From: Agrococcus carbonis
GTDB taxonomy: Bacteria > Actinomycetota > Actinomycetes > Actinomycetales > Microbacteriaceae
DNA: 64,000 nucleotides
Direction of reading: 5' to 3'
Assembly (NCBI RefSeq): GCF_900104705.1
Contig: NZ_LT629734.1
Coordinates: 2,418,001-2,482,000 of the forward strand
Below the pieces are notes generated by a model, which had not been told where the DNA came from, ran no database searches, and saw only the letters and a program-made list of their open reading frames with translations. Shown in pieces: positions 1 to 64,000 of this stretch; position 1 is the stretch's first letter; each line of letters begins with the position of its first letter. The translations under genes were made by a program, and so were the position numbers.

Positions 1-1
1 C

Positions 2-3000
2 ACCGTGCGCGTCGTGCTCGAGGACGCCGCGCAAGCCGGGCCCGCGGTGCCGATCGAGGCAGGCGCCGAGGTCGGCGTGCGGGGCGACCGCATCGTCATC
101 ACGTCGCCCGCGACGGGCGACGTCTGGCGCACGAGCACGGGCGCGCTCGCGGAGGGCGCCGTGCTCGACGACCCGGTCGTCGCGCTGGGGCGCGGCGGCG
201 TCGCGGTGCTCACCGACGACGCCCTGCTCGCCGCCTCGCCCGGCCTCGGCCGCGTGCTGCGGGTCGACGCGGCCGGTGAGATCGTCTCGAGCGACCGCGC
301 GCCCGTGTCGCCCTCGGCGCCCGAGCTGCAGCTCACCGCGCTCGGCGAGGAGTGGGTGCTCTACGACCGCGGCTCCGGCGTGCTCTCGACCGCGTCGTGG
401 CAGACGCCGCTCGACGATGCGGGCGTGCAGCTGCAGGAGCCCGGGCCTGCCTCGGCGTCGGTCGTGTACGGCACGGACGACGCGCTCGTGCGGCAGCAGC
501 TCGGCATCCCCGGGGCGAGCGTGCTCGCCTCTGGCACGGGCGGGGACGCCGCGCGGCCCGTCATCACCGACGACTGCGTCTTCGCCGCGTGGGACGGCGG
601 CACCGCGTGGCGCGCGTGCGACGGCGCCGAGCCGGTCGTGCTGCAGCTCGAGGGCATCGCGGGCGACGCGAGCCTGCGCATCCTGCAGCGCGGCAGCGCG
701 ACCGCGGCCGTCGACCCCGGCTCGGGCGACGCGTGGGCGATCGACCGCGACGGCAGCCGCATCACCGGCTGGCAGCTCGACACCGATGAGCCGCAGCCCC
801 AGACGCCGTCCGAAGGCGAGACCGTCGAGGAGACGGTCGAGGCGGCACCCGCGGCGCCGGTCGCCGAGGACGACGAGCTCGGCGCGCGCGCGGGCGGCGT
901 GACGGTGCTGCCGGTGCTGCTCAACGACAGCGACGCCAACGGCGACCCCATCGTCATCACGGAGGCCGAGGCCGACCGGGACGACGCGTCCGTGAGCATC
1001 ACGCCGGACGGCCGCGGCATCCGGCTCGAGGCGCCCGAGAGCGGCACGACGCGCGTCACGTACGGGATCTCGGACGGCACCGCGGGCGATTCCGCCGTCG
1101 CGACGGTCACGATCCGGGCGGGCAACGAGCCGCCGCAGCTCGTGCGGCCGCAGCAGGCGACGCTCGAGGCGGGAGGCTCGCTCGTGCTCGACGCGCTCGA
1201 CGGCTGGGTCGACCCCGACGGCGACGCGCTCGCGGTCGTCGCGGCGGAGGCGGAGGCGCCCGATCGCGTCACCGTGCGCTCGGACGGCCGGCTCGAGTTC
1301 CGCGACGGCCGGGCGGGCGCGCAGCGCGAGGTGCGCGTGACGGTCACCGACGGGCAGTCGACCGCGACCGAACCGATCGCGCTCACCGTGCACGCGGGCA
1401 CCGTGCCGATCGAGGCGCAGCCCGTCACGGCCGTCACGCGCGTCGGCCAGCAGCTCGATCTCGAGCCGCTGCTCGCCGCTCGCGGGGGCTCCGGCACGCT
1501 GAGCCTGCACAACGTGGTCGCGAGCGGGCTCCCGGTCTCGCCCGACATCGCCGAGGGCACCATCCGCGTCAGCCCCACCGAGCCCGGCATCCTGCGGTTC
1601 ACGTACGTCGTCACCGACGGCGCGACGACGATGGAAGGGCCGATCGTCGTGCGCGTGCTCGAGGGCGTCGACGCCTCCTCCGCGCCCGTGACGCTGCCCA
1701 CGCGCGTCGCGGCGCCGCCCATCAGCTCGATCGAGCTCGACGTCGACGAGCTCGCGCACGACCCGTCGGGCGGCGTCGTCGCGCTGACCGAGGCCGCGGC
1801 GGCGGGCGACGGCGTGCGCGCCGAGGTGATCGACGCCGAGCGGCTGCGCCTCACGCTCACCGGCGGCCTCGTCGGCGAGACGGCGGTCGACTACACCGTG
1901 ACGAACGGCATCACGAGCGCGAGCGGCGTGCTGCGCGTCTCGGAGTCCGTCGCCGCCTCGGTGCAGCCGCCCATCGCGCGCGACGACACCGTCTCGGTGC
2001 GGCCCGGGGGGCTCGTCGAGATCCCCGTGCTCGCCAACGACGAGCACCCGGACGGGCTGCCGATCGAGCTCGAGCCCCGGCTCGTCGCCGCCCCCGAGGC
2101 CGGGCTGCTCTTCGTCGACGACGACCGGATGCGGTACGTCGCCTCGGACGAGCCGGGCTCGTACACCGCCGCGTACGCCGTGCGCGGCCCCGACGGCCAG
2201 ACCGCGAGCGCCGAGGTGCGCATCACCGTCGCCGACGCGGCGCAGACCACGAACGCCGCGCCCGTCGCGCCGACGGTCGAGGCGCGCGTCGTCGCGGGCG
2301 CGGGCGTCGACCTGCCGCTGCCGCTCTCGCACGCCGACCCGAACGGCGATCCCGTCCAGCTCCTCGGCCCCTCGAGCGCGCCGGCGCTCGGCTTCGTCAC
2401 GCAGTCCGGGCGGTCGACGCTGCGCTACCAGGCGGGGGAGTACTCGCCCGGCACCGACGAGTTCCGCTACCGGGTCGTCGACGACCTCGGGGCCTCGGCC
2501 GAGGGACTCGTGCGCGTCGCGGTCGTCGAGCCCGGTCCCGCGCTGCCGCCCGTGCTGCGCGCCGACGAGGCGCAGATGCGGCCCGGGTCGTCGCTCATGG
2601 TGCCGGTGCTCGTGAACGACGCGGACCCTGCGGGGCTGCCGCTGTCGATCGTGTCGGTCGAGACCGTCACACCGGGGTCGCGCGCGGAGGTGCGCGAGGG
2701 CGCGGTGCTCGTGACCGCCGGCGCGGACGTCACGGAGGTCGGCGTGCTCGTCACGGTCGAGAACACCGCCGGCTCGACCGCCACGAGCTGGCTGCGCATC
2801 GACGTCGACCCGGCCGCCCCGCCGCCGGCGCCCGACCTCGAGGACGTGCAGGTCGCGATCCAGTCGATCGCCGACGCCGACGCCGTCATGATCGACCCGC
2901 TCGCGCACGCATCGGTGGCCGACGGGCGCACCGACGTGCTCGAGGCGACGCTGCCGATGGAGACCCCCGGCGTGCAGCTCGTCGACGGCACGATCGAGAT

Positions 3001-5455
3001 CGCCGTCGCCGACCGCACGCGATTCGTGCCGTACACGGTCGCGCGCACCGACGACCCGAGCGCGGTCGGGACCGCCGTCATCGCGGTGCCCGGCCGCGAC
3101 GACGCGCTCCCGCAGCTGCGCCCGGGCGTCGCGCCGCTGTCGGTGCAGTCGGGGGAGACGCTCGAGATCGACATCGACGAGGTCGTCGACACCGTCGACG
3201 GCGAGGGCGCGCTCATCACGGACGCGAGCGCGGTCGAGGCGACGCCGACCGACGGCTCGAACCCCGTCATCGATCTGAAGACGCTCCGCTTCGTGCCGCA
3301 GCCGGGCTACTACGGGCCCGCGAGCATCACGTTCGAGGTGACCGACGGCGACAGCGTCACCGATCCGGATGGCCGCCGCGGCACGATCGTGCTGCCGATC
3401 GAGGTGCTCCCGGGCGACGACGTGCCGCTCACGGTGCTCGGCTCGTTCCTGCAGCTCGAGCCCGGCAAGGAGCGCTCGATCGACCTCACCCGCATCACCC
3501 GGTCGCCGAGCCCCGAGCGGCTCGCCGATGCCACGTGGTCGCTCGTCGAGGGCGTGCCGCCCGGGTTCCAGGCGTCGATCGAGGGCTCGACCCTCACGGT
3601 GCGCGCGCTCGACGCGACCCCCGCGGGCACGGCCGCCGATCTCGCGATCGGCGTGAGCGACAGCGCCGGCGGCGGCGAGCCGGGCGCCGTGCGGCTCGCG
3701 GTCATCACCTCGACGAAGCCGCTCGTCGCGCCCGTCGCGGATGCCGTCACCGTGCAGCGCGGCGAGAGCGCGCAGGTGCGGCCGCTCGCGAACGACGGCG
3801 CGTCGAACCCCTTCCCCGACTCGCCGCTGCGCATCGGCGCGATCGACACGGAGGGCGCCGCCGAGCGCGGCGTCGATGCGACGCTCGACGGCGGCACCGT
3901 GACCGTGCGCGCGAGCGGCACCGCCGTCATCGGGCCGACGATCGTGCAGGTGCAGGTGCTCGACGGCACGGGCGACCCGCGCCGCGGCGTCTGGAGCCCC
4001 ATCACCGTGACGGTGCAGGATGTGCCCGACACCCCCGCGCCCCCGGTGCAGGCCTTCGACGAGCACGTCGACGGCGTCGTGACGATGACGATCGAGCCGC
4101 CCGCCGCCAACGGCAGCCCCATCACCGGCTACCGCATCGTCGGCTCGGGCGTCGACGTCGCGTGCGGCGCCGAGCCGCGCTGCCGGCTCGAGGGCCTGCC
4201 GCCCGGCGTCGACCTGCGGCTCCGCGCGATCGCCGTGAACGCGCTCGGCCCGAGCGATCCGTCGGCGCCGTCGGAGCCCGTGCACGCCGACCGGCGGCCC
4301 GACCTGGTGCGGGGCGTCACGACCTCGCCGGCGGCGGAGCCGGGCTCGGTGCGCATCTCGTGGCAGGGTGTGCCGCAGCCGCAGGGCGGCACGCCCGTCG
4401 AGGCGTACCTCGTGCGCATCACCGGCAACGGCGCCGACCGCATCGTGCGGGTCGGCGCGACCGAGCGCAGCGCCGTCGTCTCGGATCTCGCGCCGGGGCT
4501 CGCGTACAGCGCCGAGGTCGCGGCCGCCAACGCGGCGGGCGTCCCCGACGAGGGCTGGCGCTGGCCGGGCGCCGGCGTGCCGTTCACCGCGGTCGGCGAG
4601 CCGCCGAGGACGACGGTGCTCATCACCGGTCGCACCGCCGGCTCCGTGACCGCGAGCTGGTCGCGCGTCGACTCCGCCGGCGCGAGCGGCGTCGCCTACG
4701 CCGCGCGCATCGTGCCGGTCGCCGACGCGGGATCCGCGAGCTGCGAGAGCGGCGGCGGCGGGCGCCCCGGCGGCAGCACCGCGACGTCCGCGACGCTCCC
4801 GGTGGCCGAGGGCTCGCGCGTCGTGGTCGCCGTGACCGCCGACAACGGCTGGCACTGCTCGGTGTCGGTCTCCGAGCCGGTCTTCGGCAAGCCGGCGCCC
4901 ATCGACCCCCGCTCCGCCGGCATCGCCGCCCAGGTGCGCGACGACGCGCTCGACGTGCAGCTCACGAGCGCTCCCTCGCTCGCATCCGGCATGTGGCTCG
5001 AGGCGCGCGTGCGGCAGTCGCCCCAGGTCGCCGAGCCCGTCTGGACGCGCGTCGCCGCCGGCTCGTGGCTCACCCCGACCACGACGTCCTTCACCTACGG
5101 GCGCACCGCATCCGTCGACCTGCGCGCGTGCGCGCCGTCCGGCGCCGGCTCCGGCAGCGTCTGCTCCGACCCGACCGAGGTCGGCAGCGCCGTGCCGCTG
5201 CGGCTGCAGGCGAGCGTCGAGCGCTGCCGTCCGCTCGCGCCGCTCGTGGCGACGCCGCCGGCGAACGCGAACCCCGCCGCCGAGGCCGAGGTCGTCGCCT
5301 CCTACCTCGTGGGCGGCAGGTGGACCGCCGAGCAGCCCGCAGATGAGCCCGTACCGGCGGGGGCGACGCAGGTGCGCGCGACCGGCGTCGTAACCTATCT
5401 GGAGTCCGGGCCCCACAAGGACCCCGCTCCGACCGTCGCGGGATGCGGACTGTAG
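2..5455 (+). CDS. giant Ig-like / fibronectin type III repeat protein, 5' partial
   Basis: Large, probably exported or cell-surface protein of at least 1,817 residues. The frame is open to the first base of the window, so the true start, signal peptide or anchor lies upstream. The first ~270 residues look beta-rich and propeller-like. From about residue 285 come tandem Ig/cadherin-like modules with recurring phrases such as VLPVLLNDSDANGDP, EIPVLANDEHPDGLP and MVPVLVNDADPAGLP. From about residue 1,350 there are three fibronectin-III-like modules (for example PITGYRIVGSG, TPVEAYLVRITG). The C-terminus ends in GCGL, with no LPXTG motif or C-terminal membrane helix. The next gene starts 30 bases downstream, followed by DUF58, transglutaminase-fold and FtsK-like genes, which suggests a joint role at the envelope or in secretion. 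The function is inferred from domains and context only. Confidence 0.85.
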   Translation, partial: TVRVVLEDAAQAGPAVPIEAGAEVGVRGDRIVITSPATGDVWRTSTGALAEGAVLDDPVVALGRGGVAVLTDDALLAASPGLGRVLRVDAAGEIVSSDRAPVSPSAPELQLTALGEEWVLYDRGSGVLSTASWQTPLDDAGVQLQEPGPASASVVYGTDDALVRQQLGIPGASVLASGTGGDAARPVITDDCVFAAWDGGTAWRACDGAEPVVLQLEGIAGDASLRILQRGSATAAVDPGSGDAWAIDRDGSRITGWQLDTDEPQPQTPSEGETVEETVEAAPAAPVAEDDELGARAGGVTVLPVLLNDSDANGDPIVITEAEADRDDASVSITPDGRGIRLEAPESGTTRVTYGISDGTAGDSAVATVTIRAGNEPPQLVRPQQATLEAGGSLVLDALDGWVDPDGDALAVVAAEAEAPDRVTVRSDGRLEFRDGRAGAQREVRVTVTDGQSTATEPIALTVHAGTVPIEAQPVTAVTRVGQQLDLEPLLAARGGSGTLSLHNVVASGLPVSPDIAEGTIRVSPTEPGILRFTYVVTDGATTMEGPIVVRVLEGVDASSAPVTLPTRVAAPPISSIELDVDELAHDPSGGVVALTEAAAAGDGVRAEVIDAERLRLTLTGGLVGETAVDYTVTNGITSASGVLRVSESVAASVQPPIARDDTVSVRPGGLVEIPVLANDEHPDGLPIELEPRLVAAPEAGLLFVDDDRMRYVASDEPGSYTAAYAVRGPDGQTASAEVRITVADAAQTTNAAPVAPTVEARVVAGAGVDLPLPLSHADPNGDPVQLLGPSSAPALGFVTQSGRSTLRYQAGEYSPGTDEFRYRVVDDLGASAEGLVRVAVVEPGPALPPVLRADEAQMRPGSSLMVPVLVNDADPAGLPLSIVSVETVTPGSRAEVREGAVLVTAGADVTEVGVLVTVENTAGSTATSWLRIDVDPAAPPPAPDLEDVQVAIQSIADADAVMIDPLAHASVADGRTDVLEATLPMETPGVQLVDGTIEIAVADRTRFVPYTVARTDDPSAVGTAVIAVPGRDDALPQLRPGVAPLSVQSGETLEIDIDEVVDTVDGEGALITDASAVEATPTDGSNPVIDLKTLRFVPQPGYYGPASITFEVTDGDSVTDPDGRRGTIVLPIEVLPGDDVPLTVLGSFLQLEPGKERSIDLTRITRSPSPERLADATWSLVEGVPPGFQASIEGSTLTVRALDATPAGTAADLAIGVSDSAGGGEPGAVRLAVITSTKPLVAPVADAVTVQRGESAQVRPLANDGASNPFPDSPLRIGAIDTEGAAERGVDATLDGGTVTVRASGTAVIGPTIVQVQVLDGTGDPRRGVWSPITVTVQDVPDTPAPPVQAFDEHVDGVVTMTIEPPAANGSPITGYRIVGSGVDVACGAEPRCRLEGLPPGVDLRLRAIAVNALGPSDPSAPSEPVHADRRPDLVRGVTTSPAAEPGSVRISWQGVPQPQGGTPVEAYLVRITGNGADRIVRVGATERSAVVSDLAPGLAYSAEVAAANAAGVPDEGWRWPGAGVPFTAVGEPPRTTVLITGRTAGSVTASWSRVDSAGASGVAYAARIVPVADAGSASCESGGGGRPGGSTATSATLPVAEGSRVVVAVTADNGWHCSVSVSEPVFGKPAPIDPRSAGIAAQVRDDALDVQLTSAPSLASGMWLEARVRQSPQVAEPVWTRVAAGSWLTPTTTSFTYGRTASVDLRACAPSGAGSGSVCSDPTEVGSAVPLRLQASVERCRPLAPLVATPPANANPAAEAEVVASYLVGGRWTAEQPADEPVPAGATQVRATGVVTYLESGPHKDPAPTVAGCGL

Positions 5456-5485
5456 GTCGAGGGCGTGAGCAGGAGGGAACCGGGC

Positions 5486-6436
5486 GTGGGCATCGATGTC
5501 GCGAGCATCCAGGAGCTGGCAGAGCGGGTCGTCGAGCGGGTCGAGCGCGTGCTGGTGGGCAAGCCGCTCGCCGTGCAGCTCTCGCTCACCGCGATGCTGA
5601 GCCACGGCCACCTGCTCATCGAGGACAACCCCGGCACCGGCAAGACGTCGCTCGCGCGAGCGCTCGCGGCCTGCATCGACGGCTCGGCGAGCCGCATCCA
5701 GTTCACGCCCGACCTGCTGCCCGGCGACATCACCGGCGTGAGCGTCTGGAGCCAGGGCCGGGGCGAGTTCGAGTACCGGCCGGGCCCCGTGTTCGCGAAC
5801 GTGGTGCTCGCCGACGAGATCAACCGCGCGAGCCCCAAGACGCAGTCGGCGCTGCTCGAGGTGATGCAGGAGGGGCACGTGACCGTCGACGGCGTCGCGC
5901 ACCCCGTGCCGCGCCCGTTCATGGTCATCGCGACGCAGAACCCGATCGAGCACGCCGGCACCTACCAGCTGCCCGAGGCGCAGCTCGACCGCTTCGCGCT
6001 CAAGGCGTCGATCGGCTACCCCGACCACGCCTCGACCCTCCGCATCCTCACCGACTCGGGCGACGAGGTGAGCCCTGAGGAGATCACCCCGGTGACGGAT
6101 GCGCGGACGGTGCAGGAGCTCGCGCTGCGGATCCGCAAGGTGCACGTCGAGGCGTCGATCGTCGACTACGTCGCGCGCCTCGTCGAGGCGACCCGCGAGG
6201 CCGACGAGGTGCGGCTCGGCGTGTCGGTGCGCGGCGCGCTCGCGCTCGTGCGCACGGCGCGCGCGTGGGCGGCGATCCAGGGCCGCGACTACGTGACGCC
6301 CGACGACGTCAAGGCGCTCGCGGTGCCCGCGCTCGCGCACCGGCTCGTGCTGCAGCCCGAGGCTGAGTTCGACGACGTGCGTCCCGAGAGCATCGTGCAG
6401 CAGCTCATGCTGACCGTGGCGCCGCCCAGGCGCTGA
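5486..6436 (+). CDS. MoxR-family AAA+ ATPase (first copy)
   Basis: AAA+ ATPase of the MoxR group, thought to act as a chaperone-like remodeler for partner DUF58/VWA proteins. About 316 residues. Walker A is NPGTGKT at residues 48-54. Walker B and the following helix read LADEINRASPKTQSALLEVMQE-like, and sensor 1 reads ATQNPIEHAGTYQLPEAQLDRF in part. I chose the GTG at 5486 over the in-frame GTG at 5465 because AGGAGGG (5471-5477) sits 8 nt before it. The gene follows the giant Ig protein and ends one base before the DUF58 gene, so the genes are surely co-transcribed. A second MoxR with a different operon lies at 22880. The partner specificity is inferred. Confidence 0.93.
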   Translation: MGIDVASIQELAERVVERVERVLVGKPLAVQLSLTAMLSHGHLLIEDNPGTGKTSLARALAACIDGSASRIQFTPDLLPGDITGVSVWSQGRGEFEYRPGPVFANVVLADEINRASPKTQSALLEVMQEGHVTVDGVAHPVPRPFMVIATQNPIEHAGTYQLPEAQLDRFALKASIGYPDHASTLRILTDSGDEVSPEEITPVTDARTVQELALRIRKVHVEASIVDYVARLVEATREADEVRLGVSVRGALALVRTARAWAAIQGRDYVTPDDVKALAVPALAHRLVLQPEAEFDDVRPESIVQQLMLTVAPPRR

Positions 6437-6437
6437 C

Positions 6438-7616
6438 ATGCGCTGGCTCGACGCCGCCGTGCGGGCGATCACCCCGTGGGGGTGGACGCTCATCGCGGCC
6501 GCGCTCCTCGGGCTCGTGCTCGCGCGCACCCTCGGGTGGGCCGAGGCGCTCGTCGCCGCGGTCGCCGCGACCGTGCTCGTGCTCGGCGCCATCCCGTGGA
6601 TCGTCGGCGAGCGCTGGGCGCGCGCGAGGATCGGCCTGAGCGCCGAGCGCGTGCCGGTCGGCGCCGACGCGCTCGCGCTCGTCGAGGTCTCGCGACCCAC
6701 GCGGGCGGCGACCCCCGCGCAGGTCGACCTCGGCATGGGCGACGACGAGGTCGTGCTCGAGATCCCGCCGATCGACGTCGGCGGCCGCGTCGTGCGCAGC
6801 GTGCCCCTCGACACCTCGCGCCGCGGGCTCCGCACGATCGGCCCGGTGACGATCATGCGCACCGACCCGTTCGGCGTGCTCGAGCGCCGTCACCGGCTCA
6901 CCGTCTCCCGCACGCTCGTGGTGCACCCGCGCGTCGTCCGCCTGCCCGGCGGCGCGGGCGGCATCGTGCGCGACCTCGACGGCGAGGCCGCGGCCGAGCG
7001 CACCGCCGACGACGTCTCGTTCCACAGCCTGCGCGAGTACGCGCCGGGCGACGACCGGCGGCTCGTGCACTGGCGCTCGAGCGCGCGCTACGGCTCGCTG
7101 CTCGTGCGGCAGTTCGAGCCGAGCCGCCGCGCCGACACGCTCATCGTGCTCTCGACCGATCCGAAGGAGTACGAGGGCGACGACTTCGAGCTCGCGCTCT
7201 CGCTCGTCGGCACGCTCGGCCTCGCCGCCATGGCCGACCGCCGCGCGCTGCGCATCGTCGAGAGCCCCCGCACCGAGCGCGGCGAGCCGACCCCGATCGA
7301 CGCCGCGACGCGCGACCGGCTGCTCGACGCGCTCGCGGTGCTCGAGCCGGGGCGGTCGCTCGGGATCGCCGCCGCAGCGCGCGCCTCGCGGCGCACCGCG
7401 CCCGGCAGCCTCGCGTGGCTCATCACGGGCTCGAAGGTGCCCGCGCGCACGCTGCGCACCGCGGCGAACGGCATGCCGGCCGACGTGGTGTCGGTCGTGG
7501 TGCGCGCGGCGGTCGGCGCGCTGCCGTCGCGGGCGCGGCTCGGCGACGCCGACGTCGTCACGGTCGGCGCGATCGAGGACCTCTCGCGCGGCATCGGGCA
7601 GGTGAGGCAGCGGTGA
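6438..7616 (+). CDS. DUF58 domain protein with N-terminal membrane helices
   Basis: A 392-residue protein of the DUF58 family that usually accompanies MoxR ATPases. Two hydrophobic segments lie near residues 15-60, so it is membrane-anchored. The DUF58 signature is clear: SLREYAPGDDRRLVHWRSSA followed by LLVRQFEP. The ATG is one base after the MoxR stop. Its last four bases overlap the GTG of the transglutaminase-fold gene (GTGA), so translation is probably coupled. It contains a VWA-like C-terminal half (TLIVLSTDP) but no complete MIDAS motif that I can see. The role is unknown beyond family association; by context it works with the MoxR and membrane partner next door. Confidence 0.9.
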   Translation: MRWLDAAVRAITPWGWTLIAAALLGLVLARTLGWAEALVAAVAATVLVLGAIPWIVGERWARARIGLSAERVPVGADALALVEVSRPTRAATPAQVDLGMGDDEVVLEIPPIDVGGRVVRSVPLDTSRRGLRTIGPVTIMRTDPFGVLERRHRLTVSRTLVVHPRVVRLPGGAGGIVRDLDGEAAAERTADDVSFHSLREYAPGDDRRLVHWRSSARYGSLLVRQFEPSRRADTLIVLSTDPKEYEGDDFELALSLVGTLGLAAMADRRALRIVESPRTERGEPTPIDAATRDRLLDALAVLEPGRSLGIAAAARASRRTAPGSLAWLITGSKVPARTLRTAANGMPADVVSVVVRAAVGALPSRARLGDADVVTVGAIEDLSRGIGQVRQR

Positions 7617-9766
7617 TCGCGCGGGCCCCGTCCGTCGGTGCGCTGCTCGTCGCGATCGGCGTCGCGTGCGTGCCGATGTGGTGGATCTTCGGCACCCTGC
7701 AGCTGGTCGTCGCGCTCTCGGTCGCGGTGCTCGTCGGCACCGGCATCGCGTGGCTCGGCGCCGTGCGCCGCTGGAGCTCGCTGCTGCTCATCCTCGTCGG
7801 GCTCATCGCGCTCGCGCTGCTCTCGGTCCCGCTCACCGCGCCCCAGCGCATCCCGCGCGGGGAGTGGCTGCCCGCGTTCGTCGACGCCTCCGCCGCGATC
7901 GTGCTCGCCTGGCGGCGCCTCCTGACGATCGGCGTGCCGGTCGGCACGGGCGACTCGCTGCTCATGGCGCCCGTCGTGCTCGTGCTCGCCGGCACGGTCA
8001 TCGGCGTCTCCCTCGCGCTGCGCTCCCGCCGCGCCGAGACGGCCGCGCTCATCCCCGCGGCGATCGCCGTGTGGGCGATCCTGTGGGGTCCGCGGGCCAT
8101 GCCCGAGCCGTGGCTCACGGGCCTGCTCGCGCTCGTGCCGCTCACCGCGTACGTCGCGATCGTGCGGCAGGCGCGGCGCCGCAGCCGCGCGCCGAGAGCG
8201 CTCTCGTCGCTCGCCCGCCGCGTCGGGGCGGGCGCAGCGGTCGCGATCGTCGCCGCGGGGGCCGCGGGCGCCGCCGGCGCGCTCCTGCCGCTGCCGGAGC
8301 GCGTCGTGCTGCGCGGCGACACCGCCGCCGAGGTCCAGCTCGAGGGGCCCTCGCCCATGTCGGCGTACCGCGCCTTCTGGGCGGCCGAGAGCCGCGACGC
8401 CGCGCAGCTGACGGTCACCGGCCTCGAGCCGGGCGACCGCGTCCGCTACGCCGTGCTCGACCGCTACGACGGCGAGGTGCTCGGCGTCGGCCGCGACGCG
8501 TTCCAGCGCGTGCCGATCGCGGAGCCCGGCACCGGCCGCGTGATCGGCGTGACGGTGGGCGAGCTGCGCACCCAGTGGCTGCCGGTCGTCGGCACGCCCT
8601 CGGCCGTCCGCTTCGTCGGCGAGCGCGCCGAGTCGCTCGCGGCCGGCCTGCACCGCAACGAGTCGCTCGGCGCGATGGTGGTGGAGCCCGGCATCGGACC
8701 GGGCGACGGCTACCAGATGCTCTCGCGCGACGGCGTGCCGGTGGTCGATCGCGACGGCATCGCCGCGCTCGACGCCGCCGATCCCCGCCAGGGTCCGCAG
8801 GCGCTGCCGGATGCCATGCTCACCGCGCTCGCGGAGTGGACGGGCGGCGCGACGTCGTCGGGTGACCGGCTCGCGGCCATGGTCGAGGGGCTGCGCACGA
8901 CCGGCTACGTGAGCCACGGCGTGCTCGAGGACGAGGCGCCCTCGCGCCCCGGCCACTCGCTCGAGCGGCTCGAGGCGCTCTTCGACGAGCCGATGGTGGG
9001 CGACGCCGAGCAGTACGCGACGGCCGCGATGCTGCTCGCGCGCCAGCTGGGCTTCGACTCGCGCGTCGCGATGGGCTTCACACCCGACGTGATCGAGCCG
9101 GGGCGGCCGACGGCCGTCGTCGGGGCCGATGCGGATGCGTGGCTCGAGGTGCGCACGACCGGCGGCTGGGTCGGCATCGACGTCGTGCCCGATCCGCGCC
9201 CCATCCCCGAGCAGGAGCAGCAGGCGCCGACGGTCGTCGAGGAGCCGCCGCAGCAGCAGGCTCCCGCCCCCGCGCCCGGCGGGCAGGCGGAGGGCGTCGA
9301 TCCGGCCGCGCCGAGCGCGCCGCGCGAGATCGACGACGGCCTCGCGCGGCTGCTGCAGCTGCTCGCGGCCGTCGGCGTCGTGCTCGGGCTGCTCGCGCTC
9401 ATCGCCGCGATCCCGGTCGGCCTCATGATCGCGAAGGTCGTGCGCCGTCGGCGCCGACGCAGCGCCGACGACCCGCGCGACCGCGCCGAGGGGGCGTGGG
9501 CCGAGGTGCTCGACGGGCTCCGCGACCGCGGCGAGACGCTGCCCGGTGCCGGCACGCGGCTCGAGCAGGCCGGGGAGGATGCGCGCATGCGCGCGCTCGC
9601 GCACCGCGTCGACCGCGCGGTCTTCGCGGCCGATCCGCCGACCGAGCCGGAGATCGACGACGCGTGGGAGGTGGGCGCCGCGGTGCTCGCCGAGCGCGAC
9701 GCCGGCCAGCCGTGGTGGACCGGCCTGCTGACGCGCCTCAACCCCGCGTCGCTCGTGCGCCGCTGA
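7613..9766 (+). CDS. membrane protein with a transglutaminase-like fold, catalytic Cys and His missing
   Basis: A 717-residue protein resembling TgpA-type proteins: a run of N-terminal membrane helices (first ~200 residues), an extracytoplasmic region, a transglutaminase-like core around residues 440-530, a Pro/Gln-rich stretch, one more membrane helix near 585-610 and a cytoplasmic tail. In active families the core reads GxCE..A, then DAHAW, then GW..VD. Here the first reads GDAEQYA (Ala465 in the Cys position), the second DADAW (Asp508 in the His position), while Asp523 in GWVGID is kept. The enzyme is therefore predicted inactive and may serve as a binding or structural domain. The GTG start overlaps the DUF58 stop (GTGA), which indicates coupled translation. 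Family assignment is good; loss of activity is read directly from the codons. Confidence 0.87.
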   Translation: MIARAPSVGALLVAIGVACVPMWWIFGTLQLVVALSVAVLVGTGIAWLGAVRRWSSLLLILVGLIALALLSVPLTAPQRIPRGEWLPAFVDASAAIVLAWRRLLTIGVPVGTGDSLLMAPVVLVLAGTVIGVSLALRSRRAETAALIPAAIAVWAILWGPRAMPEPWLTGLLALVPLTAYVAIVRQARRRSRAPRALSSLARRVGAGAAVAIVAAGAAGAAGALLPLPERVVLRGDTAAEVQLEGPSPMSAYRAFWAAESRDAAQLTVTGLEPGDRVRYAVLDRYDGEVLGVGRDAFQRVPIAEPGTGRVIGVTVGELRTQWLPVVGTPSAVRFVGERAESLAAGLHRNESLGAMVVEPGIGPGDGYQMLSRDGVPVVDRDGIAALDAADPRQGPQALPDAMLTALAEWTGGATSSGDRLAAMVEGLRTTGYVSHGVLEDEAPSRPGHSLERLEALFDEPMVGDAEQYATAAMLLARQLGFDSRVAMGFTPDVIEPGRPTAVVGADADAWLEVRTTGGWVGIDVVPDPRPIPEQEQQAPTVVEEPPQQQAPAPAPGGQAEGVDPAAPSAPREIDDGLARLLQLLAAVGVVLGLLALIAAIPVGLMIAKVVRRRRRRSADDPRDRAEGAWAEVLDGLRDRGETLPGAGTRLEQAGEDARMRALAHRVDRAVFAADPPTEPEIDDAWEVGAAVLAERDAGQPWWTGLLTRLNPASLVRR

Positions 9767-9832
9767 CGGCGCTCTCCACAGCCGGCCGCCGGCGCGCCGC
9801 GGCCTCGCGGCGGCAGCGCGCATCCTGCCGCC

Positions 9833-12493
9833 GTGCCCACCCGCATCGAGCTGCCCCGACCGCCCGTCGACCCCGAGCCCGCGCCGTTCCCGCTGCTCGC
9901 GAGCCTCGCACCCGTGCTCGGCGCGGGCGCCATGTGGCTGCTGCTGCAGACGCCGACCGTGCTCGTGTTCGCGCTGCTCGGGCCGGTGATCGCCGTCGCG
10001 AGCATGGGCGACGGGCGGCGCAACCGGCGGCGACGGCGCAGGCGCGAGGCCGCGCGCTGGCGCGCGGAGGTGGCCGACGCCGGCCGACGGCTCGACGTCG
10101 CCCTGGACGCGCGCCGCGACGAGCTGCGCGACGCGCACCCGGGGCCGCGCGCGGTCGCCGCGCGGCCGCCCCACGACCCGCTCCGCTGGCGGCGGGAGGC
10201 CGACGCGCCCGTGCCCGTCGTGCTCGGCACCGGCGCGCTGCCCTCGGGCATCGTCGTCGAGGGCACGGTGCCCGCGACCGATCCCGCGGTGCGCAGGGTC
10301 GGGGCCGCCGACGACGCAGCGCGGCTGCGCGCGGCGGCCGCCGCGGTCGACGGCCCGGTCGTGGTGGACGCACGCGAGGGCATCGGCGTCGTCGGGCCCC
10401 CGCTCGTCGCGCACGCGATCGCCCGCGCCGCGGTCGTGCAGGCAGCGGATGCGGTCGCTCCCGATGCCGTCGAGGCGATCGCTCCCGACGACGCGGCCTG
10501 GGACTGGCTGACCGGCCTCCCGCATCCGCTGCACCGCGAACCCGGCCGCGCCGTGCGGCTCGTGGGCGACGGGGTCGACGTCACGGTCGCGGTGGCCGAG
10601 CACGCCGCGCAGCTGCCGCGCGAGTGCCGCATCGTCGTGCACGCGGCGCTCGACGCCGCCCGGGTGGGGGAGCGCTCGTTCGTCCCGGCCGCGATCGCGG
10701 AGCGCGAGGCGGTCTCCGCGGTCGAGACGCTCGCGGCCGCGGCGGCGCACGCCGGCATCCGGGGCGAGGGGGCGCTGCCGCAGCACGTCGACCTCGCGAA
10801 GCTGCCGCGCGCGGCCGGGGGCCTCGCCGCGACGTTCCTCGCGGGCGATCGGCCGATCGAGCTCGACCTCGTGCGCGACGGCCCGCACGCGGTCGTCGGC
10901 GGCACGACCGGCTCGGGCAAGAGCGAGCTGCTCATCGCGTGGGTCGCCGCGATCGCCGCGGGCCGGTCCACGGCCGAGGTCTCGTTCCTCCTGGTCGACT
11001 TCAAGGGCGGCGCCTCCTTCGCCCCGCTCGAGGGCCTCGCGCACGTCGTCGGCGTCATGACCGACCTCGACGAGGCCGGCGCGCGCCGCGCCATCGAGAG
11101 CCTCCGCGCCGAGCTGCGCCGGCGCGAGCGCGCGCTCGCCGAGCAGGGCGCGCGCTCGATCGAGGAGGCAGACGGGCTGCCGCGGCTCGTCATCGTCGTC
11201 GACGAGTTCGCGGCGATGCTGGCGGAGCTGCCCGACCTGCACCGGCTGTTCGTCGACCTCGCCGCGCGCGGCCGCTCCCTCGGCGTCCACCTCGTGCTGT
11301 GCACGCAGCGTCCCGCCGAGGCCGTGCGCGACGCGCTCCTCGCCAACTGCGGCATCCGCATCTCGCTCCGCGTCACCGACGAGCACGACGCGGTCGCCGT
11401 CACCGGCTCGGCCTCGGCCGCCGCGATCCCGCTCGCGGCGCGAGGCCGCTGCGTCGTGCGGGTGGCGGGCGGTGCGACCCGCACGGCGCAGGCGGCGCTC
11501 GCGTCGCCCGAGCACCTCGCCGCGCTCGTCGCGGCCGCCGCCGACCAGCCCCGCATGCCGCGGCCGTGGCGCGAGCCGCTGCCCGAGCGGCTGCCGCTCG
11601 CAGCGGTCGAGGCGAGCGGCGACGCCGTGCGGCTCGGCGTCGTCGACCGGCCCGCCGAGCAGCTCGTCGCCCCCGTCGTCTGGCGCCCGGCGCTCGACGG
11701 GCCGCTGCTCGCGGTCGGGGGAGCCGCGAGCGGCCGCACCGGCGTCGCCGACCTCGTCGCCGCGCAGCTCGGCACGCCGGTCGTCGACCGCGAGGACGCG
11801 CTGTGGGACGCGCTCGCCGAGCCGGGGGCGATCGTCGTCGACGACCTCGACCTGCAGCTCGCGCGCCTCGCCGACGACCAGCAGGCGGCCGTCGTGCAGG
11901 CCCTCGCGCGCCGGATGCGCGAGGGCGCGCCCGTCGCGCTCACAGCGCGGCGCGTGTCGACGGCCATGGGGCAGCTCGCGCCGCTCGCCGAGCTGCGGAT
12001 CCTGCTGCGCATCGCGAGCCGCCAGGAGCACGTCGTCGCCGGCGGCGCGGGGCAGCTCCACGACGGCGCGCTGCCGCCCGGCGCGGGCTGGCTCCACGAC
12101 GAGCGCATCCAGGTCGCGCTCGCCGATGCCCCCGCGCCGCGCCGGCAGCCGCGGTCGGCGCCGCTGCCGAGCGGCCCCGCTGCCGTCGTGCTCGGGCACG
12201 GCGCGACGCTGCCTCCGCCGCTCGCCGGCACCCCCTGGGTGCGGCCGGGCGGCGGCGAGGGGACGCTCGTGGTCGGCACGGTCGCCGAGTGGGAGTCGGC
12301 GTGGGGCGAGCTCGATCGGCTGCGGGCCGAGCGGCCGGTGCTCGTGCTCGGCGTCGACGAGCGGCAGCTCCGCCAGGTGCTGCGGCACGCACCGCTGCCG
12401 CCGCCGATGCGCTCGGCGCCCGCGTGGCTGCTCGCCGAGGGCCGCTTCGAGCGGCTCCGCTACTCGAGGAGCGACGCGAGCGGCGCGGCCTGA
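9833..12493 (+). CDS. FtsK/SpoIIIE-type ATPase, EccC-like (type VII secretion-like)
   Basis: An 886-residue ATPase with two membrane helices near residues 20-60 and then FtsK/SpoIIIE domains, the layout of EccC/YukB secretion motors. The first ATPase domain is intact: GTTGSGKS at residues 357-364, LLVDFKGGASF, and Walker B LVIVVDEF. A second domain (after about residue 600) has a degenerate P-loop, GAASGRTG, although the Asp-rich IVVDDLDL strand persists. EccC proteins usually carry extra non-canonical ATPase domains, so this fits. No gamma domain for DNA-sequence recognition is evident, which argues against a chromosome-segregation FtsK. GTG start: a CATCCT hexamer at 9821-9826 lies 6 nt upstream and could be the -10 of a leaderless transcript. 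The 3' end overlaps the convergent ald gene by 34 bp. No EsxA/WXG100, EccB, EccD or EccE gene is visible here. Confidence 0.85.
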   Translation: MPTRIELPRPPVDPEPAPFPLLASLAPVLGAGAMWLLLQTPTVLVFALLGPVIAVASMGDGRRNRRRRRRREAARWRAEVADAGRRLDVALDARRDELRDAHPGPRAVAARPPHDPLRWRREADAPVPVVLGTGALPSGIVVEGTVPATDPAVRRVGAADDAARLRAAAAAVDGPVVVDAREGIGVVGPPLVAHAIARAAVVQAADAVAPDAVEAIAPDDAAWDWLTGLPHPLHREPGRAVRLVGDGVDVTVAVAEHAAQLPRECRIVVHAALDAARVGERSFVPAAIAEREAVSAVETLAAAAAHAGIRGEGALPQHVDLAKLPRAAGGLAATFLAGDRPIELDLVRDGPHAVVGGTTGSGKSELLIAWVAAIAAGRSTAEVSFLLVDFKGGASFAPLEGLAHVVGVMTDLDEAGARRAIESLRAELRRRERALAEQGARSIEEADGLPRLVIVVDEFAAMLAELPDLHRLFVDLAARGRSLGVHLVLCTQRPAEAVRDALLANCGIRISLRVTDEHDAVAVTGSASAAAIPLAARGRCVVRVAGGATRTAQAALASPEHLAALVAAAADQPRMPRPWREPLPERLPLAAVEASGDAVRLGVVDRPAEQLVAPVVWRPALDGPLLAVGGAASGRTGVADLVAAQLGTPVVDREDALWDALAEPGAIVVDDLDLQLARLADDQQAAVVQALARRMREGAPVALTARRVSTAMGQLAPLAELRILLRIASRQEHVVAGGAGQLHDGALPPGAGWLHDERIQVALADAPAPRRQPRSAPLPSGPAAVVLGHGATLPPPLAGTPWVRPGGGEGTLVVGTVAEWESAWGELDRLRAERPVLVLGVDERQLRQVLRHAPLPPPMRSAPAWLLAEGRFERLRYSRSDASGAA

Positions 12494-13572
12494 GCCTCGA
12501 GCGCCGAGGCGACGGCGGCGTTGGCCACCTGCCCGCCTGTGGTGTTGAGGCCCTCCGCGAGGCCCGCATCCGCCCGCAGCGCGTCGCGCCAGCCGAGGTC
12601 GGCGAGCCGCAGCGTCGCGTGCAGTGTCGCGTTCGTGAGCGCCTCGGTCGCGGTGCGCGGCACGGCGCCCGGGAGGTTCGCCACGCACGCGAAGAGCGTC
12701 TCGTGCACGCGGAACGTGGGGTCGCGATGGGTGGTCGGCCGCGAGTCGGCGAAGCAGCCGCCCTGGTCGATCGCGATGTCGACGAGCACCGAGCCGGGCC
12801 GCATGGCCGCGACCGTCTCGTTCGAGACGAGCTTCGGCGCCTTCGCGCCGGGGATCAGCACCGAGCCGATCACGAGGTCGGCGTCGCGCACCGCCTCGTC
12901 GACCGTGACGCGGTTCGAGTGCAGCGTCTGCACGCGGCCGCCGTAGATCGTGTCGAACTGGCGCAGCCGCGGCAGCGACACGTCGAGCACCGTGACGCGC
13001 GAGCCCAGCCCCACCGCCATCTCGACCGCCGCTGTGCCCGCGACGCCGCCGCCGAGCACGACCGTGTGGCCCGCGCGCGTCCCCGGCACGCCGCCGAGCA
13101 GCAGGCCCGCGCCGCCCGCGGGCGCGGTGAGCAGCCGCGCGCCCTGCACGACCGAGAGCCGGCCGGCGACCTCGCTCATCGGCGCGAGCATCGGCAGCGA
13201 CCCGTCGGGGGCGCGCACCGTCTCGTACGCGATCGCCGTCGTGCCGCGGTCGATGAGGGCTCGCGCGAGCTCGGGCGCGGCGGCGAGGTGCAGGTAGGCG
13301 AAGAGCGTCAGGTCGTCGCGCAGGAAGCCGAGCTCGGGCTCGATGGGCTCCTTCACCTTGAGCACGAGCTGCGCGGCCCACGCCTCGGCGGCCGAGCCGA
13401 CGATGCGCGCGCCGGCCGCCTCGTAGGCCGCATCGGGGATCCCGCTGCCCGCCCCGGCGCCCGTCTCGACGACCACGTCGTGGCCGTGCGCGACGAGCTC
13501 CGTGGCGCCGGTGGCGGTGAGGGCGACGCGAGCCTCGTCGGTCTTGATCTCGCGCGGGACCCCGATCAGCAT
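12460..13572 (-). CDS. ald: alanine dehydrogenase
   Basis: Alanine dehydrogenase, 370 residues, catalysing L-alanine + NAD+ to pyruvate + ammonia + NADH. The N-terminus [18 protein letters not shown] is the family hallmark. The pyruvate-binding Lys/His region (LVLKVKEPI, LFAYLHLAA), the NAD-binding VVLGGGVAGTAAVEMA and the C-terminal DQGGCFADSRPTTH are all present, and the length is typical. The ATG overlaps the stop of the upstream aminotransferase by one base (TGATG), so both come from one mRNA. Its 3' end overlaps the convergent FtsK-like gene. Paired with an aminotransferase it can regenerate pyruvate from the alanine formed, an inference from gene order. Confidence 0.96.
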   Translation of the reverse strand: MLIGVPREIKTDEARVALTATGATELVAHGHDVVVETGAGAGSGIPDAAYEAAGARIVGSAAEAWAAQLVLKVKEPIEPELGFLRDDLTLFAYLHLAAAPELARALIDRGTTAIAYETVRAPDGSLPMLAPMSEVAGRLSVVQGARLLTAPAGGAGLLLGGVPGTRAGHTVVLGGGVAGTAAVEMAVGLGSRVTVLDVSLPRLRQFDTIYGGRVQTLHSNRVTVDEAVRDADLVIGSVLIPGAKAPKLVSNETVAAMRPGSVLVDIAIDQGGCFADSRPTTHRDPTFRVHETLFACVANLPGAVPRTATEALTNATLHATLRLADLGWRDALRADAGLAEGLNTTGGQVANAAVASALEAQAAPLASLLE

Positions 13573-14903
13573 CAGTCGCCCGTGACCTCGGCGATCGCGC
13601 GCCCGATGACCTCGACCGCGTCGCGGATCTGGTCGTCGGTGATCGCGAGGCTCGGCAGGAAGCGCAGCACGTTGTAGTCGGTGCCGGCGGTGAGCACGAG
13701 CACGCCCTCCTTGCCCGCCGCGGCCGAGATCGGCGCGGTCGGGATCGGGGCGCCCGACTCGGGGTCGATGAACTCGATCGCGAGCATCGCGCCCTTGCCG
13801 CGCACCTCGATGATCTCGGGGTGCCGCTCGGCGAGCCCGTCGAGCAGCGGCCGCATCACGCGCTCGACGCGCTGCGCCTCGCCGTTCAGGTCGGCCGACT
13901 CGATCTGCTCGAACACCGCGACCGCCGCGGCGCACGAGACGGGGTTCCCGCCGAACGTGCCGCCGATGCCGCCGGTGTGCACCGAGTCCATGATCTCGGC
14001 GCGGCCGGTGACGCCGGCGAGCGGCATGCCGCCTGCGATGCCCTTGGCCGAGAGCACGAGGTCGGGGACCCAGCCGAAGTGCTCGGAGGCGAAGGTGCGG
14101 CCTGTGCGGGCGATGCCCGACTGCACCTCGTCGGCGATCATGACGACGCCGTTGGCGGTGCACCACTCCTGCATGGCGGGCAGGTAGCCGTCGGCGGGCA
14201 CGATGAAGCCGCCCTCGCCCTGGATGGGCTCGATCACGAGGCAGGCGAGGTCGCTCACGCCGACATGCTTGTCGAGGTAGTACTGGGTGCGCTCGGCGGC
14301 CTCGGCACCGCTCAGGCCGTCCTGCAGCGGGTACGAGCCGGGCGCGTGGAAGATGTCCGAGGCGAGCGGGCCCATGCCGGTCGCGTACGGCGCCGGCTTG
14401 TAGTTCATGGTCATCGTGAGGTTGGTGCGGCCGTGGTAGCCGTGCTCGACGACGGCGACCGCGCGGCGGCCGGTGAACTTGCGGGCGATCTTCACGCCGT
14501 TCTCGACGGCCTCCGAGCCCGAGTTGACGAAGAACGACTTCTTCGCGTGGTCGCCGGGGGTGTGCTTCGCGAGGTACTCGGCGACGCGCACGTAGGGCTC
14601 GTAGGGCGTCGTGCCGAAGAGCGAGTGCGTCAGCTTGCCGACCTGCTCGCGCACGGCCTCGACGACCGCGTCGTTCGTGTGGCCGACCGTCGTGACGCCG
14701 ATGCCGCAGCCGAGGTCGATGAAGCGGTTGCCGTCGACGTCCGTGATGATCGCGTCGTGCGCCTCGGCGATGAAGACGGGCAGCTGGTGGGGGATGCCCT
14801 GCGGCACCGCCGCGGCCTTGCGCTCGAGGAGCGCGCGCGAGTTCGGACCGGGGATCTCGGTGACGATGGAGCGGGTGAGAGCCGGAGCGGCGATGTCAGT
14901 CAT
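13572..14903 (-). CDS. gabT: 4-aminobutyrate aminotransferase family enzyme
   Basis: PLP-dependent class-III aminotransferase, 443 residues, closest in style to actinobacterial GABA transaminases (start phrase [14 protein letters not shown], then [18 protein letters not shown]). The PLP pocket is complete: [29 protein letters not shown], and the Schiff-base lysine in [11 protein letters not shown]. It would transfer the amino group of GABA to 2-oxoglutarate or pyruvate, giving succinate semialdehyde. The adjacent, coupled ald gene hints that pyruvate/alanine could be the acceptor pair, but no succinate-semialdehyde dehydrogenase is next to it. A TAGGCT hexamer 6 nt before the ATG indicates a leaderless promoter shared back-to-back with the OsmC gene. 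Exact substrate is not settled by sequence. Confidence 0.9.
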
Positions 14904-14960
14904 GGCAGAAGCCTACGCCGCGCGCCGTGCCCCGGACAGCGCGCCGCCTAGGCTGGCCGC
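14904..14960. promoter_or_regulatory. divergent leaderless promoters of gabT and OsmC gene
   Basis: Fifty-seven bases separate two divergent ATG codons. On the minus strand TAGGCT (14915-14910) lies exactly 6 nt before the gabT ATG. On the plus strand TAGGCT (14949-14954) lies 6 nt before the OsmC ATG. Neither gene has a Shine-Dalgarno sequence. Transcription starting 6-7 nt after the -10 box would begin at the A of each start codon. Confidence 0.6.
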
Positions 14961-15509
14961 ATGCCGATGCACCACAGCTACGCCGTCGAGGTCGAGTGGA
15001 CCGGGGCGGGCGAGACGGGCACGACCGACTACCGCTCCTACTCGCGCGACCACGTCGTGCGCATCGAGGGGCTGCCCGACATCCTCGGCTCCGCCGACCG
15101 CACGTTCCGCGGCGACCGCGCGCGCCACAACCCCGAGCAGCTGCTGCTCACGGCGCTCGCGCAGTGCCACATGCTGAGCTACCTGCACCAGGCGGTCACG
15201 CGCGGCATCGTCGTGACCGCCTACCGCGACGCGGCGACCGGCTCGATGGAGACCTCGGGGACGGGCGGCCGCTTCACCGAGGCCGTCCTGCACCCGGTCG
15301 TCACGATCACGGATGCGTCGAAGGCGGCGGATGCGCTCGACGCGCACGGGCAGGCCGGCAGGGACTGCTTCATCGCGTCGTCCGTCGCCTTCCCGGTGCG
15401 GCACGAGCCGGTGATCGTCGTCGACGGCGTCGTCGTCGCCGGGCACGGCGCCGGCGAGCAGAGCGAGCCGGACGCTGCGGCGGACGAGCGCGCCGAGGCG
15501 GGCGCCTGA
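14961..15509 (+). CDS. OsmC family peroxiredoxin-like protein
   Basis: OsmC/Ohr-family protein of 182 residues (usual ~140-160). Seen are [11 protein letters not shown], the segment [19 protein letters not shown] with the first redox cysteine, and a second cysteine in [15 protein letters not shown], spaced as in thiol-dependent hydroperoxide reductases. It likely reduces organic hydroperoxides in the cytoplasm. A C-terminal acidic tail of about 25 residues ([16 protein letters not shown]) is extra. It is transcribed from its own leaderless promoter and its TGA overlaps the dxr ATG by one base, so dxr is probably read from the same mRNA. Confidence 0.92.
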
Positions 15510-16594
15510 TGGCCCGCCGCCGCATCATCCTGCTCGGCAGCACCGGCTCGATCGGCACGCAGACGCTCGACGTCGTGCGCGCGAACCCTCGCCGCTTCGA
15601 GGTCGTCGGCCTCGTCGCGGGGAGCGACCGCGCCGGGCTCGAGGCGCAGCAGGCCGAGTTCGGCGGCGAGGCGGCGCTCGGCGCCGATGCCGCGGTGACG
15701 ATGATCGAGTCGGTCGAGGCCGACGTCGTCGTGAACGGCATCACCGGATCCGTCGGCCTGGCGCCGACGCTCGCGGCGCTCGCGGCCGGCCGCACCCTCG
15801 CGCTCGCCAACAAGGAGTCGCTCATCGCCGGCGGCGACCTCGTCATGCGCGCGGCCGCGCCCGGTCAGATCGTGCCGGTCGACTCCGAGCACTCCGCCAT
15901 CGCGCAGTGCCTGCGATCGGGCGACCACGGCGAGGTGCGCAGGCTCGTCCTCACCGCATCCGGCGGCCCCTTCCGGGGCTGGAGCCGAGAGCGGATGGCC
16001 GCGGTGAGCCCGGCGGATGCGCTCGCGCACCCGACGTGGGACATGGGTCCGATGGTCACGACGAACTCCGCGACGCTCGTGAACAAGGGGCTCGAGGTGA
16101 TCGAGGCGCACCTGCTGTTCGACGTGCCCTTCGACCGCATCGACGTCACGGTGCACCCGCAGTCGATCGTGCACTCGATGGTCGAGTTCGCCGACGGGTC
16201 GACGATCGCGCAGGCCTCGCCGCCCGACATGCGGCTGCCGATCTCGCTCGGCCTCGACTGGCCGCACCGCATCGCGGGCGTCGGGGCGCCCCTCGACTGG
16301 ACCACCGCATCCGCGTGGACCTTCGAGCCGCTCGACGAGCGCGCGTTCCCCGCCGTGGCGCTCGCGAAGCGCGTGGGCCGGGCCGGCTCGACCTTCCCGG
16401 CCGTCTTCAACGCCGCGAACGAGCAGGCGGTGCACGCCTTCCACGCGGGCGAGATCGGCTTCCTCGACATCATCCCGGCGATCGAGCGCGTGCTCGAGCA
16501 GCACGAGCCGGGCGAGCTGACCCTCGAGGGCGTGCTCGCGGCCGAGCGCTGGGCGCGCCGCGTCGCCGACGAGGTCTGCGGCGTCGACCGGTAG
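15509..16594 (+). CDS. dxr: 1-deoxy-D-xylulose-5-phosphate reductoisomerase, short form
   Basis: DXR converts DXP to MEP with NADPH and a divalent metal in the non-mevalonate isoprenoid pathway; ispG lies 5 kb downstream. At 361 residues it is shorter than the usual ~385-400. NADPH-binding [20 protein letters not shown] (Lys102), the metal site [42 protein letters not shown] and NAANE are all present. The shortage is in one place: only about 40 residues separate LVAG (36-38) from the VVNGITG strand, around 23 fewer than in E. coli DXR, so part of the second Rossmann strand/helix pair is missing. The catalytic set is intact, so it is probably active. ATG overlaps the OsmC stop. Confidence 0.95.
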
Positions 16595-16612
16595 CGCGTC
16601 CGCCGGTCCGTC

Positions 16613-17026
16613 GATCGAGGAGCGCGCGGCCGGAGGCCGCACGCGTCACGAGATCCGAGGAGCGAACCGCCCCGTCCGTCGATCGAGGAGCGCGCGGCGG
16701 GCTCACCGTCCTGTCCGTCGATCGAGGAGCGCGCGGCGGGCTCACCGTCCTGTCCGTCGATCGAGGAGCGCGCGGCGGGCTCACCGTCCTATCCGTCGAT
16801 CGAGGAGCGCGCGGCCGCAGGCCGCACGCGTCACGAGATCCGAGGAGCGAGCCGCCCCATCCGTCGATCGAGGAGCGCGCGGCGGGCCGGACCGCCCTGT
16901 CCGTCGATCGAGGAGCGCGCGGCGGGCTCACCGTCCTATCCGTCGATCGAGGAGCGCGCGGCGGGCTCACCGTCCTGTCCGTCGATCGAGGAGCGCGCGG
17001 CCGCAGGCCGCACGCGTCACGAGATC
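16613..17026. repeat. array A: nine palindromic elements in a nested higher-order array
   Basis: This fills the 447-bp gap between convergent dxr and the lysozyme-like gene; no gene is seen in it. Elements begin GATCGAGGAGCGCG at 16613, 16681, 16720, 16759, 16798, 16866, 16906, 16945 and 16984. Three are complete (16613-16655, 16798-16840, 16984-17026): an inner hairpin GCGGCC-GCA/GGA-GGCCGC and a right flank CACGCGTCACGAGATC, so the outer arms pair as GATC/GATC. The other six lack the right arm and repeat every 39-40 bp. The pattern is full, three half, full, three half, full, with a super-period of 185-186 bp. Confidence 0.93.
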
Positions 17027-17041
17027 CGAGGAGCGAGCCGC

Positions 17042-17677
17042 CTACCGCGGCGCGAGCACGACCTCGACGCCCGCCCGGTCCACCGCGTCCACGACCGCGC
17101 CCGCGTCGTCCCACCACCTCGCGTAGTGGTCCGGGTCGCGGTTGATCTGCACCGCGTGCGCGACCCGGGTCGGTGCGAGCGCGTCGCGCCCGTCGAGCCG
17201 CGCGAGCGCCCGGTAGAAGAGCACGGCCGAGCCGTACGCATCCATGCGCACCTCGTACGGCCCCCAGCCGGTGCGCTGCTGGAAGAGCCCGCGCGAGTCG
17301 GGCCCCGCATCGTCGCCGTGGTCGATGACGCGCAGGCTCGACTCGCCCATCGCCGTCATGACGCCGATGCGCACGTCGCGCTCCGAGAGCCCGAGATCGC
17401 GCCCCGCGCGCATCACGACGGCCGCGTTCTCGAGCTGCTCGCCGCTCCAGCCGGCGACCGAGCGCGGCAGGTCGCCCTCGACCGTCGCCGACTGCGTCAC
17501 GGGGTCCGGCTCGGGGCGCGTCACGATCCACGCGAGCAGCACCACGAGCAGCAGCCCGATCGCGCCCATCACGACGCCGCGGGCGTCGGAGCCGCGCGCG
17601 ACGCGCTCGGCGACGGGCCGGGAGGCGCGGCGAGCCGGTCGGGCGGCAGGTCGGGCGGCAGAGCGGGCGGCGGGCAC
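17042..17677 (-). CDS. membrane-anchored lysozyme/transglycosylase-like protein
   Basis: A 211-residue protein. An Ala/Arg-rich basic N-terminus is followed by one membrane helix (about residues 33-54, GAIGLLLVVLLAWIV), then an extracytoplasmic domain. The segment IGVMTAMGESSLR.. followed by SRGLFQQRTGWGPYE and a Tyr/Phe-rich helix resembles the lysozyme-like domain seen at the C-terminus of actinobacterial cell-wall hydrolases, where the Glu (here in MGESSL) is the likely acid. It probably cuts or binds peptidoglycan. TACCGT 6 nt before the GTG gives a leaderless promoter, divergent from the protease gene. The 3' end faces array A. The family call is by motif, not by overall identity. Confidence 0.75.
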   Translation of the reverse strand: MPAARSAARPAARPARRASRPVAERVARGSDARGVVMGAIGLLLVVLLAWIVTRPEPDPVTQSATVEGDLPRSVAGWSGEQLENAAVVMRAGRDLGLSERDVRIGVMTAMGESSLRVIDHGDDAGPDSRGLFQQRTGWGPYEVRMDAYGSAVLFYRALARLDGRDALAPTRVAHAVQINRDPDHYARWWDDAGAVVDAVDRAGVEVVLAPR

Positions 17678-17739
17678 GGGCCAACGGTAGGCGCGATCGC
17701 TGTGGGTTCCATAGCCTGCACGGCTACGCTGGCCGATCG
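17678..17739. promoter_or_regulatory. divergent promoters of lysozyme-like gene and rseP-like gene
   Basis: The minus-strand TACCGT (17889 is not meant; the hexamer is the complement of 17684-17689) is 6 nt from the GTG at 17677. The plus-strand TACGCT (17725-17730) is 9 nt from the ATG at 17740. No ribosome-binding site precedes either start. Confidence 0.5.
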
Positions 17740-19068
17740 ATGGAAGCCGTCCTCCTGTTCACCGCGGGCGTGCTCGTCGTCGTCGTCGGCCTCGCCGTCT
17801 CGATCGGCCTGCACGAGCTCGGGCACCTGTGGCCCGCGAAGCTCTTCGGCGTGCGCGTCGGGCAGTGGATGATCGGCTTCGGCCCCACGATCTTCTCGTT
17901 CCGCAAGGGCGAGACCGAGTACGGGATGAAGTGGATCCCGCTCGGCGGCTACATCTCGATGTCGGGCATGTTCCCGCCGCTGAAGCCGGGCGGCGAATCC
18001 CGAGACGCGTCGACCGGCTTCCTCGACACCCTCGTGCAGGACGCCCGCGACTCGAGCGCCGAGACGATCCACGAGGGCGAGGAGCACCGCGCGTTCTGGC
18101 GCCTCGCGACGTGGAAGCGCATCGTCATCATGCTCGGCGGGCCGATGATGAACCTGCTGCTCGCGGTCGTGCTCTACGGCGTCGTGCTGTGCGGCTTCGG
18201 CATAGCGGTGCCCTCGACCACGGTCGCGAGCGTCTCGGAGTGCGTCATCGCCGCATCCGAGGAGCGCACCGACTGCGCGCCCGGCGACCCGCTCGCGCCC
18301 GCCGCGCAAGCGGGTATCGAGCCCGGCGACCGCATCGTCGCGATCGACGGGCAGCCCGTCGACGGCTGGGCCGACATCCAGGGCGCGATCCGCGACCTCG
18401 GAGGCCGCGACGTGCCGTTCGTCGTCGAGCGCGACGGCGCCGAGCAGACCGTCGAGGTCACGCCGATCGCGAGCGAGCGCTACGTCTTCGACGACCTCGG
18501 CCAGATCGTCGAGGTCGAGGGGCAGCCCGTCACCGAGACGATCGGCTTCGTCGGCATCGGCCCGCAGTACGTCGTCGAGCAGCAGCCCGTCACCGCGGTG
18601 CTGCCTGCGGTCGGCGACAACGTCGTGCGCGTCGGCGAGCTCATCCTCAACCTGCCGCAGCGGCTGGTCGACGTCGCGCAGGCGGCGTTCGGCACCGAGG
18701 AGCGCGACCCCAACGGCCCGCTCTCGGTCGTCGGCGTCGGCCGCATGGCGGGCGAGATCGCCGCGCTCGACCAGGTGTCGATCCTCGAGCGCGTGAGCGC
18801 CATGGTGCAGCTGCTCGCGAGCCTCAACGTCGCGCTGTTCGTCTTCAACCTCATCCCGCTCATGCCCCTCGACGGCGGGCACATCCTCGGGGCGGTGGTG
18901 GATGCGGTGCGGCGCGGCTGGGCGCGCCTGCGCGGCAAGGTCGCGACGCCGCTCGACACCGCCAAGTGGGTGCCGCTCACGCTCGGGGTCACCGCGGTCC
19001 TCGGCGTCATGAGCGCGCTGCTCATCTACGCCGACATCGTCAAGCCCATCAGCCTCTTCGGCGGGTAG
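17740..19068 (+). CDS. rseP: site-2 metalloprotease, RseP/Rip1 type (M50)
   Basis: Intramembrane zinc protease of 442 residues that would cut anti-sigma factors or other membrane substrates after a first cleavage. The first membrane helix carries HELGH (residues 25-29), the zinc site. The third ligand is in NLIPLMPLDGGH (Asp378). Between them lies one PDZ domain (IEPGDRIVAIDGQPVDGW). A conserved GFGPTIFSFRKGETEYGMKWIPLGGYI strand block follows the active site (only the start quoted matters: GFGPTIFS). The position after dxr is common in actinobacteria, where dxr, the protease and ispG are neighbours. The extra genes and arrays A and B interrupt that order here. Convergent with the RNase HI fusion. 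Confidence 0.95.
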   Translation: MEAVLLFTAGVLVVVVGLAVSIGLHELGHLWPAKLFGVRVGQWMIGFGPTIFSFRKGETEYGMKWIPLGGYISMSGMFPPLKPGGESRDASTGFLDTLVQDARDSSAETIHEGEEHRAFWRLATWKRIVIMLGGPMMNLLLAVVLYGVVLCGFGIAVPSTTVASVSECVIAASEERTDCAPGDPLAPAAQAGIEPGDRIVAIDGQPVDGWADIQGAIRDLGGRDVPFVVERDGAEQTVEVTPIASERYVFDDLGQIVEVEGQPVTETIGFVGIGPQYVVEQQPVTAVLPAVGDNVVRVGELILNLPQRLVDVAQAAFGTEERDPNGPLSVVGVGRMAGEIAALDQVSILERVSAMVQLLASLNVALFVFNLIPLMPLDGGHILGAVVDAVRRGWARLRGKVATPLDTAKWVPLTLGVTAVLGVMSALLIYADIVKPISLFGG

Positions 19069-19093
19069 CCGGGCTGGCCGCAGCACAGACGCT

Positions 19094-19250
19094 GATCGAG
19101 TAGCGGCCCACCGGGCCGCGTATCGAGATCCCTTCGGTGCGTCTCGATACGCCGCCTGCGGCGGCTCCTCGACGAGCGAGGGGGCGCCCTGCCCGCGGCG
19201 GCTCCTCGACGAGTGAGGCGAGCGTCCCGCCCGCGGCCGCTCCTCGACGA
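19094..19250. repeat. array B: mixed palindromic elements, two subtypes
   Basis: These lie in the 198-bp gap between convergent rseP and the RNase H gene. At 19094-19130 is a 37-bp variant, GATCGAGTAGCGGCCC-ACC-GGGCCGC then GTATCGAGATC, with a 7-bp stem. From 19141 an inverted hybrid begins GTCTCGATACGCCGCC and continues TGC-GGCGGC then TCCTCGAC: its left flank belongs to the GTATCGAGA type and its right flank to the GAGGAGC type. Two shorter pieces ending GCTCCTCGACGAG follow at about 19196-19215 and 19231-19250. Confidence 0.82.
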
Positions 19251-19266
19251 GCGAGGGGAGCGCGCC

Positions 19267-20355
19267 TCAGCGCTCGGGCGTGCCCTGGTGGAACCGCTGG
19301 CGCCAGCGGCCGCCGGACCGCACCCAGAGCGAGCTGCGCAGCGCCGGCGCTTCGCCGACCGACCGCCAGACGACCAGCTGGGCGTCGGGGGCGACCTCGT
19401 GCGTCGCGAGCAGCTCGAGCTCGACCGGGCTCGGCAGCGGCGCGATCTCGGCGAGCAGCTCGTCGCGGCTCCAGCGCCGGCCCGAGGCGCCGATCTCCTC
19501 CCACTCCGGATGCAGCAGCGCGGCGACGCTCGCGGGGTCGGCGCGCACCTCGTCGGTGAGCAGCGAGCGCTCGAGGCGCACGACCTCGGCCTCGGCCGGC
19601 TCGTCGACGAGGAAGTCGAGGCCGTCGAAGAGGTCGACGGTGTCGGTCTGCGAGGTGGGGGCGGTGTCGGTCTCGAGACGCGTGCCGGCTGCGCCGGCGC
19701 GCTCCTCGACCTGCGGAGCGGCGGTGTCGGTCTCGTGACGCGTGCCGGCTGCGCCGGCGCGCTCCTCGACCTGCGAGGGGGCGGTGTCGGTCTCGAGACG
19801 CGTGCCGGCTGCGCCGGCGCGCTCCTCGACCTGCGAGGGGGCGCCGGCGCGCTCCTCGACCTGCGGGGGAACGGAGGCGCCGGCACCCGCGAACCCGGGC
19901 CCCGCATCCGGCACGCGCCCGCGCTGGTAGGCGGCGGCCGCGCCGTTCGCGAGCCGGTCGGCGGCCTCGTTGAGGGGGTGGCCGGCGTGCCCCTTGACCC
20001 ACTCGAAGGTCACGGTGCCGCCCGCGGCGCGGCGTGCCGTCATGAGCCGGTCGAGCTCTTCGAGCAGCTCGCGGTTCATCACGGGCTTGCCGTCGGCCTT
20101 CCGCCAGCCCTTGCGCTTCCAGCCCGGCATCCACTGCGTGATCGCCTTGATGACGTACTGGCTGTCGCACAGCACGTGCAGCTCGTCGACGCCGACGGTC
20201 TGCTGCAGCAGGTCGATGACGGCCGAGAGCTCGCCGATGTTGTTCGTGCCCTGCCGCTGCCCGCCGGCGGCCCAGCGGTCCGCGTCGATGTACCAGCCCC
20301 AGCCGGTGGGGCCGGGATTGCCGAGGGAGGAGCCGTCTGCAGCTGCGGTGATCAC
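19267..20355 (-). CDS. rnhA: ribonuclease HI fused to a C-terminal NTF2-like (DUF4440-type) domain
   Basis: 362 residues. Residues 1-150 are RNase HI, which cleaves RNA in RNA-DNA hybrids: catalytic Asp7, Glu42, Asp64 and Asp133 with His123 in VKGHAGHPLNEAADRLA, and the basic handle QWMPGWKRKGW. Residues ~165-229 are a linker made of three 20-residue repeats (PQVEERAGAAGTRLETDTA and near copies), which is the translation of palindromic repeat array C. Residues ~245-362 form an alpha+beta SnoaL/NTF2-like domain (LLHPEWEEIGASGRRWSRDE, LVVWRSVGEAPALRSSLWVR, WRQRFHQGTP). GTG start at 20355; a CAGGAT hexamer lies 6 nt upstream. The two domains are family calls; why they are fused is unknown. Confidence 0.9.
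   Translation of the reverse strand: MITAAADGSSLGNPGPTGWGWYIDADRWAAGGQRQGTNNIGELSAVIDLLQQTVGVDELHVLCDSQYVIKAITQWMPGWKRKGWRKADGKPVMNRELLEELDRLMTARRAAGGTVTFEWVKGHAGHPLNEAADRLANGAAAAYQRGRVPDAGPGFAGAGASVPPQVEERAGAPSQVEERAGAAGTRLETDTAPSQVEERAGAAGTRHETDTAAPQVEERAGAAGTRLETDTAPTSQTDTVDLFDGLDFLVDEPAEAEVVRLERSLLTDEVRADPASVAALLHPEWEEIGASGRRWSRDELLAEIAPLPSPVELELLATHEVAPDAQLVVWRSVGEAPALRSSLWVRSGGRWRQRFHQGTPER
19669..19861. repeat. array C: palindromic elements inside the rnhA coding sequence
   Basis: Three full copies at 19669-19711, 19729-19771 and 19789-19831 plus a right-half copy at about 19841-19861, in inverted orientation relative to arrays A and D-F. Each has GGTCTCGWGACGCGT, inner stem GCCGGC-TGC-GCCGGC, then GCGCTCCTCGACC. 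The period is exactly 60 bp, so the reading frame of rnhA is kept and each copy adds 20 residues. Copies differ at single bases (GAG versus GTG changes Leu to His in the protein). Confidence 0.95.
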
Positions 20356-20403
20356 CCGATGATCCTGCCAGCCGCGACGACGGCCGCGCACAGCGGCGGA
20401 GCG

Positions 20404-20409
20404 TAGGCT
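20404..20409 (+). promoter_or_regulatory. -10 box TAGGCT of ispG, leaderless
   Basis: TAGGCT lies 6 nt before the ispG ATG at 20416; no Shine-Dalgarno is present. Confidence 0.55.
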
Positions 20410-20415
20410 GGGCGC

Positions 20416-21558
20416 ATGGCAGCCATCAACCTCGGCAAGCCCGAGCCGCTCACGCTCGCGCCCCGCCGCAAGAGCCGGCAGATCCGCGTGGGCAAGGTGC
20501 TCGTGGGCGGCGACGCGCCCGTCTCGGTGCAGTCGATGACCACCACGAAGACCACCGACATCAACGCGACGCTGCAGCAGATCGCCGAGCTCACCGCCAC
20601 CGGCTGCGACATCGTGCGCGTCGCGGTGCCGAGCCAGGACGACGCGGATGTGCTGCACATCATCGCGAAGAAGAGCCAGATCCCGGTCATCGCCGACATC
20701 CACTTCCAGCCGAAGTACGTCTTCCAGGCGATCGATGCCGGCTGCGCCGCCGTGCGCGTCAACCCGGGCAACATCCGCAAGTTCGACGACAAGGTCGGCG
20801 AGATCGCGAAGGCCGCGAAGGACGCCGGCACGAGCCTGCGCATCGGCGTCAACGCCGGCAGCCTCGACCCCCGCCTGCTCGAGAAGTACGGCAAGGCCAC
20901 CCCCGAGGCGCTCGTCGAGTCGGCGGTCTGGGAGGCGAGCCTGTTCGAGGAGCACGACTTCCACGACTTCAAGATCTCGGTCAAGCACCACGACCCGGTC
21001 GTGATGGTGAAGACCTACCGCATGCTCGCCGAGCGCGGCGACTGGCCCCTGCACCTCGGCGTCACCGAGGCCGGGCCCGCGTTCCAGGGCACGATCAAGT
21101 CGGCGACGGCCTTCGGCATCCTGCTCGCCGAGGGCATCGGCGACACGATCCGCGTCTCGCTCTCCGCCCCGCCGGTCGAGGAGATCAAGGTGGGGATGCA
21201 GATCCTGCAGTCGCTGGGCCTGCGCGAGAAGAAGCTCGAGATCGTCTCGTGCCCCTCGTGCGGCCGCGCCCAGGTCGACGTGTACACGCTCGCGGAGGAC
21301 GTCACCGAGGGCCTCAAGGACGTGCAGGTGCCGCTGCGCGTCGCGGTGATGGGATGCGTCGTCAACGGTCCGGGCGAGGCCCGCGAGGCCGACCTCGGGG
21401 TCGCCTCGGGCAACGGCAAGGGCCAGATCTTCATCAAGGGCGAGGTCATCAAGACCGTGCCGGAGTCGGAGATCGTCGCGACCCTCATCGAGGAGGCGCG
21501 CCGCATCGCCGACGAGCAGGGCCTGCCCGCCGGCGACGCCGAGGTCGTCACGGTCTGA
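20416..21558 (+). CDS. ispG: 4-hydroxy-3-methylbut-2-enyl diphosphate synthase (GcpE)
   Basis: IspG, 380 residues, a [4Fe-4S] enzyme that reduces MEcPP to HMBPP in the MEP pathway. Clear markers are [13 protein letters not shown] near the start, [21 protein letters not shown], and the cluster ligands: CPSCGR (two cysteines) and the third in [11 protein letters not shown]. The Glu in [13 protein letters not shown] completes the cluster site. Length and order match single-domain bacterial IspG. Own leaderless promoter, divergent from rnhA. An MFS gene starts 13 bases after its stop and is probably co-transcribed in part. Confidence 0.97.
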
Positions 21559-21571
21559 CGATGGGCCGCAG

Positions 21572-22807
21572 GTGACCGCCGCGCCCGCCGTCGACATCCG
21601 CGGCGCGCAGCGGCGCACGCTCACGGTGCTCTCGGCCGGGCAGGCGCTCGGCGGGCTCTCGAACGGCGTCGCCCTCGGCGTCGGCGCGCTGCTCGTCGAG
21701 CAGGTCACGGGCGACCCCGCGCTCGCGGGGCTCGCGGCGACGATGCTCACGCTCGGCGGCGCGCTGCTCGCCGTGCCGCTGGCTCGGCTCGCGGACCGAC
21801 GGGGCCGCCGCGTCTCCCTCACGACCGGGGCGCTCATCGCGCTCGCGGGCGCCCTGCTGCTCGCCCTCGGCGGCACGCTCGGCGCCGCGTGGATCGTGCT
21901 GCCGGGGTTCTCGGTGCTCGGCGCGAGCACGGCGATCAACCTGCAGTCGCGCTTCGCCGCGACCGACCTCTCCGAGCCCCGCCATCGCGGCCGCGACCTC
22001 TCGCTCGTCGTGTGGATGACGACGCTCGGCGTGATCATCGGCCCCAACCTGATCCCGGCGGGGGATGCGCTCGGCACGGCGATGGAACTGCCCCACCTCG
22101 TCGGCGCCTACCTCATCTCCGCCGCCGCGCTCGTGGTCGCCGCCACGCTCCTGTGGACAGGGCTGCGGCCCGATCCGCTCTTGACGGCGCGAGGGCTCGT
22201 CGAGGCGAGCGACCGCGTCATCCCGGCGCTGCGGCTCCTGCAGCACCCGCGCGCGCTCGCCGCGGTCGTCGCGATCGCGTGCGCGCAGGCGACGATGGTC
22301 GGCATCATGGCGCTCACGCCCGTGCACCTCGAGCACGACGGCCACGGGCTCGCGATGATCGGGCTCACGATGAGCGCCCACACCGCGGGCATGTACGCGC
22401 TCGCGCCCGTCTTCGGCTGGCTCACCGACCGCATCGGCGCGCGCTGGGTCGCGGTCGGGGGAGCGGCGATGCTCGCGGCGAGCGTCGGCACCGCGCTCGC
22501 GCTCGAGTCGCTGCTCGCGCCCGTGCCGCTCGCGCTGCTGGGCCTCGGCTGGAGCGCCGCGACGGTCGCGGGATCCACGATCGTCGCCGGCGCCGTGCCG
22601 GCCGACCTCCGACCGGCGCTGCAGGGCCGCAGCGACCTCGTCATGGGGCTCTCGGGCGCCGCTGCCGGCGCGCTCGCTGGTCCCGTGCTCGGCGTCGTCG
22701 GCTACGCGGGGCTCAACCTCGCGACGCTGCCGGTCATCGCCGCCGTCGCGGTCGCCGCGATCATCGCCACGCGTCCAGCGGGGGGATCGCGCGAGCCGGT
22801 AGCGTGA
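21572..22807 (+). CDS. major facilitator superfamily transporter
   Basis: 411-residue membrane protein with about 12 hydrophobic segments, typical of MFS drug-efflux or small-molecule exporters. The loop between helices 2 and 3 holds the family motif A in the form LARLADRRGRRVSL, and its second-half counterpart reads FGWLTDRIGARWV. No substrate is apparent. GTG start 13 nt after ispG. A TAGCGT hexamer overlapping its stop (22800-22805) may start the next operon. Confidence 0.92.
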   Translation: MTAAPAVDIRGAQRRTLTVLSAGQALGGLSNGVALGVGALLVEQVTGDPALAGLAATMLTLGGALLAVPLARLADRRGRRVSLTTGALIALAGALLLALGGTLGAAWIVLPGFSVLGASTAINLQSRFAATDLSEPRHRGRDLSLVVWMTTLGVIIGPNLIPAGDALGTAMELPHLVGAYLISAAALVVAATLLWTGLRPDPLLTARGLVEASDRVIPALRLLQHPRALAAVVAIACAQATMVGIMALTPVHLEHDGHGLAMIGLTMSAHTAGMYALAPVFGWLTDRIGARWVAVGGAAMLAASVGTALALESLLAPVPLALLGLGWSAATVAGSTIVAGAVPADLRPALQGRSDLVMGLSGAAAGALAGPVLGVVGYAGLNLATLPVIAAVAVAAIIATRPAGGSREPVA

Positions 22808-22879
22808 CCGGAGCGCGGGCGCGCCGCCCCGCCGATCGACGCACGACCGACCAGCGAGGCCGACCATGAGGAGCGACGC

Positions 22880-23887
22880 GTGACCCAAGCAGTGCCCGGC
22901 CGGGAGCCGATCACGCCCGAGGAGCTGGAGCGCGCGAAGGGCATCATCCGCGAGATCGAGCAGGCGTTCCAGTCGACCGTCGTCGGCCAGCACCAGCTGC
23001 TGCGCTCACTGCTCGTCGCGCTGCTGACCGGCGGCCACGTGCTCATGGAGTCGGTGCCGGGCCTCGCGAAGACGACCGCGGCCGCGACGCTCGCGCGCTC
23101 GGTCTCGGCGTCGTTCCACCGCATCCAGTGCACCCCCGACCTGCTGCCGAGCGACATCGTCGGCACGCAGATCTACGACCAGCACTCGGGCGACTTCCGC
23201 ACCCAGCTCGGGCCCGTGCACGCCAACTTCGTGCTGCTCGACGAGATCAACCGCTCGAGCGCGAAGACGCAGTCGGCGATGCTCGAGGCGATGCAGGAGC
23301 GGCAGACGTCCATCGGCGGCGAGACCTACCCGCTGCCGGCGCCGTTCCTCGTGCTCGCGACGCAGAACCCGATCGAGCAGGAGGGCACGTACACGCTGCC
23401 CGAGGCGCAGCTCGACCGCTTCCTGCTCAAGGAGATCCTCACCTACCCCTCGCCGACCGAGGAGGCGGAGATCGTGCGCCGCGCCGAGGCGGGCGTCTTC
23501 GAGGACGGCCACGACCGGCCCGTCGCGACGCTCGACGACGTGCGCTTCCTCCAGGGGCTCGTCAAGCGCGTCTACGTCGACCAGGCGATCACGAACTACG
23601 TCGTGCAGCTCATGTACGTCACGCGCCACGCGGAGGACTACATCGGCGCGCAGCTCGCCGGCTACATCGAGTACGGCGCGAGCCCGCGCGGCTCGCTCTC
23701 GTTCGCGCAGGCGTCCCGCGCGCTCGCGCTCGTGCAGGGCCGCGATTGGGTCATCCCCGAGGACATCAAGGATCTGCGGCACGCGGTGCTGCGCCACCGC
23801 CTCATCCTCGGCTACGAGGCCGAGGCCGACGGCGTGACGAGCGAGCAGATCATCGACGCCATCTTCGGCGCCGTGCGGACCCCGTAG
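22880..23887 (+). CDS. MoxR-family AAA+ ATPase (second copy, Bat-type operon)
   Basis: 335-residue MoxR ATPase. Walker A is VPGLAKT (residues 59-65), the Ala variant usual for Bat-operon MoxR proteins, in contrast to GTGKT in the first copy. It also shows LLDEINRSSAKTQSAMLEAM, ATQNPIEQEGTYTLPEAQLD and PRGSLSFAQASRALALVQGRD. It heads a tight six-gene operon: DUF58, DUF4381-like, two VWA proteins and a TPR-like protein. It is thought to remodel VWA/DUF58 partners at the membrane. GTG start with GAGGAG 8 nt upstream. Confidence 0.95.
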   Translation: MTQAVPGREPITPEELERAKGIIREIEQAFQSTVVGQHQLLRSLLVALLTGGHVLMESVPGLAKTTAAATLARSVSASFHRIQCTPDLLPSDIVGTQIYDQHSGDFRTQLGPVHANFVLLDEINRSSAKTQSAMLEAMQERQTSIGGETYPLPAPFLVLATQNPIEQEGTYTLPEAQLDRFLLKEILTYPSPTEEAEIVRRAEAGVFEDGHDRPVATLDDVRFLQGLVKRVYVDQAITNYVVQLMYVTRHAEDYIGAQLAGYIEYGASPRGSLSFAQASRALALVQGRDWVIPEDIKDLRHAVLRHRLILGYEAEADGVTSEQIIDAIFGAVRTP

Positions 23888-23896
23888 GCGGCGGGC

Positions 23897-24784
23897 ATGG
23901 AGCGGCGGCTGCGCAAGGTGAAGACGACGATGTCGATTCACGCGCACCGTCGCACGCTCGAGCTGCTCGACGGCGAGTACGCGTCGATCCACCACGGCCG
24001 CAGCCACGACTTCGACGACCTGCGCGAGTACCAGCCGGGCGACGAGGTGAAGGACATCGACTGGAAGGCGACGGCGCGCAGCCACGTGCCGCTCATCAAG
24101 CGCTACATCGCGTCGCGCCAGCACAACCTGCTGCTCGTGGTCGACTCGGGCCGCAACATGGCCGCGACCGCCGAGTCGGGGGAGTCGAAGCGCGAGCTCG
24201 CGATCCTCGTCGCCGGCGTGCTCGGCTACCTCGCCACCCGCCACGGCGACCGCGTCGCGCTGCTCATGGGCGACGCGGAGCGCCGCGAGGACATGCCGGA
24301 GGGCGGCTCCGAGTCGCACCTCGAGCGCATCCTGCGCCGCGTCGACCACGCGATCGCCGTCGACGGCCCGCGCTCGAGCCTCGTCGACGTGCTCGAGCAC
24401 GCGGTGCGCCGCATGCGCCGCCGATCGCTCATCGTCGTGATCGCCGACGACCTCGCGTACACGCACGACCTCGACGTGCACCTCGGCCGCCTGCACACCC
24501 GCCACGAGGTGCTGTGGGTCTCGATCGGCGACGCCGACCTGATGGCGCGCGCCGGCGACCACCGCGAGCTCGTCGGCGTCGACACCGGGGTCGGCCTTCC
24601 CGCGTTCCTCCGGCGCGACCGGGGGCTGCGCCGCGCGTTCGACGCCGAGAGCGCGGCCCGGCGCGAGCGGCTCGAGACCGGCCTGCGCTCGCTCGGCATC
24701 GCCTCCGTGCGCGTCGCGTCGTCGGCGACCGCGATCGGCTCGCTCTTCCGCCTGCTCGAGAGGCACCGCCGTGCCCGCCGCTGA
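23897..24784 (+). CDS. DUF58 domain protein, soluble
   Basis: 295 residues with no membrane segment, unlike the first DUF58 protein. The family motif reads DDLREYQPGDEVKDIDWKAT followed by LIKRYIASRQHNLLLVVDSG; the VDSGRNM stretch is a partial VWA MIDAS. It begins 9 bases after the MoxR stop. Its last 14 bases overlap the next gene. Family role: partner of MoxR in envelope-stress or maturation systems; the exact function is unknown. Confidence 0.93.
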   Translation: MERRLRKVKTTMSIHAHRRTLELLDGEYASIHHGRSHDFDDLREYQPGDEVKDIDWKATARSHVPLIKRYIASRQHNLLLVVDSGRNMAATAESGESKRELAILVAGVLGYLATRHGDRVALLMGDAERREDMPEGGSESHLERILRRVDHAIAVDGPRSSLVDVLEHAVRRMRRRSLIVVIADDLAYTHDLDVHLGRLHTRHEVLWVSIGDADLMARAGDHRELVGVDTGVGLPAFLRRDRGLRRAFDAESAARRERLETGLRSLGIASVRVASSATAIGSLFRLLERHRRARR

Positions 24785-25271
24785 GCTCGCGGACGGCCTC
24801 GCGCGGCTGCCGGCCCCCGACACCTACGGCCCGTTCGGCTACGGCCCGTGGTGGGTGCTCGGCGCCGCGGCGCTCCTGCTCGTCGCGACGGCCTACGCGC
24901 TCGCGTGGGCGTGGACGAGGCCGCGCGGCATCCTCACGCCGCCGCCCCCGCCTGTCGCGCCGATCGACGTGCGCAGCGTCAAGCAGAAGTACCTCGGCAT
25001 GATCGACGAGGTCGCCGCCGAGCATGCCGCGGGCGAGCTCGAGCCGCGCGCGCTCGCGCAGCGCCTGAGCCTCGTGCTGCGCTTCTTCGCGCACGAGTCC
25101 ACCGGGGTCGTCGCCGAGGTCATGACGCTCCGCGACCTCGGCGGCGCCGACCTGCCGACCGTCGAGGGCGCCGTCGCGCAGTACTACCCGGCGTCGTTCC
25201 GACGCGCGGCGAAGCACGACCCGGATGCGGCGATCGCCGCCGCACGGCAGGTGGTGGCGACGTGGATGTGA
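24771..25271 (+). CDS. DUF4381-like membrane protein of the MoxR/VWA operon
   Basis: 166 residues: short N-terminal segment, one membrane helix (PWWVLGAAALLLVATAYALAW), a Pro-rich stretch and a helical cytoplasmic domain with RLSLVLRFFAHESTGV, the kind of helical region seen in DUF4381 proteins of Bat operons. The GTG start lies 14 bases inside the preceding gene. Its TGA overlaps the next GTG by four bases. The family call rests on position and layout; the function is unknown. Confidence 0.78.
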   Translation: MPAAELADGLARLPAPDTYGPFGYGPWWVLGAAALLLVATAYALAWAWTRPRGILTPPPPPVAPIDVRSVKQKYLGMIDEVAAEHAAGELEPRALAQRLSLVLRFFAHESTGVVAEVMTLRDLGGADLPTVEGAVAQYYPASFRRAAKHDPDAAIAAARQVVATWM

Positions 25272-26251
25272 CGCTGCTGTGGCCGTGGGTCGTGGCCGCC
25301 GCGGCCGTCGTCGCCGTCGCGCTCGCCGCCCTGGGCCTCGTCCTGCCGCGCCGCCGCCGCGATCGTGGTCTGCCGGTCGCGCACGTCGACCGCATGACGG
25401 GGCTCGCGGTCTTCCGCGGGGCGCTGCTGCGCTACCGGGCGTGGATCGCCGGCGCGCTCGTCGCGGCGCTCGCCGGCGCGATCGTCGCCGGTGTGATCGG
25501 CTCGCGCCCCTCGGGGGTGCACGCCAACCAGGAGGACGACTACAAGCGCGACATCGTGCTGTGCCTCGACGTCTCGGGCTCGATGGTCGACGTCGACGCC
25601 GAGATCCTGGGCGTCTACCAGCAGATCGCGAGCGAGCTCGACGGCGAGCGCATCGGCATGCGCGTGTGGGACGCCTCGAGCGTCATGGCCTTCCCGCTCA
25701 CGAGCGACTACGACTACATCGCCGGGCAGCTGGGCCGCTACCAGCGGGCCCTCAACGGCCAGCTCGGCCCCGACGAGCAGTTCAACTACCTCGCCGGCAC
25801 CACCAACGGCCTCGGCGCATCGCTCGTCGGCGACGGCCTCGCCTCGTGCGTGCTCGACTTCGCCGACCTCGAGGCGAGCGAGCGGCCGCGCTCGATCATC
25901 CTCGCGACCGACAACATGGTGAACGGCCAGCAGATCTTCTCCCTCCCGCAGGCCGGCCAGCTCGCGGTCGACCACGAGGTGCGCGTCTACGCCATCAACC
26001 CCTTCGACTGGGGCGGCGACCCGGCTTCGAACGAGCTGCGCGAGGTCTCCGAGGGCACCGGCGGCGCCTACTTCCCGCTCGACTTCGCCCAGACGGTGCC
26101 GCAGATCGTCGACCGGATCAACGCGATCGAGGCCGGCTACATCGAGACCCCGCCGCAGATCCAGCTCGTCGACCGGCCCGGCGCGATGCCGCTCGTCGTG
26201 CTCGTGCTCACCGCCATCGTGTGCGCGATCGCCTGGAGGGTGCGCCTGTGA
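25268..26251 (+). CDS. VWA domain membrane protein, BatA-like
   Basis: 327 residues. N-terminal membrane helix, a second one near 60-80 (WIAGALVAALAGAIVAGVIG), then a von Willebrand A domain with MIDAS motif DVSGSM, conserved Thr/Asp positions (AGTTNGLG, LATDN), and a C-terminal membrane helix (PLVVLVLTAIVCAIAW). This is the BatA layout. Start: of two in-frame GTG codons (25262, 25268) I prefer 25268, which forms the GTGA overlap seen throughout the operon. It probably binds metal and a protein partner outside the membrane and is remodeled by MoxR. Confidence 0.9.
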   Translation: MTLLWPWVVAAAAVVAVALAALGLVLPRRRRDRGLPVAHVDRMTGLAVFRGALLRYRAWIAGALVAALAGAIVAGVIGSRPSGVHANQEDDYKRDIVLCLDVSGSMVDVDAEILGVYQQIASELDGERIGMRVWDASSVMAFPLTSDYDYIAGQLGRYQRALNGQLGPDEQFNYLAGTTNGLGASLVGDGLASCVLDFADLEASERPRSIILATDNMVNGQQIFSLPQAGQLAVDHEVRVYAINPFDWGGDPASNELREVSEGTGGAYFPLDFAQTVPQIVDRINAIEAGYIETPPQIQLVDRPGAMPLVVLVLTAIVCAIAWRVRL

Positions 26252-27237
26252 TCACGTTCCACCCCACCCTCCCGATCGTCGTCGTCGCGATCGGCGCGCT
26301 CGCCGTGGGCCTGTGCGCGTGGCAGCTCGCGGTCGCGCGCGGCCGCCGGCTCGCGTGGCTGCGCCGCACCCTGCTCGTGCTGCTCGCGGTCGCGATGGCG
26401 TTCCGGCCGGCGGTGCCCGGCGGCGAGGTGCCGACCGCGTCGATCCAGGCGCGCGTGTTCGTGCTCGTCGACACGTCGCAGTCGATCGCCGCCGAGGACT
26501 GGGGCGGCGAGCCGCGGCTCACCGGGATGCAGGAGGACGTCGTCGAGATCGCGCGCGCCTTCGCCGGCGCCGACATCTCGGTCATCTCCTTCGACTCGCA
26601 GGCGAGCCTGCGCGTGCCGCTCACCGACGACGGCTCGGCGGTGATCGAGATGGTGCGCGCGATGCGGCCGGAGATCGCGCAGCAGTCCCGCGGCACCTCG
26701 ATCGCGATCGCCCACGACCTGCTCCGCACCGAGCTCGAGCGCAGCGCCGCCGAGGATCCCGCGAGCCCCGCGGTGGTGTTCTACCTCGGCGACGGCGAGC
26801 ACACCGCCGACGGCGAGCCCGCATCCTTCTCCGACGTCGCGGGCCTCGTCGACCGCGGGCTCGTGCTCGGCTACGGCACCGCCGAGGGCGGGCGGATGCG
26901 GGTGTCGAGCTTCGACGCGGGCGCCGCGGAGCAGTACGTGCAGGATCCCGCGGGCGGCGACGCCGTCAGCCGCATCGACGAGGGCCGGCTGCGCGGCATC
27001 GCCGATCAGCTCGGCATCACCTACCTCCACCGCTCGCCCGCGCTGCCGATCACGGATGCGCTCGGCCCGATGGCCGCGCTCGACGGCGAGGCGGACCTCG
27101 ACCGCACCGAGGAGGCGCGGCTCGAGGTCGCGTGGGCGCTCGGCATCCCGATCGCCCTCCTGCTCGCGTGGGAGGGCTTCAGCCTCGCGCGCTCCTTGCG
27201 GACGACGCGCGGCATCCTGCCGAAGGACGCCGCATGA
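26248..27237 (+). CDS. VWA domain membrane protein, BatB-like
   Basis: 329 residues; the N-terminal part has two hydrophobic segments (IVVVAIGALAVGLCAWQL, WLRRTLLVLLAVAMAF), followed by a VWA domain with MIDAS DTSQSI, a Ser/Thr-rich RGTSIAIAH loop and an FYLGDGEHT strand, and a C-terminal membrane helix. GTG start in a GTGA overlap with the BatA-like gene; its own stop overlaps the next ATG (ATGA). Complements the first VWA protein as BatA/BatB pairs do. Confidence 0.9.
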   Translation: MITFHPTLPIVVVAIGALAVGLCAWQLAVARGRRLAWLRRTLLVLLAVAMAFRPAVPGGEVPTASIQARVFVLVDTSQSIAAEDWGGEPRLTGMQEDVVEIARAFAGADISVISFDSQASLRVPLTDDGSAVIEMVRAMRPEIAQQSRGTSIAIAHDLLRTELERSAAEDPASPAVVFYLGDGEHTADGEPASFSDVAGLVDRGLVLGYGTAEGGRMRVSSFDAGAAEQYVQDPAGGDAVSRIDEGRLRGIADQLGITYLHRSPALPITDALGPMAALDGEADLDRTEEARLEVAWALGIPIALLLAWEGFSLARSLRTTRGILPKDAA

Positions 27238-27998
27238 GCCGGGCCCGGCGCATCCGCCGCGTCATGACCGACGACCGCCGCCGGGTGCTGCGCTGGTGGC
27301 TGCTGCTCGGGCTCATCCCGTTCGCGCTCGCGGCCATCGTGCTCGCGACGAAGCTCATCGGCGTGAACGTGCTCGCGCAGACCGCCGCCGACCGCTTCGA
27401 CGGCCGAGCCTACGCGCAGGGCGCGGAGGCCGCGCGGGGGCTCGAGACGTGGAACTGGGTCGAGCCGTGGAAGGCGCCGTTCGCGGTGGGCGTCAACCTC
27501 ACGATGGCCGGGTCGCTCGAGGAGGGCCGGGCGAAGATCGAGGAGTCGCTGACCCTGCACGGCGAGCCGACGAGCCCGTCGCGCACGCACGAGCACTGCG
27601 TCATCGTCGCCTCCCTCGTCACCGCGATCGAGAAGCAGGGCGACGTCGCGCGCGAGGCCGACGACCGCCAGGCGGCGAACGGCTTCTACCGCGAGGCGCT
27701 CGCGCTCATCGACCAGCAGCCCGACGGCTGCTTCGACCCGCCCCGCCCCGACGAGGCCGACACCGCCGAGCAGCTCGACGCCGCCGTGCCGCGCATCGAG
27801 GAGAAGATCGAGGACGACTCCGGCCAGGGCGAAGGCGAGGGCGAGGGCGAGGGCGAGAACGACGGCGAGCCGCAGACGCCCGAGGAGCAGCTCGAGGAGC
27901 AGAACCAGGAGGCGCAGGAGCAGCAGCAGCAGCAGGACCAGTACGACGAGAGCGAGGGCGAGGGCTCCGGAGGCCCCCCGGTCGACCGGCCCTGGTGA
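27234..27998 (+). CDS. membrane-anchored TPR-like protein with acidic low-complexity tail (BatC-like)
   Basis: 254 residues. Basic N-terminus, one membrane helix ([21 protein letters not shown]), then helical repeats ([48 protein letters not shown]) that look like one or two TPR units. The last ~60 residues are a tail rich in Glu/Gly and Gln ([29 protein letters not shown]). The position at the operon end matches BatC. The stop is 43 bases before the proS start, where a new promoter lies. Function unknown; TPR assignment is tentative. Confidence 0.78.
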
Positions 27999-28028
27999 GG
28001 CGCGCTCGGGACCGCGTGCGCGGAACCC

Positions 28029-28034
28029 TAGAAT
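28029..28034 (+). promoter_or_regulatory. -10 box TAGAAT of proS, leaderless
   Basis: TAGAAT is 7 nt before the GTG of proS; no ribosome-binding site. Confidence 0.55.
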
Positions 28035-28041
28035 CGCAAGG

Positions 28042-29805
28042 GTGATCCGCCTCTCCCAGCTGTTCTTCACCACGCTCCGCGACGACCCGGCCGAGGCGGA
28101 GGTCGCGAGCCACCGGCTGCTGCTGCGCGCGGGCTACATCCGCCGCGCCGGCGCCGGCCTCTACTCGTGGCTGCCGCTGGGCCTGCGCGTGCGCCGCAAC
28201 ATCGAGCGCATCATCCGCGAGGAGATGGAGGCGGTCGGCGCGCAGGAGGTGCTCTTCCCGGGCCTGCTGCCGCGCGAGCCGTACGAGCTCACCGGCCGGT
28301 GGACCGAGTACGGCGACGGCATCTTCCGCCTGCAGGACCGCAAGGGCGCCGACCACCTGCTCGCGCCCACGCACGAGGAGGTCTTCACGCTCCTCGTGCA
28401 GGATCTCGTGTCGAGCTACAGGGCACTGCCGCTCACGCTCTTCCAGATCCAGGACAAGTACCGCGACGAGGCGCGCCCCCGCGCGGGCCTGCTGCGCGCG
28501 CGCGAGTTCACGATGAAGGACGCCTACTCGTTCGACACGACCGACGAGGGGCTCGAGGCGAGCTACCAGCGCCAGCGCGATGCGTACGAGCGCATCTTCC
28601 AGCGGCTCGGCCTCGACTACGTCATCGTCGCCGCCGACGCGGGCGCGATGGGCGGGTCGAAGTCGGAGGAGTTCCTGCACCCCTCGCCGGTCGGCGAGGA
28701 CACCATCGTGCGCTCGGCCGGCGGCTACGCCGCCAACGTCGAGCGGTTCGAGACGATCGCGCCCGAGCCGCTGCCGATCGAGGGCCAGGCGGATGCGGTG
28801 GTGCGGGACACGCCCGACACCCCCACGATCGAGACGCTCGTCGCCGACGCGAACGCGCGCTTCCCGCGCGAGGACGGCCGTGACTGGACGGCCGCCGACA
28901 CCCTGAAGAACGTGGTGCTGCGCCTCACCCACCCGGATGGCAGCCGCGAGCTGGTGGTCATCGGCCTGCCCGGCGATCGCGAGGTCGACCAGAAGCGCGT
29001 CGAGGTCGCGTTCCAGCCGGCCGAGGTCGAGGCGGCCGACGAGACCGACTTCGCCGCCAACCCGGGCCTTGTGAAGGGCTACATCGGCCCGTGGTCGCCC
29101 GCAGGCGCGGTGCTGGGCGAGGAGGCCGCCACCGGCATCCGCTACCTGCTCGACAAGCGGGTCGTCGACGGCACCGCCTGGATCACCGGGGCCAACGAGC
29201 CGGGCAAGCACGTGTTCGGGCTGGTCGCGGGGCGCGACTTCGCCGGCGACGGATGGGTCGAGGCGGCGAGCGTGCGGGACGGCGACCCGGCCCCCGATGG
29301 CTCGGGCCCCGTGACGCTCGAGCGCGGCATGGAGGTCGGGCACGTGTTCGCGCTCGGCCGCAAGTACGCCGAGGCTCTGGGCCTGCAGGTGCTCGACCAG
29401 AACGGCAAGCTCGTCACCGTCACGATGGGCTCCTACGGCATCGGCGTCACCCGCAACCTCGCCGCGATCGCCGAGATCGCGCACGACGAGCGCGGGCTCG
29501 TGTGGCCGCGCGAGGTGGCGCCGTTCGACGTGCACGTCGTCGCGACCGGCAAGGACGAGGCGGTGTTCACGATCGCCGAGGGCGTCATCGCGGGGCTCGA
29601 GGCGCGCGGCCTCGAGGTGCTCTACGACGACCGGCCGAAGGTCTCGCCGGGTGTGAAGTTCGGCGACGCCGAGCTCATCGGCGTGCCGCAGGTCGTGGTC
29701 GTCGGCCGCGATGCGCCGGCGGGGCTCGTCGAGGTGTGGGACCGCGCGACGGGCGAGCGCGAGACGGTGCAGCTCGACGCCCTCGAGGCGGCCCTCGGCC
29801 GCTGA
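28042..29805 (+). CDS. proS: prolyl-tRNA synthetase (bacterial type with insertion domain)
   Basis: ProRS of 587 residues charges tRNA-Pro. Class-II motif 1 lies around [22 protein letters not shown], motif 2 around [31 protein letters not shown] (first part quoted: [14 protein letters not shown]), motif 3 near the GSYGIGVTR. Between motifs 2 and 3 a ~180-residue YbaK-like editing insertion (about residues 230-390) is present, so this is the bacterial type. C-terminal anticodon-binding domain ([15 protein letters not shown]). GTG start with leaderless -10 box. Downstream, array D fills the gap to a convergent gene. Confidence 0.97.
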
Positions 29806-29811
29806 CCCGCA

Positions 29812-30255
29812 GGTCGAGGAGCGCGCGCCGAAGGCGCACGCGTCACGAGACCCGCGCGCCGCAGGCGCCCGCGTCGCCTCCGCACGTCGAGGAGCGCGCG
29901 CCGCAGGCGCACGCGTCACGAGACCCGCCGCCGAAGGCGCCCGCGTCGCCTCCGCAGGTCGAGGAGCGCGCGCCGAAGGCGCACGCGTCACGAGACCCGC
30001 CGCCGCAGACGCACGCATCACCTCCGCAGGTCGAGGAGCGCGCGCCGCAGGCGCACGCGTCACGAGACCCGCCGCCGCAGGCGCACGCATCATCTCCGCA
30101 GGTCGAGGAGCGCGCGCCGCAGGCGCCCGCGTCACGAGACCCGCCGCCGCAGGCGCACGCGTCACCGCCGCAGGTCGAGGAGCGCGCGCCGCAGGCGCAC
30201 GCATCACCGCCGCAGGTCGAGGAGCGCGCGCCGAAGGCGCGCGCGTCACGAGACC
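29812..30255. repeat. array D: seven palindromic elements, 72-bp tandem period
   Basis: Fills the ~440-bp gap after proS; I see no gene in it although long frames stay open because the repeat carries no stops. GGTCGAGGAGCGCG starts at 29812, 29885 (one-base variant), 29957, 30029, 30101, 30173 and 30215. The inner stem is GCGCC-GCA/GAA-GGCGC; the right flank is CACGCGTCACGAGACC. Within each 72-bp unit a second partial hairpin (GCCGCAGGCGCACGC) follows. The last copy overlaps the next, convergent gene and supplies its stop codon (30246-30248). Confidence 0.94.
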
Positions 30256-30668
30256 GGAGCCGCCCCGCCCCGCGACCCCACCACGACGAGCACGACGCCG
30301 ACGACGCTCACCGCGCCGAGCACCGCATCCGGCACCCATGTGCCGAGCGCGACCACGTGCCACGCGAAGAAGACGGGCAGCGCGCACAGCGAGAGCCGTG
30401 CGAGCAGCGATCGCGGCGCGGCGAGCGCGGCGCCGATGCCGAACGCGCCGGCGAGCATGCCGAACGAGGCGATCATCGTCGTCGCCGTCGGCTCGAACGG
30501 GTCGTCGACGAACATCGTGCTCGCGCCGATCACCGCGCACATCGCACTGAGCACGATGAGGATGCCCTGGCCGATGCGCGTCGCGCGGCGGCCGGAGCTG
30601 CGCGGGCCGGCGGCTTCCCGCTCGTGCGCGGGCGACGTGGCGGGGTGGTCGGATGCGGTGGTGGACAT
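30246..30668 (-). CDS. small integral membrane protein
   Basis: 140 residues, four predicted membrane helices (GQGILIVLSAMCAVIGAS, MIASFGMLAGAFGIGAALA, LSLCALPVFFAWHVVALG, AVLGAVSVVGVVLVVVGS). A polar N-terminus of about 35 residues. No family recognised. The start is set by GAGGAG 5-10 nt before the ATG at 30668; longer frames upstream lack a site. A TACCGT hexamer (complement of 30711-30716) may be the -10. The last codons (Pro-Val-Ser-stop) fall within the final repeat of array D. Confidence 0.72.
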   Translation of the reverse strand: MSTTASDHPATSPAHEREAAGPRSSGRRATRIGQGILIVLSAMCAVIGASTMFVDDPFEPTATTMIASFGMLAGAFGIGAALAAPRSLLARLSLCALPVFFAWHVVALGTWVPDAVLGAVSVVGVVLVVVGSRGGAAPVS

Positions 30669-30829
30669 GGTGCTCCTCGCTCCGCGGCCGACGGTCGGCC
30701 GCTCGGTGCGACGGTAGGCGCGGGCAGTCGCCGGGCGGGATGGGGCTGGCCTCATGCGGGCTGCGGCTGGCCGCACGACCGGCTCCGAGCGCGCTCGCGG
30801 CCCTGCGCCTCCGATGGCAGGATGCACGC

Positions 30830-31957
30830 ATGGCAGCGCCGCCTTCTTCGCGGTCGATGTCCGGCGCGCGCGTCGCCGGCGTCGCCGCCGCCGTGATCGC
30901 GAGCGCGGCCGTGCTGCTCGCGCCCGCTGTCGTCGTCGTCGATGCGCTGCCGGTGCTGCTCGTGCCGTGGATGCTCGTGGTCACGGGTGCGGTCGCGACG
31001 CGCTGGCGGGCCTCGGGCTTCGTGTGCGCCTGCCTGCTCGCGATCGGGGCCGCTCAGCTGGTCGCGCTCGCGCTCTCGGCGGTCGCGCTCTCCGTGCAGC
31101 AGGGGTCGGTCCCCTCGGTGCTGCACGCGCTGTCGCAAGCGGTCTTCGGCGCCTCGTTCGCGCTCCTCGTCCCGCTCGCGGCCGGCTACCCGGGGCCTCG
31201 CGCGCCGCGATGGACCTGGTCGCTCGTCGTCGCGCCGCTGCTGCTCGCGCTCGCCGCGGCGCTCTCCGGGCCATCGCCCGCCGTGCTGGGCGGCACCCCG
31301 CTCCCGCCGGTCGCCGCAGTGCTGCCGCCGACGCTCGCAGCGTGGGGCGCCGCGATCTTCGCGCTGCCGCTCGCGGCTACCGCCGTCGGCGTCGCGCGCT
31401 GGATCCTGGGCGATCGGGACCTGCGGGTGCGCCTGCAGCTCCCGCTCGCGGCGCTCGCCGTGCTCGCCTCGGTCGTGCTGCTCGGCGCCGTCACGCCGGC
31501 TGCCTCGCGCGTCGTCACCGATGCGCTGTTCTTCGTCACGGCCCCGCTGCTGCCGATCGCGCTCGCCGCGGGCTCGCGCTCGCGCGGCGAGCCCGACGCC
31601 GAGCGCATCCGTCGCGACCTCGCCGACATCGCTGCCCGCGTCGACGCGCTCGGGAGCCGGCTCGAGCCCGTCGCGCCGCCTCCCGACGCCGCGCGGGCGC
31701 TCCTCGCATCGCTCACGCCGCGCGAGCGCGCCGTGCTCGAGCGGGTCGCGCAGGGCCGCTCGAACGCGGCGATCTCGAGCGAGCTGCACCTGTCGGTCTC
31801 GGCGGTCGAGAAGCACGTCGGGGCCGTCTTCGCCAAGCTCGGCATCCCCGCCTCGCCCGATCTGCACCGCCGCGTCGCCGCAGCGACGGCGTGGCATCGG
31901 GGCACCGCGGGGGAGGAGCGGCCCTCTGCGAGGAAGGCCGACGAGGCGGTAGACTGA
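30830..31957 (+). CDS. membrane-bound LuxR-family transcriptional regulator
   Basis: 375 residues. About eight hydrophobic segments occupy residues 10-270. A charged linker follows (DAERIRRDLADIAARVDALG, probably a short coiled coil), then a C-terminal GerE/LuxR helix-turn-helix: LTPRERAVLERVAQGRSNAA and SVSAVEKHVGAVFAKLG. This is a one-component regulator tethered in the membrane. ATG with a CAGGAT hexamer 6 nt before it. Its last bases contain the TAGACT (31950-31955) that likely drives nusA. Signal and targets unknown. Confidence 0.85.
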   Translation: MAAPPSSRSMSGARVAGVAAAVIASAAVLLAPAVVVVDALPVLLVPWMLVVTGAVATRWRASGFVCACLLAIGAAQLVALALSAVALSVQQGSVPSVLHALSQAVFGASFALLVPLAAGYPGPRAPRWTWSLVVAPLLLALAAALSGPSPAVLGGTPLPPVAAVLPPTLAAWGAAIFALPLAATAVGVARWILGDRDLRVRLQLPLAALAVLASVVLLGAVTPAASRVVTDALFFVTAPLLPIALAAGSRSRGEPDAERIRRDLADIAARVDALGSRLEPVAPPPDAARALLASLTPRERAVLERVAQGRSNAAISSELHLSVSAVEKHVGAVFAKLGIPASPDLHRRVAAATAWHRGTAGEERPSARKADEAVD

Positions 31958-32006
31958 CCGGTCGGCATCCGGTGCCGACAGGACCGCAGGACAAGAGGAG
32001 CCACAA

Positions 32007-32996
32007 GTGAAGATCGATCTGAGCGTGCTGAAGACCGTCGAGCGCGAGCGGGAGATCTCCCAGGACGACCTCATCCGCATCATCGAGCAGGCGATCCTGC
32101 AGGCGCACCTGCGCTCGGGCGAGAAGCACGACCCCGCCGCGCCGCAGCCCCGCGTCGAGGTCGACCGCAAGACCGGCGACGTCACGCTCTACGAGCCCGA
32201 GCTCGACGAGGACGGCAACCGCATCGGCGAGTCGATCGCGAACACCGACGACTTCAGCCGCATCGCCGCGACGGCCGCCAAGCAGGTCATCTTCCAGGCG
32301 CTGCGCGACAAGAGCGACGAGAGCGTGCTCGGCGCCTACAAGGACCGCGAGGGCGACATCATCGCCGGCGTCGTGCAGCAGGGCACGAACCCGCGCATGG
32401 TGCACGTCAAGCTCGGCGACGACATGGAGGCGCTGCTGCCCCCCGAGGAGCAGGTGCCCGGCGAGGAGTACCGCCACGGCCAGCGCCTGCGCGTCTACGT
32501 CACGCGCGTCGAGCGCGGCCAGCGCGGCCCGCAGGTGACCGTGAGCCGCACCCACCCGTCGCTCGTGCGCCGGCTGTTCGCGCTCGAGGTCCCCGAGATC
32601 GCCTCCGGCGCGGTCGAGATCGTCGCGATCGCGCGCGAGGCCGGCCACCGGTCGAAGATCGCCGTGCGCGCGACGCAGCCCGGCATCAACGCGAAGGGCG
32701 CGTGCATCGGCGAGCTCGGCGCTCGCGTGCGCGCCGTCCAGGCCGAGCTCGGCGACGAGAAGATCGACATCGTCGACTTCTCCGAGGATCTCCCGGCCTT
32801 CGTCGCGAGCGCGCTGAGCCCCGCACGGGTCTCGGATGCGTTCATGCTCGACGCGAAGACCAAGGCCGTCCGCGCCCTCGTGCCCGACTTCCAGCTCTCG
32901 CTCGCGATCGGCCGAGAGGGGCAGAACGCCCGTCTGGCCGCCAAGCTGACGGGCGCGAAGATCGACATCCAGCCCGATTCGGTGATGGAGGACTGA
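32007..32996 (+). CDS. nusA: transcription termination/antitermination factor NusA
   Basis: NusA of 329 residues, the short actinobacterial form without C-terminal acidic repeats. N-terminal domain (ISQDDLIRIIEQAILQAHL), S1 domain (GVVQQGTNPRMVHVKLGD...) and two KH domains (AIAREAGHRSKIAVRA, AIGREGQNARLAAKLTGAK). It binds RNA polymerase at pauses and terminators. GTG start, AGGAG 8 nt upstream, promoter TAGACT in the end of the previous gene. It heads the classical nusA-ylxR-infB-rbfA order. The last 39 bases of the gene are duplicated downstream. Confidence 0.97.
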   Translation: MKIDLSVLKTVEREREISQDDLIRIIEQAILQAHLRSGEKHDPAAPQPRVEVDRKTGDVTLYEPELDEDGNRIGESIANTDDFSRIAATAAKQVIFQALRDKSDESVLGAYKDREGDIIAGVVQQGTNPRMVHVKLGDDMEALLPPEEQVPGEEYRHGQRLRVYVTRVERGQRGPQVTVSRTHPSLVRRLFALEVPEIASGAVEIVAIAREAGHRSKIAVRATQPGINAKGACIGELGARVRAVQAELGDEKIDIVDFSEDLPAFVASALSPARVSDAFMLDAKTKAVRALVPDFQLSLAIGREGQNARLAAKLTGAKIDIQPDSVMED

Positions 32997-33105
32997 CGCC
33001 TCCCCGCGACGATCTGAGCGGTCGGGAGCGGGAGGCCCGGTGGGCCTCTCGCGAGCGAGAAGATCGACATCCAGCCCGATTCGGTGATGGAGGACTGACG
33101 CCTCC
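32957..33105 (+). repeat. direct duplication of the nusA 3' end
   Basis: Bases 32957-33003 and 33059-33105 are identical (47 bp, offset 102). Each carries the last 13 codons of nusA, its stop and the following GCCTCC. Weaker similarity continues a few bases upstream. The 55 bases between them hold a hairpin (33029-33050, GAGGCCC-GGT-GGGCCTC). The second copy is outside any reading frame I accept. Confidence 0.95.
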
Positions 33106-33237
33106 TTCGTCGGTCGAGGAGCGCGGCCGCGCAGCGGCCTCGCGTCACGAGACCCGTCGCTCGCTCGGGGAGGCCATAGGGCCGACGCCCGGGACGGGCG
33201 TCCGGGCTGGGGTCGCGGCGTCGACCCGAAAGGGTCG
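33030..33237 (+). other. nusA-ylxR intergenic region with four hairpins, one palindromic element
   Basis: The 283-bp gap between nusA and ylxR holds no gene. In order: stem GAGGCCC/GGGCCTC (33032-33048); one GGTCGAGGAGCGCG element (33112-33154) with inner stem GGCCGC-GCA-GCGGCC; stem GACGCCCG-GGA-CGGGCGTC (33184-33202); stem CGACCC-GAAA-GGGTCG (33222-33237) with a GNRA tetraloop. None is followed by a T-run, so simple termination is doubtful; processing or attenuation between nusA and infB is possible. Confidence 0.7.
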
Positions 33238-33279
33238 CCGCCCTTGGAGCTCCACCGCCCGGGCGTGTCGTCCTGTAGA

Positions 33280-33564
33280 GTGGTCACCATCCGTACGTGT
33301 CTCGGCTGTCGCGCGCGCACCGAACCCGCCCACCTGGTGCGGATCGCTGCGCGAGACGGCCAGGCGGTCATCGATCCCGATCGGCGGCTGCCGGGCCGAG
33401 GCGCGTGGGTGCATCCGACGCAGCGGTGCGTGGAGCGCGCGATGCGCGCCCTCCCGCGGGCCCTGCGCCAGCGGCACTTGGATGCTTCACCCATCGAACG
33501 ATGGGCACTGGACGGGCTCGATCCGAGCCCCGACCGAAGGAATGAACGGCACATGGACAACTGA
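33280..33564 (+). CDS. ylxR: YlxR (DUF448) RNA-binding protein
   Basis: About 94 residues. It has the family start VTIRTCLGCRAR with the CxxC pair, then LVRIAARDGQAVIDPDRRLPGRGAWVHPTQRCVERAMR. YlxR is a small RNA-binding or RnpM-like protein always found between nusA and infB. The start is uncertain: GTG 33280 has no ribosome-binding site and overlaps a TAGAGT hexamer (33276-33281). A farther TTG at 33244 is less likely. The gene ends 72 bases before infB. Confidence 0.88.
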   Translation: MVTIRTCLGCRARTEPAHLVRIAARDGQAVIDPDRRLPGRGAWVHPTQRCVERAMRALPRALRQRHLDASPIERWALDGLDPSPDRRNERHMDN

Positions 33565-33636
33565 TGAGCGGCTCGAGATGAGACCCGTCAGCAAGTGATG
33601 TCCGCCCTGTCCTGGGCGGACCAGGACAGGAGAGAA

Positions 33637-36318
33637 GTGGCAAACCCACGCGTTCACGAGATCGCCGCCGAAGTCGGCGTCGAGAGCAAGGTCGCCATGG
33701 CTAAGCTCAAGGAGATGGGCGAGTTCGTCAAGGGACCGGCCTCGGCCGTGGCACCCCCGGTGGCTCGCAAGCTCAAGGCCGCCCTCGAGGCGGAGCACGG
33801 CGCGGCGAGGGCCGAGCCTGCCGCGAAGCCTGCGCAGGCCGCGCCCAAGGCGTCGCCCGCGAAGGCCGCGCCGAAGGCGTCGCCCGCGCCCGCCCCCGCC
33901 CAGCCCGCCGCTGCACCGCAGCCGGCGGCCGAGGCGAAGCCGGCCGCTGAGACCGCGCCCGCACCCGCGGCGAAGCCCGCAGCCGCCCCCGCGTCGCAGG
34001 CTCCGAAGCCCGGCGACGCGGCCGCCGGCCCCACGCCCAACGCCATCCCGCGCCCCATGGGCCGGCCCGGCGCGCCCCGTCCCGGCAACAACCCGTTCGC
34101 CTCGAGCCAGGGGATGGGTCGCCCGCGCGGCGGCAACAACCCCTTCACGAGCAAGCAGGGCGCCGGCGGCCCCCGCCCGGCGGCCCCGCGCCCCGGCGCG
34201 CCCCGCCCGGGCGCCCCGCGTCCCGGCTCGCCTCGCCCCGGTGCTCCGCGCGGCGGCGGCGCCGGTCGCCCCGGCGGCGCCGGCGGCGGCTTCCAGCGTC
34301 CTGGCCAGGGCGCGCCCGGTCGCGGCGCTCCCGGTCGCGGCGGCCCCGCGTTCGCGGGTCGCGGCGGCGGTCGCGGTCGCGGCGGCACTGCCGGCGCGTT
34401 CGGCAAGGGCGGCGGCAAGGCCCGCTCGCGCAAGTCGAAGCGCACGAAGCGGCTCGAGTTCGAGATGCGGGAGGCCCCGTCGATCGGCGGCGTCAAGGTC
34501 CGCCGCGGCGACGGCTCGACCGTCATCCGCATGCGCCGCGGCGCATCCATCGCCGACTTCGCCGAGAAGATCGACGCGAGCCCCGGCGACCTCGTGACCG
34601 TGCTGTTCCACCTCGGTGAGATGGCGACGGCGACGGAGTCGCTCGACGAGTCGACCTTCGAGATCCTCGGCGAGGAGCTGGGCTACCGCATCCAGATCGT
34701 CAGCCCCGAGGACGAGGACAAGGAGCTCCTCGAGTCCTTCGACATCGACCTCGAGCAGGAGCTCGAGGACGAGAGCGACGAGGACCTCGAGTACCGCTCG
34801 CCGGTCGTCACGGTCATGGGCCACGTCGACCACGGCAAGACGCGCCTGCTCGACGCGATCCGCGACGCCAACGTCATCGAGGGCGAGGCCGGCGGCATCA
34901 CGCAGCACATCGGCGCCTACCAGGTGTGGCAGGAGCACGAGGGCGAGGACCGCTCGATCACCTTCATCGACACCCCGGGCCACGAGGCGTTCACCGCCAT
35001 GCGTGCGCGTGGTGCGCAGGTGACCGACATCGCGATCCTCGTGGTCGCCGCCGACGACGGCATCATGCCGCAGACGGTCGAGGCGCTGAACCACGCGCAG
35101 GCCGCAGGCGTGCCGATCGTGGTCGCGGTCAACAAGGTCGACAAGCCCGACGCCAACCCGGCGAAGGTGCGCCAGCAGCTCACCGAGTACGGCCTCGTCA
35201 CCGAGGAGTACGGCGGCGACACGATGTTCGTCGACGTCTCGGCGCTCGCGCGCACCGGTATCGACGAGCTGCTGGAGGCCGTGCTGCTCACGGCCGACGC
35301 CGGCCTCGACCTGCGTGCCAACCCGAACAAGGAGGCGCGCGGCGTCGCGATCGAGGCGAAGCTCGACAAGGGCCGCGGCTCGGTGGCGACCGTGCTCATC
35401 CAGTCGGGCACGCTCCGCGTCGGCGACGCGATCGTGGCAGGCACGGCCTACGGCCGCGTGCGTGCGATGATCGACGACCGCGGCGAGCCGGTCGACGAGG
35501 CCGGCCCGTCGATGCCCGTGCAGGTGCAGGGCCTCTCGAGCGTCCCTCGCGCAGGCGACACCTTCATCTCCACCGAGGAGGACCGCACCGCGCGCCAGAT
35601 CGCCGAGAAGCGCGAGGCCGTCGAGCGCAACGCTCAGCTGGCCAAGGCCCGCAAGCGCCTGTCGCTCGAGGACTGGAAGACCCAGCTCGAGCAGGGCAAG
35701 GTCGACACGCTCAACCTCATCATCAAGGGTGACGTCTCGGGTGCCGTCGAGGCGCTCGAGGAGTCGCTCATGAAGATCGAGGTGGACGACACGGTCGATC
35801 TGCGGATCATCCACCGCGGCGTCGGCGCGATCACCGAGTCCGACGTGAACCTCGCGACGGTCGACGACGCCGTGATCATCGGCTTCAACGTCCGTCCCGA
35901 CACGAAGGCTCGTGAGCGCGCCGCCCGCGAGGGCGTCGACGTCCGCTTCTACAGCGTCATCTACGGTGCGCTGGAGGACATCGAGAACTCGCTCAAGGGC
36001 ATGCTCAAGCCCGAGTACGAGGAGGTCCAGTCGGGCGTCGCCGAGATCCGCGAGGTGTTCCGCTCCTCGAAGTTCGGCAACATCGCCGGCTGCATCGTCC
36101 GCTCGGGCACGATCACCCGCAACGCGAAGGCACGCATCATCCGCGACGGCGTCGTGGTGGCCGACGGACTCGCGATCGAGTCGCTGCGCCGCTTCAAGGA
36201 CGACGTCACCGAGGTGAAGACGGACTTCGAGTGCGGCATCGGCCTCGGCAAGTTCAACGACATCCAGCTCGGCGACGAGATCGAGACGATCGAGATGGTC
36301 GAGAAGCCGCGCGTCTGA
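33637..36318 (+). CDS. infB: translation initiation factor IF-2
   Basis: IF-2, 893 residues. N-terminal IF2N domain ([20 protein letters not shown]), an Ala/Pro/Lys-rich stretch, a Gly/Pro/Arg-rich stretch with repeated PRPGAPRPG, a second IF2N-like region (around [16 protein letters not shown]), then the GTPase: GHVDHGKT at residues 395-402, [15 protein letters not shown], and domains II, III and the fMet-tRNA-binding C-terminus. GTG at 33637 chosen because GGACAGGAGAG lies 5-8 nt upstream and the IF2N domain begins at once; an upstream ATG (33595) has no site. Expressed from the nusA operon. Confidence 0.97.
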
Positions 36319-36332
36319 CGCGCAATACGGTG

Positions 36333-36356
36333 GTGGGGCGGCTCCGGCCGCCCCAC
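36333..36356 (+). terminator. hairpin between infB and rbfA
   Basis: Perfect 10-bp stem GTGGGGCGGC / GCCGCCCCAC with loop TCCG, 15 bases after the infB stop and 31 bases before the rbfA start. No T-run, so it is a weak or processing hairpin rather than a certain terminator. Confidence 0.5.
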
Positions 36357-36387
36357 TGCCGTCTGCAGCCACATCAGGAGGAGAGCC

Positions 36388-36822
36388 ATGAGCGAGAACC
36401 CCCGGGCGAGGAAGGTCGCCGACCGCATCCGCGAGATCACCGTGCGGGCGCTCGAGCGCGAGGTCAAGGATCCGCGGCTGGGCTTCGTGACGATCACGGA
36501 TGTCCGGGTCACGGGCGACCTGCAGCACGCGTCGATCTTCTACACGGTGCTCGGCACCGACGAGGAGCGCGAGGACACGGCGAAGGCGCTCGCGAGCGCG
36601 AAGGGCGTCGTGCGGCGCGAGATCGGCAAGGGGCTGAGCCTGCGGCTCACGCCGTCGATCGACTTCTTCCTCGACGCGCTGCCCGAGAACGCCGCGTCGA
36701 TCGAGCACCTGCTCGACGAGGCGCGCGTGCGCGACCGGGCGAGCCACGAGGCGGCCGCGGGCGCGCAGTACGCCGGCGAGGCCGACCCCTACCGCAAGCC
36801 CCGCGAGGCCGACGAGGAGTAG
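36388..36822 (+). CDS. rbfA: 30S ribosome-binding factor A
   Basis: RbfA, 144 residues, helps mature the 30S subunit by acting on 16S rRNA helix 1. Family features: RKVADRIREITVRALEREVKDPRLGFVTIT at the start (first part quoted: RKVADRIREI), VRVTGDLQHASIFYTVLG, and LRLTPSIDFFLDALPENA. KH-like fold, with an acidic C-terminal tail. ATG with AGGAGGAG 6 nt upstream. Last gene of the nusA-infB operon and convergent with the RNB gene. Confidence 0.96.
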   Translation: MSENPRARKVADRIREITVRALEREVKDPRLGFVTITDVRVTGDLQHASIFYTVLGTDEEREDTAKALASAKGVVRREIGKGLSLRLTPSIDFFLDALPENAASIEHLLDEARVRDRASHEAAAGAQYAGEADPYRKPREADEE

Positions 36823-36840
36823 CGCGCCGCACGATCCGCA

Positions 36841-36895
36841 GACCGGTACCGGATAGCCGCGCGGCGCGCAGCGCCGCGACAGATCGGTACCGGTC
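36841..36895. terminator. bidirectional dyad between convergent rbfA and RNB genes
   Basis: Outer arms GACCGGTACCGGAT (36841-36854) and ATCGGTACCGGTC (36883-36895) pair with one bulged G; an inner hairpin GCGGCGC-GCA-GCGCCGC sits at 36861-36877. The GCA loop is the one used in the palindromic element family, but the outer arms are unlike it. Likely the shared terminator for both genes. Confidence 0.6.
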
Positions 36896-36912
36896 TTCGC
36901 GCGTCGGAGCGG

Positions 36913-38325
36913 CTACGCGTCGGCGAAGCGCAGGCGGCGTGCGGCGAGGTCGGCCTCGGTGAGGCGCACGCGGATGCGCTCGCCCGGCTCCGCCGCCGTG
37001 TCGCACGCCGCTTCGGTCGGGGGATCGAGCAGCTGGATCGTCGCGCCCTCCTTGCGGGCCTCGACGACGACCGCGTCGAACTCCTCGCCGATGCGTCCGG
37101 CGAGCAGCGCGATCTCGACCGCGTCGATCGACTCGCGCTCGAGCGTGCCGGCGACGCGGCTCGACTCGGCCATGATCTCCGGCAGCCCCTCGAGCCCCGC
37201 GGCGGCCCACTCGGGGATCTCGCGCCCGTTCGCGATCGCCTCGCAGTGCACGAGCACGTAGCGGTCGACGAGCCGCCGCAGCGGCGCCGTCGCGTGCGCG
37301 TAGGGCGCGCCGATCGCCGCCTGCTCGAGCTCGGCAGGCATCGACCCGTCGTGCAGCACCGTGTAGCCGGCCCCGCGGAACAGCCGCCGGGCCGCCTGCA
37401 GGATCGCGAGCGTCGTCGGCTTCGAGCGGTCGAGCCGCCTGAGGAACGTGCCGTAGTGCTCGCCCTCGGCCCACTCCTCGCCGATCGCGTGCACCTCCTT
37501 GCGGAAGCGGCGCACGTCGCTCTCGGGCGGCTGCGGCATCGTGCGCAGGACGCCCCGCTTCGCGCGCAGCTGCAGGTTCGCCGCCTCCATGCCGGTCATG
37601 AGCGAGAGCTGCGCGTTCCATCGCTCGACGGGCAGCAGCTCGCGGCGCTCGATCACGAAGCGATCGCCGTGGCGGGTGATCTGCTCCTCGGGCATGTCGA
37701 GGCTGGCTCCCTCGCGCGCCTCCTCGAGCGCGATGCGCAGCTCGCCCACGTCGCGCAGCAGCCCGAGCATCGCGTCGCCCGCGTCGATGCGCTCCTGCGC
37801 CTCGGCGTAGGTCAGCTGCTCGCGCGACCGCACCCGGGCGCGCTCGAGCGCCGTCCCGACGACGTCACCGGCCGCATCCAGCCGCATCGTCCACACGTAG
37901 GCGCCACGCTCCTGCCCCTCGAGGAGGCTCGCGGCGCCCTCGCTCACGACCGGCGGGTGCAGCGGCACGCGCCCGTCGGGGGCGTACATCGTCTGGCCGC
38001 GGCGGCGCGCCTCGGCGTCGATCGCCCCGCCCGGCTCGACGAAGGCCGGCACGTCGGCGATCGCGTAGCGCACGACGTAGCCGTCGCCGTCGCGCTCGAG
38101 GTGCAACGCCTGGTCGAGGTCGGTCGAGCCCGGCGGGTCGATCGTCACGAACCCGATCGCGGTCGCGTCCGCCTCGGGCAGCCGCGGGGCGGCGGCGAAG
38201 GCCTCGGCCTCGGCGACCGCCTCGGGCGGGAACGCCTCGGTGAGCCCGAGCTCCTCCCGGATGGCCGCGAGCGCCGCGCGCAGCTCGTCCGTCGTCTCCT
38301 GCAGTCGCTGGTGTCGTGCCGGCAT
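36913..38325 (-). CDS. RNB-domain exoribonuclease (RNase II/R family), compact
   Basis: 470 residues, degrades RNA 3'-5'. Catalytic RNB core with the acidic cluster FVTIDPPGSTDLDQALHLER (first part shown), YAIADVPAFVEPGGAID, RGQTMYAPDGRVPLHPP, and the C-terminal LRRLVDRYVL and GREIPEW segments. It lacks the N-terminal cold-shock domains of RNase II/R and has at most a short S1-like end (RIRVRLTEADLAARRLRFA). This compact form is frequent in actinobacteria. TAGGTT 6 nt before the ATG marks a leaderless start. Confidence 0.92.
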   Translation of the reverse strand: MPARHQRLQETTDELRAALAAIREELGLTEAFPPEAVAEAEAFAAAPRLPEADATAIGFVTIDPPGSTDLDQALHLERDGDGYVVRYAIADVPAFVEPGGAIDAEARRRGQTMYAPDGRVPLHPPVVSEGAASLLEGQERGAYVWTMRLDAAGDVVGTALERARVRSREQLTYAEAQERIDAGDAMLGLLRDVGELRIALEEAREGASLDMPEEQITRHGDRFVIERRELLPVERWNAQLSLMTGMEAANLQLRAKRGVLRTMPQPPESDVRRFRKEVHAIGEEWAEGEHYGTFLRRLDRSKPTTLAILQAARRLFRGAGYTVLHDGSMPAELEQAAIGAPYAHATAPLRRLVDRYVLVHCEAIANGREIPEWAAAGLEGLPEIMAESSRVAGTLERESIDAVEIALLAGRIGEEFDAVVVEARKEGATIQLLDPPTEAACDTAAEPGERIRVRLTEADLAARRLRFADA

Positions 38326-38360
38326 GCGCCCAACCTAGGCCCCGACGCTGAGCGGTGCCG

Positions 38361-39233
38361 TCAGTGGGGCAGGCGCACCGAAGCGCCGTCGCGCACGACG
38401 AGCCCGTCGGCGACGAGCGATGCGAGCGCGCGCTCCAGCTGCTCGGCATCGGGCCACAGCGCGGCGATCTCCGCTTCGGCGAGCGGCACGTCCACGCCGC
38501 GGAGCGCCCGCAGCACCGTGCCGCGCGCCTGCCGGTCGCTGCCGGCGAAGCGCGCCTGTCGCGGCGCGCGACGCCCCTCGTACGGCGGGTAGCCCGCCGC
38601 CCGCCACGCGCACGCGTCGGCGATGGGGCACGACTCGCAGCGCGGCGCGCGGGCGGTGCACACGAGCGCGCCGAGCTCCATGAGCGCGATCGAGACGACG
38701 GATGCGTCGGCCGGGTCCGCGGGCAGCAGGGCCTCGACGTCGGCCAGGTCGCGCCGCTTCGCGGGCCCGGCTTCGCCCTGCCCGTGCACGGCGCGCGCGA
38801 CGACGCGGCGCACGTTCGTGTCGACGACCGGGTGGCGGTCGCCGAAGTGGAACACGGCGACGGCCCGCGCGGTGTAGTCGCCGATCCCCGGCAGCGCGAG
38901 CAGCGCATCCACGTCCCTCGGCACCTCGCCGCCGTGCCGCTCGACGATCGCGCGCGCGGTGTCCTGCAGGCGCAGCGCCCGGCGCGGGTAGCCGAGCGTG
39001 CCCCACTGCCGCAGCACCTCGTGGGTGGGCGCGTCGGCGAGGTCGGCGGGCGTCGGCCAGCGCTCGAGCCAGCGGTCGATCTCGACCGCGACGCGCGCCG
39101 CCTGCGTCTGCTGCAGCATGATCTCGCTCACGAGCGTGCCCCACGCGTCGAAGTCCGGGCGACGCCACGGCAGGTCGCGGGCGCTCCTGAGATACCAGTC
39201 GGCGAGCGAGCCGAGGGGCAGGGCGGCGGGCAT
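38361..39233 (-). CDS. mutY: A/G-specific adenine DNA glycosylase
   Basis: MutY, 290 residues, removes adenine opposite 8-oxoguanine. HhH-GPD domain with LPGIGDYTARAVAVF and catalytic Asp in HPVVDTNVRRV; the [4Fe-4S] ligands fit C-X6-C-X2-C-X5-C (CTARAPRCESCPIADAC). Recognition segment EIMLQQTQAARV. The C-terminal NUDIX-like recognition domain of longer MutY proteins is replaced by a short wHTH-like end of about 90 residues. Divergent from the kinase gene, with a leaderless TACGCT box. Confidence 0.94.
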   Translation of the reverse strand: MPAALPLGSLADWYLRSARDLPWRRPDFDAWGTLVSEIMLQQTQAARVAVEIDRWLERWPTPADLADAPTHEVLRQWGTLGYPRRALRLQDTARAIVERHGGEVPRDVDALLALPGIGDYTARAVAVFHFGDRHPVVDTNVRRVVARAVHGQGEAGPAKRRDLADVEALLPADPADASVVSIALMELGALVCTARAPRCESCPIADACAWRAAGYPPYEGRRAPRQARFAGSDRQARGTVLRALRGVDVPLAEAEIAALWPDAEQLERALASLVADGLVVRDGASVRLPH

Positions 39234-39273
39234 CCTGCCAGCGTAGACGGGGCGCTCGGCCTAGGCTGGCGGC
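39234..39273. promoter_or_regulatory. 40-bp divergent leaderless promoter pair, mutY and kinase gene
   Basis: Minus strand TACGCT (complement of 39240-39245) lies 6 nt from the mutY ATG; plus strand TAGGCT (39262-39267) lies 6 nt from the kinase ATG. The -35 regions must overlap the opposite -10, so the two promoters may compete. Confidence 0.6.
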
Positions 39274-39975
39274 ATGGCAGACCGTGCACTCCTCATGCGG
39301 GCGGCGTCGTGGACGCCGGAGCAGAAGGCGCTGTACACCCGCCTGACCGAGCTCATGCTGCGGCGCAACCCGCGCGGTCGCCGGCTCGTCGCGGTCGAGG
39401 GCCGCGACGGCACGGGCAAGACGCACTTCGCGGATGCGCTGCAGGTGGCCTTCGCACGCGCCGGCGTCGAGGCGTTCCGGGCCAGCGCAGACGACTTCCA
39501 CCGCCCGCAGGCGTTCCGCTACCGGCAGGGGCGCGACTCGCCGAAGGGCTACTACGAGGATGCGTTCGACGTCGAGCTGCTCGACCGCGTGCTGCTGCAG
39601 CCGTTCCGCATGGGCGGCTCGACCGGGTTCATGACGCGCGCGTTCGACCTCCACCGCGATGCGCCGGTCGAGATGGAGTGGGAGACGGCCGGCCCCGACG
39701 CGGTGCTCATCGTCGACGGCGTGTTCCTGCAGCGCCCGGCGCTCGCCGGAAAGTGGCACGCGGTGCTCTTCCTCGAGGCCGACGACCGCGTGCGGGGGGA
39801 GCGGCTGCGCGCCCGCGACGGCGCCCACCCCGACGTGCAGCACGCCTCGCACCGGCGCTACCGCGAGGCGCACGACCACTACGAGCGCCAGGTGGACCCG
39901 CGCCGGAAGGCGCTGTTCGTGGTCGACAACACCGATTGGCGCAAGCCCATCCAGTCCTTCGCCGATTCCTGTTGA
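39274..39975 (+). CDS. uridine kinase-like P-loop NTPase
   Basis: 233 residues, P-loop kinase of the uridine kinase/phosphoribulokinase type. Walker A is GRDGTGKTHFAD (after the strand RRLVAVE), substrate-binding DDFHRP, and the lid/arginine segment RVRGERLRARDG. Actinobacteria carry several such kinases that do not belong to udk proper, so the exact nucleoside substrate is open. ATG, leaderless. The TGA is the first base of a large hairpin (39973-40023), then array E. Confidence 0.85.
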   Translation: MADRALLMRAASWTPEQKALYTRLTELMLRRNPRGRRLVAVEGRDGTGKTHFADALQVAFARAGVEAFRASADDFHRPQAFRYRQGRDSPKGYYEDAFDVELLDRVLLQPFRMGGSTGFMTRAFDLHRDAPVEMEWETAGPDAVLIVDGVFLQRPALAGKWHAVLFLEADDRVRGERLRARDGAHPDVQHASHRRYREAHDHYERQVDPRRKALFVVDNTDWRKPIQSFADSC

Positions 39976-40023
39976 GCCCGCAGGACGCAATGCCGCGCAG
40001 CGGCGTTGCGCCCGGAGGGCTCA
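39973..40023. terminator. double hairpin after the kinase gene
   Basis: Outer arms TGAGCCC / GGGCTCA (39973-39979, 40017-40023) and an inner stem CGCAATGCCGC-GCA-GCGGCGTTGCG (39986-40010, one G-T pair). The outer arm includes the stop codon of the kinase gene. Sequence differs from the main repeat family apart from the GCA loop. Confidence 0.6.
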
Positions 40024-40024
40024 A

Positions 40025-40171
40025 GGTCGAGGAGTGCGCGCCGCAGGCGCTCGCGTCGCGAGACCCGCTCCTTCGCCGGTCGAGGAGCGCGCGCCGCAGG
40101 CGCTCGCGTCACGAGACCCGCTCCCTCGCCGGTCGAGGAGCGCGCGCCGGAGGCGCACGCGTCACGAGACC
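40025..40171. repeat. array E: three palindromic elements, 53-bp period
   Basis: GGTCGAGGAG starts at 40025, 40078 and 40131; right flanks end GTCACGAGACC (first copy GTCGCGAGACC). Inner stem GCGCC-GCA/GGA-GGCGC. Lies between convergent kinase and panE genes. Confidence 0.92.
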
Positions 40172-40195
40172 CGCAGCCGCCCCCGCGGCGCGCTC

Positions 40196-41176
40196 CTACG
40201 CCAGCTGCCGCACCACCGACGGCGCGAGGAACTCGCCGGTGCGCTCGACCTCGTGCACGAGCTCGACGAGTGCGGCGTTCACGGGCGCTTCGATCCCGAT
40301 CCGCGCCGCCTCCGCCACGACGGCGCCGTTGATCGCGTCGACCTCGGTGGGCTGCCGGCGACGGATGGACTGCTGCGTCGATCCCATGTTGGGCACATCG
40401 CCGAGCCGGTCCTTGATCCGCAGCGGGATCTGCTGCGCGATGCGGCGGGGAGCGTAGGCGACGACCCGCACGAGCAGCGGCGTGAGCCCCTGCAGCGGCT
40501 GGAACCGCACGCCCGCGGCGAGGCCCGTGCGCGCCGTCTCCCGCATCGAGGCGAGCATCACGCGCCGCAGCCCCGGGTCGCGGATGACGTCCTGCACCGA
40601 GTGCCCGACGATCGCGGGGATGGCGTTCACCATGTTGATGAGCAGCTTCGTCCACTGTGCGCCCTCGATCGACGGCGTCCGGCTCGTCGGCAGCGCCTCG
40701 CCGAGCAGCGCCGCGAAGCGCTCGCCCTCGGCGCCGCCGACGATCGTGTCGCCGGGCGCGGTGACGGTCACGGTGCCCGGCTGCAGCGAGTTCGCCGCCA
40801 TGAGCGCGATGCCGCCCGCGACGCTCTTGTGGCCGAGGAGCCGCGCGGCCGCGCGCTCGCCGCCGAGCCCGTTCTGCATGACGAGCAGCGGCACCCCGGC
40901 GAGCGCGGCGCGGTTGGCCTCGAGCGCTGCGACGGAGCCCGTGGTCTTGACCGCGAGGATCGCGGCATCGGGTGCCTCCCGAAGCGCCTCGAGCGCCGTG
41001 ACGCGCGCCGTGTGCGCGCCGAAGCCGCCCGCGATGCGGAGGCCTCGCTCGCGGATCGCGGCGAGGTTCTCGCCGCGCGCGGTGACGGTCACGTCGTGCC
41101 CGACCGCATCCAGCCGGGCTGCGATCACACCCCCGATCGCGCCCGCGCCGATCACCGCGATCCGCTGCCTGTCCAT
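40196..41176 (-). CDS. panE: 2-dehydropantoate 2-reductase
   Basis: 326 residues, ketopantoate reductase of the pantothenate pathway (NADPH). Rossmann motif IAVIGAGAIGGVIAARL, the VKTTGSVAAL strand, VMQNGLGGE, catalytic Lys in QWTKLLINMVNAIPAIVG, and the C-terminal RRRQPTEVDAINGAVVAEA with Glu and Asn. Paralogous reductases of unknown substrate share this pattern, so the pathway call is likely but not certain. ATG at 41176; TAGCCT 7 nt upstream indicates a leaderless start. Confidence 0.87.
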   Translation of the reverse strand: MDRQRIAVIGAGAIGGVIAARLDAVGHDVTVTARGENLAAIRERGLRIAGGFGAHTARVTALEALREAPDAAILAVKTTGSVAALEANRAALAGVPLLVMQNGLGGERAAARLLGHKSVAGGIALMAANSLQPGTVTVTAPGDTIVGGAEGERFAALLGEALPTSRTPSIEGAQWTKLLINMVNAIPAIVGHSVQDVIRDPGLRRVMLASMRETARTGLAAGVRFQPLQGLTPLLVRVVAYAPRRIAQQIPLRIKDRLGDVPNMGSTQQSIRRRQPTEVDAINGAVVAEAARIGIEAPVNAALVELVHEVERTGEFLAPSVVRQLA

Positions 41177-41268
41177 GCCGGTCAGGCTATAGCGGCACTG
41201 GCGGTCGGGCGCGCCGCCGCCTACCGTGGCGGCACGCGCACGACGGCGTGCGCGGGAGGGGGGCAGCC

Positions 41269-41967
41269 GTGGAGGAGCGAGCCGCACCGCCGCTGCGCAT
41301 GACGGCGAAGGAGTTCCACGCACGGCCGGGAGTCGAGGACTGGCGCGTGCTCTACTGGGGCGCGCACGCCTTCTACGCGTGCGACGGCTTCGCCCATGCC
41401 GCCCGGCTCGTCGGAGCCGTCGCCCGCGTGGTCGCCGAGGTCGGGCATGAGCCAGACGTCGACGTGCGCCCGCACGGGATCACGCTGCGCACCTTCACGC
41501 AGCGCAACGGCAGCCTGAGCGCCATCGACGCCGAGCTCGCACGCCGGGTTTCGGAGGTCGTGCGCGCCGAGGGCGGCAGGCCCGATCCCTCGCAGCTCAT
41601 GGTGCTCGGGCTCGCGGTCGCGCAGGACCGCGGCGTCGACGTGCGGCCGTTCTGGTCGGCGGTGCTCGGCTACGAGCACGTCGACGACGCGGATGCGATC
41701 GATCCGCATCGCCGCAACCCGCACGTGTGGGTCCACGAGCTCGATCCGCCCAAGCCTGGCCGCGGGCGCACCCACATCGACATCTCGGTGCCCGCCGACC
41801 AGGCGCGGGCGCGCGTCGACGCGGCGCTCGCGGCCGGCGGCCGACTCGTCGACGCGTCGCCGTACGGCTGGTGGACGATCGCCTCGCCCGAGAACCACGG
41901 CATCGACATCGCCGCGTGGCCCGACGTCGAGGACCATGAGGAGGACGCCGCCGCCGACGATGACTAG
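41269..41967 (+). CDS. pterin-4a-carbinolamine dehydratase-like / glyoxalase-like fusion
   Basis: 232 residues. N-terminal ~105 residues resemble PCD/DCoH: FYACDGFAHAARLVGAVARVV, then the strand DVDVRPHGITLRTF. The usual HHP motif reads HEP (residues 60-62) and the later TH reads TF, so two of three conserved histidines are gone and dehydratase activity is doubtful. The C-terminal ~115 residues are a VOC/glyoxalase-like domain (RPFWSAVLGYEHVDDADAID, HIDISVPADQARARVDAAL, WWTIASPENHGIDIAAW). The GTG at 41269 is preferred because GGGAGGGGGG lies 8 nt upstream; a GTG 21 bases earlier has none. The fusion type occurs in actinobacteria; function unknown. Confidence 0.85.
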   Translation: MEERAAPPLRMTAKEFHARPGVEDWRVLYWGAHAFYACDGFAHAARLVGAVARVVAEVGHEPDVDVRPHGITLRTFTQRNGSLSAIDAELARRVSEVVRAEGGRPDPSQLMVLGLAVAQDRGVDVRPFWSAVLGYEHVDDADAIDPHRRNPHVWVHELDPPKPGRGRTHIDISVPADQARARVDAALAAGGRLVDASPYGWWTIASPENHGIDIAAWPDVEDHEEDAAADDD

Positions 41968-41976
41968 GCTCGCAGG

Positions 41977-42864
41977 GTGCCTGACGCCCCTCCGACCCCC
42001 GACGGCATCCTGCTCGTCGACAAGCCCGGCGGCATCACGAGCCACACCGCGGTGAGCCGCGCGCGCCGCGCGCTCGGCACCCGCAAGGTCGGTCACGCGG
42101 GCACGCTCGACCCGATGGCGACGGGCCTGCTCATCCTCGGCATCGGCCCCTCCACGCGCCTGCTGACGCACATGGTCGGCCTCGACAAGACCTACACCGC
42201 GACCATCGCGCTCGGCGCCGCGACGACGACCGACGACGCCGAGGGCGAGGTGACGACGACGGCGGATGCGTCGCACGTGTCGCGCGCGGACCTCGCGGGC
42301 CCGATGGCTGCCCTCACGGGCGACATCGAGCAGGTGCCGTCGGCGGTGAGCGCGATCAAGGTCGACGGGCAGCGGGCCTACGACCGCGTGCGCGCCGGCG
42401 AGGAGGTCGAGCTCCGCGCACGGCCCGTCACCGTCGCCCGGTTCGACGTGCTCGCGTTCCGGCCCGGCGCGCGCGCCGAGGTCGACGTCGTCGTCGACTG
42501 CTCGAGCGGCACGTACATCCGCGCGCTCGCCCGCGACCTCGGCGAGGCGCTCGGCGTCGGCGGGCACCTGACGGCGCTGCGCCGCACGCGCATCGGGCCG
42601 TTCGCGGTCGCGGGCGCGCCGCTCGCCGACGCGCTGCCCGAGCCGGCCGCGGCCCTGCTGCTGCCGCCCGCCGCAGCCGCATCCCGCATCCTGCCGGTCG
42701 CTCGGCTCGACGACGAGCGCGCCGCTAACCTCGCGCACGGCCGCCGCACGCCCGCCCTCGCGGGCGAGCACGGCGTCGTCGCGGCCGTGCACGGCGACCG
42801 GCTCGTCGGCATCGCCCGCGTCTCGGGCAACCGGCTGCTGCCGGTGACGAACTTCCCGACCTGA
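41977..42864 (+). CDS. truB: tRNA pseudouridine synthase B
   Basis: TruB, 295 residues, makes pseudouridine-55 in tRNA. N-terminal GILLVDKPGGITSHTAVSRA, the catalytic motif GHAGTLDPMATGLL with its Asp, the YTATIALG strand, VSAIKVDGQRAYDRVRAGEE, and a C-terminal PUA-like domain. GTG start with TAGGCT 6 nt upstream (leaderless). It begins 9 bases after the dehydratase-like gene. Lies near ribF, as in many actinobacteria. Confidence 0.96.
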   Translation: MPDAPPTPDGILLVDKPGGITSHTAVSRARRALGTRKVGHAGTLDPMATGLLILGIGPSTRLLTHMVGLDKTYTATIALGAATTTDDAEGEVTTTADASHVSRADLAGPMAALTGDIEQVPSAVSAIKVDGQRAYDRVRAGEEVELRARPVTVARFDVLAFRPGARAEVDVVVDCSSGTYIRALARDLGEALGVGGHLTALRRTRIGPFAVAGAPLADALPEPAAALLLPPAAAASRILPVARLDDERAANLAHGRRTPALAGEHGVVAAVHGDRLVGIARVSGNRLLPVTNFPT

Positions 42865-42876
42865 CCTGGAGGACGA

Positions 42877-43248
42877 GTGATCAGCTGGCTCATGCTCGCG
42901 CAGGCGATCGCGCTCGGCGCGATCGGCGCCGTCGTCGCGATCGCCGGGATCATGCGCAGGCCCTTCGGTGACTGGGTGCTGGGCGCCGCTGCGCTCACGT
43001 TCCTGACGCTCGTCGTGCAGGTCGTGGCGTCGATCATCGCGCCGATCGCCGGCGCCGGCCCCACGGGCGACCTGCTCGAGTACTGGACGTACCTCATCAC
43101 GGCCGTCGTCATCCCGCCGGCCGCGGTGCTGTGGGCGCTCATCGACAAGAAGGGGGAGTGGTCGACCCTCGTCGTGGGGATCGGCATCCTCGCGTGCGCG
43201 GTCATGGTCTACCGGATGCACCAGATCTGGTTCGTGCAGGTCGCCTGA
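42877..43248 (+). CDS. small four-helix membrane protein
   Basis: 123 residues with four hydrophobic segments (AQAIALGAIGAVVAIAGIM, LGAAALTFLTLVVQVVASIIA, YLITAVVIPPAAVLWALI, LVVGIGILACAVMVYRM) and almost no soluble part. No family recognised. Starts 12 bases after truB with GGAGGA 6 nt upstream, so it is co-transcribed. Retained in the truB-ribF interval together with the next small membrane protein. Confidence 0.75.
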   Translation: MISWLMLAQAIALGAIGAVVAIAGIMRRPFGDWVLGAAALTFLTLVVQVVASIIAPIAGAGPTGDLLEYWTYLITAVVIPPAAVLWALIDKKGEWSTLVVGIGILACAVMVYRMHQIWFVQVA

Positions 43249-43297
43249 GCGCACCCTCCGTCGAGCGGGGCGCCCCGCCGCGCGTAGAATCGATCGA

Positions 43298-43702
43298 GTG
43301 AGCGAACGCAGGCATGCAGGCATCGGGCGCGTCCTCATCGCGGTCTACGCGGTGCTGGCCCTCGCCGCGACGGGGCGCTCGTTCGTGCAGATCGTCCAGC
43401 GCTTCGACGAGGCGCCGCTCGCGTACACGCTGAGCGCCGTCGCCGCCGTCGTCTACATCGTCGCGACCGTCGCGCTCGCGATGCGCAGCGACGCCGCGCG
43501 CCGCGTCGCGTTCGCGGCAGTGTGCTTCGAGCTCGTCGGTGTGCTCGTCGTCGGCTCGCTGTCGCTGCTGGCACCGGCGCTGTTCGCGCACGACTCGGTC
43601 TGGAGCTACTTCGGCATGGGCTACCTGTTCATCCCCGCGGTGCTGCCGTTCCTCGGCCTGTGGTGGCTGCGCGCCAGCCGAGATCGCGAGGTCGCGGCGT
43701 GA
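43298..43702 (+). CDS. small integral membrane protein
   Basis: 134 residues, four predicted helices. Basic N-terminus (ERRHAGIGRVLIAVYAVLALAA), later WSYFGMGYLFIPAVLPFLGLWW. TAGAAT (43285-43290) is 7 nt from the GTG, so it probably has its own leaderless promoter. Its stop overlaps the ribF GTG (GTGA). The type often sits next to ribF or lipid enzymes in actinobacteria; no function can be assigned. Confidence 0.8.
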   Translation: MSERRHAGIGRVLIAVYAVLALAATGRSFVQIVQRFDEAPLAYTLSAVAAVVYIVATVALAMRSDAARRVAFAAVCFELVGVLVVGSLSLLAPALFAHDSVWSYFGMGYLFIPAVLPFLGLWWLRASRDREVAA

Positions 43703-44643
43703 GCCCGCTCGGCTGGATCGAGGAGCTCGAGGCCGTGCCGAGCGCCGTGACGATCGGCAAGTTCGACGGCGTGCACATCGGCCACCGCCGCATCCTCGAG
43801 CAGCTGCGCGCGATCGCCGAGCCCGACGGGCTCGCGGTGACCGTCGTCACGTTCGACCGCAACCCGCTCGAGGTCGTGCGGCCCGACATCGCGCCGCTGC
43901 CGCTCGTCTCGCTCGATGACAAGGTCGCGCTCCTGCACGAGGCGGGCGCCGACCGCGTCGTCGTCATCCCCTTCACGAAGGAGGCCGCGTCGCAGGACGC
44001 GACGGAGTTCGCCGAGCGCGTGCTCTTCGACGGCCTCGGGGCGCGGGTGCTGCTCGTCGGCGATGACTTCCGCTTCGGCTTCAAGGGCGCCGGCACCCCC
44101 GCGCTGCTGCGCGAGCTCGCCGGTCCGCGCGGCGTGCGGGTCGAGTCGATCGACGACATCTGCTTCACCGACGGCCGCCGCGTCTCGTCGACCTGGATCC
44201 GCGAGGCGCTCGAGCTCGGCCGCATCCGCGAGGCCAACGAGATGCTGGGCCGCCGGCACCTGCTGCGCGGCGACGTCGTGCGCGGCTTCCAGCGCGGCAA
44301 GGCGCTCGGCTACCCGACCGCCAACCTCGGCACGCCCGTCGAGGGCTTCATCCCGGCCGACGGCGTCTACGCCGCGATCGCCCACGTCGACGCCGGCACG
44401 TTCCCGGCGGCGGTCTCGATCGGCGACAACCCCACCTTCGACGGCGTCCAGGCGAAGACCGTCGAGGCCTACCTGCTCGACGTCGACCTCGACCTGTACG
44501 ACCGGCCGATCGAGCTCGAGCTCGTCGACTTCGTGCGGCCGATGCACCGCTTCGAGGGCCTCGAGCAGCTCATCGAGCAGATGGGCCGCGACGTCGCGTT
44601 CACGCGCGAGGCGATCGCGGCGCTGCCCGTCGACGACGCCTGA
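43699..44643 (+). CDS. ribF: bifunctional riboflavin kinase / FAD synthetase
   Basis: RibF, 314 residues: FMN then FAD synthesis. N-terminal adenylyltransferase domain with GKFDGVHIGHRRILEQL and VSSTWIREAL; C-terminal flavokinase with GDVVRGFQRGKALGYPTANL and NPTFDG. Length normal. GTG overlaps the previous stop by four bases, so translation is coupled to the small membrane protein. Confidence 0.96.
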   Translation: MSPLGWIEELEAVPSAVTIGKFDGVHIGHRRILEQLRAIAEPDGLAVTVVTFDRNPLEVVRPDIAPLPLVSLDDKVALLHEAGADRVVVIPFTKEAASQDATEFAERVLFDGLGARVLLVGDDFRFGFKGAGTPALLRELAGPRGVRVESIDDICFTDGRRVSSTWIREALELGRIREANEMLGRRHLLRGDVVRGFQRGKALGYPTANLGTPVEGFIPADGVYAAIAHVDAGTFPAAVSIGDNPTFDGVQAKTVEAYLLDVDLDLYDRPIELELVDFVRPMHRFEGLEQLIEQMGRDVAFTREAIAALPVDDA

Positions 44644-44761
44644 TCCGCGCGTCCGGCCGCCGCTGCGCGGCTGCCGCCGCGGCTCGGTAGACTGCCGTGC
44701 ACCCGCACGCCGCGACACCCCTGGCGGAGACCCGCACCGCGGCCTGAGGAGAAGGATCAGC

Positions 44762-45772
44762 GTGACCACTTCCAGTCAAGCTCTCGCGCCGGCGCAGCGC
44801 GCCGTCCAGCTGCTCGGCGGCGACCTCAGCGAGGTGGCGCTGCGCCGCCACCTCGAGGGCCTGCCGACGGTCGACGCCGTCGGGCTCGAGGCGCGCGCCG
44901 CCTCGCTCGGCACCCGCTCGATCAAGACCACCTCCAAGCGCGCGGCCCTCGACCTCGCGATCCGCATGATCGACCTGACGACCCTGCAGGGCGCCGACAC
45001 GCGCGGCAAGGTGCGCTCGCTCGTGGCGAAGGCGCTCGTGCCCGACGCCTCCGACCCCGCCACTCCGCGCCCGGCCGCGGTGTGCGTCTACGGCGACATG
45101 GTCGGCCACGCCGTCGAGGCGCTCGGCGGCGCGTGGAGCGCCGGCAAGGACGACGGCATCAACGTCGCGGCCGTCGCGACTGCGTTCCCCGCCGGGCGCG
45201 CGAGCCTCGCCGTCAAGCTGCAGGACACCCGGGACGCCGTCGCCGCGGGCGCCGACGAGATCGACATGGTCATCGACCGCGGCGCCTTCCTCGAGGGCAA
45301 CTACGGCAAGGTCTTCGACGAGATCGTGCAGACGAAGGACGCCTGCCGCCGCGACGACGGCACCTTCGCGCACCTCAAGGTCATCCTCGAGACGGGCGAG
45401 CTCGTCACCTACGACAACGTGCGCCGCGCCTCGTGGCTGTCGATCCTCGCCGGCGGCGACTTCATCAAGACCTCCACCGGCAAGGTGCAGCCGGCGGCGA
45501 CGCTGCCGGTGACGCTGCTCATGCTGCAGGTCGTGCGCGACTGGGAGCGGCTCTCGGGCGAGCGCATCGGCGTCAAGCCCGCGGGCGGCATCTCGACCGC
45601 GAAGGACGCCATCAAGTACCTCGTCACGGTCGCCGAGACCTGCGGCGAGGCGTGGCTCGACCCGCACCTGTTCCGCTTCGGCGCGTCGAGCCTGCTCAAC
45701 GACGTGCTGCTGCAGCGCCAGAAGCTCGCCACCGGCCGCTACTCCGGCCCCGACTACGTCACGATCGACTGA
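44762..45772 (+). CDS. deoC: deoxyribose-phosphate aldolase, long form
   Basis: DeoC, 336 residues, cleaves 2-deoxyribose-5-phosphate to acetaldehyde and glyceraldehyde-3-phosphate. Schiff-base lysine in GGDFIKTSTGKV; second lysine in GVKPAGGIST. The N-terminal ~90 residues are longer than in E. coli DeoC, as in the long class found in animals and many actinobacteria. GTG start with GAGGAGAAGGA upstream and a TAGACT box at 44688-44693 (leader about 60 nt). Followed by two aldehyde dehydrogenase genes that can use the acetaldehyde. Confidence 0.95.
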   Translation: MTTSSQALAPAQRAVQLLGGDLSEVALRRHLEGLPTVDAVGLEARAASLGTRSIKTTSKRAALDLAIRMIDLTTLQGADTRGKVRSLVAKALVPDASDPATPRPAAVCVYGDMVGHAVEALGGAWSAGKDDGINVAAVATAFPAGRASLAVKLQDTRDAVAAGADEIDMVIDRGAFLEGNYGKVFDEIVQTKDACRRDDGTFAHLKVILETGELVTYDNVRRASWLSILAGGDFIKTSTGKVQPAATLPVTLLMLQVVRDWERLSGERIGVKPAGGISTAKDAIKYLVTVAETCGEAWLDPHLFRFGASSLLNDVLLQRQKLATGRYSGPDYVTID

Positions 45773-45780
45773 AGGCCCCG

Positions 45781-47220
45781 ATGACATTCCTCGACTACGC
45801 ACCGGCTCCCGAGTCGACCTCGATCCTGCACCTGCGGGAGTCCTACGGGCTCTACATCGACGGCGAGTGGCGCGCGGGCTCCGGCACGCCGTTCGCATCC
45901 GTCTCGCCCGCGACCGAGCGCGAGATCGCCACCTTCGCCGCCGCCGACGAGGGCGACGTGGATGCGGCGGTCCGCGCAGCGCGCAAGGCCTACGAGCAGG
46001 TCTGGGGCCCGATGTCGGGCCGCGACCGCGGCAAGTACCTCTTCCGCATCGCCCGCATCCTCGCCGAGCGCGCGCGCGAGCTCGCGGTCGCCGAGTCGCT
46101 CGACAACGGCAAGCCCATCAAGGAGACCCGAGACGCCGACATCCCGCTCGTCTCGCAGTGGTTCTTCCACTGCGCGGGCTGGGCCGACAAGCTCGACTGG
46201 GTCGGCCTCGGCGCGAACCCGCGGCCGCACGGCGTCGCCGCGCAGGTCATCCCGTGGAACTTCCCGCTGCTCATGCTGTCGTGGAAGGTGGCCCCGGCGC
46301 TCGCCGCGGGCAATACCGTCGTCCTGAAGCCCGCCGAGACGACGCCGCTCACGGCGATGCTGTTCGCCGAGATCTGCGAGCAGGCAGGACTGCCCGCCGG
46401 AGTCGTCAACCTCATCACCGGCGCCGGGGAGACGGGCGCGGCGCTCGTGCGCCACCCCGACGTCGACAAGGTCGCCTTCACAGGCTCGACCGCGGTCGGC
46501 CGCGAGATCGCGAAGGCGCTCGCCGGCACCGACAAGAAGCTCACGCTCGAGCTCGGCGGCAAGGGCGCGAACATCGTCTTCGACGACGCCCCGCTCGACC
46601 AGGCGATCGAGGGCATCGTCAACGGCATCTTCTTCAACCAGGGCCAGGTGTGCTGCGCCGGCAGCCGCCTGCTCGTGCAGGAGAACGTGCACGACGAGGT
46701 GATGGATCGCCTCAAGGAGCGCATGGCGACCCTTCGCCTCGGCGACCCGCTCGACAAGAACACCGACGTCGGCGCGATCAACTCCACCGCGCAGCTCGAG
46801 CGCATCACGCGCCTCGTCGAGCAGGGCGTCGCCGAGGGTGGCGAGGCGTGGAGCCCGCCGTGCGAGCTGCCGAAGGAGGGCTACTGGTTCGCGCCCACCG
46901 TCGTCACCGGCGTCGAGGCGTCGTCGACGATCGCGCGCGAGGAGATCTTCGGGCCGGTGCTGTCGGTGCTCACGTTCCGCACGCCCGACGAGGCGATCGC
47001 CAAGGCGAACAACACCCCCTACGGCCTCTCGGCCGGCATCTGGAGCGACAAGGGCTCCCGCGTGCTCGCCGTCGCCGACAAGCTGCGCGCGGGCGTCGTG
47101 TGGACGAACACGTTCAACAAGTTCGACCCGGCGAGCCCCTTCGGCGGCTACAAGGAGTCGGGCTACGGCCGCGAGGGCGGCCGGCAGGGCATGCAGGCGT
47201 ACCTGAAGGCAGGCAAGTGA
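45781..47220 (+). CDS. aldehyde dehydrogenase, active type
   Basis: 479 residues, NAD-dependent ALDH. Catalytic Cys291 in GQVCCAGSR (the first of the pair aligns with Cys302 of ALDH2) and Glu257 in TLELGGKGANIVF. NAD-binding VIPWNFPLLMLSWK, GSTAVGREI. Starts 8 bases after deoC. Likely oxidises acetaldehyde from DeoC, which would explain the gene order. Its last base is shared with the next ATG. Confidence 0.93.
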   Translation: MTFLDYAPAPESTSILHLRESYGLYIDGEWRAGSGTPFASVSPATEREIATFAAADEGDVDAAVRAARKAYEQVWGPMSGRDRGKYLFRIARILAERARELAVAESLDNGKPIKETRDADIPLVSQWFFHCAGWADKLDWVGLGANPRPHGVAAQVIPWNFPLLMLSWKVAPALAAGNTVVLKPAETTPLTAMLFAEICEQAGLPAGVVNLITGAGETGAALVRHPDVDKVAFTGSTAVGREIAKALAGTDKKLTLELGGKGANIVFDDAPLDQAIEGIVNGIFFNQGQVCCAGSRLLVQENVHDEVMDRLKERMATLRLGDPLDKNTDVGAINSTAQLERITRLVEQGVAEGGEAWSPPCELPKEGYWFAPTVVTGVEASSTIAREEIFGPVLSVLTFRTPDEAIAKANNTPYGLSAGIWSDKGSRVLAVADKLRAGVVWTNTFNKFDPASPFGGYKESGYGREGGRQGMQAYLKAGK

Positions 47221-48164
47221 TGGCGACTCCCAAGACGACCACGGCGCAGCGCTCGACCTCGACGGCCGCGCGCACCGCATCCGCGCGCACCGCATCCACG
47301 CGCCCTTCGTCCGATCGGCTCAGCGTGCCCAAGACCTACAAGCTCTTCATCGGCGGCGCGTTCCCGCGCTCCGAGTCGGGCCGCACGACCGAGGTGACGG
47401 ATGCGCGGGGCCGCTTCGTCGCCAACGTCGCGAAGGCGTCGCGGAAGGACGCGCGCGACGCCGTGCGCGCCGCCCGCAAGGCGCAGTCGGGCTGGGCCGG
47501 CGCGACCGCCTACAACCGCGGACAGGTGCTCTACCGCATCGCCGAGGTGCTCGAGGGCCGGAAGGCCCAGTTCGTCGACGAGCTCGCGCAGACCGAGGGG
47601 CTCACCGCCGCGCGCGCCCAGCGCCAGGTCGAGGACGCGATCGACCTGTGGGTGTGGCACGCGGGCTGGACCGACAAGATCGCCCAGATCGGCGGCAACG
47701 CCAACCCGGTCGCCGGGCCCTACTTCAACCTCTCGGTGCCCGAGCCCACGGGCGTCGTCGCGATCGTCGCGCCGCAGCAGCAGGGGCTGCTCGGGCTCAC
47801 CTCGGTCGTCGCGCCCGCGCTCGTGACCGGCAACGCCGTCGTCGTCGTGCCGAGCGCATCCGCGCCGCTCTCGGCGATCTCGCTCGGCGAGGTGCTCGCG
47901 ACGAGCGACCTGCCCGGCGGTGTCGTCAACATCCTCACCGGCGATGCGGCCGAGCTCGCGCCGTGGCTCGCGGGCCACGCCGACGTCAACGCGCTCGACC
48001 TCACCGGCGCGGGCGACCTCGACTGGGTCGACCTCGAGCAGATCGCCGCCGACACGCTCAAGCGCGTCCTGCGCCCCGAGCCGGGCCTCGCGCCCCAGAC
48101 GCCGCAGCGCATCCTCGAGCTCACCGAGACGAAGACGGTCTGGCACACCAAGTCGCGCCTGTAG
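47220..48164 (+). CDS. truncated aldehyde dehydrogenase-like protein without active site
   Basis: 314 residues versus ~480 for the family. Thr/Ala/Ser-rich N-terminus (about 35 residues), then the ALDH oligomerisation and NAD-binding start (YKLFIGGAFPRSESGRT, AIVAPQQQGLLGLTSVVAP, GGVVNILTGD). The protein then diverges and ends: no ELGG glutamate, no GQxC cysteine and no C-terminal catalytic half. It is not a broken gene in the usual sense: the reading frame is intact, codon use is normal and the ATG overlaps the previous stop by one base. Probably a regulatory or assembly partner of the active ALDH. Confidence 0.85.
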   Translation: MATPKTTTAQRSTSTAARTASARTASTRPSSDRLSVPKTYKLFIGGAFPRSESGRTTEVTDARGRFVANVAKASRKDARDAVRAARKAQSGWAGATAYNRGQVLYRIAEVLEGRKAQFVDELAQTEGLTAARAQRQVEDAIDLWVWHAGWTDKIAQIGGNANPVAGPYFNLSVPEPTGVVAIVAPQQQGLLGLTSVVAPALVTGNAVVVVPSASAPLSAISLGEVLATSDLPGGVVNILTGDAAELAPWLAGHADVNALDLTGAGDLDWVDLEQIAADTLKRVLRPEPGLAPQTPQRILELTETKTVWHTKSRL

Positions 48165-48177
48165 TGCGGCGGTAGCG

Positions 48178-49137
48178 GTGTCGGGGGGTCACGCGCACGG
48201 GATCGGCGGCGCCGATGGGCCGGGCCAGAGCGATGCGTCCGGCCCGGCGGATGCGTCGGCCACGATCCGCGTCGCGGTCGCGTTCGGCATCACCGCCGCC
48301 CTGCTCGTGGCGCAGGTGATCGGCTCGATCCTCACCGGCTCGCTCGCGCTGCTCGTCGACACCGTGCACATGCTCACGGATGTCGCGGGGCTCGGCGTCG
48401 CGCTCGTCGCGCAGCGGCTGCTGCGCCGACCGCCGACGGGCCGCCGCACGTGGGGGCTCGTGCGCGTCGAGGTGCTCGCGGCGGCCGCGCAGGCGGCGGC
48501 GCTGCTGATCGTCGCGCTCGTCGTCGTGATCGAGGGCGTGCGGCGGCTCGGCGAGCCGACCGAGGTGCCGGGGCCGCTGCTGCTCGCGTTCGGCGTCGTC
48601 GGGCTCGTCGGCAACCTCGTCTCGCTCGCGGTGCTCGCCGGCGGCCGGGGCTCGAGCCTCAACCTGCGGGCGGCGTTCCTCGAGGTGCTCAACGACGCGA
48701 TCGGCTCGGTCGCGGTCATCGCCGCGGCCGTCGCCATCTGGTTGTGGGGCTTCCAGCAGGCCGACCTCATCGCGAGCGCGCTCGTGGCGGCCCTCATCGT
48801 GCCGCGCTCGATCGCGCTGCTGCGCGCGAGCGGCCGGATCCTGCTCGAGTCGGTGCCGGCCGAGCTCGACCTCGACGACGTGCGCGCGCACCTGCTCGAG
48901 ATCGAGCACGTCGTCTCGGTGCACGACCTCCACGCCTCGACGCTCGGCACCGGGCTGCACCAGCTGACCGCGCACGTCGTCGTGGAGGAGCGCTGCTTCG
49001 CCGACGGCCACGCCCCGCGCGTGCTCGACGCGCTGCAGGAGTGCGCGGCCGAGCACTTCCCGCTCGCGCTCGAGCACGCGACCTTCCAGCTCGAGCCGCC
49101 CGGCCACGCCGATCACGAGCCCCACCTGCACGCCTGA
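48178..49137 (+). CDS. cation diffusion facilitator family transporter
   Basis: 319 residues, six membrane helices, a CDF metal/proton antiporter of the CzcD/ZitB type (Zn2+ or Co2+). Membrane site: HMLTD in helix 2, EVLND in helix 5, so the second site has Glu where ZitB has His. His-rich N-terminus (GGHAHGIGG) and C-terminus (HADHEPHLH). Cytoplasmic domain with VVSVHDLHASTLGTGLHQLTAHV. GTG start 13 nt after the ALDH-like gene. Confidence 0.93.
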   Translation: MSGGHAHGIGGADGPGQSDASGPADASATIRVAVAFGITAALLVAQVIGSILTGSLALLVDTVHMLTDVAGLGVALVAQRLLRRPPTGRRTWGLVRVEVLAAAAQAAALLIVALVVVIEGVRRLGEPTEVPGPLLLAFGVVGLVGNLVSLAVLAGGRGSSLNLRAAFLEVLNDAIGSVAVIAAAVAIWLWGFQQADLIASALVAALIVPRSIALLRASGRILLESVPAELDLDDVRAHLLEIEHVVSVHDLHASTLGTGLHQLTAHVVVEERCFADGHAPRVLDALQECAAEHFPLALEHATFQLEPPGHADHEPHLHA

Positions 49138-49220
49138 CCCGCCCCCGCGCATCCGCCCGCACCCGCCGCCGCGGCGGCGAAGCGGGTCGCCCCGACGCGC
49201 GGGTCGCACCCCGAGGCAGA

Positions 49221-49298
49221 GTTGCGGCGAGTTGCGCTCCGCACCGTCGCTCTGGCCCGACTCGCCGCAACGATCGTGCGGGCACGAGGGCACGATCG
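49221..49298. repeat. two adjacent inverted repeats upstream of a membrane-protein gene
   Basis: GTTGCGGCGAGT (49221-49232) pairs perfectly with ACTCGCCGCAAC (49260-49271), 27-nt loop. Immediately after, CGATCGTGC (49271-49279) pairs with GCACGATCG (49290-49298), 10-nt loop. They fill the 209-bp gap between the CDF gene and the next gene, which is otherwise empty. They may be a terminator plus an operator. Confidence 0.8.
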
Positions 49299-49346
49299 GT
49301 GGACGCGCCGCCACGCCCTCGGGCATCATCGAGCCAGGAGGTGGCG

Positions 49347-49772
49347 ATGGAGCAGACGGCGCGGGTGCCGAACCCGGTGTCGGGGCGACTGGACGACACT
49401 GCGCCGCCCGCGACGCCGCTCATGGTCGTGGGCCGCTACCTGTGCGCGCTGTTCCCCCCGACCTGGGTGCTGCTCGCGCTCGCGCTCGGCGAGGAGTCCA
49501 CCACCTGGCCCGTCATGCTCGGCATGGTCGTCGCCATGTACCTCTGCGCGGCCGCGGCACACGGCTCGTGGTGGCGATCCTCGTGGCCGCTGCCGGCCGG
49601 CTGGGTGACGGCAACGCTCGCCCAGGTCGCGGTCGCGGCCGTCGGCGTCGTGGCGAGCATCGTCACCGGCGAGCCGCTCGTCATGGCCTTCGCGATGACG
49701 CTCCTCATCGGCGCGGTGCTCGGCGTCGCCGCGCTGCACGCGTGGACGGCGCTGCGGGCGCGCCGCCGCTGA
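49347..49772 (+). CDS. small membrane protein
   Basis: 141 residues, four hydrophobic segments (VVGRYLCALFPPTWVLLALAL, WPVMLGMVVAMYLCAAAA, AGWVTATLAQVAVAAVGVVASI, MAFAMTLLIGAVLGVAAL). Polar first 30 residues. No family recognised. AGGAGGTGGCG directly before the ATG decides the start. Convergent with the PIN gene. Confidence 0.75.
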   Translation: MEQTARVPNPVSGRLDDTAPPATPLMVVGRYLCALFPPTWVLLALALGEESTTWPVMLGMVVAMYLCAAAAHGSWWRSSWPLPAGWVTATLAQVAVAAVGVVASIVTGEPLVMAFAMTLLIGAVLGVAALHAWTALRARRR

Positions 49773-49826
49773 CCGGCGCGGCACCAGCACCCCGCGGACA
49801 TCGAAGCGTCTATCGCGCGTTGCGCC

Positions 49827-50231
49827 TCAGGCGAGCGCGCGCCGCAGCGCGTCGTAGCCGACCCGCTCGACGATCCCGTCGGCGGCGGCCGCGAGCCGGG
49901 CGTCGTCGGTCACCAGCACGTCGGCCTGCAGCGACGCGACGGCGAGCGGCTCCGCATCGCGCACGTCCTCCCAGTCGAGCTGCCCCGCGAGCCTCCAGGC
50001 GACCGAGCGCGAGACGCGGTCGGCGAGCAGTCGCACCTTGAGCGCCGCGAGCGCCTCGAGCAGCGCTCGCGCATCCGCCTCGGGCAGGGCGCCCGCGCGC
50101 ACCTCGGCCCACAGCAGCTGCATCGCCTGCGAGCGCAGCGCGCCCGCGCCCACGAGCTGGTGCTCGCCTGCCGAGAGGCCGTCGCGCACGAGGCGCAGCG
50201 CCACGGGCGCGTCGATCGCGAAGCGGGTCAT
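49827..50231 (-). CDS. PIN-domain (VapC-like) protein
   Basis: 134 residues. PIN fold acidic residues are visible: Asp7 (FAIDAP), Glu in LLWAEVRAG, Asp residues in DWEDVRDAEPLAVA and VLVTDDARLA. Likely an Mg-dependent RNase. The ATG overlaps the M20 peptidase stop by one base, and no antitoxin gene is next to it, so it may not be a classical toxin. Confidence 0.8.
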   Translation of the reverse strand: MTRFAIDAPVALRLVRDGLSAGEHQLVGAGALRSQAMQLLWAEVRAGALPEADARALLEALAALKVRLLADRVSRSVAWRLAGQLDWEDVRDAEPLAVASLQADVLVTDDARLAAAADGIVERVGYDALRRALA

Positions 50232-51529
50232 CAGCAGCTCGTCTCGATGAGGTCGGCGTACCAGCGGCAGCCCGCGAGCCACGTGTCGATGCGGATGCGC
50301 TCGTCGCGCGCGTGCAGCGTGAGCCGTTCCGATCGGGTCATCGCGAACGGCGTGAAGCGGTACACGCGGTCGGTGATCCGGTGCGCGTGCCGCCCGTCGG
50401 TGCCGCCGAGCATGACGTAGGGCACGGTCAGCACGTCCGGCCGCAGCCGGCCGACGGCCGCCGACACGTCCTCCCAGCCGATCCCCGACGACGGGCTCTC
50501 CGGGCTCGGCCCGTGACCGTGCAGCACCGTCACCTCGACCGCGTCGTCCGCGATCGCGCGCCGCATCCGCGCGACGGTCTCCGAGACCGACGAGCCGACC
50601 GCGATGCGGCAGTTCACGACCGCGACCGCCTCCTCCGCGAGCGCGTTCGGCGCGGCGGCGCCGGCGAGCTGCGTCACGACCGCCGTCGTCGACAGCATCG
50701 CGCGCGTCTCGTCCTGCCTCGCGAGGATCCGCTGCACGAGCGGCCGCGCACGGCGCACCCGCCGCAGCACCGCGCCCTGCGGCCCCGACGCATCCGCCCC
50801 GAGCAGCTCGAGCATGCGCAGCGTCGCCTCGGGCAGCGCGCGCGGCCAGCGCAGCCGGTCGAGCCGCCGGATCGCCCGCGCGAGCCGCGAGGTCGCGGGC
50901 ATCGCGGGCGGCGTCGAGGCATGCCCGCCGGCCTGCGCGACCCGCAGCCGCACGTTGGCGAAGCCCTTCTCGGCGACCCCGACGACCGCGACGTCGCGCG
51001 CGACCCCCGCGATGGGCGGCTCGATGATCGCCCCGCCCTCGTCGAGCGCCCACGCCGGGCGCACGCCGCGCCGGTCGAGCTCGGCGATCGCGCGCTCGGC
51101 ACCGGTGCCCATCGTCTCCTCGTCGTGGCCGAAGAGCAGCCACACGTCGCGCTCAGGCGCGAAGCCCGCCTCGAGCAGCGCCTCGACCGCGACGCAGATC
51201 GCCACGAGCGAGCCCTTGTCGTCGAGGGTGCCGCGCCCCCAGACGTGGGTCGCGTCGCGGTGCCCGGCATAGGGCGGATGCGTCCAGGCGTCCGCGTCGG
51301 GTGCGGGCACGACATCCTGGTGCGCCATGAGCAGCGCCGACGCGCCCTCGCTGCGGCCGGGCCAGCGCGCGAGCAGCGTGTCGCCGACCTGCTCGACCTC
51401 GAGCGCCGCGAAGAGGCTCGGGAACCGCTCGCGCAGCGCCTCGTGGAAGGCGGGCAGCTGCTCGGGCGACTCGGTCGGCACGCGCACGAGCGCGATGAGG
51501 TGATCGATGGCGTCGTCGGCGATCCGCAC
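50231..51529 (-). CDS. M20/M25/M40 family zinc metallopeptidase
   Basis: 432 residues, close in style to carboxypeptidase-S/PM20D1-like hydrolases. Zinc ligands and catalytic residues: LMAHQDVVP (His, Asp), GRGTLDDKGS (Asp), FGHDEETMG (Glu pair), and GTDGRHAHRI (last His). The dimerisation (lid) domain is present in the middle. Probably cleaves N-acyl amino acids or dipeptides. GTG at 51529 with TAGCCT 6 nt before it, leaderless. Co-transcribed with the PIN gene. Confidence 0.92.
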   Translation of the reverse strand: MRIADDAIDHLIALVRVPTESPEQLPAFHEALRERFPSLFAALEVEQVGDTLLARWPGRSEGASALLMAHQDVVPAPDADAWTHPPYAGHRDATHVWGRGTLDDKGSLVAICVAVEALLEAGFAPERDVWLLFGHDEETMGTGAERAIAELDRRGVRPAWALDEGGAIIEPPIAGVARDVAVVGVAEKGFANVRLRVAQAGGHASTPPAMPATSRLARAIRRLDRLRWPRALPEATLRMLELLGADASGPQGAVLRRVRRARPLVQRILARQDETRAMLSTTAVVTQLAGAAAPNALAEEAVAVVNCRIAVGSSVSETVARMRRAIADDAVEVTVLHGHGPSPESPSSGIGWEDVSAAVGRLRPDVLTVPYVMLGGTDGRHAHRITDRVYRFTPFAMTRSERLTLHARDERIRIDTWLAGCRWYADLIETSC

Positions 51530-51553
51530 GTGCGCAGGCTATCGTCGCGAGCG
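51530..51553. promoter_or_regulatory. overlapping divergent promoters, M20 peptidase and methyltransferase
   Basis: Only 24 bp separate the two starts. Minus-strand TAGCCT (complement of 51536-51541) and plus-strand TATCGT (51540-51545) share two bases. Spacing to starts is 6 and 8 nt. The two polymerases cannot bind at once. Confidence 0.5.
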
Positions 51554-52474
51554 ATGGATCGGCCCGAGGACGAGCGCGGGGATGCCGTGGGCCCCATGCT
51601 GGATGACGAGGCGCGCGCGCTGGTCGCGCGGCTGCGCGCGAGCGGCAGCGTGTTCGCCGAGGAGGAGTACGCGGCGCTCCGCGCGCACGCCGAAGCAGCG
51701 GCAGATGGCGACGAGGACGCCGCGGCCGATCGCCTCGAGGGCTTCGTCGACCGCCGCGAGCACGGCGAGCGCATCGAGCACATCGTCGAGCACGCGAGGT
51801 TCGCCGAGCTGCGCATCCACGTCGACTTCGGCGTCTTCGTGCCCCGCGCGCGCACCGTGCTGCTCGCGAGCATCGCCGCGGAGCGGCTGCGGGAGGTGCG
51901 CGACGCGCGGGGCGAGGGAGGCCGCCGGCCGCGGCTGCTCGACTTCGGCTGCGGGGCGGGCCCGATCGCGGCGCTCGCGACCCACCGCGTGCCCGGCATC
52001 GAGGTCGTCGCGGTCGACAACGACCGCTATGCGCTCGCGAGCGCCGCGCGCAACCTCCCGCAGGCTCGCCTCGTGCTCGCCGACAGCATCCCCGCGCTCG
52101 TCGACGCCGATGCGCGACGCGCGGACGGCGGCGCGCCCGCCGACCCGACCGGCATCAGCGCATCCGCCCCGTTCGACGTCGTCGCCGCGAACCTGCCCTA
52201 CGTGCCCACCTCGCAGCTGCCGCTGCTGCCGCACGGCACGCTCGAGTCCGAGCCGCGCGCAGCCCTCGACGGCGGTCGCGACGGGCTCGACCCGCTCGGC
52301 GAGCACGCGCTGCCGCTCGCGGCGATCCTCGCCGACGACGGCATCCTCGTCACCGAGCTCGCGCCCCACCAGGTCGACGGCGCCATCGAGATCCTCGAGG
52401 GCGCCGGTCTCGCCCGCGTCGAGGTGCACCGCGACGACGAGCTCGGTGCCACCGTGCTCGTCGCGGCCCGCTGA
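51554..52474 (+). CDS. protein N5-glutamine methyltransferase-like (PrmC/HemK family)
   Basis: 306 residues. N-terminal helical region, HVDFGVFVPRARTVLL, then the SAM-binding LLDFGCGAGPIAALA and VAVDNDRYAL. The catalytic NPPY motif reads NLPY (VAANLPYVP). This is the 'putative glutamine methyltransferase' relative of PrmC rather than PrmC itself. The substrate is not known. Confidence 0.86.
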   Translation: MDRPEDERGDAVGPMLDDEARALVARLRASGSVFAEEEYAALRAHAEAAADGDEDAAADRLEGFVDRREHGERIEHIVEHARFAELRIHVDFGVFVPRARTVLLASIAAERLREVRDARGEGGRRPRLLDFGCGAGPIAALATHRVPGIEVVAVDNDRYALASAARNLPQARLVLADSIPALVDADARRADGGAPADPTGISASAPFDVVAANLPYVPTSQLPLLPHGTLESEPRAALDGGRDGLDPLGEHALPLAAILADDGILVTELAPHQVDGAIEILEGAGLARVEVHRDDELGATVLVAAR

Positions 52475-52621
52475 CAGCGCGCCCGGAGTGCGACCGCCGC
52501 GCACCCGCCCGCAGCTAACAGCGCGCCCGTCGCGCAACCGCCCGCAGCTGCCCGCGCGCCCGCCCCGCACCAGCGGCCGCCGCACCGCGTTACCGTGGAG
52601 GCCACACGTCGAGGAGGACCC

Positions 52622-53491
52622 GTGGCCGTCGAGCACAACACCCGCGAGATCGAGGAGGGCGTCGTCACTGACCTGCGCGAGCGCATGTCGTACGGCTCCT
52701 ACCTGGGGCTCGACACGCTGCTGGCGAGCCAGCACCCGGTGAGCGATCCCGAGCACCACGACGAGCTGCTGTTCATCATCCAGCACCAGACGACCGAGCT
52801 GTGGCTCAAGCTCGTCATCCACGAGCTCGACGACGCGCGCACGCTGCTCGCTGCCGACGACCTGGGGGCGGCGCTCAAGCGCATCGCGCGCGTCAAGCAC
52901 ATCCAGGAGGTGCTCACGCAGCAGTGGTCGGTGCTCGCGACCCTCACGCCCACCGAGTACGCGCAGTTCCGCGGCTCGCTCGCGAGCGCCTCCGGGTTCC
53001 AGTCGGCGCAGTACCGGCAGGTGGAGTTCGCGCTCGGCAACAAGCACGAGCAGATGCTCAAGGTGTTCGAGGCGAGCCCCGCCGAGCACGCGGCGCTCGA
53101 GGCCGAGCTGCACCGGCCGAGCCTCTACGACGAGTTCCTGCGCCACCTCGCGCGAGCCGGCCACGCGGTGCCGACCGAGATCCTCGAACGCGACGTCACG
53201 AAGGCGCACGTCTACAACGAGGCGCTCGTGCCGGTGCTGCAGGCGATCTACGAGAGCGCGGGCGAGCAGACGGATGCGGTGCACTGGCGCGCGTACGAGG
53301 CGTGCGAGGAGCTCGTCGACCTCGAGGACAACTTCCAGTTCTGGCGCTTCCGGCACCTCCGCACCGTCACCCGCACGATCGGGATGAAGCGCGGCACCGG
53401 CGGCTCGAGCGGCGTCGGCTTCCTCCAGCGCGCGCTCGAGCTGACGTTCTTCCCCGAGCTCTACGCCGTCCGCACCCGGATCGGGGCGTGA
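52622..53491 (+). CDS. kynA: tryptophan 2,3-dioxygenase
   Basis: TDO, 289 residues, haem enzyme converting L-Trp to N-formylkynurenine. Family segments: SYGSYLGLDTLLASQHP, the haem/substrate region HDELLFIIQHQTTELWLKL, SASGFQSAQYRQVEF, VEHWRAYEAC-like HWRAYEACEELVDLEDNFQFW (first part), FRHLRTVTRTIGMKRGTGGSSGV in part. GTG 52622 chosen over GTG 52595 because GAGGAGGA is 4-11 nt upstream. A TACCGT box (52591-52596) precedes. First gene of a three-gene Trp-degradation operon. Confidence 0.97.
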   Translation: MAVEHNTREIEEGVVTDLRERMSYGSYLGLDTLLASQHPVSDPEHHDELLFIIQHQTTELWLKLVIHELDDARTLLAADDLGAALKRIARVKHIQEVLTQQWSVLATLTPTEYAQFRGSLASASGFQSAQYRQVEFALGNKHEQMLKVFEASPAEHAALEAELHRPSLYDEFLRHLARAGHAVPTEILERDVTKAHVYNEALVPVLQAIYESAGEQTDAVHWRAYEACEELVDLEDNFQFWRFRHLRTVTRTIGMKRGTGGSSGVGFLQRALELTFFPELYAVRTRIGA

Positions 53492-54525
53492 CGGGGCCCG
53501 TCGTCGCCCGCGTCGCGCACGCGCGCGTCGCGGGCACCTGGGTGGCGGATGCGCTCGTCGCCCTGAGCGAGACGGGCATCGCCCTCGTCGATGCGGGCAG
53601 CGCGACTCCGGAGCCGACGGCCCCGATCCGCATCGACGCGACGCTGCTGCCGCCGATCACCGACGCGCATGTGCACCTCGGGCTCGCCGATGCCGCCGAG
53701 GGGAGGCCGACGACGCTCGCGCGCGTCCTCGACCTCGGCTGGGACCCTGCGGCGCTGCCGGCGCTCGTCGCGGCCACGACCGCCGCGCACCCCGGGCTCG
53801 ACGTGGGAGTTGCCGGCCCCTTCCTCACGGCGCCCGGCGGGTACCCGTCGGATCGCGCATGGGCGCCGCCGGCGGCGGTCGTGGGCGTCGCGACCGCGAG
53901 CGACGCGGCGCGCGCCATCCGCGCACGGGCCGCCGCCGGCGCATCCGTCGTCAAGCTCGCGCTCAACAGCGAGGCAGGACCCGTGCCCGACGACGCGCTG
54001 CTCGCGGCGATCGCCGCCGAGGCCCGCGCCGCAGGGCTGCCGCTCGTCGCGCACGCGCAGGGCGCCGGGCAGGCCGAGCGCGCGCTCGCGGCCGGCGTCG
54101 ACGTGCTCGCGCACACCCCGTGGACCGAGCGGCTGAGCGACGCGGTCGTCGCGGCCGCCGCGAAGCGCCAGACGTGGATCTCGACGCTCGCGATGCACGA
54201 GCGCGACGGCGACGCGGCGGCCCTCGCCCGCGCGACCGACAACCTCGCCCGCTTCGCCGCAGCCGGGGGAGCGGTCGCCTACGGCTCCGACCTCGGCAAC
54301 GGCATCGGCCGCCTCGACCTCGACCCGCGGGAGCTCGCGGCGCTGCGCCGCGCGGGCGTCGACGGCGGGGCGCTCGTCGACGCGCTGCTCGCCGAGCGGC
54401 TCCTGCCGCCGGGGCCGACCGTGAGCCTGCTGCCGCCGGGCGTCGACGGCGACGCGGCGGTCCTCGCCGCGCTCGATCGCGCCCGACCGACCCACATCCG
54501 CTCGATCGCCCAGGAGCTCGCATGA
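53488..54525 (+). CDS. amidohydrolase-superfamily protein in the kyn operon, candidate formamidase
   Basis: 345 residues, TIM-barrel amidohydrolase. Metal ligands visible: His61 and His63 (DAHVHLG), Lys156 (VVKLALNSE), His189 (LVAHAQG), His209 (LAHTPW), Asp268 (YGSDLGN). GTGA overlap with kynA and ATGA overlap with kynU put it between the two enzymes that need N-formylkynurenine turned into kynurenine. No KynB or arylformamidase is in the window, so I infer it may be the missing formamidase. This is an inference from position and metal site. Confidence 0.85.
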   Translation: MTGPVVARVAHARVAGTWVADALVALSETGIALVDAGSATPEPTAPIRIDATLLPPITDAHVHLGLADAAEGRPTTLARVLDLGWDPAALPALVAATTAAHPGLDVGVAGPFLTAPGGYPSDRAWAPPAAVVGVATASDAARAIRARAAAGASVVKLALNSEAGPVPDDALLAAIAAEARAAGLPLVAHAQGAGQAERALAAGVDVLAHTPWTERLSDAVVAAAAKRQTWISTLAMHERDGDAAALARATDNLARFAAAGGAVAYGSDLGNGIGRLDLDPRELAALRRAGVDGGALVDALLAERLLPPGPTVSLLPPGVDGDAAVLAALDRARPTHIRSIAQELA

Positions 54526-55877
54526 CCGACCGCACGGACCTCGACCCAGCTGGCCTCGACCCCGCCGGCCTCGACCGCGCCGACGTCGACCCCGCCGCCC
54601 GGAGCGACGCCGACGCCCCGGCGCGCGGCACCGCATCCGCGGCCGCCGCGCTCGACGCCGCCGACCCGCTCGCCGCCCACACGAGCGCGTTCGTGCGCGA
54701 CGGCGACGTCATCGCCTACCTCGACGGCAACTCCCTCGGACGGCCGCTCGCAGCCCTCCCCGAGCGGTACGGGGCCTTCATCGAGCGCGACTGGGGGCAG
54801 CGGCTCATCCGCGCGTGGGACGAGCAGTGGATGGAGCGGCCCTTCGCCCTCGGCGATCGCCTCGGCCGGCTCGTCGGGGCCGCGGCCGGGCAGGCGTTCA
54901 TCGGCGACTCGACCACCGTGCTGCTCTACAAGCTCGTGCGCGCCGCCGTCGACCACCAGGTCGCGCAGGACCCCGAGCGCACCGAGATCGTGATCGACGA
55001 CGACAACTTCCCCACCGACCGCTTCGTCGTGGAGGGGGTCGCCGCCGAGCGCGGGCTCACGGTCCGCTGGATCGAGGCGGACCCCGCCGCCGGGGTGGCG
55101 CTCGAGCAGGTGCGCGAGGCGGTCGGGGAGCGCACCGCGCTCGTCGTCCTCAGCCACGTCGCGTACCGCTCGGGCTTCGTCGCCGACGTGCCCGCCATCA
55201 CCGCCGCCGTGCACGAGGCGGGGGCGCTCGTGCTGTGGGACCTCTGCCACTCGACCGGCGTCATCCCCACCGAGCTCGACGCGTGGGGCGCCGATCTCGC
55301 CGTCGGGTGCACGTACAAGTACCTGAACGGCGGGCCGGGCTCACCGGCGTTCGGCTACGTCGCCGAGCGGCTGCAGGGCGAGCTCGCCCAGCCCATCCAG
55401 GGGTGGATGGGCGCCGCCGACGTCTTCTCGATGGAGCGCCACTACCGCGCGGCGCCGGATCTGCGCCGCTTCCTGAGCGGCACACCGCCCGTGCTCGCGA
55501 CGGTCGCGCTCGAGGCGATGGTCGAGCTGATCGAGCACGTGGGCATCCCGGCGATCCACGAGAAGTCGATCGCGCTCACGGGCTTCGCCGAGGCCGCGCT
55601 CGCCGAGCACGTGCTGCCGCTCGAGGTGGGCGGTCGCCGACCCGTGCTCGCGAGCCCGCCGGCCGGGCCGCACCGGGGCAGCCACCTGACGGTCACGCAT
55701 CCGTCGTTCCGCGAGGTCAACGCGGCGCTGTGGCGACAGGGCGTCATCGGCGACTTCCGCGCGCCCGACGGCATCCGCATCGGCCTCTCGCCGCTGTCGA
55801 CGACCTTCGCCGAGGTCGAGGCCGGCATCGCCGCGCTCGGCCGCCAGCTCGCGCGGTCGGGGCGCCCGGCCTGGTGA
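54522..55877 (+). CDS. kynU: kynureninase
   Basis: KynU, 451 residues, PLP enzyme cleaving kynurenine to anthranilate and alanine. YLDGNSLGRPL, WDEQWMERP, DLCHSTGVIP, and the PLP-lysine in VGCTYKYLNGGPGSPAF. The N-terminus has an extra low-complexity stretch of about 40 residues with a DPAGLDPAGLDRADVDPAA repeat. ATGA overlap with the amidohydrolase. The TAGGCT box (55890-55895) after it starts aspA. Confidence 0.96.
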   Translation: MTDRTDLDPAGLDPAGLDRADVDPAARSDADAPARGTASAAAALDAADPLAAHTSAFVRDGDVIAYLDGNSLGRPLAALPERYGAFIERDWGQRLIRAWDEQWMERPFALGDRLGRLVGAAAGQAFIGDSTTVLLYKLVRAAVDHQVAQDPERTEIVIDDDNFPTDRFVVEGVAAERGLTVRWIEADPAAGVALEQVREAVGERTALVVLSHVAYRSGFVADVPAITAAVHEAGALVLWDLCHSTGVIPTELDAWGADLAVGCTYKYLNGGPGSPAFGYVAERLQGELAQPIQGWMGAADVFSMERHYRAAPDLRRFLSGTPPVLATVALEAMVELIEHVGIPAIHEKSIALTGFAEAALAEHVLPLEVGGRRPVLASPPAGPHRGSHLTVTHPSFREVNAALWRQGVIGDFRAPDGIRIGLSPLSTTFAEVEAGIAALGRQLARSGRPAW

Positions 55878-55965
55878 TGCCGCTCGGGCTAGGCTCGAGG
55901 CGCGGGGAGATCTCCCGCACCGACCCACGCCGCCCACGAGGCCCCCCGAGGCAATGGAGCCAGCC

Positions 55966-57462
55966 ATGACCGACATCCCCGCCTACAAGCTCGACCCCGC
56001 GCCGCAGGGGGAGCACACGATCTCCGGCCCGACGCGCATCGAGCGCGACTCGCTCGGCGAGCTGCCGGTGCCGGCCGACGCCTACTGGGGCATCCACACC
56101 GAGCGCGCGCTGCAGAACTTCCCCATCACGGGCCGCTCCATCTCGGTCTACTCCGACCTCGTCAACGCGCTCGCGGTCGTCAAGCAGGCGTGCGCGCGCG
56201 CGAACCGCGAGATCGGCTCGCTCGATCCCGACAAGGCCGACCTCATCGACCGCGTCTGCCGACGCATCCGCGGCGGCGAGCTGCACGACCAGTTCAAGGT
56301 CGGCGTCATCCAGGGCGGCGCGGGCACCTCGACCAACATGAACACCAACGAGGTCATCGCCAACGCGTGCCTCGTCGAGCTCGGCCACCCCAAGGGCGCG
56401 TACGAGCACTTCAGCCCGATCGACGACGTCAACCGCTCGCAGTCGACCAACGACACCTACCCGACCTCCATCAAGGTCGCGATGTCGTTCACGCTGCGCC
56501 GCCTGCTCGACGAGCTGGCCCGGCTGACGGATGCGTTCGACCGCAAGGGCGACGAGTTCCGGGACGTGCTCAAGGTCGGCCGCACCCAGCTGCAGGACGC
56601 CGTGCCCATGACGCTCGGCCAGGAGTTCCACGGCTTCGCCGTGACGCTGCGCGAGGACTACGACCGCTTGAGCGAGACCATCCAGTGGCTCAGCGAGGTC
56701 AACCTCGGCGCGACCGCGATCGGCACCGGCATCACCGCCGACCCCCGCTACGCCGAGGCCGCCGCGCGCCACCTCGCCGAGCTCACGGGCCTCCCGATCG
56801 TCACCGCGAGCGACCTCATCGAGGCGACGAGCGACACGGGCGTGTTCATGACCCTCTCGGGCGTGCTCAAGCGCTGCGCCGTGAAGCTCTCGAAGATCTG
56901 CAACGACCTGCGGCTGCTCTCGTCGGGGCCGCAGGCCGGCTTCGGCGAGATCATGCTGCCCGCGAAGCAGGCGGGCTCGTCGATCATGCCGGGCAAGGTC
57001 AACCCCGTCATCCCCGAGGTCGTGAACCAGGTCGCGTTCGCGGTCATCGGGTCGGATGCGACGGTCACCGCGGCCTCCGAGGGCGGGCAGCTGCAGCTCA
57101 ACGCCTTCGAGCCCGTGATCGCCCACTCGATCCTGCAGAGCCTGCACTGGATGACGCAGGCGTGCATGACGCTGCGCGTCAACTGCGTCGACGGCATCGA
57201 GGCCAACCGCGAGCGGCTCGACGTCATGGTCGGCACGTCGGTCGGCGTGGTCACCGCGCTCACGCCCTACCTCGGCTACGCCGATTCGGCGAAGCTCGCG
57301 CACCAGGCGCTCACGAGCCACCAGTCGATCGCCGACCTCGTCGTCGAGGCGGGGCTCATGGATCGCGAGCGGGTCGAGAAGCTGCTGCAGCCGGCGCGGC
57401 TGTCGGGCCTCGAGCCCGTCACGCAGTCGATCCCGGTCATCAGCATCGACGACGACGAGTAG
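55966..57462 (+). CDS. aspA: aspartate ammonia-lyase
   Basis: Aspartase, 498 residues, L-aspartate to fumarate + ammonia. Fumarase/aspartase family markers: GELPVPADAYWGIHTERAL near the start (first part), STNMNTNEVIANA, GRTQLQDAVPMTLGQE and the signature GSSIMPGKVNPV. Fumarase C is a close relative, but KEVxxQ-like details and the AYWGIHTERAL start favour aspartase. ATG at 55966 (GGAG 7-10 nt upstream) is preferred over the ATG at 55954. TAGGCT box about 70 nt upstream. Confidence 0.92.
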   Translation: MTDIPAYKLDPAPQGEHTISGPTRIERDSLGELPVPADAYWGIHTERALQNFPITGRSISVYSDLVNALAVVKQACARANREIGSLDPDKADLIDRVCRRIRGGELHDQFKVGVIQGGAGTSTNMNTNEVIANACLVELGHPKGAYEHFSPIDDVNRSQSTNDTYPTSIKVAMSFTLRRLLDELARLTDAFDRKGDEFRDVLKVGRTQLQDAVPMTLGQEFHGFAVTLREDYDRLSETIQWLSEVNLGATAIGTGITADPRYAEAAARHLAELTGLPIVTASDLIEATSDTGVFMTLSGVLKRCAVKLSKICNDLRLLSSGPQAGFGEIMLPAKQAGSSIMPGKVNPVIPEVVNQVAFAVIGSDATVTAASEGGQLQLNAFEPVIAHSILQSLHWMTQACMTLRVNCVDGIEANRERLDVMVGTSVGVVTALTPYLGYADSAKLAHQALTSHQSIADLVVEAGLMDRERVEKLLQPARLSGLEPVTQSIPVISIDDDE

Positions 57463-57484
57463 CGCCGCTCGGTACGCTCCTCGC

Positions 57485-58729
57485 GTGAGTGCCCCCGCCC
57501 CGCTGTCGCCGCTCGTCCGCACCGGCGGCCCGAACGTCGGGCTCATCCTCGGCGTGATCGGCGTCGTCGTGCTCGGGCTCGCCTCGTTCGGCGTCATCCT
57601 CATCCTCGGCGGCGCGATCGGCAGCCCCATCACGGTCGCGCTCGCCGGCGTCATGGCCCTGTTCCCGCTCGGCTTCGTGATCTGGGCGGTGCTCGCGATC
57701 GATCGCTGGGAGCCCGAGCCCCGCATCGCGATGTGGTTCTCGGCGCTGTGGGGCGGGGTCGCGGCGGTGCTCCTGACGCTGTGGCTCAACGAGGCGGTGC
57801 TGCAGCCGCTCGTCGTGCCGCACCTCGACACGCAGGAGCAGTTCGAGCTCTACGCCACGGTCGTCCAGGCGCCGATCACCGAGGAGCTGTGGAAGGCCGT
57901 CCCGGTCGTGATCATGTTCCTGTTCTTCCGCAGGACCTTCGACGGGCCGGTCGACGGCATCGTCTTCGCGGCGCTGTCGGCGGCCGGGTTCGCCTTCACC
58001 GAGAACATCCTCTACTTCGGCACCACGCTGTCCGACAGCGGCGACGGCTCGTTCATCTTCTTCCTCCGCGGCATCATGAGCCCGCTGACCCACGCGATCT
58101 TCACCGCCGTCGGCGTCGGCCTCGCGCTCGGGCTCACGGCACGGCTGCGCTCGCGGTGGTGGATGCTGCTGACGTTCCCCGCGGGCTACCTCGTCTCGGC
58201 CGGCCTGCACGCGCTGTGGAACTCGGCGAGCTTCTGGGTGCCAGGCGGCACGATCGGCTTCTTCGTCTACTACCTCGTCGTGCAGGTGCCGCTGTGCGTG
58301 CTCGCGGCGGGGCTCGTGTGGCTGCTGCTGCGGCAGGAGATCCGCATCACCCGCGCGCGGCTGCACGACTACGGGCGCGCCGGCTGGTTCACGCCGCAGG
58401 AGGTCGAGCGGCTCGCGTCGGGCGACGGCCGCGCGCTCCTCATGGCCTGGGCGAGGCGGCGCGGGCTCGGCCGGCACATGCACGCCTACATCCAGACGGC
58501 GACCCGCCTCGCCAACCACCGGCAGCGCGCGCTCGTCGGCCGGCACGTCACCGGCCACGCCGCCGACGAGGCGTCGCTGCTCGCGACGCTCATGCACCAC
58601 CGGCGCTCGATGCTCGGCGCCGCGCTCGGACCGTCGGTGCACGCGCCGCTCGGCGCACCGGTCGCCGCGCGGACGGGGGAGCGCGTGCAGCGCTTCGGCG
58701 ACCTCGAGGGCTGGCCGCCCCGTCGATGA
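57485..58729 (+). CDS. PrsW family intramembrane metalloprotease
   Basis: 414 residues, about eight membrane helices in the first 290 residues. PrsW motifs: Glu133-Glu134 and Lys137 (ITEELWKAVPV), the Glu in FAFTENILYF, and His in LTHAIFTA. PrsW-type enzymes cut transmembrane anti-sigma factors. The C-terminal ~120 residues are cytoplasmic and unlike other PrsW proteins (LHDYGRAGWFTPQEVERLAS, then a helical stretch). TACGCT 6 nt before GTG. Confidence 0.9.
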   Translation: MSAPAPLSPLVRTGGPNVGLILGVIGVVVLGLASFGVILILGGAIGSPITVALAGVMALFPLGFVIWAVLAIDRWEPEPRIAMWFSALWGGVAAVLLTLWLNEAVLQPLVVPHLDTQEQFELYATVVQAPITEELWKAVPVVIMFLFFRRTFDGPVDGIVFAALSAAGFAFTENILYFGTTLSDSGDGSFIFFLRGIMSPLTHAIFTAVGVGLALGLTARLRSRWWMLLTFPAGYLVSAGLHALWNSASFWVPGGTIGFFVYYLVVQVPLCVLAAGLVWLLLRQEIRITRARLHDYGRAGWFTPQEVERLASGDGRALLMAWARRRGLGRHMHAYIQTATRLANHRQRALVGRHVTGHAADEASLLATLMHHRRSMLGAALGPSVHAPLGAPVAARTGERVQRFGDLEGWPPRR

Positions 58730-58852
58730 GCTGCGCCCCGCGGTCGCCGGATCCCTGGTAGTCTTGGCCGGTTGCCGTGAATCGGCCGCGGACAAAGAGC
58801 GCTCGTGCACTGGGCACGGGCACCGCGCTGCGAGGAGAGAGGGGTCTCACAC

Positions 58853-59122
58853 ATGAGCCTGAACGCAGAGATCAAGAAGGCCATCATCGAGGAGTACGCC
58901 ACGCACGAGGGCGACACCGGGAGCCCCGAGGTGCAGGTCGCGATCCTGTCGCGCCGCATCAAGGACCTCACCGAGCACCTGAAGGAGCACAAGCACGACC
59001 ACCACTCGCGTCGTGGCCTGCTGCTGCTCGTCGGTCAGCGTCGCCGCCTGCTCGGCTACCTCCAGGACGTCGACATCGAGCGCTACCGCTCGCTGATCGA
59101 GCGCCTGGGCCTCCGCCGCTGA
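58853..59122 (+). CDS. rpsO: 30S ribosomal protein S15
   Basis: S15, 89 residues, the exact usual length. Markers: [21 protein letters not shown] (first part), [28 protein letters not shown]. It binds 16S rRNA. ATG with GAGGAGAGAGG upstream; TAGTCT box at 58759-58764. Followed by a strong hairpin and pnp. Confidence 0.98.
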
Positions 59123-59140
59123 GCGCCATCTGAAGCGTCC

Positions 59141-59174
59141 AGGAAGGGCCGATCCCGCGGGATCGGCCCTTCCT
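59141..59174 (+). terminator. strong rpsO-pnp terminator-like hairpin
   Basis: Perfect 16-bp stem AGGAAGGGCCGATCCC / GGGATCGGCCCTTCCT with a GC loop, then GCTGTTTC. Either an intrinsic terminator or the RNase III-type processing hairpin known between rpsO and pnp in other bacteria. Confidence 0.85.
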
Positions 59175-59263
59175 GCTGTTTCGGGGCGCGGGCTGGTAGC
59201 CTTGGCGCGGCCGCATCTGCGGCCGTCGCGCGCCCGCTCGCACCCGCTCAGGGCTGGTCGTTG

Positions 59264-59375
59264 GTGGAGGACGCCGAAGTCGCTTCGACCTCCTCCACTG
59301 ATGACCACTCCGTGCCGCGAAGGCGCACGACCGCGAAGTCGTGCCCTCCCCGGGCACAGGAGAGGAGAGGCCTTC
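59264..59375 (+). promoter_or_regulatory. structured pnp leader
   Basis: From the TAGCCT box (59197-59202) the leader is about 170 nt. It has a bipartite stem: GTGGAGGA...TCCTCCAC (59264-59271 with 59291-59298), inner CGAAG-TCG-CTTCG. Two further hairpins exclude each other: GCACGAC/GTCGTGC (59325-59344) and GTGCCC/GGGCAC (59341-59357). The second lies just before the ribosome-binding site AGGAGAGGAGAGG. This suggests autoregulation of PNPase by cleavage or folding. Confidence 0.6.
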
Positions 59376-61664
59376 ATGGAAGGTCCTGAGATCACGTTCG
59401 CCGAGGCTGTCATCGACAACGGCCGCTTCGGCACCCGCACCGTCCGGTTCGAGACCGGCCGGCTCGCGCAGCAGGCGCAGGGCGCCGCTGTCGCCTACAT
59501 CGACGAAGAGACCATGCTGCTGAGCGCGACGAGCGTCTCGAAGCAGCCGAAGGACCACTTCGACTTCTTCCCGCTCACGGTCGACGTCGAGGAGCGCATG
59601 TACGCCGCGGGCCGCATCCCCGGCTCGTTCTTCCGTCGCGAGGGCCGCCCCTCGACCGACGCCATCCTCACGTGCCGCCTCATCGACCGGCCGCTGCGCC
59701 CGTCGTTCGTCGAGGGCATCCGCAACGAGGTGCAGGTCGTCGTCACGGTGCTCGCGATCGAGCCCGACGAGCTCTACGACGTGCTCGCCATCAACGCCGC
59801 GTCCATGTCGACGCAGCTCTCGGGCCTGCCGTTCGACGGCCCCATCGGCGGTGTGCGCGTCGCGCTCATCGACGGCCAGTGGGTCGCGTTCCCCAAGCAC
59901 TCGCAGCTCGAGCAGGCCGTGTTCAACATGGTCGTCGCCGGCCGCGTGGTCACGGATGCGGCGGGCGTCGAGGACGTCGCGATCATGATGGTCGAGGCCG
60001 AGGCCACCGACAACGCGTGGGAGCTCATCGAGGGCGGCGCCGTCAAGCCGACCGAGGAGGTCGTGGCCCAGGGCCTCGAGGCCTCGAAGCCCTTCATCAA
60101 GCAGCTCGTCGCCGCGCAGGCCGAGGTCGCGAAGACCGCCGCCAAGGAGACGCAGGAGTACCCGCTCTTCCCGCCGTACTCGGACGAGGCTCTCTCGGCC
60201 GTCCGCGAGCTCGCGAAGGACCGCCTGTCGGAGGTCTACCAGATCGCCGGCAAGCTCGAGCGCCAGGACGCCGACGACGCGCTCAAGGAGCAGGTCAAGC
60301 AGGAGATCAACGCGCGCATCGAGCGCGGCGAGCTCGAGCCGAGCGTCGCGACGCAGGTCTCGGGTGCCTACAAGGCGGTGACGAAGGAGGTCGTCCGCGG
60401 CCGCATCCTCACCGAGGGCGTCCGCATGGACGGCCGCGGCCTGGCCGACATCCGCCCGCTCGACGCCGAGGTCGCGGTCGTGCCGCGCGTGCACGGCTCC
60501 GCGATCTTCCAGCGCGGCGAGACGCAGATCATGGGCATCACGACGCTCAACATGCTCAAGCTCGAGCAGCAGATCGACTCGCTCTCGCCGGTCACGTCGA
60601 AGCGCTACATGCACAACTACAACTTCCCGCCGTACTCGACGGGCGAGACGGGCCGCGTCGGCAGCCCGAAGCGCCGCGAGATCGGCCACGGCGCGCTCGC
60701 CGAGCGGGCGCTCGTGCCGGTGCTGCCGAGCCGCGAGGAGTTCCCCTACGCGATCCGTCAGGTCTCGGAGGCGCTCGGCTCGAACGGCTCGACGTCGATG
60801 GGCTCGGTGTGCGCCTCGACGCTCGCGCTGCTCAACGCCGGCGTGCCGCTCAAGGCGCCCGTCGCGGGCATCGCGATGGGCCTCGTCTCGGACGAGGTCG
60901 ACGGCGAGACCCGCTACGCGGCGCTCACCGACATCCTCGGTGCCGAGGACGCGCTCGGCGACATGGACTTCAAGGTCGCCGGCACGCCCGAGTTCGTCAC
61001 GGCGATCCAGCTCGACACGAAGCTCTCCGGCCTGCCCGCCTCGGTGCTGGGCGGCGCGCTGACGCAGGCGAAGGAGGCGCGCACCAAGATCCTCGAGGTC
61101 CTGAACGCCGCGATCGACGCCCCCGACGAGATGGCGCCCACCGCGCCGCGCGTCATCAGCGTGCAGATCCCGGTCGACAAGATCGGCGAGCTCATCGGCC
61201 CCAAGGGCAAGACGATCAACCAGATCCAGGACGACACGGGCGCCCAGATCTCGATCGAGGACACCGGTGTGGTCTACATCGGCGCTGTCGACGGCCCCTC
61301 GGCCGAGGCCGCGCGCGCCGCGGTCAACGCGATCGCCAACCCCCTCAACCCCGAGGTGGGCGAGCGGTACCTCGGCACCGTCGTGAAGATCGCGTCGTTC
61401 GGCGCGTTCGTCTCGCTGCTGCCGGGTCGCGACGGCCTGCTGCACGTCACCGCCATGCGCGCCCTCAACGGCGGCAAGCGCATCGAGTCGGTCGAGGACG
61501 TCGTCTCCGTCGGCCAGAAGCTGCAGGTCGAGATCACGAAGATCGACGACCGCGGCAAGCTCTCGCTCGAGATCGTCGACGAGTCGGAGCCGGTCGCCCC
61601 GGTCACGGCCGGCGGCGACGCCGAGTCGTCGGTCTCCTCGGTCTCGGCCGACTCCGCCGAGTAG
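59376..61664 (+). CDS. pnp: polyribonucleotide nucleotidyltransferase
   Basis: PNPase, 762 residues, phosphorolytic 3'-5' exoribonuclease. Two RNase PH-like domains ([60 protein letters not shown] in part), linker helical domain, KH domain ([19 protein letters not shown]) and S1 domain ([21 protein letters not shown]). ATG after a strong Shine-Dalgarno. Length is in the actinobacterial range. Strong terminator downstream. Confidence 0.97.
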
Positions 61665-61677
61665 CCGACTCCCGCAC

Positions 61678-61719
61678 GACGACGGATGCCCCCACCACCC
61701 GGTGGGGGCATCCGTCGTC
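61678..61719 (+). terminator. pnp terminator hairpin
   Basis: Perfect 19-bp stem GACGACGGATGCCCCCACC / GGTGGGGGCATCCGTCGTC with loop ACCC, 13 bases after the pnp stop. No T-run follows, as is usual in high-GC actinobacteria. Confidence 0.85.
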
Positions 61720-61739
61720 TCCGCCCCTGCCCGCTCGCT

Positions 61740-62063
61740 GGTCGAGGAGCGCGCAGCGCAGCCGCACGCGTCACGAGACCACCTGCCCCCTCGCTGGTCG
61801 AGGAGCGCGCGGCGGAGCCGCACGCGTCACGAGACCACCTGCCCCCTCGCTGGTCGAGGAGCGCGCGGCGGAGCCGCACGCGTCACGAGACCACCCTGCC
61901 CGCTCGCTGGTCGAGGAGCGGGCGGCGGAGCCGCACGCGTCACGGGACCACCCCGCCCCCTCGCTGGTCGAGGAGCGCGCGGCGGAGCCGCACGCGTCAC
62001 GAGACCACCCCGCCCCCTCGCTGGTCGAGGAGCGCGCGGCGGAGCCGCACGCGTCACGAGACC
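61740..62063. repeat. array F: six palindromic elements, 56-57 bp period
   Basis: GGTCGAGGAG starts at 61740, 61796, 61852, 61909, 61966 and 62023; each ends GTCACGAGACC (one GTCACGGGACC). Inner stem GCGGC-GGA-GCCGC; the first copy is mismatched (GCAGC-GCA-GCCGC). Between copies is a CT-rich spacer ending CTCGCT. Together with the terminator this fills the 461-bp gap between pnp and the M16 gene; I see no gene in it. Confidence 0.94.
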
Positions 62064-62125
62064 CCCGCCCCACAGCGCGCACGCCCCACGAGGCCCGCCC
62101 CGCCCCCACGCCGTAGACTGGCCGG

Positions 62126-63499
62126 ATGCCCGCCGTCCTCCTCCCGCTCGAGACCCCCGAGATCGTCGTCAGCGCCGCAGGCGGCACCGTGGTGCGCCGC
62201 AGCGTGCTGCCGAGCGGCGTGCGCGTGCTCACCGAGCAGGTGCCGGGGGCCGCGAGCGCCTCCGTCGGCTTCTGGGTGCCGGTCGGCTCCCGCGACGAGC
62301 GCGACGACGCGCGCGGCGCGACGCACTTCCTCGAGCACCTGCTGTTCAAGGGCACGCGCACGCGCAGCGCCTTCGACATCGCGGTGGCGTTCGACGAGGT
62401 GGGCGGCGAGCACAACGCGCTCACCGCCAAGGAGCACACCTGCTACTACGCGAAGGTGCGCGACCGGGATCTCGGGATGGCCGTCGACGTGCTCGCCGAC
62501 ATGATCACGTCGTCGCTGCTCGACGCGGAGGAGTTCGAGCGCGAGCGCGAGGTCATCCTCGAGGAGCTCGCGATGGCCGACGACGACCCGGGCGACGTGG
62601 CGGGGGAGCGGCTCAGCGAGCTCGTGCACGGCCTCGAAGCGCCGCTCGGCCGGCCGATCGGCGGCACGAACGAATCGATCCGCGCCGTCTCGCGCGACCG
62701 CGTCGCCGAGCACTACCGCGAGCACTACGCGCCGAGCGAGCTCGTCGTCACCGTCGCCGGCGCCGTCGACCACGACGCCGTCGTCGCGCAGCTGCAGGAT
62801 GCGCTGCACCGCTACGGCTGGTCGCTCGGCGAGGCGGCGCCCGCGCCGCGCCGCGACAGCGCGCCGCAGCCGTACACCGACGGCGGGCTCACGGTGGTGC
62901 GCCGACCGCTCGAGCAGGTGAGCCTCATGCTCGGCACGCCGGGCCTCACTGCCGACGACCCGCGCCGCAGCACCATGGCGGTGCTGAACGCGGTGCTCGG
63001 CGCCGGGATGTCGTCGCGCCTGTTCCAGGAGATCCGCGAGCGGCGGGGGCTCGCCTACTCCGTCTACTCGTTCGCGTCCGGCTATGCCGACGCCGGCCTC
63101 ATGGGCATGGCTGCGGCCTGCCAGCCGCACAAGACCCTCGAGGTGGCCGAGCTCATGCTCGGCGAGCTCGAGCGCCTCGCCGAGGGCGCATCGGAGGAGG
63201 AGCTGCGCCGGGCGAAGGGGCAGCTCGCCGGCGGCTCGGCGCTCGCGCTCGAGGAGAGCGACACGCGCATGGCGCGGCTCGGCCGCGCCGAGCTGACGCT
63301 CGGGGAGTTCCTCGACATCGACGCCACGCTCGAGCGCATCGAGCGCGTCACGGATGCGGATCTGCGCGCGCTCGCGGCCGAGCTCGCCGCAGGTCCCCGG
63401 TCGATCGCCGCAGTGGGCCAGGTGCCCGACGGGCTCGAGCGGCTCGTCGCGTCGGCGGATCGGGGTACGGTGGAGGAAGCGGTCCCAGCCGCTCGCTAG
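62126..63499 (+). CDS. M16 family zinc peptidase (PqqL/MPP type)
   Basis: 457 residues, inverzincin-type peptidase. HXXEH is HFLEH (His67, Glu70, His71); the distal Glu is in the VGGEHNALTAKEHTCYYAKV region. Two-domain M16B length. It degrades oligopeptides in the cytoplasm or at the membrane. TAGACT (62114-62119) is 6 nt before the ATG, so leaderless. Confidence 0.94.
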   Translation: MPAVLLPLETPEIVVSAAGGTVVRRSVLPSGVRVLTEQVPGAASASVGFWVPVGSRDERDDARGATHFLEHLLFKGTRTRSAFDIAVAFDEVGGEHNALTAKEHTCYYAKVRDRDLGMAVDVLADMITSSLLDAEEFEREREVILEELAMADDDPGDVAGERLSELVHGLEAPLGRPIGGTNESIRAVSRDRVAEHYREHYAPSELVVTVAGAVDHDAVVAQLQDALHRYGWSLGEAAPAPRRDSAPQPYTDGGLTVVRRPLEQVSLMLGTPGLTADDPRRSTMAVLNAVLGAGMSSRLFQEIRERRGLAYSVYSFASGYADAGLMGMAAACQPHKTLEVAELMLGELERLAEGASEEELRRAKGQLAGGSALALEESDTRMARLGRAELTLGEFLDIDATLERIERVTDADLRALAAELAAGPRSIAAVGQVPDGLERLVASADRGTVEEAVPAAR

Positions 63500-63500
63500 G

Positions 63501-63518
63501 CGGACGCGGAGGCGTCCG
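63501..63518 (+). other. small hairpin after the M16 gene
   Basis: CGGACGC-GGAG-GCGTCCG, 2 bases after the stop. Weak terminator or spacer structure. Confidence 0.4.
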
Positions 63519-63563
63519 AGGTCACGACATCGGGCGCATCGCTGCGCCCAGCCGGAGGAAGCG

Positions 63564-64000
63564 ATGGCGCATCTGCTCTACCTGGTCCGACACGGAGAGC
63601 AGCTCGACGCGGAGCACGGCGTCGACGACGGCCGGCTCTCGGCCCGCGGCGTGCGGCAGGCCCAGGCGATCGCGCAGCGGCTCTCGGGCGTGCACTTCGA
63701 CCACGCATGGACCTCCCCGCTCCAGCGGGCGACCGAGACGGCGGCGATCATGCAGCAGCGCCTGCCCGCGGTGGAGTTCGAGAAGTCGTCGCTGCTGCTC
63801 GACTGCATCCCGTCGGGGCTCACCGCCGATACGCCGGCGGGCTTCCACCCGTTCCTGAAGAGCGTGCGCCCGGCCGAGGCAGAGGCGGGCGCGGCGCAGA
63901 TGCACGATGCCGGTCAGCAGTGGCTGCGGCCCTCCCGCGGCGACGTCAACGAGCTCATCATCACGCACAACTTCGTCATCGGCTGGTTCGTGCGCGAGGT
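63564..64000 (+). CDS. histidine phosphatase family protein, 3' partial
   Basis: Runs off the right edge; 145 codons are in the window. It begins MAHLLYLVRHGEQLDAEHG, with the RHG phosphohistidine motif, and later FDHAWTSPLQRATETAA with the conserved Arg, and LIITHNFVIGW with the second His. Phosphoglycerate-mutase-like or phosphatase activity is probable; the exact substrate is unknown. GGAGGAAGC lies before the ATG. Confidence 0.9.
   Translation, partial: MAHLLYLVRHGEQLDAEHGVDDGRLSARGVRQAQAIAQRLSGVHFDHAWTSPLQRATETAAIMQQRLPAVEFEKSSLLLDCIPSGLTADTPAGFHPFLKSVRPAEAEAGAAQMHDAGQQWLRPSRGDVNELIITHNFVIGWFVRE

Follow-up and report, generated by a model that had tools for sequence, protein, structure and literature searches.

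The window, a 64,000-nucleotide stretch (G000:C1:2418001-2482000) of a 2.77-Mb single-contig Agrococcus genome (G000), carries on its minus strand a gene that fuses an RNase HI domain to a DUF4440 domain, with a palindromic repeat array in between. Agrococcus is a genus of the Microbacteriaceae, and close homologs of the window's RNase HI carry its name. The following features were located.

19267-20355, minus strand: RNase HI-DUF4440 fusion gene (rnhA), GTG start at 20355, stop at 19267-19269 (translation, Pfam)
19936-20340, minus strand: RNase_H domain (PF00075), residues 4-138 of P0001, E 9.2e-32 (Pfam)
19849-19861, minus strand: left-arm-only repeat copy, GGTCGAGGAGCGC, encoding VEERA
19789-19831, minus strand: repeat copy 1, the 5'-most in the gene, 43 bp (GGTC..GACC), VEERAGAAGTRLET
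19729-19771, minus strand: repeat copy 2, VEERAGAAGTRHET
19669-19711, minus strand: repeat copy 3, VEERAGAAGTRLET
19660-19843, minus strand: tandem array, period 60 bp, 3.1 copies, 95% matches, score 326 (Tandem Repeats Finder)
19618-19857, minus strand: predicted disordered linker, residues 165-244 (AlphaFold2 model m4693cabd5768)
19300-19581, minus strand: DUF4440 domain (PF14534), residues 257-350, E 6.6e-12 (Pfam)
19096-19263, no strand: related intergenic repeats just 3' of rnhA, between convergent genes, with a type II copy at 19096-19128 and a 38-bp tandem array at 19152-19263

The codon-model gene call (19267-20355) agreed with the extent of the fusion gene, which was matched in 20 of 23 same-genus genomes. 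In the AlphaFold2 model (40 aligned sequences), which covers the rnhA linker alone among the repeat-bearing linkers, both domains form blocks with pLDDT values near or above 90, and linker segments 165-190, 192-229, 232-240, and 242-244 fall below 50. Both the RNase H half and the DUF4440 half, the latter presumably NTF2-like, change most at third codon positions in comparison with each of seven orthologs; against G002, DUF4440 showed 13, 11, and 33 changes at codon positions 1, 2, and 3 over 110 codons. The third-position bias in DUF4440 therefore indicates that the region downstream of the repeats has been kept as protein.

An earlier note on this DNA had described three in-frame tandem palindromic copies with an exact 60-bp period between the two domains, and Tandem Repeats Finder, translation, and Pfam confirmed this arrangement. 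Each period consists of a 43-bp repeat and a 17-bp spacer, and the exact 39-nt cores occupy 19671-19709, 19731-19769, and 19791-19829 (minus strand). The extent given in that note, 19669-19861, is also right, as it includes the left-arm-only copy. All copies and the fourth left arm share one frame, which continues into DUF4440. The array translates as QVEERAGAAGTRLETDTAPS / QVEERAGAAGTRHETDTAAP / QVEERAGAAGTRLETDTAPT, and the linker is predicted to read VEERAGAAGTRxETDTAxx three times. The three units are near-identical and their inner stems are perfect in every copy, in keeping with the claim that a hairpin lies within the coding repeat; the inner stem GCC GGC GCA GCC GGC indeed encodes A-G-A-A-G.

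A dispersed hairpin repeat family

Genomes were searched with the pattern TCGASKAGCG-N4..28-CGYVWCGAGA, using the reversed pattern as a control. G000 gave 202 exact matches (98 + 104), and the control gave 0. The 39-nt core of rnhA copy 2 recurs without a change in six intergenic copies within the sampled stretches of G000, and in one intergenic copy each of G002 and G004. Chance is no serious option because of the 202 matches against 0 in the control, together with these identical intergenic cores. Pattern matches were found in 20 of 24 genus genomes, and the reversed control gave 0 or 1 in the genus genomes other than G000. Among the 24, the exact pattern had no match in G003, G011, G012, and G015; since type II-like copies in G011, G014, and G022 miss the exact pattern, the lack of a match, as in G011, does not mean the lack of a copy. 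At least one match was present in 66 of the 150 genomes of the family sample, with dozens in some; single matches there may be due to chance, because the reversed pattern gives 1-3 in some genomes.

In this family, the arms TCGAGGAGCGC and GCGTCACGAGA flank a covarying stem that is capped by a GNA triloop. Stem pairing was counted in type I copies of lengths 37, 39, and 41 from G000, G002, G004, and G075. Among the 301 copies not contained in a gene, 1552 of 1687 stem pairs (0.92) were formed, compared with a mean of 0.67 and a maximum of 0.69 when the right halves were shuffled (300 shuffles), and the GNA loop was present in 269. The 28 copies within genes formed 142 of 160 pairs (shuffles 0.65, maximum 0.73). 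Type I (GAGGAG) accounts for 228 of the 248 intergenic copies counted in G000, G002, and G004, as well as for the copies listed for G075, which belongs to another genus. In several other genera, the listed copies are mostly of type II (GAGTAG...GTATCGAG). Beside the stem, type I reads TCGAGGAG or TCGACGAG, and type II reads TCGAGTAG.

Copies inside genes and their reading frames

Genes were called with a home-made codon model, in stretches picked for holding repeats. The full copies were distributed as follows; HrpA, CydDC, Lhr, DnaE2, and IleRS are names read from Pfam matches and sequences, not annotations, and the strict pattern overlooks the G002 rnhA units.

G000: 152 copies in 407,551 bp, of which 135 intergenic, 15 inside genes, and 2 partly inside; internal copies in rnhA (3), a NERD/UvrD-like helicase (1), and a CydDC-like fused ABC transporter (7, in two linkers)
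G002: 68 copies, of which 59 intergenic, 5 inside genes, and 4 partly inside; internal copies in an amine oxidase (1), an HrpA-like helicase (2), CydDC (1), and an AMP-binding/abhydrolase protein (1)
G004: 59 copies, of which 54 intergenic, 4 inside genes, and 1 partly inside; internal copies in HrpA (2) and CydDC (1)
G075: 97 of its 159 copies sampled, of which 88 intergenic, 9 inside genes, and 0 partly inside; internal copies in Lhr (5), DnaE2 (1), isoleucyl-tRNA synthetase (1), and an EamA transporter (2)
C-terminal tails: five copies, in the methionyl-tRNA formyltransferases of G000 and G004 and, in G000, in a CP_ATPgrasp protein (2) and a hydrophobic protein (L200)

The sampled stretches were 81-89% called coding and the copies in them were mostly intergenic, indicating that genes are strongly avoided. 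The element had been described as intergenic outside rnhA; this applies to 135 of the 152 sampled G000 copies, but not to the 15 inside predicted genes, 12 of which lie outside rnhA. The window also holds four arrays of this same repeat, at 16606-17042 (39/186 bp), 29807-30247 (72), 40025-40174 (53), and 61725-62071 (57), all intergenic in the gene calls, save a partial overlap at 30246.

In nine of the ten families with internal copies, the copies lie outside the listed Pfam matches: between two matches in seven (rnhA, NERD helicase, CydDC, HrpA, Lhr, DnaE2, IleRS) and beside one match in two (AMP-binding, EamA). In the amine oxidase, the copy falls within a Pfam match. The Helicase_C match of Lhr begins at profile position 42, and the inserts ahead of residue 555 apparently interrupt this domain. 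Six of the ten families act on DNA, RNA, or tRNA, a count made without a length-matched control. The Lhr-type helicase of G075 (L349:1461-7247) spans 1929 codons and carries VEEP..SRRLET units in several inserts in addition to its five exact copies. The CydDC-like transporter of G000 (L211:206-4291; G000:C1:2159505-2163590), with its seven repeats in two linkers, has well over 100 residues, largely repeat-coded, between its halves. The repeat-coded C-terminal tails of the methionyl-tRNA formyltransferases (L173:2958-4094 in G000, L324:1557-2660 in G004) use another frame, reading GRGA.. / GRVA...

The codon model often scored the inserts as non-coding and their flanks as positive; in the second CydDC linker, for instance, scores ran from -0.27 to -0.56, and C-terminal tails fell below -0.5. 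Such scores are expected of repeat DNA, and the codon model is thus no proof of translation. The spacing of neighboring copies was a multiple of three in 5 of 7 intragenic and 29 of 71 intergenic pairs, which is weak evidence.

Five of the six type I frames are open in at least 97% of the 228 intergenic copies, and one is open in 9%. The VEER frame (VEER...TRHET) is the only near-neutral one, with a mean net charge of -0.5 versus +1.7 to +3.7 (n = 228). Leaving rnhA aside, six of the seven internal type I sites of G000, G002, and G004 use this frame (P 1.3e-4 with six equal frames, 3.7e-4 with five). These sites, chosen by hand, are the NERD helicase, CydDC linkers 1 and 2 (which share one gene), HrpA direct, HrpA inverted, the amine oxidase, and the AMP-binding protein; with the direct and inverted rnhA sites added, the count becomes 7 of 9. 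G075 uses VEER at 1 of 4 internal sites (IleRS), Lhr being read in inverted phase 0 and DnaE2 and EamA in direct phase 0. The frame rule, or charge filter, is therefore not general. Over all sites of Agrococcus and G075, VEER was used at 8 of 13 (P 3.5e-4 with six frames, 1.2e-3 with five). Sense type II copies read SSS at three sites (NERD helicase, HrpA, CydDC), where the VEER frame would meet TAG.

Turnover at shared linkers and competing explanations

The rnhA linker is hypervariable among relatives. The linker comparison left out 12 of 30 orthologs in which the script anchor was absent (10 outside the genus, plus G012 and G013), including some, such as G041 and G059, that are alignable over both domains; G017 had no rnhA locus to compare. 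Exact 12-nt repeat arms were found in 4 of the 18 two-domain rnhA linkers of the genus (G000, G002, G006, G019); in G019 this is no more than an inverted left arm. In P0003, the nearest relative (88% identity, compared at the protein level only), one full unit and four half units stand where the rnhA of the window has three full units and one half. G006 has one unit, and G002 has two direct units and an upstream inverted unit read as VSRRPAAPASST, a peptide that P0005 and P0011 share. In a tree of 44 rows (P0001, P0003-P0040, P0043-P0045, P0056, G006), VEER units occur in 8 of 37 Agrococcus-clade rows. The carriers fall in three clades of the two-domain tree, requiring three changes by parsimony, of which the starred branches force only one. 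A single old rnhA insertion with later losses would be compatible with this topology; the inverted copies are firmer evidence than the tree for more than one insertion.

Three further observations were made at rnhA. The inverted arm in the G019 linker (L035:1501-2427) adjoins LRQAQEPEPA, which looks like another dispersed repeat. The G013 frame (L044, G013:C15) ends soon after the linker, at 196 residues, with DUF4440 lost or shifted. G041, from another family of the order, has a local tandem of RAEAGTPT in its rnhA linker (L046), unrelated to the repeat; this may be a hint that the linker generally grows by tandem duplication.

Other linkers have also been filled in different ways. At the NERD-helicase site, type I copies read as VEER occur in G000, G013, and G019 (decayed in G019), type II-like copies read as SSS occur in G011, G014, G016, G020, and G022, and no copy was recognizable in G010 and G018. 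After matching sequence, HrpA carries a type I copy in G002 but a type II copy in G004, and an inverted copy follows in each. In CydDC linker 1, type I is present in G000 and, as judged by peptide, in G006 and G019; type II peptides occur in G010 and G018, and no copy in G014 and G016. Since copy number, orientation, and repeat type differ at shared sites, insertion recurred, with the same linkers being reused.

We consider it likely that these observations reflect a mobile or copied hairpin repeat that is tolerated in linkers, filtered for frame, and amplified in tandem. Short hairpin repeats would have entered Agrococcus DNA many times, moved or copied by some agent; insertion or copying by a process acting on hairpin DNA is the most likely route. 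The copies seen inside genes mostly avoid recognized domains or sit at C-terminal ends, and they are read in frames that keep the protein open. At rnhA, one or more insertions would have entered the hypervariable linker between RNase HI and DUF4440, after which the 60-bp unit was probably duplicated in tandem by slippage or recombination. Selection on charge may have set the reading frame, and the linker is presumably translated and merely tolerated.

The repeats might instead have been adaptively recruited, that is, kept as a useful spacer of given length and charge in RNase HI-DUF4440 and other enzymes. Several observations speak for such a role: the rnhA linker of the window exceeds all others among the 99 measured, whose median, with this linker counted, is 48; the near-neutral frame is preferred in Agrococcus; and the same linkers were filled repeatedly in sister species. 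However, 14 of the 18 genus linkers keep both domains with 33-63 residues and no repeat arms, and linker sequence and copy number vary among relatives with no conserved number. We regard adaptive recruitment as somewhat doubtful. The earlier note's word "recruited" implied a function, but the data agree no less well with a hypervariable linker that tolerates the repeats.

It is rather unlikely that the repeat itself evolved harmlessness inside genes, with the type I GAGGAG opening the VEER frame that the type II GAGTAG closes. The VEER frame is open in 0 of 20 type II versus 97% of 228 type I intergenic copies, and type II copies inside the NERD helicase, hrpA, and cydDC use SSS and so avoid the TAG, both of which speak for this selfish adaptation. 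Yet most sampled type I copies are intergenic, so that little would be gained from opening one frame; four other frames are open anyway; and the copies listed for G075 are also GAGGAG, although its genes use other frames.

A purely local amplification of GC-rich linker DNA, unrelated to the dispersed repeats, would be in line with other homologs that have their own linker tandems (PQVDA in G004, RAEAGTPT in G041), but it is highly improbable and was rejected in view of the copy 2 cores found elsewhere in G000, G002, and G004 and the 202 dispersed matches. Equally improbable, and rejected, is a broken gene or one read in two pieces with the repeats untranslated: the early stop after the linker in G013, where there is no repeat peptide, has no counterpart among the repeat-bearing genes, and both the open frames and the third-position bias of DUF4440 against each of the seven orthologs oppose it. 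A stop before or within the repeats was looked for in relatives, and the frame was open through the linker in every repeat-bearing one seen.

Comparison with known systems and meaning

The earlier note likened the array to the Rickettsia palindromic elements (RPE), reportedly described by Ogata et al. in 2000 and 2002. The likeness lies in multi-copy palindromic DNA placed in frame in unrelated protein genes, according to PMC3733652 and PMC5896051. As expected of such elements, in-frame inserts were found in unrelated genes whose orthologs lack them (rnhA, NERD helicase, CydDC). RPE belong to another organism group and were likened by description, not by sequence; the Agrococcus repeats, unlike RPE, are 43 bp long, mostly intergenic, and present in both orientations and as two types at the same linkers of sister species. 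The repeat lies inside other genes too, so that rnhA is one instance among several. On the whole, the earlier interpretation is partly supported, being right in kind but too narrow in scope, and any function of the linker would be putative.

PARCELs (Roske et al. 2010, PMC2996958) are similarly described as tandem protein repeats encoded by dyad-symmetric DNA and spread in genomes. Their repeats are amphipathic, span 25 residues, and occur in ORFs to which no function is assigned, many of them with membrane-targeting sequences (PMC2996958), whereas the units here, 60 bp long, fall short of 25 residues with their 20 and lie inside conserved enzymes. The Coxiella MITEs QMITE1/2 are likewise small elements with inverted repeats. 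They overlap genes and in some cases lie mid-ORF and in frame, and QMITE2 contains a GTAG REP; these elements differ in being 150-400 bp long with direct repeats, and 19 copies of QMITE1 include entire short ORFs instead of linkers (PMC5896051).

A further parallel is with the intragenic GTAG/CGTC REPs of Di Nocera et al. 2013 (PMC3733652), 20-40 bp palindromes that are mostly intergenic. Some REPs occur inside genes as singles, dimers, or groups, for which the authors suggest flexible linkers or loops; grouped intragenic REPs encode 20-30 residues, and the Thauera and R. conorii clusters 43-82 (PMC3733652). Tandem linkers, which the earlier note had put forward as a difference from known systems, were thus already on record in that paper. 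The REP targets named in that paper include DnaE2, UvrD/REP helicase, RNA helicases, and tRNA synthetases, the same classes as in Agrococcus and G075 (dnaE2, NERD/UvrD-like helicase, hrpA, lhr, ileS). This overlap was unexpected and is the most interesting part of the comparison. The words Actinobacteria, Clavibacter, and Micrococc are absent from the main text of PMC3733652.

GTAG beside the stem is present in type II copies and absent from type I. GTAG REPs pair with RAYT transposases, whereas none was found in the repeat-bearing genomes here: the Y1 transposase (PF01797) was detected in 0 of 24 genus genomes (20 with the repeat) and, among other genera, in none of the 11 repeat-bearing genomes searched, with 5 of 14 control genomes positive in both searches. 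A REP/RAYT route is therefore not supported, and a RAYT-driven REP was rejected.

No description of this Agrococcus/Microbacteriaceae repeat family was found in the open-licence literature, among the matches listed. In this phylum, for which that literature offered no such report, again among the matches listed, dispersed hairpin repeats seem to have turned into coding sequence time and again, using the same linkers. Different repeat types at one site in sister species make frame choice, tolerance, and tandem growth countable, and they pose the question of whether such linkers alter enzyme function or are neutral baggage. A broader reading, which we offer tentatively as a possibility, is that the repeats are portable linker cassettes of the Microbacteriaceae, in which a hairpin family with no known transposase keeps invading the same linkers of information-processing enzymes (RNase HI, HrpA, Lhr, DnaE2, IleRS, UvrD-like helicase), passes a near-neutral-frame filter, and expands in tandem. 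If this is true, a selfish DNA hairpin would continually rewrite protein linkers, and the overlap of its targets with those of REPs in other phyla would reflect a shared logic of insertion or tolerance rather than chance.
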